Source: an uncultured Methanobrevibacter sp.
GTDB taxonomy: Archaea; Methanobacteriota; Methanobacteria; Methanobacteriales; Methanobacteriaceae
Length of the DNA stretch: 36,597 nucleotides
Assembly: GCF_905235195.1 (NCBI RefSeq)
Contig: NZ_CAJOKH010000003.1
Coordinates: 1-36,597, forward strand
Direction of reading: 5' to 3'
Shown here: one piece after another, positions 1 to 36,597 of the stretch
How positions within the stretch are numbered: the first letter of the stretch is position 1
Layout: each line of letters begins with the position of its first letter
Program-made: the position numbers and the translations under genes
The notes under the pieces: generated by a model
The model's input: the letters and a program-made list of their open reading frames with translations, nothing else
What the model was told of the DNA's origin: nothing
The model's database searches: none

Positions 1-250
1 TGATAAAATAAACAAATTTATAAGAAAATGATTATTTATTAGATTTATTTAAATTCTAATAATTTTCTAATTCTAGAAAAATAGAAATAGATTATTTTAA
101 AAATTTAATTTCATTTAGTTTACAACAATTTATAAAAAGGATAATAAATAAAAGTATAATAAATTGTATATTTATAAAAAATTGGTTAATATTATAATAA
201 TTCAATTATTTATGTTTAAAATAAATACTTATTAAAAAATAGGTGTCAAA

Positions 251-1216
251 ATGAGTATAATAATTGCATATATTGGAAAAAAAGGCTGTGTAATGGCTAG
301 TGACAAAAGAAGAATTGCATATTTTGGAAATAAAAATGAAAGAGAAGAATTAGAATCTAAATTATATTCTGGAAATATACGCAATGATGAAGAATTATAT
401 AAAGAAGCTGCAAAAAGAGACCTTACCTTAAAAATTACAGATGATACTCATAAAATTAAAAAAATCGGTACAGCAGTTATGGGAGAAGTTTCAACTAAAA
501 CCACAATGGAAGTTAAAAGAAAACGTATTTATGGAACTACTAATGGTTATCAAATAATTGAACTTGTAGGATCTACATTAAAAAGTAAAGACAAAGGTGC
601 AAGTGGAATTATTATTTTTGGTAACAAAATTGCAAAATCTATAGCAAATCCTCTTGTTAAAGAAAGATGGAAATCTAATATTAGTCTTAAATATATGGGA
701 GATATTTTTGAAGAGATTATTAAAGAAATTGCTGATAAAACACCTTCTGTTGGAAAAGAAGTTGATGTTCTAATTGGAAAAGATGACAGTTTAACACCAA
801 CAACAGCTCAAGAATATCTTGATAAAACAGAAGATAGGGACAAAAGACTTTTAGAAAAATATCGAAATCAATTAACAGAGGAACTTGATAAAGCTAATGA
901 GAGTATGGAAATTACTTCAAAACTCATAAATGAAGGCAATATTGGTCGTATTTCAAATATCAATGGTAAAATTCTAAATGTTGTTCTGGAAAATAATGTA
1001 GAAGCTTATGATACAAACTGGAAATTATTATCTAAACCAAATGAAGAAGTGATAATGTTACTTAATAAAGATAATGATGGAAACATTATAGATGAAGATA
1101 ATGTTTCAAACTTTGTAAGTATAGATGATAAAGTAATTATAAAGGATGGAAACTTATGTATTGAAAAAAATAATATTTCCCTTAATTGTAATATTGTTTT
1201 ATGTAATACAAAATAA
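251..1216 (+). CDS. Connectase-like Ntn-hydrolase (DUF2121 family)
   Basis: A 321-aa protein whose N-terminus reads like a proteasome beta subunit: after Met1 removal Ser becomes residue 1 and an Asp falls at position 17 in an ASDKRR motif, the spacing of Thr1/Asp17 in Ntn-hydrolases. It matches, from memory, the methanogen DUF2121/COG4079 family, which includes connectase, a monomeric proteasome homologue reported to ligate proteins at a KDPGA motif of methyltransferase subunit MtrA. The Ntn-like part spans roughly residues 1-190; residues 190-321 form an extra C-terminal domain. The start is supported by AGGTG 5 nt upstream of ATG, and it leaves Ser exposed as the N-terminal nucleophile. 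Ser instead of Thr is noteworthy. I could not place the equivalent of Lys33 by eye. A possible TATA box lies near 165-178. Family assignment is fairly sure; ligase activity is inferred. Confidence 0.75.
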   Translation: MSIIIAYIGKKGCVMASDKRRIAYFGNKNEREELESKLYSGNIRNDEELYKEAAKRDLTLKITDDTHKIKKIGTAVMGEVSTKTTMEVKRKRIYGTTNGYQIIELVGSTLKSKDKGASGIIIFGNKIAKSIANPLVKERWKSNISLKYMGDIFEEIIKEIADKTPSVGKEVDVLIGKDDSLTPTTAQEYLDKTEDRDKRLLEKYRNQLTEELDKANESMEITSKLINEGNIGRISNINGKILNVVLENNVEAYDTNWKLLSKPNEEVIMLLNKDNDGNIIDEDNVSNFVSIDDKVIIKDGNLCIEKNNISLNCNIVLCNTK

Positions 1217-1301
1217 TTAAAAAGCAGCTGAAATGCAAAATAATAAATTTATATTAATGAATTTTATACACTTTTAAAATTGAAAATTAAATGTGAGAGA
1301 A

Positions 1302-2150
1302 ATGAAAATTACATTTTTAGGGACTGGAGGCGGAAGATTTGCCACGATTAGTCAAAAAAGGATGAGTGGCGGATTTAGAATAGATAATATTCATGGTTTT
1401 AACCTTCATGTAGATCCAGGTCCAGGTGCACTTATTAGAAGTCTCCAATACAAACTTAATCCAAGTCAAATTAATGGAATTTTTATTTCCCACTGCCACA
1501 CAGACCATTATAATGATGCAGAAATATTAATTGAATCAATGACTAAAGGAATGATAAGAAATTATGGTCATATAATTGGAAGTAAAAGTGTTATGGAAGG
1601 AGTAGACCAATGGGGACCTAGTATTTCCAATTATCACAAAACTAATTCTAAAACTCACATAATAACGCCTGATGAGGAAATTGATTTTGATAAGTTTAAA
1701 ATAAAAGGAACCCGAACAATTCATGGAGACCCTTGTGGAGTTGGTTTTCAAATTGATACTGGACATACAAAAATATCTTATACTTCAGACACCAAATATT
1801 TTGAAGAACTTAGCAGGTACCATAAAGATGCAGATATTTTAATTGGAAGTGTTTTACGCCCAGGAGATAAAGGACTTAAAGGACATATGTGTTGTCAGGA
1901 TTTTGAAAATCTGATTAAAGAAATAAAACCTAAACTTGCAATTATGACCCATTTTGGTTATAAATTTCTAAAAGAAAATCCGATTAGAGCAGCAAAAAAA
2001 ATTAAATGGGATACGGGAATTAGAACACTTGCTGCAACAGATGGAATGTGTATAAATATTGATTATAATGATCCTAGAAAATCATATGTTAAAACTTTAA
2101 AAGCTAGAGAAATTCCTGGAAAATTCAGCGATGAAATTTTTAAAATTTAA
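1302..2150 (+). CDS. Metallo-beta-lactamase-fold hydrolase
   Basis: A 282-aa MBL-fold protein. It shows the N-terminal strand with FLGTGGG, the metal motif HCHTDH (about residues 64-69), a later histidine in the TRTIHGDP stretch, an aspartate in the SYTSDTKYF stretch, and a C-terminal THFG histidine, so the set of two-metal ligands looks complete. The family includes RNase Z-like, UlaG-like and other hydrolases; the substrate cannot be named. The open frame extends to a GTG at 1293, but that GTG is the start of a GTGAGAG sequence that fits better as the ribosome binding site of the ATG at 1302, so I chose the ATG. It lies 85 nt downstream of the connectase-like gene in the same direction; co-transcription is possible but the gap is AT-rich and may hold its own promoter. 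Confidence 0.8.
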   Translation: MKITFLGTGGGRFATISQKRMSGGFRIDNIHGFNLHVDPGPGALIRSLQYKLNPSQINGIFISHCHTDHYNDAEILIESMTKGMIRNYGHIIGSKSVMEGVDQWGPSISNYHKTNSKTHIITPDEEIDFDKFKIKGTRTIHGDPCGVGFQIDTGHTKISYTSDTKYFEELSRYHKDADILIGSVLRPGDKGLKGHMCCQDFENLIKEIKPKLAIMTHFGYKFLKENPIRAAKKIKWDTGIRTLAATDGMCINIDYNDPRKSYVKTLKAREIPGKFSDEIFKI

Positions 2151-2459
2151 TTTATTTAATAAAAGTTTTATAGAAAACCAATTAAATTCTTTCAACTTTT
2201 AAAAATCTATTTATTCAATTTTTTTCATTAAAATTTAAATAAAAAGGTTTTAAGTGAAAATAGTAAAAAGATACTAAATAGTAAAACAGTTTAAATACTA
2301 AAAAAAGAAAGCAATGAAATACAAAAAATAGTAAAACCATAAAAATACTAAAATTAGTAAAACAGTTAAAATACTAAAAAAATTGTAAAAATACAAAAAT
2401 AATGAAAATCTAAAAAATATTAGAAAAAGTGAAAAATAATAAAATAAATTATAAATTAA
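2151..2459. repeat. Convergent intergenic gap with TACTA/TAGTA repeats
   Basis: This gap separates the 3' ends of two convergent genes and holds no open frame I trust. From about 2265 to 2400 it contains many copies of TACTA and TAGTA. Two units of about 36-38 bp are close to identical (2271-2306 and 2345-2382); each has an ATACTAAA box, a TAGTAAAACAGTT box and a second ATACTAAA box. The alternation of TACTA and TAGTA makes short inverted repeats. The function is unknown; it may be only simple-sequence drift in a non-coding gap. Confidence 0.5.
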
Positions 2460-4559
2460 TTATAATTTAATTTTAATATCTAAAGCACTTGAACCTTTTT
2501 CATAAACAAATATAGGGTTTATATCTAATTCTGAAATTTCATCAAAGTCAAGTGTTAAACGTGCAACACGTTTAATTGTATCTTTAACTTCATCAATATC
2601 TCCAGGTGCTTCACCACGGAAACCTTCTAATAATTTATAAACTTTAGTGTTTTCCATTAATTGATCAATTTCATAACTAGTTAAACCATTAGCAATTTTG
2701 AATTCTGCATCTTCAATAAGATTTACATAAATTCCACCCATACCAAATGCAATCATAGGTCCAAACTGTTTATCACGGATCATTCCAACAAGTACTTCAA
2801 TACCAGAATCCATCATTTTTTGTACTTCTACACCATCCGGAGTAATATCTGGATGAGCTGCTTTTGCATTTGCTATAATTTCATCAAATGCTGCTTTAGC
2901 TTCATTAACTGAATTGATACCTACTTTTACACCCCCAATATCAGATTTATGTAAAATTTTATCTGATGCAATTTTAAGTACAACAGGGAATTCCATATCT
3001 TCTGCAAGTTTTCCTGCTTCATCTGCAGTAGTTGCAAGTTTAATAGGTGCAGCTGAAATTCCATATGCTTCTGCTACTGCATAAGCTTCACTTCCAAGTA
3101 ATGTATCTCTTCCATCAGCTTTAACTTTAGAGAAAATTTTACTTACAGCATCTTTATCAACATCAGTTAAATTATCTATAGGATAATCATATTCTAGATT
3201 TTGTAATTCAGCAAATTTAGTTAAATAACTTAAAGCTTCAATTGCATCTTCTGGGAAAACATAAGTTGGAATACCATTTTCCATTAAAACTTCATTTGCA
3301 TAATCAAATGAAGGTCCACCCATGTTAACAACTAAAACAGGTTTATTTTTATAATGTTTATATTCTTTAACTAATGAATCTGCAATTTTATCAGGGTTTG
3401 CTTTTGCAGTAGGACAAACAATTATAATTAATGCATCCACATCATCTGATTTTAAAAGAATATCTAATGAATCTTGATACCTACTTACAGGTGCATCACC
3501 TAATACATCAATAGGGTTATTACTTGTACCTTCTTCAGGAATTACTGCATCTAATTTTTTGGTAGTTTCTTTGGATAATTTTGCTATATCAAGCCCATAT
3601 TTTTCCATAGCATCTACAGAAATTACTCCTCCACCACCTGCATTAGTAATAACACCTACATTAGATCCTTTTGGAAGAGGACATTTGGAGAAAGCTAAAC
3701 CTATTTTAAATAATTCATCCATTGTTTCTACACGGAAAATACCTGATTGTTCAAATGAAGTGGTAAATGCATTGTCACTTCCTGCAAGTGCACCTGTATG
3801 TGAAGATGCTGCTGCTGCTCCTGCAGCACTTGAACCAGATTTAAGAACTACAACTGGTTTCTTCTTAGATACTTCTCTAATAGTTCTAATAAAGTCTTTA
3901 TCTTCAGATACACTTTCAAGATAAAGTAAAATAACTGCAGTATCCTTATCTTCAGCCAACTCATGAATAAGTTCTATTTCATTAATACCTGCTTTATTAC
4001 CTAATGAAACACATTTACTAAATCCAATTCCTGAAATTTTACTCCAATCAATAATAGCTACCATCATTGCTCCACTTTGAGATATGAAAGCCATATTTCC
4101 CTTAGGAGTCATAGATTGGGAGAATGAACAGTTAATAGGAGTTTGAGAATCTGTAATACCTAAACTATTAGGCCCAATAAGATTCATATCATATTTATCT
4201 TTAATTTCAACAAGTTTTTTCTCTAACTCTATTCCTTCTCCACCAACTTCTTTAAATCCTGCAGTAATAACCACTATATTTTTAACACCTTTTTCACCAC
4301 ATTCTTCAAGTACTGCATTTACTCCCATAGAAGGAATACAAATGAGTGCTAAATCAGGTACTTCAGGCAAATCTATAACGTTTTTATAAGCTTTTAATCC
4401 TTGAACATCATCGTCTTTAGGATTAATAGGGAAAATAGATCCTTCGAAACCACATTTTACCATATTATCCACTACAATATATCCAATTTTACCTTCAGAA
4501 TTTGATGCTCCAATAATAGCAACAGAATCTGGTTTAAACATTTTGTCAATATTTGTCAT
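2460..4559 (-). CDS. acd: Acetate-CoA ligase (ADP-forming), fused alpha-beta
   Basis: A 699-aa NDP-forming acyl-CoA synthetase carrying both subunits in one chain. It would interconvert acyl-CoA, ADP and phosphate with free acid, ATP and CoA, most likely acetyl-CoA/acetate. The CoA-binding Rossmann domain starts at residue 10 with SVAIIGASN. The succinyl-CoA-ligase-like domain follows, with the phosphohistidine motif SHTGALAGSD (His254). The C-terminal ATP-grasp domain covers roughly residues 475-699, with KIASDKILHKSDIGGV and the ELDINPIFV strand near the end. Length matches fused archaeal/bacterial forms. It stands alone, with 0.5 kb of non-coding DNA upstream; a minus-strand TATA-like TTTTATAAATA at 4648-4658 would give a 5'UTR of about 60 nt. 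Acyl specificity cannot be read from sequence. Confidence 0.88.
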   Translation of the reverse strand: MTNIDKMFKPDSVAIIGASNSEGKIGYIVVDNMVKCGFEGSIFPINPKDDDVQGLKAYKNVIDLPEVPDLALICIPSMGVNAVLEECGEKGVKNIVVITAGFKEVGGEGIELEKKLVEIKDKYDMNLIGPNSLGITDSQTPINCSFSQSMTPKGNMAFISQSGAMMVAIIDWSKISGIGFSKCVSLGNKAGINEIELIHELAEDKDTAVILLYLESVSEDKDFIRTIREVSKKKPVVVLKSGSSAAGAAAASSHTGALAGSDNAFTTSFEQSGIFRVETMDELFKIGLAFSKCPLPKGSNVGVITNAGGGGVISVDAMEKYGLDIAKLSKETTKKLDAVIPEEGTSNNPIDVLGDAPVSRYQDSLDILLKSDDVDALIIIVCPTAKANPDKIADSLVKEYKHYKNKPVLVVNMGGPSFDYANEVLMENGIPTYVFPEDAIEALSYLTKFAELQNLEYDYPIDNLTDVDKDAVSKIFSKVKADGRDTLLGSEAYAVAEAYGISAAPIKLATTADEAGKLAEDMEFPVVLKIASDKILHKSDIGGVKVGINSVNEAKAAFDEIIANAKAAHPDITPDGVEVQKMMDSGIEVLVGMIRDKQFGPMIAFGMGGIYVNLIEDAEFKIANGLTSYEIDQLMENTKVYKLLEGFRGEAPGDIDEVKDTIKRVARLTLDFDEISELDINPIFVYEKGSSALDIKIKL

Positions 4560-5093
4560 ATATTTTGACTCCTTTAATAATCATTGATAAACTAATAATA
4601 TTTAAAAATAAATAGAAAATATTTAATTTATTTAGATTAACTATGTCTATTTATAAAATTTATTTGAATATCGAATAATTTAATAAAAATTATATTAATC
4701 TCCTTAAAATATAAAAAGGAAGTTACAAATATAATTTTTTTAAAAATTTTTTGATTTATCTAATTTTTAATCATAAGTATTATAAATAATTTATTACGAT
4801 AACTACTAAAAAATTATTTTCCATTAAAAATGCAAAGTGTATTATAATAAATATTGTTAATTTTTTTATTATAAGTAATTAATAAATATTGCTTTATTTT
4901 TTTAGTAAAATTAAGAGTTTATTAAAAATTAATAAAGAAAAAATAAAAATAATTTTAAAATTATATTAAAAATTTGAATAGGATTAAAGAAAATAATTGA
5001 AAATATGAATAAATAAAAATAAAAAAATTAGAAACTATTTAATCTTTAAGAATATTAAAATAAAATTAAAAAAAAGAGATTGTAAACTAAAAT
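4560..5093. other. Non-coding gap upstream of acd
   Basis: About 530 nt of extreme A/T content between the 3' end of cysS and the 5' end of acd, both on the minus strand. I see no coding frame, tRNA or strong hairpin. The only item worth marking is a TATA-like TTTTATAAATA on the minus strand at 4648-4658, suitably placed for acd. Confidence 0.5.
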
Positions 5094-6551
5094 TTAATCA
5101 CTGATTTCATAACCCAAATCGGTTAAACGAGTACGAATATCATCAGATAATTCATATTGTTTTTCTAATCTAAGTTTAGCCCTAATATCAGTAATTAAAT
5201 CCAATAATTCTTCTTCATTATCTCTTGATGATTCATCATCAATGAATATGATTCCTAAAATATCATTTACAGCAAGTAAAAATCCTTTAATAGCCAAAAT
5301 ATCTTTTATATTCAAATCATTTAATTCTTTTTTAGAATTATTTATTAATTCAAATATTGAGGATATAGCTTTAGGAGTATTAAAATCATCATCCATTGCA
5401 TTGAAAAATGAAACAATTGTTCCTTTTAAAACATCATATGAAGTTGATTCTATAAGATCTATTTGATTTTCTATTTCATCTTCATCATCAAAATGATCAT
5501 TTAATAATGCATCAATATCTGCAATGTAAGATTTGATTTTATTTAAGCTTTTACCTGCTTGATGAAGACTATCTTTTGAAAAATCAATTGGACTTCTGTA
5601 ATGAGTTGAAAGTACAAAGAATCTGAATGTTTCAGGAGAAACCTCTTTAAGCAATTCTCTAATTGTAATGAAATTTCCAAGAGATTTTGACATTTTTTCC
5701 CCGTTAACATTTAAAAATCCAGTATGGAACCAATAATTCACCATAGGTTTTTTATCAGATAATGCTTCCATTTGAGCAATTTCTGCATCATGATGAGGAA
5801 ATATTAAATCTAGACCTCCTCCATGAATATCATATTGTTCTCCAAAGTATTCTTCAGTAATAGCTGTATCTTCAATATGCCATCCAGGTCTACCTTTACC
5901 CCATGGAGAATTCCAAACAGGTTCACCATAATATTCAGTTGATGTTCTAACTTTCCATAATGCAAAGTCTTTTTCATCTTTTTTAGTTGAATCTGCCTGA
6001 AGTCTATGACCTTCAAGTTCATCAATTTTTCTATTTGATAATTTTGCAAATTCTTCAAACTTATTAACTTCAAAATACACACCATTTTCAGTTACATAAG
6101 CATATCCTTTGTCAATTAATCTTTGAATTTGTGAGATAATTTCATCCATATGATCTGTTGCTCTCATAAAAAGATTAACACTTTTAATATTTAAGGATTC
6201 CATATCTTCTTTGTATCTACGTTCATATTTTCTTGCTAAATCAGAACATAAATCACTTAAATCATCACTCGCTTTAGCAAGATCTTTTGCACGGTTAATA
6301 ATCTTATCATCAATATCTGTAATGTTTTGCATATATAATACATAATATCCTTTATATTCTAAATATCTTTTTATCATATCAAATGAAACATAGGTTCTAC
6401 CATGACCTATATGAGCATCATTATAAACAGTAGGTCCACAAACAAAGAATTTTATTCTGTTTTTATTCCTTGATTTAAAATATTCCTTTCTACGACTAAG
6501 TGTAGAATATACTTTTAATGTAGCACCATTGTTTTTAATTTTAGTATTCAT
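5094..6551 (-). CDS. cysS: Cysteinyl-tRNA synthetase
   Basis: A class I aminoacyl-tRNA synthetase of 485 aa that charges tRNA-Cys. Signature motifs are HIGH (residues 47-50) and KMSKS (286-290). Three of the four zinc-ligand positions known from E. coli CysRS are present: Cys38 in FVCGPT, and His253 and Glu257 in FPHHDAE. The fourth, Cys209 in E. coli, is Asp228 here (GWHIEDTA). The frame opens at 6578, but GTGGAG sits just 5 nt before the ATG at 6551, so I take that as the start. The gene lies 288 nt downstream of tRNA-Cys and follows the cysteine-synthesis genes on the same strand. Having CysRS fits an organism that makes free cysteine rather than relying only on tRNA-bound synthesis by SepRS/SepCysS. 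Confidence 0.95.
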   Translation of the reverse strand: MNTKIKNNGATLKVYSTLSRRKEYFKSRNKNRIKFFVCGPTVYNDAHIGHGRTYVSFDMIKRYLEYKGYYVLYMQNITDIDDKIINRAKDLAKASDDLSDLCSDLARKYERRYKEDMESLNIKSVNLFMRATDHMDEIISQIQRLIDKGYAYVTENGVYFEVNKFEEFAKLSNRKIDELEGHRLQADSTKKDEKDFALWKVRTSTEYYGEPVWNSPWGKGRPGWHIEDTAITEEYFGEQYDIHGGGLDLIFPHHDAEIAQMEALSDKKPMVNYWFHTGFLNVNGEKMSKSLGNFITIRELLKEVSPETFRFFVLSTHYRSPIDFSKDSLHQAGKSLNKIKSYIADIDALLNDHFDDEDEIENQIDLIESTSYDVLKGTIVSFFNAMDDDFNTPKAISSIFELINNSKKELNDLNIKDILAIKGFLLAVNDILGIIFIDDESSRDNEEELLDLITDIRAKLRLEKQYELSDDIRTRLTDLGYEISD

Positions 6552-6839
6552 TTTATCTCCACTCTTCTTTAAAGACAAATAATTTTTTAAAATAATTAAA
6601 ATTAAAATTAAAATATATAAATTTAAAACAATCCTTTAAGTTTTTAAAAAATATAAAAACTATATTTTCTTATTTTATTTATTTAATAAATATATACTAA
6701 TCTTTTAAAATAATAACATATAAAATTTTGTAAATATTTAAAAATTTAATTAAAATATTATTTAAAAATAAAACAAGAAAAAAATAAATATTTTATTAAA
6801 AGTGTATAACTAGAAAAAAACAGAATAAATATTAAAAAA

Positions 6840-6910
6840 GGCAAGATAGGGATTTGAACCCCAGTATCATGGTCTGCAGCCACGCACCTAAGCCTCTCGG
6901 TCACCTTGCC
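6840..6910 (-). tRNA. tRNA-Cys (GCA)
   Basis: Folded by eye into a complete 71-nt cloverleaf on the minus strand: 7-bp acceptor stem (last pair G-T), 3-bp D stem, anticodon stem with the loop CTGCAGA giving anticodon GCA, a 4-nt variable region, and a T arm with loop TTCAAAT. CCA is not encoded. A run of six T follows the 3' end directly and fits an archaeal terminator. It lies between the cysteine regulator and cysS, in the same direction as both. Confidence 0.95.
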
Positions 6911-6946
6911 ATAAATAATTTGATAAAAATACTTTATTAAAAACAG

Positions 6947-6954
6947 TATATAAA
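6947..6954 (-). promoter_or_regulatory. TATA box of tRNA-Cys
   Basis: On the minus strand this reads TTTATATA, a near-consensus archaeal TATA box. It ends 36 nt before the 5' end of the tRNA, which would place the start site about 10-12 nt upstream of the mature tRNA. Confidence 0.6.
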
Positions 6955-7050
6955 CATATGTATTTTTTATAATATATAAAGTTTTTTAAAACATCTATTT
7001 TTATAAAAATTTAAAGAATTATAAACATTTGAAAAAATTAATTGAAAAAA

Positions 7051-7428
7051 TTAATGATGGGCCTTGGAACCTAAACAGGCATGACATTCTAAAGGCATAT
7101 TACCTTTTTCATGATGTAATTGACACATTACATCTTCTGCCTTGATTTGTTTACATATACTACAGGTACGTGGAATAATATCAAGTTTAGTAGCTTTTTT
7201 ATTATATAAATCAAATGCAAATTCTTTTACTAAATCCTTAATATTATCTGAAAGAATTAGTTCACTACCTCTTTTATCTGTAATATATTGACTTACAGCA
7301 GGTTGAGTAATATCCATTAATTCAGAAATATCTTTTTGTTTCATTCCTAGGTCTAAAAGTTGTTTAGCCAATTCTGATCTAATTGCAGGAATAACATACC
7401 AAACTACCATTTCACAAGGAGGTTTCAT
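7051..7428 (-). CDS. HTH regulator with Cys/His-rich C-terminus (COG2522-like)
   Basis: A 125-aa DNA-binding protein. Residues 28-54 form a helix-turn-helix (KQKDISELMDITQPAVSQYI, then DKRG), and the N-terminal MKPPCE...PAIRSELAK pattern is the one I know from the archaeal COG2522 regulators and from the HTH part fused to archaeal ThiN. The C-terminal third has CSIC (89-92), Cys102, HH (105-106) and CHAC (115-118), enough ligands for a zinc site or an Fe-S cluster. The start is backed by GGTGAT 4 nt upstream of ATG. It is the third gene of the cysteine block, after cysK and cysE, and carries a copy of the cysK-type palindrome in its own upstream region. I infer a regulator of cysteine or sulfur supply that also controls itself; the effector is unknown. 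Confidence 0.75.
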   Translation of the reverse strand: MKPPCEMVVWYVIPAIRSELAKQLLDLGMKQKDISELMDITQPAVSQYITDKRGSELILSDNIKDLVKEFAFDLYNKKATKLDIIPRTCSICKQIKAEDVMCQLHHEKGNMPLECHACLGSKAHH

Positions 7429-7739
7429 AATATCACCATTAATTCATATATATGAATTTAATAAATCAATTAAAAATAAATTCTATATAAGTAAACTTGA
7501 GTATATTATAACTTTAATAATATATAAAACTATTGTTATATTTATTATAACATCTTTGTAAATGAATAATTTTTAAAAAATTCAATAAATTAAAATTATA
7601 AAGCCTAATTAGAAAAAAATTCAATGGATAATAAAAAATACATAAAAAATATTTATTCAATAAAAAAATAAGGAATAAATATTAATTTATATTTTAAAAA
7701 AAATTTAGAAATTGAAAATTATGAAAAATACTAATTATA
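7429..7739. other. Gap between cysE and regulator, promoter region
   Basis: A 311-nt gap with no coding frame. It holds two possible minus-strand TATA boxes for the regulator (7484-7491 and 7521-7529), the operator-like repeat at 7525-7540, and extra TTATAAC half-sites at about 7506-7512 and 7546-7551. The part nearest cysE (7600-7739) is plain A/T-rich sequence. Confidence 0.5.
7525..7540 (-). promoter_or_regulatory. Operator-like repeat upstream of the HTH regulator
   Basis: The plus strand reads TAAAACTATTGTTATA, one mismatch from the element at 10177-10192 upstream of cysK. It overlaps a good minus-strand TATA box (TTTTATATA, 7521-7529), a position that suits repression. It lies about 100 nt upstream of the regulator start. 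I infer autoregulation. Confidence 0.45.
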
Positions 7740-8450
7740 TTAATCTTTAAAAATCATATCATTTTCAAATTCCTTACAATCATTATACTTAAAATCCGGA
7801 TCATCAATACCATGGAATTTTTTAAGTGTCTGAATTTCCTCTTCAATCTTATCTTGACGTTGAAGTAAATGTTTTAAAGATTCTTTAACAGGATCAGGAA
7901 GTTTACTATGTTCAAGGTTTAAAGGAGAAATAGTATCTTCACTTCTAACAATACGCCCAGGAACCCCTACACAAGTAGAGTTTGGTGGAACATTTTTTAA
8001 AACAACTGAACCTGCACCTATTTTAGAATGTGCACCAATAGTTACATTACCCAGTACCTTTGCACCTGCACCAACTACCACATCATTTTCAATAGTAGGA
8101 TGTCTTTTTTTCTTTTCAAGTGAAGTACCTCCTAAAACTGCTCCTTGGTATAATAATACATCATCACCAACAATTGCAGTTTCACCTATAACTATGCCCA
8201 TACCATGGTCTATAAAGATTCTTCGACCAATTTGTGCTCCAGGATGTATTTCAATACCAGTTAGAAATCTAGCAATTGTTGAAAAGAATCTTGCTAAGAA
8301 TTTAGCACCTTTATTCCATAACCAATGATTAATAAGATGAAACCAAATAGCCCAAATCCCTGGATAACAAAATAAGACTTCTACACTACTACGGCTAGCA
8401 GGGTCTCCTGCTTTAGCAGATTTGATATCTTCCTTCATTCGCTTAAACAT
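7740..8450 (-). CDS. cysE: Serine O-acetyltransferase
   Basis: A 236-aa hexapeptide-repeat acetyltransferase that makes O-acetylserine from serine and acetyl-CoA, the first step of cysteine synthesis. The core has the helical N-terminus, then [21 protein letters not shown] with the catalytic Asp-His pair, [10 protein letters not shown], and the left-handed beta-helix with GGTS and GAGAKVLGN. It is of the shorter bacterial EpsC type, with a charged helical tail. The frame can start at a GTG at 8459, but that GTG is part of the GGTGAT ribosome binding site of the ATG at 8450, which I prefer. It follows cysK after a 335-nt gap, so it may have its own promoter: a minus-strand TTTATATA lies at 8531-8538. 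No canonical copy of the cysK palindrome was found in front of it. Confidence 0.93.
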
Positions 8451-8785
8451 CTTAATCACCGATTATTAAATAATTAAAAAAATAAGATTAACAGTAAAAT
8501 TTAAATATACATATAATTTTAAAATTAAAATATATAAATATTATTCTTAATTTTTAAATAGAAATTATTTAGTAAATAATAAAAATTTACATGTATAGGT
8601 TTATTTTAATGGAATAATTAAAAATTATAATGATTTTTTTATAAAATAGAAATTTTAAACCTTGTTCTAATTTTGAAAAAAATTTTAAAAATATGAAAAA
8701 TTTAAAAAAAATTAAAAAGAGAGATTAAAAATTAAACGAAATAAAAAATTGTTTTTATATGAAAAATTAAAAAAACTATATTATG
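8451..8785. other. Gap between cysK and cysE
   Basis: A 335-nt A/T-rich gap with no trusted coding frame. A minus-strand TATA box TTTATATA at 8531-8538 would start a cysE transcript with about a 55-nt leader. I looked for the TATAAC...GTTATA palindrome here and did not find it. Confidence 0.45.
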
Positions 8786-9775
8786 TTATTCCATTGGGAA
8801 AACTTCAGGACCATGTTCAGTATATAAGTCATTGAATATCCAATCAACAGACAAGTATCTCTCACCAGTATCAGGTAAAATAGCAACGATAGTTTTACCT
8901 TTATTTTCTTCTAATTTAGCTAAGTGTAATGCTGCAAATGTTGCTGCACCTGAAGAGATACCTGCAAGAATACCTTCTTTTTTAGCGAGATTAAGTAAGG
9001 TTGATGCTGCATCTTCATCTTTTACAGGGAATATTTCATCAACTGCATCACCATGATATGTTTCAGGTATAAATCCAGCACCAATTCCCTGGATTTTATG
9101 AGGACCCGGAGTGCCTTTTCCTAAAACCTGTGAAGTATCAGGTTCAACTGCAACTGCTTTTAAATTAGGATTAACTTCTTTAATACCTTCTGAAATACCA
9201 GTAATAGTTCCACCAGTACCTACACCCGCTACAACAATATCCACTTTACCATCAGTATCTCTTAATATTTCCTGTGCAGTGGTTTTTTTATGGAATTTAG
9301 GATTAGCTTGATTTACAAATTGTCCCGGATTAATTGAATTTGGAATTTCCTCCAGTAATTCATTTGCTTTTTTAATAGCTCCACCCATACCCTCACTACC
9401 AGGAGTTAAAACGATTTTTGCACCGAATATAGCTAGTAATTTTCTCCTTTCTAATGACATTGTATCAGGCATAGTGAAAATTACTTTATAACCTCTTTGT
9501 GCAGCAACAAAACCAAGTCCAATACCCATATTTCCACTTGTAGCTTCAATAATTGTTGAATCTTCATTTAATAGTCCTCTTTCTTCCAAGTCTTCAATTA
9601 ATGCAAGACCCACTCTATCTTTTACACTACTTATAGGATTAAAAGATTCAAGTTTTACAAGAACATCTGCATCTAAATCTCCTGCCAAATTATTTAATCT
9701 TACAAGAGGAGTGTTACCTACTGTTTCTGTTATATTTTCTGCAATACCTCTAGTTATCTCTGGAAGGTTAACCAT
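8786..9775 (-). CDS. cysK: Cysteine synthase (O-acetylserine sulfhydrylase)
   Basis: A 329-aa fold-type II PLP enzyme that forms cysteine from O-acetylserine and sulfide. The PLP lysine is in SSVKDR (near residue 52), the substrate loop is EATSGNMG, the phosphate-binding glycine loop is GVGTGGT, and the C-terminal serine loop is ISSGAA, with the PDTGERYLS end typical of CysK. The start ATG has GGTGAT 3 nt upstream. It is the first gene of the cysteine block. Two palindromic elements and a nested hairpin lie in the 0.5-kb gap upstream. A TATA-like TTTTTATAAA at 9816-9824 on the minus strand gives a short leader; more distant TATA candidates would give a leader of about 300 nt. The bacterial type of CysK and CysE suggests acquisition from bacteria (inference). 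Confidence 0.95.
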   Translation of the reverse strand: MVNLPEITRGIAENITETVGNTPLVRLNNLAGDLDADVLVKLESFNPISSVKDRVGLALIEDLEERGLLNEDSTIIEATSGNMGIGLGFVAAQRGYKVIFTMPDTMSLERRKLLAIFGAKIVLTPGSEGMGGAIKKANELLEEIPNSINPGQFVNQANPKFHKKTTAQEILRDTDGKVDIVVAGVGTGGTITGISEGIKEVNPNLKAVAVEPDTSQVLGKGTPGPHKIQGIGAGFIPETYHGDAVDEIFPVKDEDAASTLLNLAKKEGILAGISSGAATFAALHLAKLEENKGKTIVAILPDTGERYLSVDWIFNDLYTEHGPEVFPME

Positions 9776-9960
9776 ATTATCACCTAATGATTCTTTTATT
9801 ATACTCGTTGTTTTTTTATAAAAATAATTCTAAATGTAAAAAATATTTCCTTAATTTCTATTTATTATTTAATTAAATTTTTTTATAAATTATTTATTCA
9901 ATATTTTTTACAATTTCAAATTTTAATAATATAAAAATTTCAATTAAATCAAATTAAATT

Positions 9961-10075
9961 TAAAGCATTAATTAAATTATTTAGTAAAAAAACCCATAAA
10001 TATATTATAGGTTTTAAAACAATTAATTCAAATAATGCTTTAAATATTTTTACAATTTATTTATCCAAAAATTCA
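9961..10075 (-). ncRNA. Candidate small RNA or structured leader upstream of cysK
   Basis: A 10-bp perfect inverted repeat, TAAAGCATTA (9961-9970) and TAATGCTTTA (10033-10042), encloses a second hairpin: AAAACC (9989-9994) with GGTTTT (10010-10015), extended after one mismatch by ATAA/TTAT. On the minus strand the inner hairpin runs into seven T (9986-9992), as at a terminator. A TATA-like TTTAAATATT at 10100-10109, next to the palindrome at 10111, would start transcription near 10075. This could be a small RNA of about 85-115 nt or the structured 5' leader of cysK. No known RNA family was recognised. Confidence 0.3.
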
Positions 10076-10110
10076 CTATTAAAATTTTCGTTATATAATT
10101 AATATTTAAA

Positions 10111-10126
10111 TATAACAATTGTTATA
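10111..10126. promoter_or_regulatory. Perfect palindrome upstream of cysK (operator-like)
   Basis: TATAACAATTGTTATA is a perfect 16-bp palindrome. The same arms recur at 10177-10192 and, with one change, at 7525-7540 before the HTH regulator. Palindromes of this length occur by chance in such AT-rich DNA, but the repetition of the same arms in the cysteine block is unlikely to be chance. Confidence 0.5.
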
Positions 10127-10176
10127 AAATCTCTAAAACTTATATTAGCTTATGAAAAATATTAAATAAAAAATTA

Positions 10177-10192
10177 TATAACTATTGTTATA
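10177..10192. promoter_or_regulatory. Second operator-like element upstream of cysK
   Basis: TATAACTATTGTTATA, the same arms as 10111-10126 with one central change; with flanks 10176 and 10193 the arms extend to 7 bp each. Centre-to-centre distance to the first copy is 66 bp, about six helical turns, which would suit cooperative binding on one DNA face. Confidence 0.45.
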
Positions 10193-10281
10193 TTAGTTTT
10201 CCTTCCTTATAAACTTTTTGATAAAAATTTTAAAAAATTCTAAAAAAAGTATAATGAAAAATAAGAATAATAAAAAATAAA

Positions 10282-10932
10282 TTAATCTTTATTTTTTTCA
10301 TCACTTAAGGGATCATAATCACAATAGTCTGAAATTGGACAAACTTCACATTGGGGTGAAATAGGCCTACAAATTGTTTGACCAAATTGAACCATTAAAT
10401 CATTTAATTCTATCCACAAATCTTTAGGAACAAATTCCATAAGAGCCATTTCAGTAGCTTCAGGTTTATTTGTAGAAACAAGACCCCATCTATTGGAAAT
10501 CCTATGAACATGAGTATCAACAGGAATAGCTGGCTCATTAAATGCAAAAACTAAAACACAATTAGCAGTTTTTCTACCAACACCTGGAAGTTCAACTAAT
10601 TCTTCAATATTATTTGGAACAATTCCGCCATATTGGTCTATTAATAATTTTGAAACTTCCTTAATACGGCTTGCTTTAACCCTATAAAAACCTGCAGGCT
10701 TGATAAGCTTTTCAACATCTTCTATCGGTGCATCACAAACTGCATAAATATCAGGATAAACATTAAATAAATTATCAGTAGCTTGGTCTGTATTCTCATC
10801 TCTAGTTCTTTGAGATAAAATAGTTCTAATTAAAACTTCATAAGGATCTCTTTCACGTAAAACCCGTATAGTATAATTTCTCTTTAATATTTCCATGATT
10901 TTTTCTATTTTTATAACCCTATCATCACACAT
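10282..10932 (-). CDS. nth: Endonuclease III (DNA glycosylase/AP lyase)
   Basis: A 216-aa base-excision repair enzyme that removes oxidised pyrimidines. The helix-hairpin-helix [10 protein letters not shown] holds the catalytic lysine, the Asp is in VDTHVHR, and the C-terminal [4Fe-4S] ligands show the exact family spacing C-x6-C-x2-C-x5-C ([17 protein letters not shown]). Length is normal. The start has GAGG 6 nt before the ATG. It is separated from aroA by about 160 nt of non-coding DNA and has no obvious link to the cysteine genes downstream. Confidence 0.94.
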
Positions 10933-11092
10933 AAAATTCCTCTAATATTCTAATAAACTTAATACTTAATAAAGATATGATAAATAATATATATGCTAAT
11001 AAGCTTAATTATGTTTAATAGACTTATTAACTAATAATTCTAATTATACTCTAAGCTAATTTATAATTATTTATATTAACATAACTTATTAA

Positions 11093-12421
11093 TTAATCAT
11101 AACTTAAGTCTAAATCAACACCGATTTGAGACATTAATTCTATAAAGTTAGGAAAAGAGACATTAAATACATCCCCATCTTCAACAGTAATATTATAACC
11201 TTTAAGATTAAGTAAACTAAATGCCATAGCCAATCTATGGTCTTTATGTGAAGAAACTAAAAAATTCTCCTTAGTATCTAATGTTTTTCCATAAATAATT
11301 ATCTCATCTTCAAACTCCTCAAGTTTACATCCACATTTTCTAAGTTCTTCACATGTAGTTGCAATTCTATCTGTTTCTTTAAATCTTGTATGTCCTATAC
11401 CAGTTATTTTAGTTGTACCTTCTGCAAGTGAAGCTAAAATAGCTACAGTAATCAATAAATCAGGAGCATCTGATAAATCTACTTCAGGAATTGCTTTTAA
11501 ATTACCATCAGATTTAATAATAATATAAGTATCTTCACGGATAATCGTTGGACCCATTTTTTCAATAATATCCAATATTATTTTATCTCCTTGTTTAGAA
11601 TCTTTAAATAAATTTAATATTCTAAGTTCCCCCCCAAAAATTCCACAAGCAGCAAGTAAATAAGAACTAGAAGAATAATCACCCTCAACAATATATTCAC
11701 AAGCAGTATATTCTTGAGGTGAAATATTAAAGCTAGTAATATTATTTTCTAAATTAATGTCTTTAACATTTACAGAAAATTTTTCCATAACATCGATCGT
11801 CATATCAACATAAGGCCTAGATACAAATTCAGGTAAAACTTCAAGTTTTACACCTTCTTTAGTAAGTGGTGCTGAAATTAAAATAGAGGATATAAATTGT
11901 GATGAAACATTTCCAGAAATTTGTGATTGTCCTCCAATAAAACCAGGATAAACTGTAATAGGTGCATTGCCCCCTGTTGATTCTATTTTAACGCCAAGTT
12001 GACTTAATGCATCTAAAAGATCATCCATTGGTCTTGTTTGAAGTGATGCATCACCAGTGAAAATTACTTTTTTATCTCCTAATGCTGCAATAGAGGTTAA
12101 AAGTCTTAAAGAAGTCCCGGAGTTTGCTAAATTAATTACTGGTTCTCTTTTAACACCTGAAATTAAAGGTTCAAAATTAGGTTTGACTTTACCTGCAAGT
12201 CCTTCAATTTCAAGATAATCTCCAAAATTAGTAATATTTGCTCCTAAATCATTACATGCAGATAAAGTAGCTAGTGTATCTTCTGACAATAATGGATTAA
12301 AAATTAAACTTCTACCTTTTGCAAGTGAAGCTAAAATAATTGCTCTGTGAGTATAACTTTTAGAAGAAGGTGCTTTAACTTCACCACCTAATTCTAAACA
12401 ACCCTTAAATTTTAATTTCAT
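11093..12421 (-). CDS. aroA: EPSP synthase (3-phosphoshikimate 1-carboxyvinyltransferase)
   Basis: About 442 aa; joins shikimate-3-phosphate and phosphoenolpyruvate in the shikimate pathway. Landmarks are APSSKSYTHRAIILA near the N-terminus (substrate lysine and arginine), NLANSGTSLRLLTS (the family's N-S-G-T loop), GDASLQTRPMDDLLDAL, and later DLSDAPDLLIT, TRFKETDRI and SSHKDHRLAMAF. The frame also allows an ATG at 12430; neither start has a strong ribosome binding site, but a TGATT precedes the ATG at 12421, which I chose with low certainty. It starts 28-37 nt after the valS stop, so valS-aroA are probably one transcript. Confidence 0.94.
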   Translation of the reverse strand: MKLKFKGCLELGGEVKAPSSKSYTHRAIILASLAKGRSLIFNPLLSEDTLATLSACNDLGANITNFGDYLEIEGLAGKVKPNFEPLISGVKREPVINLANSGTSLRLLTSIAALGDKKVIFTGDASLQTRPMDDLLDALSQLGVKIESTGGNAPITVYPGFIGGQSQISGNVSSQFISSILISAPLTKEGVKLEVLPEFVSRPYVDMTIDVMEKFSVNVKDINLENNITSFNISPQEYTACEYIVEGDYSSSSYLLAACGIFGGELRILNLFKDSKQGDKIILDIIEKMGPTIIREDTYIIIKSDGNLKAIPEVDLSDAPDLLITVAILASLAEGTTKITGIGHTRFKETDRIATTCEELRKCGCKLEEFEDEIIIYGKTLDTKENFLVSSHKDHRLAMAFSLLNLKGYNITVEDGDVFNVSFPNFIELMSQIGVDLDLSYD

Positions 12422-12458
12422 AATAATCATTTCATAATAGTTTTAATAAATATAATAA

Positions 12459-15188
12459 TTAACGAATTACTTCTAAAATAATATCTAATTTTTCAGATTG
12501 GAAAATATCAACTTTTTCTCCAGTTGAGCCAAGAACTTCAGTTTTAAGATTTAAATAATCAGGACCTACTTCCAACTCATCAATGGTTAGTTTACCTGAT
12601 TGGTCAAGTTCTTTTGCAATTTCCTCTGGAGAGTGAGATTTAATATATCCAATAACCTTACCAGCATCTTTTCTAAATTCTGGGCCAATTTTACTCATAT
12701 CTGGTTCGACTTCAATTACCTTTTCATGAACATCAGGTTTACCAGTTTGAATGTTAAGCTCTGTGATTTTTAAGGTTCCTTTAATATCCTCGGAGTATAA
12801 ATTAAAAATGTCCTTCAAATCTTCATTGGTATAAACATTTACCACATTAATAGGAACATTTAAGGGTATTTTATTTGAAGATTTGAATCTTCTAACCTCA
12901 TCAATTAATTCAATAGATAAATCACCATTAACCCTTAAGAAATCATCATCAAATGTTTCTATTATATCCGGCCATTGTTGAATATGTATACTTTCGCTAC
13001 TGAAGTGTTGATATACTTCTTCTGTAAAGAAAGGAGTAATTGGAGAAAGTAGTTTCAAAGTGTTTTCAACAATGAATTTTAAGGTGAATTTTCCAGCAAT
13101 TCTTGACTCCTCACTTACATCATCACCATATAACCTATATTTTACAGCTTCAATATATTCATCACAGAAATCATGCCATACAAATTGTTCAATACTGGTT
13201 ATAGTCTTTGCATATTCAAAATCACTGAAAGCTTGATCTGTAATTCTATTTAATAAATTAAATTTAGCTATAATCCATTTATCCATAGGGTTTAAATATT
13301 TTTCAATTTTACATGAATTTGATAAGTCATCACTAGAGAATATGTGCATACTAATAAATCTAAATGCATTCCAGAATTTTCTAAGGAATTTATATCCATG
13401 TTTAATATCCTTCCATGCAAATGCAACATCAGAGCCTGGAAGACTGTTTGCAGCCCATGCCCTTAAAGGGTCAGCACCATATTCATCTATAACCTCTTCA
13501 GGCCCAATAACATTTCCCCGGGATTTACTCATTTTATATCCATCTTCACCAAATACCATACCATTAATAATAATATCATTCCATGGTTTTTCACCAGTTA
13601 ATGCTAAACATCTAAGCATTGTATAAAATGTCCATGTACGAATAATATCATGTCCTTGAGGACGAATGGTAGAAGGGAAATCCTTTACATAAGAAGGATC
13701 TGGCCAATTAGCAACAGAAAGTGGAGAAATTGAACTGTCCATCCAAGTATCTAAAACATCAGTCTCAGCAATGAATTCTTGACAGCCACATTCACATGGT
13801 TGTTTTGGCATATCTTCAGTTGGATCTATTGGTAAATCTTCTTCATTTGGTAATATTACTTTACCACATTCTTTACAATACCATACAGGTATTGGAGTTG
13901 CAAATAACCTTTGCCTAGAAATACACCAATCCCATTCCATAGAATCTGCCCAATTTAAAAGTCTTGATTCCATATGGTCTGGTATCCATCTAATCTCACT
14001 AGAAGATTTTTTGACATCATCTATTAATTTTCTAACTGCAATAAACCATTGTTTTTTAACTAAAATTTCAATTGGTGTTTTACATCTCCAACATTGACCT
14101 ACATTTTGATCAAGATCTTCTTGTTTAATAAGATATCCTTCTTCTTTTAAATCATTAATAGATGCTATTTTAGCATCTTTTAAGCTCATACCTTCAAACC
14201 TACCTGCAGCAGATGTCATAATTCCTTGTTCTGTAATAGCTTCAATAATATCCAAATCATATTTATTTACCCATGATACATCAGTTTTATCCCCAAAGGT
14301 ACAAATCATTACAGCCCCAGTACCAAATTCTGGATCTACTTCTTCATCAGCGATAATTTTAACTTTTTGTGAAGTTAAAGGTACTTCTACATAATTTCCT
14401 AAAAGATGATTATATCTTTCATCTTCTGGATGAATAACAACTGCAACACATGCTGACATAAGTTCCGGTCTTGAAGTTGCAATTAAAATCCCCTTCTCTT
14501 TAGGATCAACCTTGTTTGAATCAGATTTAATATAAGAGTTATCTTCAGGAATATTACTAACATCAGACAAATCTGCAGGTGGGAAATTAACATAATTTAA
14601 TTGAGATTTATTATCAGAATATTCGACTTCTGCAAATGCAATAGCTGTCTCACATCTAGGACACCAATATACAGGGTGGATACCTCTATAAATTAAGCCC
14701 TGATCATACATCTTTAAAAAAGACAATTGAGTTCTTTTTCTATATTCTGGAGTCATTGTAATAAATTCCCGACTCCAATCCTGTGAAAATCCCACTGATT
14801 GCATCTGACGACGCATAAGCGCAATATTTTCTGTGGTTAATTCTACACACATTTTTCTAAATTCTGATCTTGAAACATCATTTTTCTTAATATTATGAGT
14901 TTCTTCAACTTTCACTTCAGTAGGAAGACCATGACAATCCCAACCTTGAGGGAATAATACATCATAACCTTTTAAACGCCTATATCTTGCATCCATATCC
15001 ATGTAAACCCAATTTAATACATGGCCCAAATGTAATTTTCCAGTTGGATAAGGTGGTGGAGTATCAATAATATATCTTGGTCTTGTTCCATCACCAAGAT
15101 ATTTAAAAATTTCATCATCTTGCCATTTTTCTTGCCATATTTTTTCCTTATTATGGTCATAATCCTTTTCTATATTTTTAGCAGACAT
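12459..15188 (-). CDS. valS: Valyl-tRNA synthetase
   Basis: A 909-aa class I synthetase for valine. The HIGH motif is HLGH in [13 protein letters not shown], and KMSKS is in [14 protein letters not shown]. The inserted editing domain lies between, with the ATSRPE and [15 protein letters not shown] stretches. Cys pairs CPRC, CWRC, CKEC and CECGC suggest structural zinc sites. The C-terminal anticodon-binding part is of the archaeal type, without the long bacterial coiled-coil arm. The start has GGGA 4 nt before ATG. It is probably the first gene of a transcript that continues into aroA, and faces away from the membrane-protein gene at 15478 across a 289-nt A/T-rich gap. Confidence 0.96.
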
Positions 15189-15477
15189 AATTTCCCTATA
15201 AAAAAGTTTTTAAAGTATTAATAAAAAATTATAAGCTTTTAAATAATATTTATAAAAAATTAAAATAAATCTTTACAACACTATTTAATATAAATTTAAT
15301 AATAAATAAATATTTATTAATATAATTAATAAAATAAATAGATAATGATATTCTATTAAATATTAAAATTAATATTATCTTGAAAACAATTGAAATTTAA
15401 ATAAAAATTATTAAAATTAAAAGTATGTAAATGAAATTAAGTTAAAATATTTTTTAAAATCTTGTGGAGAAATAAAA

Positions 15478-15834
15478 ATGGAACATTTATGGTTTTATAT
15501 TGCGATTGCATTAGCTGTAAGTGATTTAATACATGGCCGATTAGTTTGGGATGTATTTAGTAATTTCTATATCGTATTTGGAGGTATGCTAAATACTACA
15601 ACAAAAGACAATAAGTTGGCATGGTTATTTCATGAACTTTTAGAAGCACTATTCCATTTTATTCTAATTTCAATTATTTTCTTAAATATTGAAATAGGAG
15701 TAATAGCTGCATTAATACATTTATCTATCGATATATGCCATACATTATTTATACAAGATATGTCTGCAATACAACATAGAACATTACATTTTATTATTGA
15801 ATCGGCAATATTTATTATAATATTCGGATTTTAA
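15478..15834 (+). CDS. Small histidine-rich membrane protein, unknown function
   Basis: An 118-aa hydrophobic protein with about four membrane segments (roughly residues 5-20, 55-72, 75-95 and 103-118). Several histidines and acids lie within or next to the segments: the DLIHGR, FHELLEALFHF, IHLSIDICHT, and QHRTLHFIIE motifs. This repeated H-x(3-8)-E/D-H pattern suggests a metal or proton site inside the membrane, but I do not recognise the family. The start ATG is preceded by GTGGAG with a 7-nt gap, so the gene is well supported. It lies 86 nt upstream of pheT on the same strand; whether they share a transcript is open. Confidence 0.75.
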   Translation: MEHLWFYIAIALAVSDLIHGRLVWDVFSNFYIVFGGMLNTTTKDNKLAWLFHELLEALFHFILISIIFLNIEIGVIAALIHLSIDICHTLFIQDMSAIQHRTLHFIIESAIFIIIFGF

Positions 15835-15920
15835 AAAATCAAAAAATTAGTTACTAAAACAAATAGCTACTAAAAATTATTATATCATTTATAAAAAAAA
15901 TAATTAAGGGAGAACAACTC

Positions 15921-17579
15921 ATGCCGGTAATTACATTTGAATATGATGATTTAAAAGATTTAGGAATAAATATTGAAAAAGAAAAGCTTATTAATACATT
16001 ACCCATGATTGGGAGTGACATAGAGGATTATAATGATAAAGAAATAAAAGTAGAGTTCTTCCCAAACCGTCCAGATAATTTATCTGTTGAAGGGGTTGCA
16101 AGATCCCTTAAAGGATTTTTATCACAGGAAACAGGCCTTCCCCAATACAATGTAGAATCTTCAGGTGAAAAGGTTTACATTTCAAAAGAAGTGGAAAAAA
16201 TTAGGCCATATATTGCTTTTGCAAAAATCGAAAATGTAGATTTTAGTGGAAATAAGATCAAATATATTATGGATTTTCAAGAAAATCTTCATTGGGTAAT
16301 TGGAAGAGACCGAAAAAAAGTAGCTATAGGCGTACATAATGCAGATGTGATAAGTGGAGATTATAAATATATAGCGACCGAAAAAGATGAAAACCCCTTT
16401 ATCCCTCTTGAAATGGATAGAAAACTTAAACCTGGCGAAATATTTACAGAACATGAAACAGGAAAAAAATATGCACATCTTCTTGAAGACTTTGACAAAT
16501 ACCCCTTAATTTTAGATAGTGAAGATAGAATCTTATCAATGCCCCCAATTATTAATGGAGAATTAACCAAACTTACTGAAGATACTCACACCATTATTGT
16601 TGATGTGACAGGTACTGATAAAAAAGCTGTAGAAGACAGTTTAAACATTTTAGTATCATCATTTGCAGAAGTTGGTGGACAAATTAAAAGTATGGAAATG
16701 GTTTATGAAGATCAAAGCTTTACAACCCCTAATTTAAGTCCAAAAGAAAAATTAGTAAATGTTGATTTATGTAATGAACTTATTGGTGGAACTTCACTTA
16801 ATAGTGAAGATGTTAAATTATTACTTGAAAAAGCAAGATTTGATGCTGAAATCATAAGTCCTAATGAGTTAAAAGTTAAAATTCCTCCATTTAGATGTGA
16901 TATTTTACACGAAGTAGACATTGTTGAAAATGTTGCAATACAATACTGTATTAATAAAATTCCAAGTAAACTTCCAGAAATCAGTACTGTTGCATACGAA
17001 CATGACTGGTTTAAAGGAGAAAAAACCATTCGTGAACTTATGGTAGGTTTAGGATTTAATGAAGTAATGAGTTTAATGTTAACTTCAGAAGAATCACATT
17101 ATAAAAAGATGTTACAGAAAGAAACAGAACATGTTCAAGTATCAAAACCTATTAGTGTTGAAGGAACTATGATTAGAACCAGTTTACTAAATAATTTACT
17201 AGAATTTTTAGATGATAATAAAGCAGAAGATTTGCCTCAAAAAATATTTGAAATTGGTGATGTTCTATACATAGATGAAAGTACTCAATTTAATGTAAGG
17301 ACTGGTAAAAAACTTGCAGGAGCAGTATGTCATTCAAATGCAAACTTTACTGAAATGAAATCTATTGTATCTAATGTACTCTCTAATTTAGGTTATACTA
17401 TGGAAGTTTTTGATTCTGACAATCCTAGTTTTATTCAAGGTAGAGTTGCAAACATTAAAGGAAATTCTAAAAATGGAAATATTGAAGGATTCTTTGGTGA
17501 AGTTTCACCAGAAGTAATTACTAATTTTGATATAGAATATCCTATTATAATGTTTGAAATTGAATTTTTAAGAGATTAA
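15921..17579 (+). CDS. pheT: Phenylalanyl-tRNA synthetase beta subunit
   Basis: A 552-aa archaeal-type PheRS beta chain, the partner of the catalytic alpha chain (pheS, not in this window). The N-terminus MPVITFEYDDLKDLGI and FFPNRPDNLSVEGVARSLKG are typical; the central B3/B4 editing-related domain contains GVHNADVISG and DTHTIIVDVT, followed by the B5 domain (VKIPPFRCDILHEVDIVENVAI) and a catalytic-like core ending in GFFGEVSPEVI. Length is normal for archaea. The start has GGGAG 7 nt upstream. A hairpin overlaps the stop codon. Confidence 0.95.
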   Translation: MPVITFEYDDLKDLGINIEKEKLINTLPMIGSDIEDYNDKEIKVEFFPNRPDNLSVEGVARSLKGFLSQETGLPQYNVESSGEKVYISKEVEKIRPYIAFAKIENVDFSGNKIKYIMDFQENLHWVIGRDRKKVAIGVHNADVISGDYKYIATEKDENPFIPLEMDRKLKPGEIFTEHETGKKYAHLLEDFDKYPLILDSEDRILSMPPIINGELTKLTEDTHTIIVDVTGTDKKAVEDSLNILVSSFAEVGGQIKSMEMVYEDQSFTTPNLSPKEKLVNVDLCNELIGGTSLNSEDVKLLLEKARFDAEIISPNELKVKIPPFRCDILHEVDIVENVAIQYCINKIPSKLPEISTVAYEHDWFKGEKTIRELMVGLGFNEVMSLMLTSEESHYKKMLQKETEHVQVSKPISVEGTMIRTSLLNNLLEFLDDNKAEDLPQKIFEIGDVLYIDESTQFNVRTGKKLAGAVCHSNANFTEMKSIVSNVLSNLGYTMEVFDSDNPSFIQGRVANIKGNSKNGNIEGFFGEVSPEVITNFDIEYPIIMFEIEFLRD

Positions 17580-17603
17580 GTCTCTTAAAAACTTTTTTTA
17601 TTT
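17570..17603 (+). terminator. Hairpin and T-run after pheT
   Basis: AAGAGA (17570-17575) pairs perfectly with TCTCTT (17581-17586) around a 5-nt loop; the pheT stop codon lies in the stem-loop. An A-run and then a T-rich stretch follow, as expected of a terminator. Confidence 0.5.
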
Positions 17604-17822
17604 GTTGACTATTGGTTTTATTCCGTTTTTATAATTTCTGTAAAATCTAGAAAATTAATAGTTTTGTTAAATACTAGATGAATGAGGGCAATCTATTATC
17701 AATGCGTATAATTCTAAACTAATTAGTTGTAACTATTTCTGAGCTTAGAAAAGAATATACATTTAATGTGTTGGATTTAAATAAGTAATCCTTGGTTACT
17801 TAAATAATTTAATGTGAAATTA

Positions 17823-18251
17823 ATGATTGTTCGTAAATTAAACTTTTTAATGCCTCCAGATGGTTATAAAAAAGTTGAAGCAAATATAATAGAAGAAGAT
17901 AAAGTATGTGCTATTTATATAAAAAATAAGGGATATTGTTTTTATATAAACGACGAAGAAGATGATATGTTTTTAATCAATACTAATTTGGCTCCTGATG
18001 AATTTAAATTAGATCAAAATGCCCAAGAAAAAGAAGATTTTATAAACCTTGTCAAAATTTTATTAGACCAAATATATGAAGGTGTAGATATTCCAGAATA
18101 TGAAAAACAACATCATAAATTCGTATTTCTAAAAATTATGGATTTATTTAATACAGATGCTATAGAAATAATTGATAATGATTCTGATTTGTATAAAAAA
18201 GTCGAATTAGGATTTATTAAATTGGATATAGATTTGTTAAACATAAAATAA
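17823..18251 (+). CDS. Hypothetical acidic protein
   Basis: A 142-aa soluble, acidic protein with no signal peptide, membrane segment or motif I recognise. Residues about 30-60 look like alternating beta strands (AIYIKNKGYCFYIN), the rest helical. The frame allows a GTG at 17814, but that triplet forms GTGA 5 nt before the ATG at 17823, so I prefer the ATG. A small hairpin (AAGTAA...TTACTT, 17783-17801) lies just upstream. It stands at the left edge of a zone of broken zinc-ribbon genes; the style is that of small accessory proteins such as immunity proteins, but this is a guess. Confidence 0.5.
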   Translation: MIVRKLNFLMPPDGYKKVEANIIEEDKVCAIYIKNKGYCFYINDEEDDMFLINTNLAPDEFKLDQNAQEKEDFINLVKILLDQIYEGVDIPEYEKQHHKFVFLKIMDLFNTDAIEIIDNDSDLYKKVELGFIKLDIDLLNIK

Positions 18252-18368
18252 AGACAAACTTACTATTAATAGGAATACTACTAAAATTTCCAATAATATT
18301 TCTGAAAATGAGATTAAATCTTCTATTATAAGTTTTAAAGATAAATTTTTATAAAATAGGTGATTAAT

Positions 18369-18842
18369 ATGACAACTTGTCCAGTTTGTGGAAAAGAGAT
18401 AGGCGATGAAAAATTCTGCCCTAATTGTGGTTCAGCTATAAAAAATGAAAATAAAGAAACTGATAATTTATCAACTAATGATAATAACAGTAATGATAAT
18501 GATAATGATAATAATATTAAATATTGTACTAATTGTTGTTCTGAAATTGATTTTAATGCAGAAATCTGTCCAAAATGTGGTGTTAGACAGACATCAAGTA
18601 CTATAGGCAAATCAGATAAAAGTGAAGTTCTAGCTTTGGTTTTGTCACTTATTCTTCCAGGTTTAGGGCATTTCTATTTAGGACTTCCAAAGAAAGGTAT
18701 TATAATATTAATATGTGCAATAATTGGAGTTTTCTTATTATTTATCCCATATGTTATTGTATTGATTTATGCTATATATGATTCATATAAATCTGCTATG
18801 GCATTAGCAAATGGAGAAACTGTTGAAGACAAATTATTTTAA
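18369..18842 (+). CDS. Double zinc-ribbon membrane protein
   Basis: A 157-aa protein. Two zinc ribbons, CPVCG...FCPNCG (residues 4-25) and CTNCC...CPKCG (about 52-75), are separated by an Asn/Asp-rich linker encoded by AATGAT-type repeats (18470-18520). The C-terminal half has two hydrophobic segments with GLGHFYLGLPKKG and a YAIYDSYKSA tail, the pattern of TM2-like domains. The frame opens with GTG at 18360, but GGTGA there is the ribosome binding site for the ATG at 18369. The role is unknown; zinc-ribbon plus membrane proteins of this sort are common in Methanobrevibacter. It is the only unbroken member of the zinc-ribbon group here. Confidence 0.78.
   Translation: MTTCPVCGKEIGDEKFCPNCGSAIKNENKETDNLSTNDNNSNDNDNDNNIKYCTNCCSEIDFNAEICPKCGVRQTSSTIGKSDKSEVLALVLSLILPGLGHFYLGLPKKGIIILICAIIGVFLLFIPYVIVLIYAIYDSYKSAMALANGETVEDKLF
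18477..18520 (+). repeat. AATGAT/GATAAT microsatellite inside zinc-ribbon gene
   Basis: A short tandem repeat of AATGAT-like units encodes the Asn/Asp linker between the two zinc ribbons. Units are close to 6 bp, so copy-number change would keep the frame and only alter linker length. Confidence 0.6.
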
Positions 18843-18862
18843 ATAGTTAGAAGAAATTTTCT

Positions 18863-18960
18863 ATAGAATGTTCAAAGTGGGTGCAAAAGCAGACAATAAT
18901 TCTAAATTTCTGCTAAATGCAAAATCCATCACAAACTAATCCTAATAATCCATTCAAAAT
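18863..18960 (+). pseudogene. Relic of a zinc-ribbon gene
   Basis: The sequence matches a decayed zinc ribbon: read with frame changes it gives IECSK-(C)-GAKADNNSKF-(C)-LN, with the second Cys codon of the first pair lost by a one-base change near 18890 and an extra T near 18908. No intact frame remains and stops follow at once. It lies between the intact gene ending at 18842 and the frameshifted one starting at 19053. Confidence 0.45.
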
Positions 18961-19052
18961 AGTTTTAAGAAAAGTAAATATGTAAATTATAGTTCCATAG
19001 ACCAAAATAACAATAAAACAAATTTTAATTTTTTTCTAATAGGGGCGAATAA

Positions 19053-19729
19053 ATGGTAAAATGTTCTACTTGTGGTTATGAAGCTGAAGAAAGTTATTTT
19101 TGTCCAAATTGTGGTTCACATATAATTAAAACAGCTTCTTCTATTCAAAATAATGATATAAATATTAAAGATAATCAATTATCAGATGATGAAGAAAAAA
19201 CATCTGCTAATGAAAATAAAGATATGTATGATAATATAATCGATTTTGATGATAAAATTTCAGGCAAATTAAGTGGTTTATTTGCAAAAAGTAAAGCTAG
19301 GGATTTTGTCTTAGATAAAACTGCTTCTTATAGATATAAAAATATTTCTAAAAGTACCAATAATGGAATGGATAGAAAATATTTTGAAAAAATTGAACCA
19401 GTATTTCTTGAAGTATATGACTCTATAAGGATTTAATTGTTAAAGACATTTTTCTTTATGAAAGAAGCATGATGATAAATGGAGGCATAGTTGGTACTAT
19501 AGTCTCTCAAGTTTACACTCCAACAAAAGATATGCCTCATGACAAATCAGTAGAATTTTACCAAGATATAGTAAATAAGATTGTTAGCGAGATTAATGAA
19601 GAGAAAGAAAAAGGTAGTTTTGATGAAGAAACATTCTATAAAAACAAAATAAAACAATCTTCATTAGACAATGTTTCCCTATTAGGCATTTCTAAATCAA
19701 TGAAATTGTTCAAACGAAATAAAAATTAG
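19053..19729 (+). pseudogene. Frameshifted zinc-ribbon protein gene
   Basis: Two consecutive frames form one protein of about 225 aa. The first (19053-19436) starts with a zinc ribbon, CSTCGYEAEESYFCPNCG, and a GGGGCGA ribosome binding site; it ends shortly after VYDSI. The second frame is open from 19421 and continues as DLIVKDIFLYERSMMING to 19729. A single lost base between 19421 and 19433 explains the break. The downstream ATG at 19469 has no ribosome binding site, so an independent second gene is unlikely. No classical slippery heptamer is present, so programmed frameshifting is not favoured; sequencing error or real decay are both possible. Function of the C-terminal domain is unknown. 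Confidence 0.65.
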
Positions 19730-19777
19730 ATGTAGTGGAGGATTAAAAGTATAAATTATTTAACAACACCAAAATAT

Positions 19778-20188
19778 TTATTCTCCTATTATAGTCAAAT
19801 CTACTTTTCTTTTAGAGCGTGGCCCATCCAATTCTATGAAAAAAACTGATTGCCATGTACCTAAATCCATACGGCCATCAACAATAGGAATTGTTTCCTG
19901 AGGAGATAAAAATAGTGATTTTAAATGTGAATGAGCATTATGATCTATAATATCATGACTATACTCATTTCTCTCAGGTATTAAATCATATAAAATATTT
20001 TGAATATCACAACCAAGACCCTGCTCATTTTCATTAATGATAATTGCAGAGGTAGTGTGTTTTGTAAAAATATTTATTAATCCAAGTGAAACTGAAGATT
20101 TAACTATTTTTTCATTAATATATTGAGTTATATCAATAATCTGAAATCTGGTTCTTGAATTAATAACTAAACTATCCTTAATAATCAT
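19778..20188 (-). CDS. yjbQ: YjbQ/UPF0047 family protein
   Basis: A 136-aa single-domain protein of the widespread YjbQ (UPF0047) family, annotated in places as a secondary thiamine-phosphate synthase because some members show that weak activity; the true role is not settled. Family landmarks present are TKHTTSAI, NENEQGLG, DHNAHSHLKS with the conserved histidines, and LGTWQSVFFIELDGPR near the C-terminus. Length is normal. The start has GGTGGG 4 nt before ATG. It lies between the zinc-ribbon zone and mch, 190 nt downstream of mch. Confidence 0.9.
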   Translation of the reverse strand: MIIKDSLVINSRTRFQIIDITQYINEKIVKSSVSLGLINIFTKHTTSAIIINENEQGLGCDIQNILYDLIPERNEYSHDIIDHNAHSHLKSLFLSPQETIPIVDGRMDLGTWQSVFFIELDGPRSKRKVDLTIIGE

Positions 20189-20377
20189 TTTCCCACCTTA
20201 AAAAAATTAAGAAATAATTAATTTAAATTTATATAAAAATAATATAAAATTTTTATGTAAAAATAAAATTAATATTAAAAAATTAAAAAAAAACTTTAAA
20301 TTAAGAAAAACTATTTTAAATAAAAAATAAAAAAAAGAGTAAATTAGTTGAAAACTAATTGAATAAATGAAATCTAC

Positions 20378-21340
20378 TTAAACACCAAATGATTTTTTAA
20401 GTAATTCTACATTTACATATCCTTCTTTGTAAACATTACCCGTAGTTAAATCATTTATAACTACTTCTGCAGGTGCAAACATTCCTTTATCAATTTGATA
20501 GAAATCGAAACCAGCAGCTTTAAAAGTATCATAGAATGGTTCCCCATAACCTTCAGCAGCAGATGATGGAACTTCTTTAGCTAAAGCTTCAATGTCATCT
20601 CCTTCTTCAGATTCAAGATAATAATAAGTTCTTCCACCAAATAATACAGCATCATTAGTTCTTCCCATAGCTTTTAATCCATCAGGAGTTACAGGTGCAA
20701 TAGGTGCAATACCTGCAGCATGTTTAACTTTAGTAACATCGAATTTAAGGAATTCTAACATTTTATAAGTACCGTTTTCTACAACTCTTCCAGAAATTTG
20801 AATAGATCCAACAAGAGAAGAAGTAGGAGCAACGAGTAAGTAAACATTTGCAACATCAACCTTACATTCATCTGCAACATATTGTGCTACATCTTCACCA
20901 GGTATAACATCAGCTTCTAAAGTTAAAATTGCTAAATCAGCATCATCTTTATAACCGATTTCCTCATAAGTTTCAGCAGGATTTAAGGATAAAGCTCTTG
21001 CAGGTCCAGAACCTAATGCGAAGAAATCTCCAACACCAACAGACCAGCCTGCTTCTTGTGAACCTAATGTTGCAATAGCAGGATAATCAGTTTTTATTTT
21101 AACAGAAGGAAGTGCGAATTTTTCAGATAAATCTCCAGGAATTGAAATCCCTACATCAGCAAGGCCACCAAGACAGATTTTAGTATATAATTCACCTGCT
21201 TTAAAACTACCTTTAACATTGACACCACAATCAATTACAGTGGCACCATTTGATAATTTTGAAATAGCAACATTAATTTCATCTGCCTTTTTAATCATTT
21301 CATCTACAACTTTTTTTGCTTCTACGTTTACACTAACCAT
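20378..21340 (-). CDS. mch: Methenyl-H4MPT cyclohydrolase
   Basis: A 320-aa cytosolic enzyme of the hydrogenotrophic methanogenesis pathway; it converts formyl- to methenyl-tetrahydromethanopterin. The sequence is typical over its whole length: VIDCGVNVKGSFKAG, CLGGLADVGIS, TLGSQEAGWSV, the GSGPARALS loop and the C-terminal APAEVVINDLTTG. It is well expressed in methanogens, and the codon use with few rare triplets fits. The start has GAGG 8 nt before ATG. A perfect 16-bp palindrome sits directly upstream of this ribosome binding site. Confidence 0.97.
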   Translation of the reverse strand: MVSVNVEAKKVVDEMIKKADEINVAISKLSNGATVIDCGVNVKGSFKAGELYTKICLGGLADVGISIPGDLSEKFALPSVKIKTDYPAIATLGSQEAGWSVGVGDFFALGSGPARALSLNPAETYEEIGYKDDADLAILTLEADVIPGEDVAQYVADECKVDVANVYLLVAPTSSLVGSIQISGRVVENGTYKMLEFLKFDVTKVKHAAGIAPIAPVTPDGLKAMGRTNDAVLFGGRTYYYLESEEGDDIEALAKEVPSSAAEGYGEPFYDTFKAAGFDFYQIDKGMFAPAEVVINDLTTGNVYKEGYVNVELLKKSFGV

Positions 21341-21351
21341 AGTTTAAACCT

Positions 21352-21367
21352 CAAAATAATTATTTTG
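21352..21367. promoter_or_regulatory. Palindrome next to mch ribosome binding site
   Basis: CAAAATAATTATTTTG is a perfect 16-bp palindrome ending 2 nt before the GAGG of mch on the transcribed strand. It could be an mRNA hairpin, an operator, or chance; several such palindromes are expected in AT-rich DNA of this length. Confidence 0.25.
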
Positions 21368-21583
21368 ATATGTAATAAGCTTATAAGTAAAAATTAAAAT
21401 TAAATTAAAAAAAATAAATTAATATAATTTAAAATATTATTACAATAAATATAAGCTAACTATTAATAATTTATTAAATAATATTATTTAAAATTTTATA
21501 GTAAAATAAGCACACCTTGAGAAAATATTATTAAAAAAAAAATTATTAAAATTGCCTTATAGAATTCACCGGGAGCAAAAACC

Positions 21584-21607
21584 TTTGCTATTTTTTTGTA
21601 TAAATGA
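21584..21607 (+). terminator. Hairpin followed by T-run, no gene upstream
   Basis: AGCAAA (21584-21589) and TTTGCT (21594-21599) form a 6-bp stem with a 4-nt loop, followed by A and seven T. It resembles a plus-strand terminator, but there is no plus-strand gene in front of it, so it may end a small transcript or be a relic. Confidence 0.35.
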
Positions 21608-21789
21608 AAATAAACCTAAAAATATATATCTTAATACTTTAATAATACAATATACATAAAATTAGAGAAATTTAATTTAAATATTGTAAAACATACATTA
21701 AAATGTTAAATTGAAAGATAATAAGGATATGATTATAGAATAATGATTTAAAAATTAAGTTAAGTTATAATAAATATAAGGAGAAAAAA

Positions 21790-22354
21790 ATGTATTGTTC
21801 AAATTGCGGAGAATTAAATGAAGAAAATACAATATGCTATAAAAAATGTGGAACGAAATTAAAAAACGATGATAAACCAACAGAAATTAAAAAAAAACAT
21901 CTGAAAAAAATAAGATAATAATAATTGCACTTGTCTCAGCAACGATTGTTTTAGCTCTATATGTGATTTTTGCATGAGTATCTTTAAAATGACAAGTTCC
22001 TTTAGAAACCCACGATTTTTCAATATTTAAAATGGATGTTCCAGTTGGGTTTTACTTTGTTGAAACACAACCCATACCAAATTATGGGTACGGAGGTTTA
22101 ATTACCTTGGAAAATAATGGAAAATACTCCAATGAAGTTGGTATTTTAATGGTTTCAATATAGGAGGTTCGAGTCATCCACGAAAAGTCAGCTTGGAGCG
22201 AACAGATGGAGACATTGAAGTATTTAAAGAAGATGATAGTGATATATATTTCATTCAACAAGATATCGATGATTATCACTTCATAGTGAGTGGAAGAGAT
22301 GACCAAACCATTATTAAAATGTTAGAATCAATACAGCTGACTGGTTCAGAATAA
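21790..22354 (+). pseudogene. Broken zinc-ribbon membrane protein gene
   Basis: The ATG at 21790 has a good AAGGAG and opens a zinc ribbon (CSNCGELN...CYKKCG, with one extra Lys codon inside the second pair). The frame stops at 21916. In the next frame, after a run of nine A (21889-21897), a membrane segment follows (IIIIALVSATIVLALYVIF) that stops at 21975. A third stretch (FSIFKMDVPVGFYFVET...GYGGLITLENNGKYSNEVG) stops near 22162, and its last part (GFNIGGSSHPRKVSLERTDGD ... MLESIQLTGSE, ending at 22354) is in another frame. Together they make one ancestral protein of about 185 aa: zinc ribbon, membrane anchor, outer domain. With several breaks this is real decay and not one sequencing error. 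Confidence 0.75.
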
Positions 22355-22371
22355 TTGAATCCTATTAAAAA

Positions 22372-22470
22372 GTTTTCGTCAAATTATATTATTTTTAATA
22401 AACACCTTCTTGTTTTAAAAAAATTTTAATGGATTTTTAAATAAAATGAAAAAATTTGACGGACACCCTA
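22372..22470. repeat. Short element with inverted ends (MITE-like)
   Basis: CGTCAAATT at 22377-22385 is repeated as AATTTGACG at 22453-22461, with partial similarity continuing outward (TTTT versus GGACA) for a few bases. The unit is about 100 bp, lies directly after the broken zinc-ribbon gene, and has no coding frame. Ends such as GTGTCCGTCAAATTTT are the style of insertion-sequence termini, but no target duplication was identified. Confidence 0.3.
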
Positions 22471-22640
22471 AAAAAAGTAAAATATCTAAAGATTATCTTA
22501 ATGAAAAATTTATAATCCACATAAAAATTTTAAAAAAAAAATAATGAAAAAAACATGAGCATGAAAATAATTATATAATATAATTAATGTAATATTCATT
22601 ATAATTAATTTAAATTATTAATTTATTGGGAAGAAAAATA

Positions 22641-23972
22641 ATGAAAGTTGTAATTGTTGGAGGTGGAGCTGGAGGTTTACCTACAGCTTCTAATATTAGG
22701 AAATTAGACGAGACTATAGAAATAACTGTTATCACAAGAGATAACTATATCGCATATTCTCCATGTGCAATACCTTATGTACTTGGACATAATATTAAAT
22801 CTTTTGATGATATTATAATGAAAACTCCTGAAGATTATAAAGAAAAAAATATTGATGTATTAACCAACTCAGAAGTTACTTCAGTTGACCATAAAAACAA
22901 AGAATTAACGTTTACAAATGAAGGACAAGTTAAAACAATGAAATATGACAAACTTGTTCTTGCAACTGGTGGAAATTCATTTGTACCTCCAATTTCAGGA
23001 TCTGATTTAGATGGAGTATTTAAAATCAGAAAACTTGATGATGGTAAAGAAGTTCAAGAATGGGTTAAAAATTGTAAAAATGTTGTAGTTACCGGCGCAG
23101 GACTTATAGGTATTGAAATTGCATTTGCATTTAAAAAATTAGGATTAAACGTTATTTTAAATGAAATGTTACCTCAAATTGTACCAAAATCTTTAGACCC
23201 TGATATGGCTTCAATTGTAACCGAATATTTAAAACAAGAAGGAATTAATGTTATTCTTGGAAAACCTATTACTGAAATTTGTGGTGAAGATAAAGTTACT
23301 GGTGTTGTTATTGATAATGAAGAAGAATACGCAACAGATATGGTAATCCTTGCAACAGGTGTAAGACCTGAATTAGAACTTGCTAAAATGATTGGTTGTG
23401 ACATTGGTAGGTGGGCTATTCTTGTTGATGAAAGTATGAAAACATCAGTTGATGATGTTTATGCTGTAGGTGATTGTGTAGAATCATATGATGCGATTTT
23501 AGAATCAAATACAATTTCCCAACTTGGAACAACAGCAGTCCGTCAAGCAAAAACTTGTGCACAAACAATTGTAGGGAAGAAATCTAAATTTAATCCTGTA
23601 CTAAATTCAATGGTAACTAAAGTAGGTAAATTAGAATTTGGTGCAGTAGGACTTACAACCCACTTTGCTTATCAAAATAATATTAAAACCGTTTCACAAA
23701 AAATAGAAGCATTTACAAGAGCAAGATATTATCCTAATGCTAAACCTATGGATATTAAAGTAATCTGTGATGCTGATGGTAAAATAATTGGTTGTCAGAT
23801 TATTGCAGAAGAACGTGTAGCAGAAAGAATTGATACTATGACTCTTGCTATAACTGAAGGTTTGAATTGCTTTGAATTAAGTAATATGGAATTTGCTTAT
23901 GCACCTCCAGTATCCATGGTTACAGACCCACTTGTTCTAGCTGTAGAAGAAGTGAGTAAAAAGTTTAATTAA
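22641..23972 (+). CDS. FAD/NAD(P) oxidoreductase, CoA-disulfide reductase/NADH oxidase type
   Basis: A 443-aa flavoprotein of the pyridine nucleotide-disulfide family with a single redox cysteine. GGGAGG at residues 7-12 binds FAD, Cys42 lies in AYSPCAIPYVLG (the S-x-x-C site of CoA-disulfide reductases and NADH oxidases), GAGLIGIEIA is the NAD(P) loop, and DVYAVGDC the second FAD motif; a dimerisation domain follows. The expected role is thiol-disulfide recycling or oxygen/peroxide detoxification in a strict anaerobe. The frame opens at a TTG (22626), but GGGA before the ATG at 22641 makes that the better start. It stands alone, with a strong hairpin at its 3' end. Confidence 0.88.
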   Translation: MKVVIVGGGAGGLPTASNIRKLDETIEITVITRDNYIAYSPCAIPYVLGHNIKSFDDIIMKTPEDYKEKNIDVLTNSEVTSVDHKNKELTFTNEGQVKTMKYDKLVLATGGNSFVPPISGSDLDGVFKIRKLDDGKEVQEWVKNCKNVVVTGAGLIGIEIAFAFKKLGLNVILNEMLPQIVPKSLDPDMASIVTEYLKQEGINVILGKPITEICGEDKVTGVVIDNEEEYATDMVILATGVRPELELAKMIGCDIGRWAILVDESMKTSVDDVYAVGDCVESYDAILESNTISQLGTTAVRQAKTCAQTIVGKKSKFNPVLNSMVTKVGKLEFGAVGLTTHFAYQNNIKTVSQKIEAFTRARYYPNAKPMDIKVICDADGKIIGCQIIAEERVAERIDTMTLAITEGLNCFELSNMEFAYAPPVSMVTDPLVLAVEEVSKKFN

Positions 23973-23992
23973 AAATTTTAATTAAACTTTTT
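23958..23992 (+). terminator. 17-bp inverted repeat at the 3' end of the oxidoreductase gene
   Basis: Bases 23958-23974 are the exact reverse complement of 23976-23992 with one central base; the stop codon lies inside. A long T-rich tract follows. It is the longest perfect inverted repeat I found in the window and is well placed as a terminator. Confidence 0.7.
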
Positions 23993-24327
23993 ATATTTTT
24001 ATTTTTTTTTAATTTTACTTATTTAAGAAATAAATTTTGTTTGTTTTTTATCACGAAAATTATTTTATAATTTTTATCTAAATCAATTTTCAAATTTCTC
24101 GTATTATCATTTTAAATTTTTAGTTCTTTTAGTCTTTATAAATGTACTAAAAGAATACAATACTATTTTATTTTACGTAAATTCTCAAATTATTTAATCA
24201 TTTTAAAAAAATAGAAAAATATTATAAAAAAACCGTGCTAATAACTCTCTTATAATCATTTAAAAAAAAGAATTACACAGAAATCATCATAGACAATAAA
24301 ATAAATAAAATGAAAATAAAAAATAGG
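23973..24327. other. Convergent gap, 3' ends only
   Basis: A 355-nt gap between two convergent genes. Besides the hairpin overlapping the upstream stop codon, it contains a second perfect inverted repeat at 24124-24155. No coding frame was accepted. Confidence 0.5.
24124..24155. terminator. 10-bp inverted repeat in convergent gap
   Basis: TTCTTTTAGT (24124-24133) and ACTAAAAGAA (24146-24155) form a perfect 10-bp stem with a 12-nt loop. Standing between convergent genes, it could act as a terminator or transcript end in either direction. Confidence 0.35.
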
Positions 24328-24525
24328 TTATCTACGAGAATAAGATATGTAAATTACATACATTCCTATCATTAATAAAAGTACAGGTGGAAATAATGTA
24401 AGTACTAAAGAAGGAATAATATGTAAACCTACTAAAATCCATATTAATGCATAGATAACAATAAATATACCTGTAATAAGTAAAATTCTATATAATTTCC
24501 TTTCAAACTCATAAGGAATAGTCAT
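24328..24525 (-). CDS. Small two-segment membrane protein
   Basis: A 65-aa protein with two hydrophobic segments (about residues 12-33 and 37-60), a short charged N-terminus (YEFERKLYR) and a YSRR end. The ribosome binding site AGGCGAT 4 nt before ATG supports a true gene. It is the last gene in the row egsA, UPF0179, rpiA, and lies 92 nt after rpiA. The family is not recognised. Confidence 0.65.
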   Translation of the reverse strand: MTIPYEFERKLYRILLITGIFIVIYALIWILVGLHIIPSLVLTLFPPVLLLMIGMYVIYISYSRR

Positions 24526-24617
24526 AAAATCGCCTGAATTTAAAATATATACCTAATTAATTAAAAAATAATTATATTAAAACTTGAATAATGAAAATGA
24601 ATAATAAATAAATAAAT

Positions 24618-25289
24618 TTAAATTTTTAATTCTTTAATACCCTCCTTAGAACCTAAAATGACTTTATCAACCATTTCAGTAAATAATCCATTTTCTACAA
24701 CACCAGGAATTGTATTTAACTCCAATTCCATATCTGCAGGAGATATAATTTCATCAAATTTAGCATCAATAATGAAATTTCCATTATCAGTTATTACAGG
24801 ACCATCTTTTTGTACACCCATTCTAACTTCTACTTTTGCACCCATGTCACTTAAAGTATTCTCTACTAGTGTTTTTGCTTTTGGAATTACTTCTATAGGT
24901 ACTGGAAATCTTCCTAATGCATTAACATATTTTGAATCATCAGCAATAATTATAAGTTCATCTGCAGAATAATCGACAATTTTTTCTAATGTATGTGCTG
25001 CTCCACCACCTTTAATTAAATTTAAATTAGGGTCAATCTCATCAGCACCATCTACTGCTAAATCAATTGAATATTCATCAAGATTAGTAATTGGTATATT
25101 CCATTGCTGAGCAAGAAGTGCTGATTGGTATGAAGTTGGAATTCCCATAACTTCTATTTCTTCTTCTTTAACTCTCATACCTACTTTTTCAATAAAATAA
25201 TGAGTAGTAGAACCTGTTCCAAGCCCTAAAATTTGACCATCTTTTACTTCTTCAGCAGCTTTATAACCTACATCCTGTTTAAGATTCAT
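24618..25289 (-). CDS. rpiA: Ribose-5-phosphate isomerase A
   Basis: A 223-aa enzyme that interconverts ribose-5-phosphate and ribulose-5-phosphate, needed here for nucleotide and aromatic precursor supply. The family motifs are GLGTGSTTHYFIE, TSYQSALLA, DLAVDGADEIDPNLNLIKGGGAAHTLEK (catalytic acid and lysine) and ADDSKYVNALG. Length is standard. AGGTG precedes the ATG by 5-6 nt. It follows UPF0179 after 69 nt and may be co-transcribed with it and egsA. Confidence 0.96.
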   Translation of the reverse strand: MNLKQDVGYKAAEEVKDGQILGLGTGSTTHYFIEKVGMRVKEEEIEVMGIPTSYQSALLAQQWNIPITNLDEYSIDLAVDGADEIDPNLNLIKGGGAAHTLEKIVDYSADELIIIADDSKYVNALGRFPVPIEVIPKAKTLVENTLSDMGAKVEVRMGVQKDGPVITDNGNFIIDAKFDEIISPADMELELNTIPGVVENGLFTEMVDKVILGSKEGIKELKI

Positions 25290-25358
25290 AATTACACCTA
25301 TTAATAAAGTTATTATAAATTAAAATTTAATGATTAAAAAAGAATAATGTAATATTGA

Positions 25359-25796
25359 TTATTCAACAAAATTTACTTCTAATTTATTTAATGTAAATCC
25401 TTTTTTACATTTTTCAGAAAATTTACCATGATCTTTTACAATTACTACTTTATCTTCTTCAAGTAGGCCTTCTGCAAAACATAAATCATGATATGGACAA
25501 GATTCATCACAGTCAGGATATTCATAAACTATAGTGGAACCTTCAAATACTTTTCTAGAATCAAATAGGATAGGAATATCTGCTCTTTCAACATCAACAG
25601 GAACAACCTTATCATCATCATGTATAGGGCATTTTTGAGAATTTGGTTTAACAGCAAGGATTTCATACATCCTATTTCTTTCTAAAGGTTCAATACAAGA
25701 AGATTTAAATCTACAATTTTCACATTCCTCTGCAGGACCATAAAATATAAATTTTACACCTTCTTTTGCAAAATCTTTACCTACTAAAGTTATCAT
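25359..25796 (-). CDS. UPF0179 cysteine-rich protein
   Basis: A 145-aa protein of the archaeal UPF0179 (COG1860) family, function unknown. It has about ten cysteines in pairs: CENCRFKSSC (25-34), one in KCPIH, CDESCPYHDLC (about 96-106), and CKKG near the end. The spacing suggests one or two metal or Fe-S sites in a beta-rich domain. It starts 10 nt after the egsA stop, so it is surely translated from the same mRNA as egsA. No ligand or substrate can be assigned. Confidence 0.85.
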   Translation of the reverse strand: MITLVGKDFAKEGVKFIFYGPAEECENCRFKSSCIEPLERNRMYEILAVKPNSQKCPIHDDDKVVPVDVERADIPILFDSRKVFEGSTIVYEYPDCDESCPYHDLCFAEGLLEEDKVVIVKDHGKFSEKCKKGFTLNKLEVNFVE

Positions 25797-25806
25797 TTTT
25801 ATCCCT

Positions 25807-26850
25807 CTAAATTACTCCAGTTTCAATAGCTAATTTACGTGCTGCATCACGTGATATACCCCTATCACCAAGTATTGTGTAACGTTCAGGCCTGATTGTA
25901 TGAGCAATTGTTAAAGCTTCAATAATATCATCATAATCAATACCAATCTCATCTGCTGTTGTAGGAGCTTTCATACTTTTAAGTGAATCTCTAATACACT
26001 TCCAGTTTCCACCATATAATTTCATCATCATTATAGTACCAATACCACATTGTTCACCATGTAATGCTGGTTTTTTAGCAATTCTATCAAGGGCATGTGA
26101 AAATAAATGCTCACTACCACTAGCAGGACGACTTGAACCTGCAATACTAATAGCCATACCACTACTAAACAACATTTTTGCAACAAGCCTAGATGAAAGT
26201 TCTAAACCTTCTTTAATACTATCTGCAGATTGTATAATTAATTTTGCTGACATAATAGACAATGCAGCAGCAGATTCAGAAAAACTTTCATTTTGAAGTC
26301 TTTGTGCAAGTCGCCAATCTTTAACAGCAGTGTAATTTGATACTATGTCTGCACATCCTGAAGCTAAAAATCTAAATGGAGCATTTTTTAAAATTTCAGA
26401 ATCGGCAATAAGTGCCATTGGTGCTTGGCTTTTAAGTGAAACTGAACCTTTTGAATTTTTAATAGATGCCATAGGTGAAGCAATACCGTCATGTGATGCA
26501 GTAGTTGGAATAGAAATAAAATAAGAATTTTTATTTGTTGCAGCTAGTTTTGCAACATCAATAATTTTTCCACCCCCGACGCCTAAAGCAAATGAATTTT
26601 CTGCAAGTCTATCTTCAACGGCTTCAACATCCTCAGGAGTTGCATTCTTAATTTGAATAATATTCGGATTAAAACCTGCATCCTCTAAACTATCATATAC
26701 TAATTGACCTGCAATTTTTAATGTGCGGTGACCAGTTACAACTAAAGGTTCACCTGGAAGTTTTAAGTCATTTGATATCTTTCCAGTGTCATAAATGACA
26801 TTAGGGCCAATATGAACCTCTCTCGGCATTTGAATAGTTTTAGAATACAT
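25807..26850 (-). CDS. egsA: sn-Glycerol-1-phosphate dehydrogenase
   Basis: A 347-aa enzyme that reduces dihydroxyacetone phosphate to sn-glycerol-1-phosphate, the first step of archaeal ether lipids. The family is related to iron/zinc alcohol dehydrogenases. Landmarks are [16 protein letters not shown] (cofactor loop), [18 protein letters not shown], the metal ligands Asp in SGCADIVSN, His in GSEHLFSH and His in ALHGEQCG. The start has GGTGG 9 nt upstream. A minus-strand TATA box at 26889-26900 implies a very short leader. It is the first gene of egsA-UPF0179(-rpiA). Confidence 0.96.
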
Positions 26851-27289
26851 TATATTTCCACCTATAAACTAGAGATTTATTAATAAATATTTTATATATT
26901 ATATTTGTATATTTGTTAATATTCAATAAAATAATTTTTGATAAAATTGATTTTTTGTAAAATTTTAATTAATTTAGTGAATTTAAAAAAAAAATTATAA
27001 TATAATTTATTAATTAAAAAAAAGATAGTAAATGTATTATATAATTATAAATTATTCTTTAAGTTATTTTTTATAAGTAATTTAAATCGGTAATTTAGTA
27101 AAACTTTGTTTATTAGATTAAGATTTAATAAAAACCTTGCAAGTTTTTATAAAGTTTAATAATTTTAACTAAAATATAATAAATCTCATAACTGAGTTAA
27201 ATTACTTAAAATTACCATTATTTTAAACAAATAATTTTAATTAATTTCATAACTTAGAAAAATTTCTATAAAAAACTTTAGGTGATACA
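26851..27289. promoter_or_regulatory. Divergent promoter region egsA / proS
   Basis: A 439-nt gap. A minus-strand TATA box (plus strand ATTTTATATATT, 26889-26900) suits egsA. For proS, a plus-strand TTTTTATAAAG near 27144 overlaps the near-palindrome AAAACCTTGCAAGTTTT (27131-27147), and would give a leader of about 120 nt. No coding frame was accepted. Confidence 0.4.
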
Positions 27290-28699
27290 GTGGAGAATTT
27301 TAGTGAATGGTTCCATAATATTCTTGAAACAGCGGATATAATTGATTCCAGATACCCTATTAAAGGTATGTCTGTATGGAGACCTTATGGATTTCAAATA
27401 AGAAAACATTTTTACAACTATTTAACTGAATTACTTGATAAGGAACATGATGAAACTATGTTTCCTCTTTTAATTCCAGAAGCAGAACTTGCAAAAGAAG
27501 GAATTCATGTTAAAGGATTTGAAGATGAAGTATACTGGATAACACATGGAGGCCAAAAAGAGTTAAATGAAAAATTAGCTTTAAGGCCAACTAGTGAAAC
27601 AGCAATATATCCTATGTTTTCACTTTGGATAAGATCACATATTGACCTTCCAATTAAAGTTTATCAAAAAGTAAATACCTTCAGATATGAAACTAAACAC
27701 ACAAGGCCACTTATAAGAGTTCGTGAAATTACATCATTTGTAGAAGCACATACTGTTCATTCAAGTTCTGAAGAAGCAGACACACAAGTTCAAACCGGTA
27801 TTAATATTTATAAAGATATTTTTGATAAATTAGCAGTACCATATATGATTAGTGATAGGCCAGTATGGGACAAATTCCCGGGTGCTGATTATACTATGGC
27901 ATTTGATACAATTTTCCCAGATGGTAAAACCTTACAAATTGCAACAGTACATAATTTAGGTCAAACATTTGCAAAAACCTTTGATATTAGATTTGAAAAT
28001 AAAGAAGGCCAACATGAATACGGATATCAAACCTGCTATGGATTATCTGATAGAGTAATTGCTTCTTTAATTGCAATTCATGGAGATGAAAAAGGTCTCG
28101 TTTTACCACCTACTGTAGCACCTACACAAGTTGTTATTGTACCTATCCTATTTAAAAAAGGAAGAGATGAAGTCTTATCTAAATGTAATGAGATAAAAAA
28201 TTCTCTTGAAGATTTAAACATCAGGGTAAGTATTGATGATAGAGATATGAGGCCAGGTAAAAAATTCTTTGATATAGAACAAAAAGGAAGTCCTCTTAGA
28301 ATTGAACTTGGACCTAGGGATTTAGAAAACAATAAAGCAGTTATTGTTAGAAGAGATAATGGAGAAAAGTCTGAATTAAACATTAATGATGATTTATCAA
28401 TTAATATAAAAAATCTCTTAAGTAAAATACATGATGATTTATACAATAAAGCATGGCAGAACTTTAATTCAGCAATCGAATTAGTAGAAAAAAATGAAGA
28501 TTTAAAAGCTACCTGCGAAGATGGAAAAATTAGTAAATTCTACTGGTGTGGAGAGAGTGATTGTGGAAAATCAATTGAAGAAGAAAGTGATATGGATGTT
28601 CTTGGTATTTGTGAAGATTTAGATGATAATACAGATAAAGTATGTGTCCATTGTGGAAAGAAAGCTAAACACATTGCTTCAATTGCAAAAACATATTAA
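27290..28699 (+). CDS. proS: Prolyl-tRNA synthetase (archaeal/eukaryal type)
   Basis: A 469-aa class II synthetase that charges tRNA-Pro. Class II motifs are [16 protein letters not shown] (motif 1 region), [18 protein letters not shown] (motif 2) and GYGLSDR-like [17 protein letters not shown] (motif 3); the proline site shows RPTSET. An anticodon-binding domain follows, and a C-terminal zinc-binding domain with [12 protein letters not shown] and CVHCGK, the type without the bacterial editing insert. Translation starts at GTG, supported by GGTGAT 3 nt upstream. It is the first gene of proS-cofC-thiD. Confidence 0.96.
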
Positions 28700-28767
28700 G
28701 TTCCATATTAATTAGAAATTTTTTAAATATTAAAGCATTATTAAAAAAAAAATAAGGAGAACCATAA

Positions 28768-29460
28768 ATGGCTAAAGAAATGGATAAAATATATGCAATA
28801 ATTCCTGTAAGTAAATTTTCCAATGCAAAAACTAGATTATCTCCTTTTTTAAGTTTAGAAGAAAGGGAAAATTTATTAAAAGTTATGCTTAATGATGTTA
28901 CAAATGCACTTAAAAGTAGTGTTGATGATATATACATTGTTAGTGCTGATAAAGAAGTATTAGAATATGCTCATAATATAGATTTAAAAACTATTGTCGA
29001 AGAAGAAAATCCTGAAGATAAAAGTTTAAATAATGCATTAAAACAGGCAATGGATGAAGTTAAAGATAAGGTTCAGAAAGTTATTATACTGCCTTCTGAT
29101 GTTCCACTTATTGGTAAAACTAATATCGGAATGTTTATTGAGCAGACACAATTTATGCATTTTGTTATTGTCCCATCTAAAGGTGGAGGAACAAATGCAC
29201 TTCTTATTAGTCCTAATTCAATTGAAATGAAATTTGGAGACTTTAGTTTTTTAAAACATGTAAAACAAGCAGATATACATAAATTTACACCTATTGTACA
29301 TGATTCATTTTATATGGCAATGGATGTGAATACTACCGAAGATTTAGGTGAAATTATTATTCATGGGGATGGAACTAAAACTAAAGAGTACTTACAATCA
29401 TTAAATATTCGAGTTAGAAGTGTTCACGGCCCTGAAAGACTTGTAGTTGAAAGAGATTAA
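28768..29460 (+). CDS. cofC: 2-Phospho-L-lactate guanylyltransferase
   Basis: A 230-aa nucleotidyltransferase for coenzyme F420 synthesis; it activates 2-phospholactate (or a related substrate) with GTP. The N-terminal IIPVSKFSNAKTRLSPFL binds the nucleotide, the metal-binding aspartate is in ILPSDVPLIG, and GGGTNALLI is characteristic of the family. A good AAGGAG lies 6-7 nt before ATG. It lies 68 nt after proS and 13 nt before the preferred thiD start. Confidence 0.94.
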   Translation: MAKEMDKIYAIIPVSKFSNAKTRLSPFLSLEERENLLKVMLNDVTNALKSSVDDIYIVSADKEVLEYAHNIDLKTIVEEENPEDKSLNNALKQAMDEVKDKVQKVIILPSDVPLIGKTNIGMFIEQTQFMHFVIVPSKGGGTNALLISPNSIEMKFGDFSFLKHVKQADIHKFTPIVHDSFYMAMDVNTTEDLGEIIIHGDGTKTKEYLQSLNIRVRSVHGPERLVVERD

Positions 29461-29473
29461 TATAGATGATTAT

Positions 29474-30226
29474 ATGATAGGAATTAGTATTGCAGGATTA
29501 GATCCTTCTGGAGGAGCAGGAATACTTACAGACATTAAAACATTCAGTGCACTTGGAATTCATGGAACTGGAGTAATTACTGCAATTACAGCTCAAGGCC
29601 CTTCAAAAGTTTTTGGAATTGAAGAAGTAAATATTGATTTTATATCTATGCAGATTGATGCTATAAATAATGACTACACTATTCATTATGGAAAAACAGG
29701 CATGTTATATTCAAAAGAAATCATTAAGCTTGTAAGTGAAAAAATAGATGAATATAATTTAGAACTCGTTATAGACCCTGTAATGGTTTCAACTTCAGGA
29801 GGAAATTTATCAAAAGATAAATTTCCTAAATATTTAATGAAATATTTAATTCCAAAAGGATTAATTGTATGTCCAAACGTTAATGAAGCTGAACAATTAG
29901 CTAATATGAAAATTAATAATGTAGAAGATGGAATTAAAGCTGCAGAGATAATTGGAAAAAAATCTAATACTATAATTACTGGAGGCCATCTTGATGGAAA
30001 TAATATTATCTTTGATGGAGAGATTAATATTTTAAAACAAGATTTGATAGAAACAGACCATACCCACGGTAGTGGTTGTACATTTTCAGCTGCACTTTCA
30101 GGATATATGATTAAGGGCAATACACTCAGAGAATCTATTCAAAAATCTGGAGAGTATGTATATAATAGTATTAAGTATGGTAGATATAAAACATTAAATC
30201 CATTATTTGAATTAGATAATAAATAA
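29474..30226 (+). CDS. thiD: Hydroxymethylpyrimidine (phosphate) kinase
   Basis: A 250-aa ribokinase-fold enzyme of thiamine synthesis that phosphorylates HMP and HMP-P. Motifs are IAGLDPSGGAGILTDIKTF at the N-terminus, VIDPVMVSTSGG, CPNVNEAEQL, and DHTHGSGCTFSAALSGYM, the anion hole with the catalytic Cys. The frame allows a TTG at 29447 that would overlap cofC, but typical ThiD proteins begin about three residues before IAG, so I chose the ATG at 29474, preceded by GATGAT. No ThiN domain is fused. It is the last gene of the proS-cofC-thiD row. Confidence 0.93.
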   Translation: MIGISIAGLDPSGGAGILTDIKTFSALGIHGTGVITAITAQGPSKVFGIEEVNIDFISMQIDAINNDYTIHYGKTGMLYSKEIIKLVSEKIDEYNLELVIDPVMVSTSGGNLSKDKFPKYLMKYLIPKGLIVCPNVNEAEQLANMKINNVEDGIKAAEIIGKKSNTIITGGHLDGNNIIFDGEINILKQDLIETDHTHGSGCTFSAALSGYMIKGNTLRESIQKSGEYVYNSIKYGRYKTLNPLFELDNK

Positions 30227-30494
30227 TTTTATATTTTTTATTAGAAACTCTCAAATTATTTACTTGAAATTAAAATTAATTGATTAAAATTTATCTTAAA
30301 AATTTGGTTATTATTATTTTTAATAAAACTATAGAATATAATTACTAATTTTAAATAAAGCCCTATAAATTAATTATTAATAAATAATTGAATTAAGAAA
30401 AGTTAAAAAATTTAAAAAATTAAATTATATGAATAAAACTAGAAATAGGTTGAAATAAAATAAAATAGAATAAAAATAAAAAAAATAAGAGATA

Positions 30495-31517
30495 TTATAA
30501 TAATTCATCTCTTAAATCAATTGTGTCCTCTAAGTCAGGACCAGTAGAAATAATAGTTACTGGAACTCCAGTAGCAGTTTGAATCTCATCAATAAATTTT
30601 TTAGTCTCAGCAGATAAAACTGAATAATCTTGAGTCCTTGCACAATCAGGATACAATTTATCAACACAAGTTAAAGCAATTTGTGTTGCACCATTAATTC
30701 TGCAAGATTCTTTTGCAAGTTCCATGTCAAAATTACCGATTCTTCTACGTCTACCTGTTACTACTCCATATTCTTCAAGGCCTTTTGCTTCAGCTTCTTC
30801 CTGTGACATTTCAGTAGGAAATGGGCCTTCACCCACTCTTGTAATATAGGATTTAAATACATTGATAACCTCATCGACTTTAGTTGGACCAATACCAACA
30901 TCAGCAGCAAAAGTGCTTGCACATGTATCTTTACTGGTTACAAAAGGATAAGTACCATATAATAAAGATAATGAAAATCCTTGTGAACCTTCAATAAAAA
31001 CATCTCTACCCTCATCTAATGTATTATTTACATTAAGTGAAACATCAGTAATATAATCTTCAAGTTCAGGAATATCTTGTGCCAATTCAGAAATTCTTAA
31101 AACTCTATCAGAATTAGCAGGACCACATCCAGAACCAGTACTTCCAATTTTTTTAGATAAATGATCAGATTTCTTATCCTTTTCACGATGTTCTGGTTTA
31201 ATAATACTGCATCTTTTATCTATTAATGTTCTTTCACCAACATTATACTTTTTTAAGTCTTCAATTTCCTGGAAAAACACTTCAGGGTCAACTAAAACCC
31301 CTGCACCAATCATTAATTCACCGCCAGTGTGAACAAAACCAGATGGAATAAGTCTTAAACCATATTTTTCACCATCAAATTCAACAGAATGTCCTGCATT
31401 TGGACCTACACCTGCACGTGCAATAATCTCAGGTTTATCATTCCTACAAAGATAAGTAATACATTTACCTTTACCTTCATCTCCCCATGCTCCACCAGTT
31501 AAAATACTACAAGTCAT
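30495..31517 (-). CDS. purA: Adenylosuccinate synthetase
   Basis: A 340-aa enzyme of AMP synthesis (IMP, aspartate and GTP to adenylosuccinate). It is the short archaeal form, about 90 residues smaller than E. coli PurA. Motifs are [11 protein letters not shown] (GTP loop with the catalytic Asp), [17 protein letters not shown] (catalytic His), [30 protein letters not shown] and [16 protein letters not shown] lies 7-8 nt before ATG. A TATA-rich block on the minus strand near 31589-31606 suits its promoter. It is transcribed alone. Confidence 0.95.
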
Positions 31518-32137
31518 TTAAAATCTCCTATAATACCTAAATAAGAAAAATTTGGATTATAAAAATGAAATAAAACATTTTTAAATAAAAAATATATATA
31601 TTTAAAATTATTTTTTATTGACCAATAAATTATTACTTTGTTTATGTTAATAAAGTTTTAGAACAATAAGGTTCATTTAAAAACTTGTGGGATAATAATT
31701 AATTAATATTAATTACATTCCAATAATTGATTTTTAACATAAAACTTGTTAAAAGTCATTTTTTCTATTTTTATTCTTCTTTTTATATGTTTTAGAAATA
31801 TTTTTTGGAATATATTTTCTATTTTATTGTTTTTAGACGAAATATTCGGTTTTCAATACACTAAAAATATTTAGAAATTTTATCCACATCATTAGGTATA
31901 ATCTCTTAATGTGGGAATCAATAAAAATAAAATCATAATCATCTGAAATCTTCTTCAAATCATACTCAATTCACTAGATGTAAATAAACATAATATGAGA
32001 ATTAACTTTCAGACCATGAAAATCCCAAACTTCTTCCATAAAAAACCCAACGGTTATTTAATCCCCTACACACTAAACATAATATTAAATTTTAAAAAAA
32101 ATAATCATTAATCAATTAATATAATATTTTAAAATTA
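31518..32137. other. 620-nt gap with a possible coding relic
   Basis: The first 100 nt are the purA promoter area. From 31860 to about 32040 base composition is less extreme than in other gaps, and the minus strand shows a coding remnant (separate entry). The rest has no clear feature. Confidence 0.45.
31860..32039 (-). pseudogene. Possible gene relic, perhaps a P-loop ATPase
   Basis: On the minus strand an ATG at 32039 opens MEEVWDFHGLKVNSHIM..., then two adjacent stops (TAG TGA), then in the same frame IEYDLKKISDDYDFIFIDS and about 20 more residues. The DYDFIFIDS stretch recalls the Walker B strand of ParA/MinD-like ATPases, but the context is too short to be sure and chance cannot be excluded. 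Confidence 0.2.
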
Positions 32138-32797
32138 TTAACTCTTTTTAGTTCTCTTGGAAAAAGACCTATATTTTTTATTTATTTTTAAAGGATGTAA
32201 CTCACAAATTGGATCTTCTTGTAATTGTTTTTTACTGGATTTTTTAATCCAATAATCTAAATAATACCTAGACCATCTATTTGAAAGTTCCAATATATCG
32301 TTATCGTTTAATGATTCGAAATTATTGAAGAAATTTAAAGAATCTCCCCCAATACAAATAGCTATATTTTCACATGAAAAGCTCAATATAAAATCAGGAA
32401 TCTCCATATTTGCATCATTTATATTATCAAGAAATACTAATTCATTTTGAAAATTCTTACATAGTTTATTTGAAAAATCAATATTTTGGAATTTAAATTG
32501 CCCTTCATCTAATTTTTTATTAAGTTCTATTAAAAAATTATTGTCTAATCCTTTAGCATCTTTTATAAATTCTATATCTTCGTCTTTATTGTAAAATATT
32601 GAAAATAAACTGTTTTCTGCAAAACGTATGGAAATCTCACAAGCAGATGACAAATTAGAATCATTATCATAGGATATATTATATAATTGAACATCTGAAA
32701 AGTCAATATAAATAGAATCATTAACCACTTCAAGAGCAGTCCATCTACCAGATGCAGATATAACATCTTCAAGTAAATTATAAGTTTTTTTATTCAT
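32138..32797 (-). CDS. Hypothetical protein, last of a three-gene accessory group
   Basis: A 219-aa soluble protein; acidic over most of its length with a strongly basic tail (KINKKYRSFSKRTKKS). The first 100 residues alternate like beta strands (SIYIDFSDVQLYNISY, CEISIRFAENSLFSIFY), followed by mixed helices with LSNRWSRYYLDYWIKK. No catalytic motif or membrane segment is seen and I do not recognise the family. AGGAG lies 7-8 nt before ATG. It starts 28 nt after the DUF6891-like gene, so they are probably one transcript. It could be an immunity-like or partner protein (guess). Confidence 0.65.
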   Translation of the reverse strand: MNKKTYNLLEDVISASGRWTALEVVNDSIYIDFSDVQLYNISYDNDSNLSSACEISIRFAENSLFSIFYNKDEDIEFIKDAKGLDNNFLIELNKKLDEGQFKFQNIDFSNKLCKNFQNELVFLDNINDANMEIPDFILSFSCENIAICIGGDSLNFFNNFESLNDNDILELSNRWSRYYLDYWIKKSSKKQLQEDPICELHPLKINKKYRSFSKRTKKS

Positions 32798-32825
32798 ATT
32801 AAAACTCCTATGATTAGAGGATATA

Positions 32826-33440
32826 TTATACTTCTTTTTTATTAAATTTTATAAAGTCTTCATATGCTCCTTCCATAGAGTATTCCTTATTATCATAGAC
32901 TTTTATCCAATTGAAATTGTAAATAATAAACTGTTCATCGGATTTTTTTATATCAAACTCATATTTTTTAAATGTATTTTCAATTAAATCTTCAATTTGG
33001 CTTTTTTTAATTTCATCTTCAAAATCAAAACTTCCATATGATAGGGATAATTTTTGATTTTCAAAAAGTTCTTCTAAATCAGACAATGTATAAAAACAAA
33101 AGCCAATTGGAGAATATTTATTATTTAACAAATGAGTATAAACTTCAAAGGCATCATCGACACCTTCTTGTATATCATATGCATTATTATGAATTGAAAT
33201 TATACCATTTTTATTTAAATCATCAAAAGCAAATTGCAGATTATTAAAATCCTCACTATTAGTGTATTGTTGATATTTATTAAAGGTTTTTTCCAAATAA
33301 TGAGAAATTAAATCTAAGTTTACGTCAAAATCAATGAATTCATCTTCAATAGTTTCTAAAATTTCATCCTTATCATAAAATCCACATTTAGAAAAAAAGA
33401 CTATTTCTTCTTTAACATCATCAATTAATTCTCCAACCAT
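32826..33440 (-). CDS. DUF6891-like protein
   Basis: A 204-aa acidic soluble protein. The N-terminal half is helical with acidic residues (ELIDDVKEEIVFFSKCGFYDKDEILETI); the C-terminal half contains IISIHNNAYDIQEGVDDAFEV, IGFCFYTLSDLEEL, LSLSYGSFDF and a final YNFNWIKVYDN stretch. From memory this order (an H-N-A-Y/D-D-A loop, then GFCFY, then SYGSF) matches DUF6891, found mainly in bacteria, function unknown. TTGTGATT precedes the ATG by about 4 nt. It is the middle gene of the group downstream of dapL. Confidence 0.65.
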   Translation of the reverse strand: MVGELIDDVKEEIVFFSKCGFYDKDEILETIEDEFIDFDVNLDLISHYLEKTFNKYQQYTNSEDFNNLQFAFDDLNKNGIISIHNNAYDIQEGVDDAFEVYTHLLNNKYSPIGFCFYTLSDLEELFENQKLSLSYGSFDFEDEIKKSQIEDLIENTFKKYEFDIKKSDEQFIIYNFNWIKVYDNKEYSMEGAYEDFIKFNKKEV

Positions 33441-33511
33441 ATAATCACAATTTTTATTGATAAAAAAGTAAAAGAATGAATAAAAATAAATGAATAAATT
33501 AAAAATATAAT

Positions 33512-34207
33512 TTAATCATCTGGTTTTAAAATTTTAATTAAGTTTATATTGCCTCTTTTAGTATATCCCACCATAAATCTATCATTTCCAATTTTAGCAA
33601 TTTGGAAATCGTCATTTTCATGAACATTTACAGGATAACCTTTAAGAGCAACATAGCCTTCAAAAGCTTTTTTACCATTTACTTCATAATCTCTTTGGAA
33701 ACTATCAAATACAACCTGAAACCTTTCAATACTGTCATCTGTTGGAATTTGATCTGATTTAATAGTTACAAAGAATATATAATCTCCAATTTGTGCAGGA
33801 TAATATGCATCATCATCAAACATAGATACTACTACCATTGATAAAAAGTGAGCCCCTTCCAAATCAGTATTATACATAGGAGTTGTAAAAGATGGAATAT
33901 TATATTTTTCACCTATTTCTTTAACTTGTTTTGATTCTCTTATTAAATTATCATCTAAATTTAATTCATCATTATCCCATGCCCAAGAAAAATCACCAGA
34001 TTCAATAGACAAATATCCTAAAATTTGTACATGAAAATTATAATCATCCCCAAAGGATAAAAGACCCTCTTCTATATTGAAATCTCCTTCCATATCCCCA
34101 ATAATTGTAGACAAGTTTTCTTGTTTATCTAAAGCATAAGCCCCAAATTTTGTAAATAAACTTTTAAATGTATCTTCTTCTGTAATTTCTAATGGTAATT
34201 CTACCAT
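33512..34207 (-). CDS. DUF6882-like protein
   Basis: A 231-aa soluble protein. A central beta-rich core contains FHVQILGYLSIESGDFSWAWDN, which fits the G-S/Y-x-S-x-x-S-G-x-W-x-W-A-W pattern I remember for DUF6882, a mainly bacterial family of unknown function. Residues 105-140 (PMYNTDLEGAHFLSMVVVSM and DAYYPAQIG) and the C-terminal VGYTKRGNINLIKIL strand complete the domain. GGTGAT lies 4 nt before ATG. It is the first gene of the group, 57 nt after the dapL stop, so read-through from dapL is possible. Confidence 0.65.
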   Translation of the reverse strand: MVELPLEITEEDTFKSLFTKFGAYALDKQENLSTIIGDMEGDFNIEEGLLSFGDDYNFHVQILGYLSIESGDFSWAWDNDELNLDDNLIRESKQVKEIGEKYNIPSFTTPMYNTDLEGAHFLSMVVVSMFDDDAYYPAQIGDYIFFVTIKSDQIPTDDSIERFQVVFDSFQRDYEVNGKKAFEGYVALKGYPVNVHENDDFQIAKIGNDRFMVGYTKRGNINLIKILKPDD

Positions 34208-34264
34208 TTTATCACCTTAAAATAATAATTGCTAAAGATAAGCTAAATTAATTATAAAACTTAA

Positions 34265-35500
34265 TTAAAAGGATAATTTTGAAATTCTATCCATAGCTTC
34301 CTTAGTATTTTCATATGTATTAAATGCAGTGAGTCTAAAGTACCCTTCACCACTAGGACCAAATCCTGCACCGGGTGTTCCAACAATATTTGCTTCATTT
34401 AATAATAAATCAAAGAAATCCCAGGAAGGCATATTGTTTGGAGTTTTAACCCAAATATATGGTGAATTAATTCCTCCTGAAACAGTTAAACCTAAATCTG
34501 TTAAACTGTCTCGTATAAGTTTTGCATTTTTAAGATAATAATCAATATTTTCTTTAACTTCCCTTTTACCTTCAGGAGAATAAATTGCTTCAGCTGCTTT
34601 TTGAACAGGATAAGATACACCATTAAATTTAGTTGTTTGTCTTCTATCCCATAAAGCATTAAGAGACTGTTCATTTCCATCTGAATCAGTTATAGTTAAT
34701 TCTTTAGGCACAATACAATAAGCACAACGAGTACCTGTAAAACCTGCTGTTTTTGAAAAACTTCTAAATTCTACAGCAACTTCCTTTGCACCTTCAATTT
34801 CATAAATACTGTGAGGAATATTATCTTCAGTAATAAACTTTTCATATGCTGCATCAAATAAAATTAAAACATTATTTTCTTTTGCATATTTTACAAATTT
34901 TTCTAATTGGTCTTTTGTAAGTGTTGAACCTGTTGGGTTATTTGGATAACATAAATAAATAATATCTACATCCTCACTAGGAAGAGCTGGTTCAAAACCA
35001 TTTTCAGCAGTACAAGGTAAATATACAAGTCCTTCATACATTCCATCGTCTTTCATTTGACCTGTTCTACCTGCCATTACATTAGTATCCACATATACAG
35101 TGTAAACAGGATCAGTTACTGCAATTTTTGATGAAACATCGAATAATTCTTGGAAATTACCAGTATCACATTTTGCACCATCACTAATAAAGATTTCATC
35201 CAAATCAAGATCAATTCCTAAAGGTTCGAAATCTCCTTTAATAATAGCTTCTCTTAAAAATTCATAACCATGTTCTGGACCATAACCCATAAATGTATCG
35301 GCTTCTCCCATTTCATCAACAGCATCTTTAAATGCTTTAATAACACTTCTTGGCAATGGTTTAGTAACATCACCTATACCCATTGCAATAACATTTTTCT
35401 CAGGGTGTTCACTTTCATATTTTGCAAGTCTATTTGCAACTTCTGCAAATAAATAGTTATTTTTCAATAAAAGATAATTTTCATTAATTTTTACAGCCAT
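34265..35500 (-). CDS. dapL: LL-diaminopimelate aminotransferase
   Basis: A 411-aa fold-type I PLP enzyme that makes LL-diaminopimelate directly from tetrahydrodipicolinate in lysine synthesis, as is usual for Methanobacteriales. Typical are [72 protein letters not shown] and [13 protein letters not shown], the last holding the PLP lysine. GAGG lies 5-6 nt before ATG. The gene faces away from the partial gene at 36079 across 578 nt of extreme A/T sequence and is followed by the three unknown genes. Confidence 0.96.
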
Positions 35501-36078
35501 ATTATTCCTCTAAACTAAATTTTAATTATATAATTTAAAAATCCGTCTATTATAAATAATTTTAAAAAAAAATATTCCAGACAAAAAATTATGATTTAAA
35601 AAATTTCTAATGGTTTAAAATGTTTATTTAAACATTAAATTTATTAAATACCTTAAAAAAAATATGCCCAGATATTGTTTTTATTTATTTAATAAATCCA
35701 TTAAATAATTTATTAAAACTTAATTAGTAATTTTTTAACTATATTCTTAAAGATATAGATTAATTAAATATTTAATTTAAAAATATATAAATTAATCTAA
35801 TTTATAAAAAAGAAACTTAATTAAAAAATATTTTTAATATAATAATAAAATATAAAAAACTGAAAAGATTATAAAAAAATTATAAAAATTATAAAAAATT
35901 TATAATAAATTTTATCAAAAAGCTAGTTTTAGAAAAATTAAACCTATAAAATAAAAGAAAATTAAACATAAACTTTTTTATAAGTTTAAAGTTTATTAAT
36001 AAAAATTATATATTATTGTATATATAAGTAATAATGAATAAATATTTATTATAATTAAAAAGATTTTAAGAGGATAAA
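35501..36078. other. Divergent gap upstream of dapL
   Basis: 578 nt of about 85-90 percent A/T by eye. It contains ATTATAAAAA-like short tandem repeats at 35869-35911, an inverted repeat TAAACTT/AAGTTTA at 35969-35988, and a plus-strand TATA box TATATATAAG at 36019-36028 that would start the partial gene. No coding frame seen. Confidence 0.5.
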
Positions 36079-36597
36079 ATGCTATTAAAAACTATGTTAT
36101 TACTAATAAACATTGCTATTATTGGAGCATTAGCGTGTTTAATAGTAAAATTATATTATAGAGATGAAGAAAGAGAGAATCAACTAGAAGATGTTGATAA
36201 CTTTGAAAGGGAATTAAAAGGTGATTCTCCAATACCAGATTTTGAAAATATCTCACCTAAAAAGGCAAAAGCAACTATTACATCAACTAGAGATAGAATA
36301 AAAGAAAGTACTTCTAGAGCATCTAAAAGACTTATGTCTAATCAAAAAGAGGACCCTGCTGAATTAGAAAAATCATTAAACAAAGAAATTGAAAATTTAA
36401 CAATTACAAAAGCAAAGCCTACTAATAAAACCCATGATTATGATGTTTCTAAATCTAAAAAAGCAGAAGTAACAGCTAGTGCCACACAAACTGAAGATAT
36501 TCCTAAAGTTCAAAAAGAAGAAACAAAAACCAAAGACCAACCAATCTCAATAAACGTTAAAAACACTGCAGAAGAAAAAACAGAAAAAGAAACTATT
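36079..36597 (+). CDS. Membrane-anchored Lys/Glu-rich protein, partial
   Basis: The frame starts with ATG after AAGAGG and is still open at the window end (173 codons seen). Residues 4-25 form one hydrophobic segment (LLLINIAIIGALACLIVKLY), a membrane anchor with a short outside or inside end; then follows a long charged, Lys/Glu/Thr-rich, low-complexity stretch with predicted disorder and helical heptad-like parts (KATITSTRDRIKESTSRAS). No domain is recognisable in the visible part; a folded domain may follow beyond the edge. Confidence 0.7.
   Translation, partial: MLLKTMLLLINIAIIGALACLIVKLYYRDEERENQLEDVDNFERELKGDSPIPDFENISPKKAKATITSTRDRIKESTSRASKRLMSNQKEDPAELEKSLNKEIENLTITKAKPTNKTHDYDVSKSKKAEVTASATQTEDIPKVQKEETKTKDQPISINVKNTAEEKTEKETI

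Follow-up and report, generated by a model that had tools for sequence, protein, structure and literature searches.

Positions 251–1216 of the window, the whole 36,597-nucleotide stretch of DNA analysed here, hold an open reading frame that a sequence-only reading took for a connectase-like protein with Ser at the nucleophile position. This raises two questions, namely whether the frame encodes a true connectase and whether its Ser sets it apart from other members of the family. The features on which the analysis rests are as follows.

241–245, plus strand: likely ribosome-binding site AGGTG, 5 bases before the ATG (read from the sequence)
251–1216, plus strand: connectase gene, 321 aa, ATG start (Pfam PF09894, E 1.8e-66; PF25274, E 6.5e-19)
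251–793, plus strand: catalytic (MJ0548_N) domain, residues 1–181 (Pfam)
857–1204, plus strand: C-terminal (MJ0548_C) domain, residues 203–318 (Pfam)
254–256, plus strand: Ser codon, mature residue 1, nucleophile position (across the aligned connectases of 160 genomes, Ser in 124, Thr in 36, no other residue)
302–304, plus strand: Asp17 in mature numbering, ORF residue 18 (invariant, 160/160)
452–454, plus strand: Lys67 in mature numbering (invariant, 160/160)

Both Pfam matches bear out the assignment to connectase, and we are highly confident that the frame encodes a connectase of the ordinary kind from a Methanobrevibacter-type methanogen. The MJ0548_N domain scored 223.9 bits against a curated cut-off of 26.8, and the Pfam domains cover nearly the full length of the protein. 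Strong PDB matches by sequence were all four distinct connectase chain sequences and nothing else (8wkd/8jtu, 2.8e-29; 6zvz, 4e-29). The close relatives from the named genome collection were six, all of them Methanobrevibacter records and 50–74% identical. When the protein was examined for the two-helix insertion between strands S3 and S4, residues 3–106 gave a gap-free alignment with the solved chain 8wkd. The AlphaFold model built from seven sequences was poor (mean pLDDT 59.6). The five positions that are invariant among the connectases of 160 genomes (D17, R19, E34, K67 and G123) are all present in the window protein. Searches of the host genome, 96% complete, gave a single connectase and a single MtrA.

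The N-terminus, which begins MSIIIAYIGKKGCVMASDKRR, lies where the sequence-only reading had placed it. No usual start codon (ATG, GTG or TTG) was present in the five open codons upstream (K-I-G-V-K), and its Met-Ser lines up with the identical first two residues of MJ0548, which makes an earlier start very unlikely. The initiator Met is presumably removed, following the methionine aminopeptidase rule; this leaves Ser at residue 1 and Asp at residue 17, the Ntn-type layout that had been proposed. GGTG-type sequences occur at a similar spacing in many but not all related connectase loci. Across the 160 genomes, the window locus included, the codon directly 5′ of the Ser or Thr was ATG in 136, GTG in 7, TTG in 7, ATT in 6 and CTG in 4 cases, and for the connectases preceded by ATT or CTG another start codon may be used. 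All six connectases of genus g4 (L164, L165, L170, L179, L181, L184) have ATT directly before Ser1. This suggests that translation begins at a rare AUU codon and leaves Ser1 exposed; alternatively, it would start at an in-frame GTG three codons earlier, which would make Ser1 internal.

Downstream of the connectase gene, in the same orientation, lies a second gene.

1293–2150, plus strand: MBL-fold metallohydrolase, downstream neighbour (PF12706, 7.9e-23)

Of the 69 genomes in the relatives set that have connectase, 64 showed a metallohydrolase close downstream on the same strand. These span several families and include G091 and G113, the two f12 members of the set; only G024, G032, G034, G044 and G104 departed from the pattern. 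In these 64 genomes the best metallohydrolase match starts 334–959 bases beyond the point where the N-domain match of connectase ends, a spacing that leaves room for the C-terminal domain and possibly, locus by locus, for a small intervening gene. No metallohydrolase neighbour was detected at E 1e-4 in the loci examined from f25, from f69 and from the phylum of G111, where mostly 1.2–1.6 kb of downstream sequence was searched. The metallohydrolase does not depend on connectase, since it is present in all 14 connectase-less genomes of genus g3. Genome G062 contains, at L185 (G062:C1:161571-162757) and G062:C1:160799-161586, a second, partial connectase match with two MBL-fold fragments beside it; the connectase–hydrolase pair seems to have been duplicated as a whole and the copy to have decayed. 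Of 19 other ORFs of the window that were scanned, 18 matched one or more Pfam families at E 0.001; for the most part these are families of metabolic enzymes or tRNA synthetases. These matches include the following.

20378–21340: methenyl-H4MPT cyclohydrolase (Pfam scan of window ORFs)

Connectase is distributed unevenly. Within f30, 19 genomes with a full anchored MtrA contain it and 36 do not (for example G123). It was absent from both f40 genomes examined (G129, G139) and likewise from many other genomes of the f40 phylum. Connectase presence was also considered as a simple marker of lifestyle, and this was dropped because the gene is absent from G129 and G139 too, which, like many other connectase-less genomes of that phylum, we take to be hydrogenotrophic. 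We claim no priority for these distribution data.

The sequence-only reading had further named an N-terminus elsewhere, or an MtrA without a KDPGA-like motif, as findings that would speak against a connectase. The only MtrA found in the host genome has EKDPGAFEEEAMIIEV between its head and its membrane helix, reading ...SKVKECVEKDPGAFEEEAMIIEVSDDG..., after which come a linker and a single hydrophobic stretch, and thus carries KDPGA in the expected linker. With the N-terminus confirmed and KDPGA in the MtrA, neither finding was made. Motif and place are those described for connectase substrates in PMC10154401.

Presence of the motif turned out to be a weak and non-diagnostic test. [K/R]DPGA occurs in all 142 connectase-positive genomes (126 KDPGA, 16 RDPGA) and persists in 82 of the 99 connectase-negative genomes (61 KDPGA, 21 RDPGA), and we therefore rejected KDPGA as proof of a working connectase–MtrA pair. 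These counts refer to 241 of 254 tabulated genomes: 13 were set aside for want of a full anchored copy, a fragment in G105 was not tabulated, and genomes with two anchored MtrA copies were scored by the better copy. For the phylum of G111 they include 141 of the 237 MtrA-bearing genomes, hand-picked across families with and without connectase and hence not a random sample. Some connectase-negative genomes are drafts from which the gene may be missing (G063, 82% complete; G069, 90%). Four f1 genomes (G009, G011, G063 and G069) gave no connectase match and kept KDPGA; they also gave no match to the neighbouring hydrolase, so that an assembly gap is as likely as a loss of connectase.

Every one of the 17 genomes without [K/R]DPGA is connectase-negative, and no other motif was seen in the 170 MtrA copies of connectase-positive genomes (one genome's copy being counted twice). 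In genus g3 of f1, in which 14 of 14 genomes lack connectase, the Lys of KDPGA is lost from 13 of 13 MtrA proteins (NDPGA in 8, and EDPEV, EDPGC, NDPGC, NNPGA and NNPGP once each; L068–L080). KDPDA occurs in three of seven genomes of g54 (f30) and RDPDA in one of two genomes of g48 (G111, f30), all connectase-negative, and of the two MtrA copies in the connectase-negative G506 (f54) one carries NDPGA. A tie between motif loss and connectase absence is suggestive. Degraded motifs are confined to a handful of lineages and represent few independent events, so the link is weak after allowing for descent. Genus g3, with connectase absent and the MtrA Lys lost, offers a natural comparison for the physiological role of the enzyme. 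In genus g41 (L115, L361–L365, L370) a short membrane ORF beside MtrA, which we take to be probably MtrF, carries ENPGA or DNPGA aligned to KDPGA.

The persistence of KDPGA in genomes without connectase indicates that the coupling between motif and enzyme is not a tight one, and it leaves a small chance that the window connectase acts on another protein besides, or in place of, MtrA. Anchorless MtrA paralogues with KDPGA in related genomes point in the same direction. The host genome, however, yielded one MtrA-family match, and full loss of the motif is confined to connectase-negative genomes. We prefer MtrA as the partner: the window protein would be active, with MtrA as its substrate in the host cell.

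Anchorless MtrA paralogues numbered 28 in 25 genomes (among the Methanobacteria loci fetched; L120–L147 and others), a set in which the match of G083 contains a stop codon and G073, G079 and G082 are represented without their second copies. Their motifs were KDPGA in 18, KDSGA in 3 and HDSGA in 3 cases, and HDAGA, RDPGA, KDTGA or QDCGA in the others. In G047, G054, G057 and G060 the anchorless protein is the sole whole MtrA copy. It is conceivable, if rather unlikely, that connectase trades cobamide-bearing MtrA heads between such a soluble paralogue and the membrane-anchored MtrA. If so, loading or repair of a head could take place in the cytosol, and the head would then be spliced onto the anchor. 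A search of the window's own genome found no anchorless paralogue, and there exchange would thus be possible among MtrA copies only. The physiological purpose may be repair, assembly or exchange of MtrA.

We then turn to residue 1. Throughout the aligned connectases of 160 genomes it is Ser in 124, Thr in 36 and never another residue. Ser occupies the position in 65 of 65 connectases of the class-level group of the window (f1–f4) and in MJ0548, so that the idea of Ser1 as an oddity of the family was rejected and the special standing given to it by the sequence-only reading is lost: Ser is the commoner of the two forms. Besides the 65 genomes of f1–f4, the alignment comprises 30 from the class of G104, 5 of f12 and 60 from the phylum of G111, together 160 genomes out of the 167 in which a connectase match exceeded the curated cut-off. 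Left out were G024 (a fragment without a hit) and G352, G445, G487, G514, G529 and G534 (not fetched), and second copies and fragments (G133, G062, G016) and the sub-threshold match of G306 were not counted either. Thr1 was found in 5 of 5 connectases of f12, 10 of 10 of f35, 14 of 15 of g106, 6 of 12 of g187 and 1 of 3 of f52. On a quick tree built without residue 1, the distribution requires a minimum of seven changes between Ser and Thr; 52 of the 157 inner branches of this tree are weak, several of them inside g187, and its root was not inferred. Judged from alignment and tree, Ser1 and Thr1 are both natural connectase nucleophiles that have been interchanged repeatedly.

Genus g187 (L313–L319, L321, L322, L325, L333, L335) has six Ser and six Thr connectases, and in genus g106 a single Ser form, L206, faces fourteen Thr forms. 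These genera provide close natural Ser/Thr pairs for asking whether Ser alters the rate or the reversibility of ligation, a question that bears on connectase as a tool for joining proteins. As a single gene, the window connectase matters little.

The chemistry has been described for the enzyme of M. mazei, which has Thr1 (PMC10154401). According to PMC10154401 and PMC11745163, that enzyme attacks an Asp–Pro bond, its N-terminal amino group then becomes amide-bonded to the Asp, and the tail beginning with PGA is released, all steps being reversible. Ser1 could in principle carry out ligation of this type.

This would not hold for an inactive or nearly inactive Ser-type connectase kept to bind or regulate MtrA, a reading that we consider very unlikely for the window protein. 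In its favour, the M. jannaschii protein (MjCET) is called an 'inactive' paralogue or analog in PMC11745163. MJ0548 of M. jannaschii is a Ser form, and 'inactive' may refer either to the Ser form or to the crystallised variant. The 2021 discovery paper of connectase reportedly found activity for the M. jannaschii connectase. Across the 160 genomes, residue 1 is exclusively Ser or Thr, a start-type codon stands directly before it in nearly all cases, and D17, R19, E34 and K67 are invariant, as expected if catalysis by Ser forms is under selection. That the catalytic positions do not vary among Ser forms speaks against a general inactivity of these forms, and an active Ser-type ligase remains our preferred reading of the window protein.

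That the protein is instead a proteasome-like hydrolase, using Ser1 to cut proteins rather than to join them, is hardly credible: it shares the proteasome-type Ntn layout and gave a weak match to Pfam Proteasome PF00227 (13.9 bits, E 0.042, below the cut-off of 22.4, and over residues 130–174 only), but connectase was by far the best Pfam family, the strong PDB matches were connectase chains only, no proteasome chain was among the matches when the PDB was searched with a seven-sequence profile, and the host genome has a KDPGA-bearing MtrA.

Compared with known systems, the window gene is a routine further member of a known family in its Ser1 form. With the proteasome beta subunit and other Ntn hydrolases it shares the layout of an N-terminal nucleophile plus Asp17, both of which the beta subunit possesses. 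Lys67 is probably the counterpart of the residue that we take to be Lys33 of the proteasome, moved by the two inserted helices. The contrast that had been drawn with the Thr of proteasome beta subunits is misleading, since Ser and Thr are both natural states of connectase and Thr is found in M. mazei. PMC8665760 places connectase among the proteasome homologues and describes it, unlike the proteasome, as a ligase that is monomeric, carries two inserted helices and lacks H1/H2.

The window protein resembles the M. mazei connectase (PMC10154401) and the 8JTU/8WKD chain in its catalytic domain, the region of D17 and the KDPGA chemistry, and differs from both in having Ser1 where they have Thr1. 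The crystallised 8JTU/8WKD chain has 192 residues and hence lacks the C-terminal domain. Its source is given as Methanococcus maripaludis in PMC11745163. Despite this naming, the N-terminus of the chain is nearly identical to g106 loci (L194, L196), and the MtrA linkers of g106 resemble the M. mazei peptide that was used in PMC11745163.

Finally, the window protein shares with MJ0548 of Methanocaldococcus jannaschii (PDB 6ZVZ, 6ZW0) the Met-Ser start, a match of the catalytic domain (E 4e-29 over residues 1–240) and a seven-sequence profile match over positions 1–303 of 307. The two proteins differ in that their sequences have diverged. The window protein has an extra short stretch in the C-terminal domain, at about residues 276–287, where 154–155 of the 160 aligned sequences have a gap.
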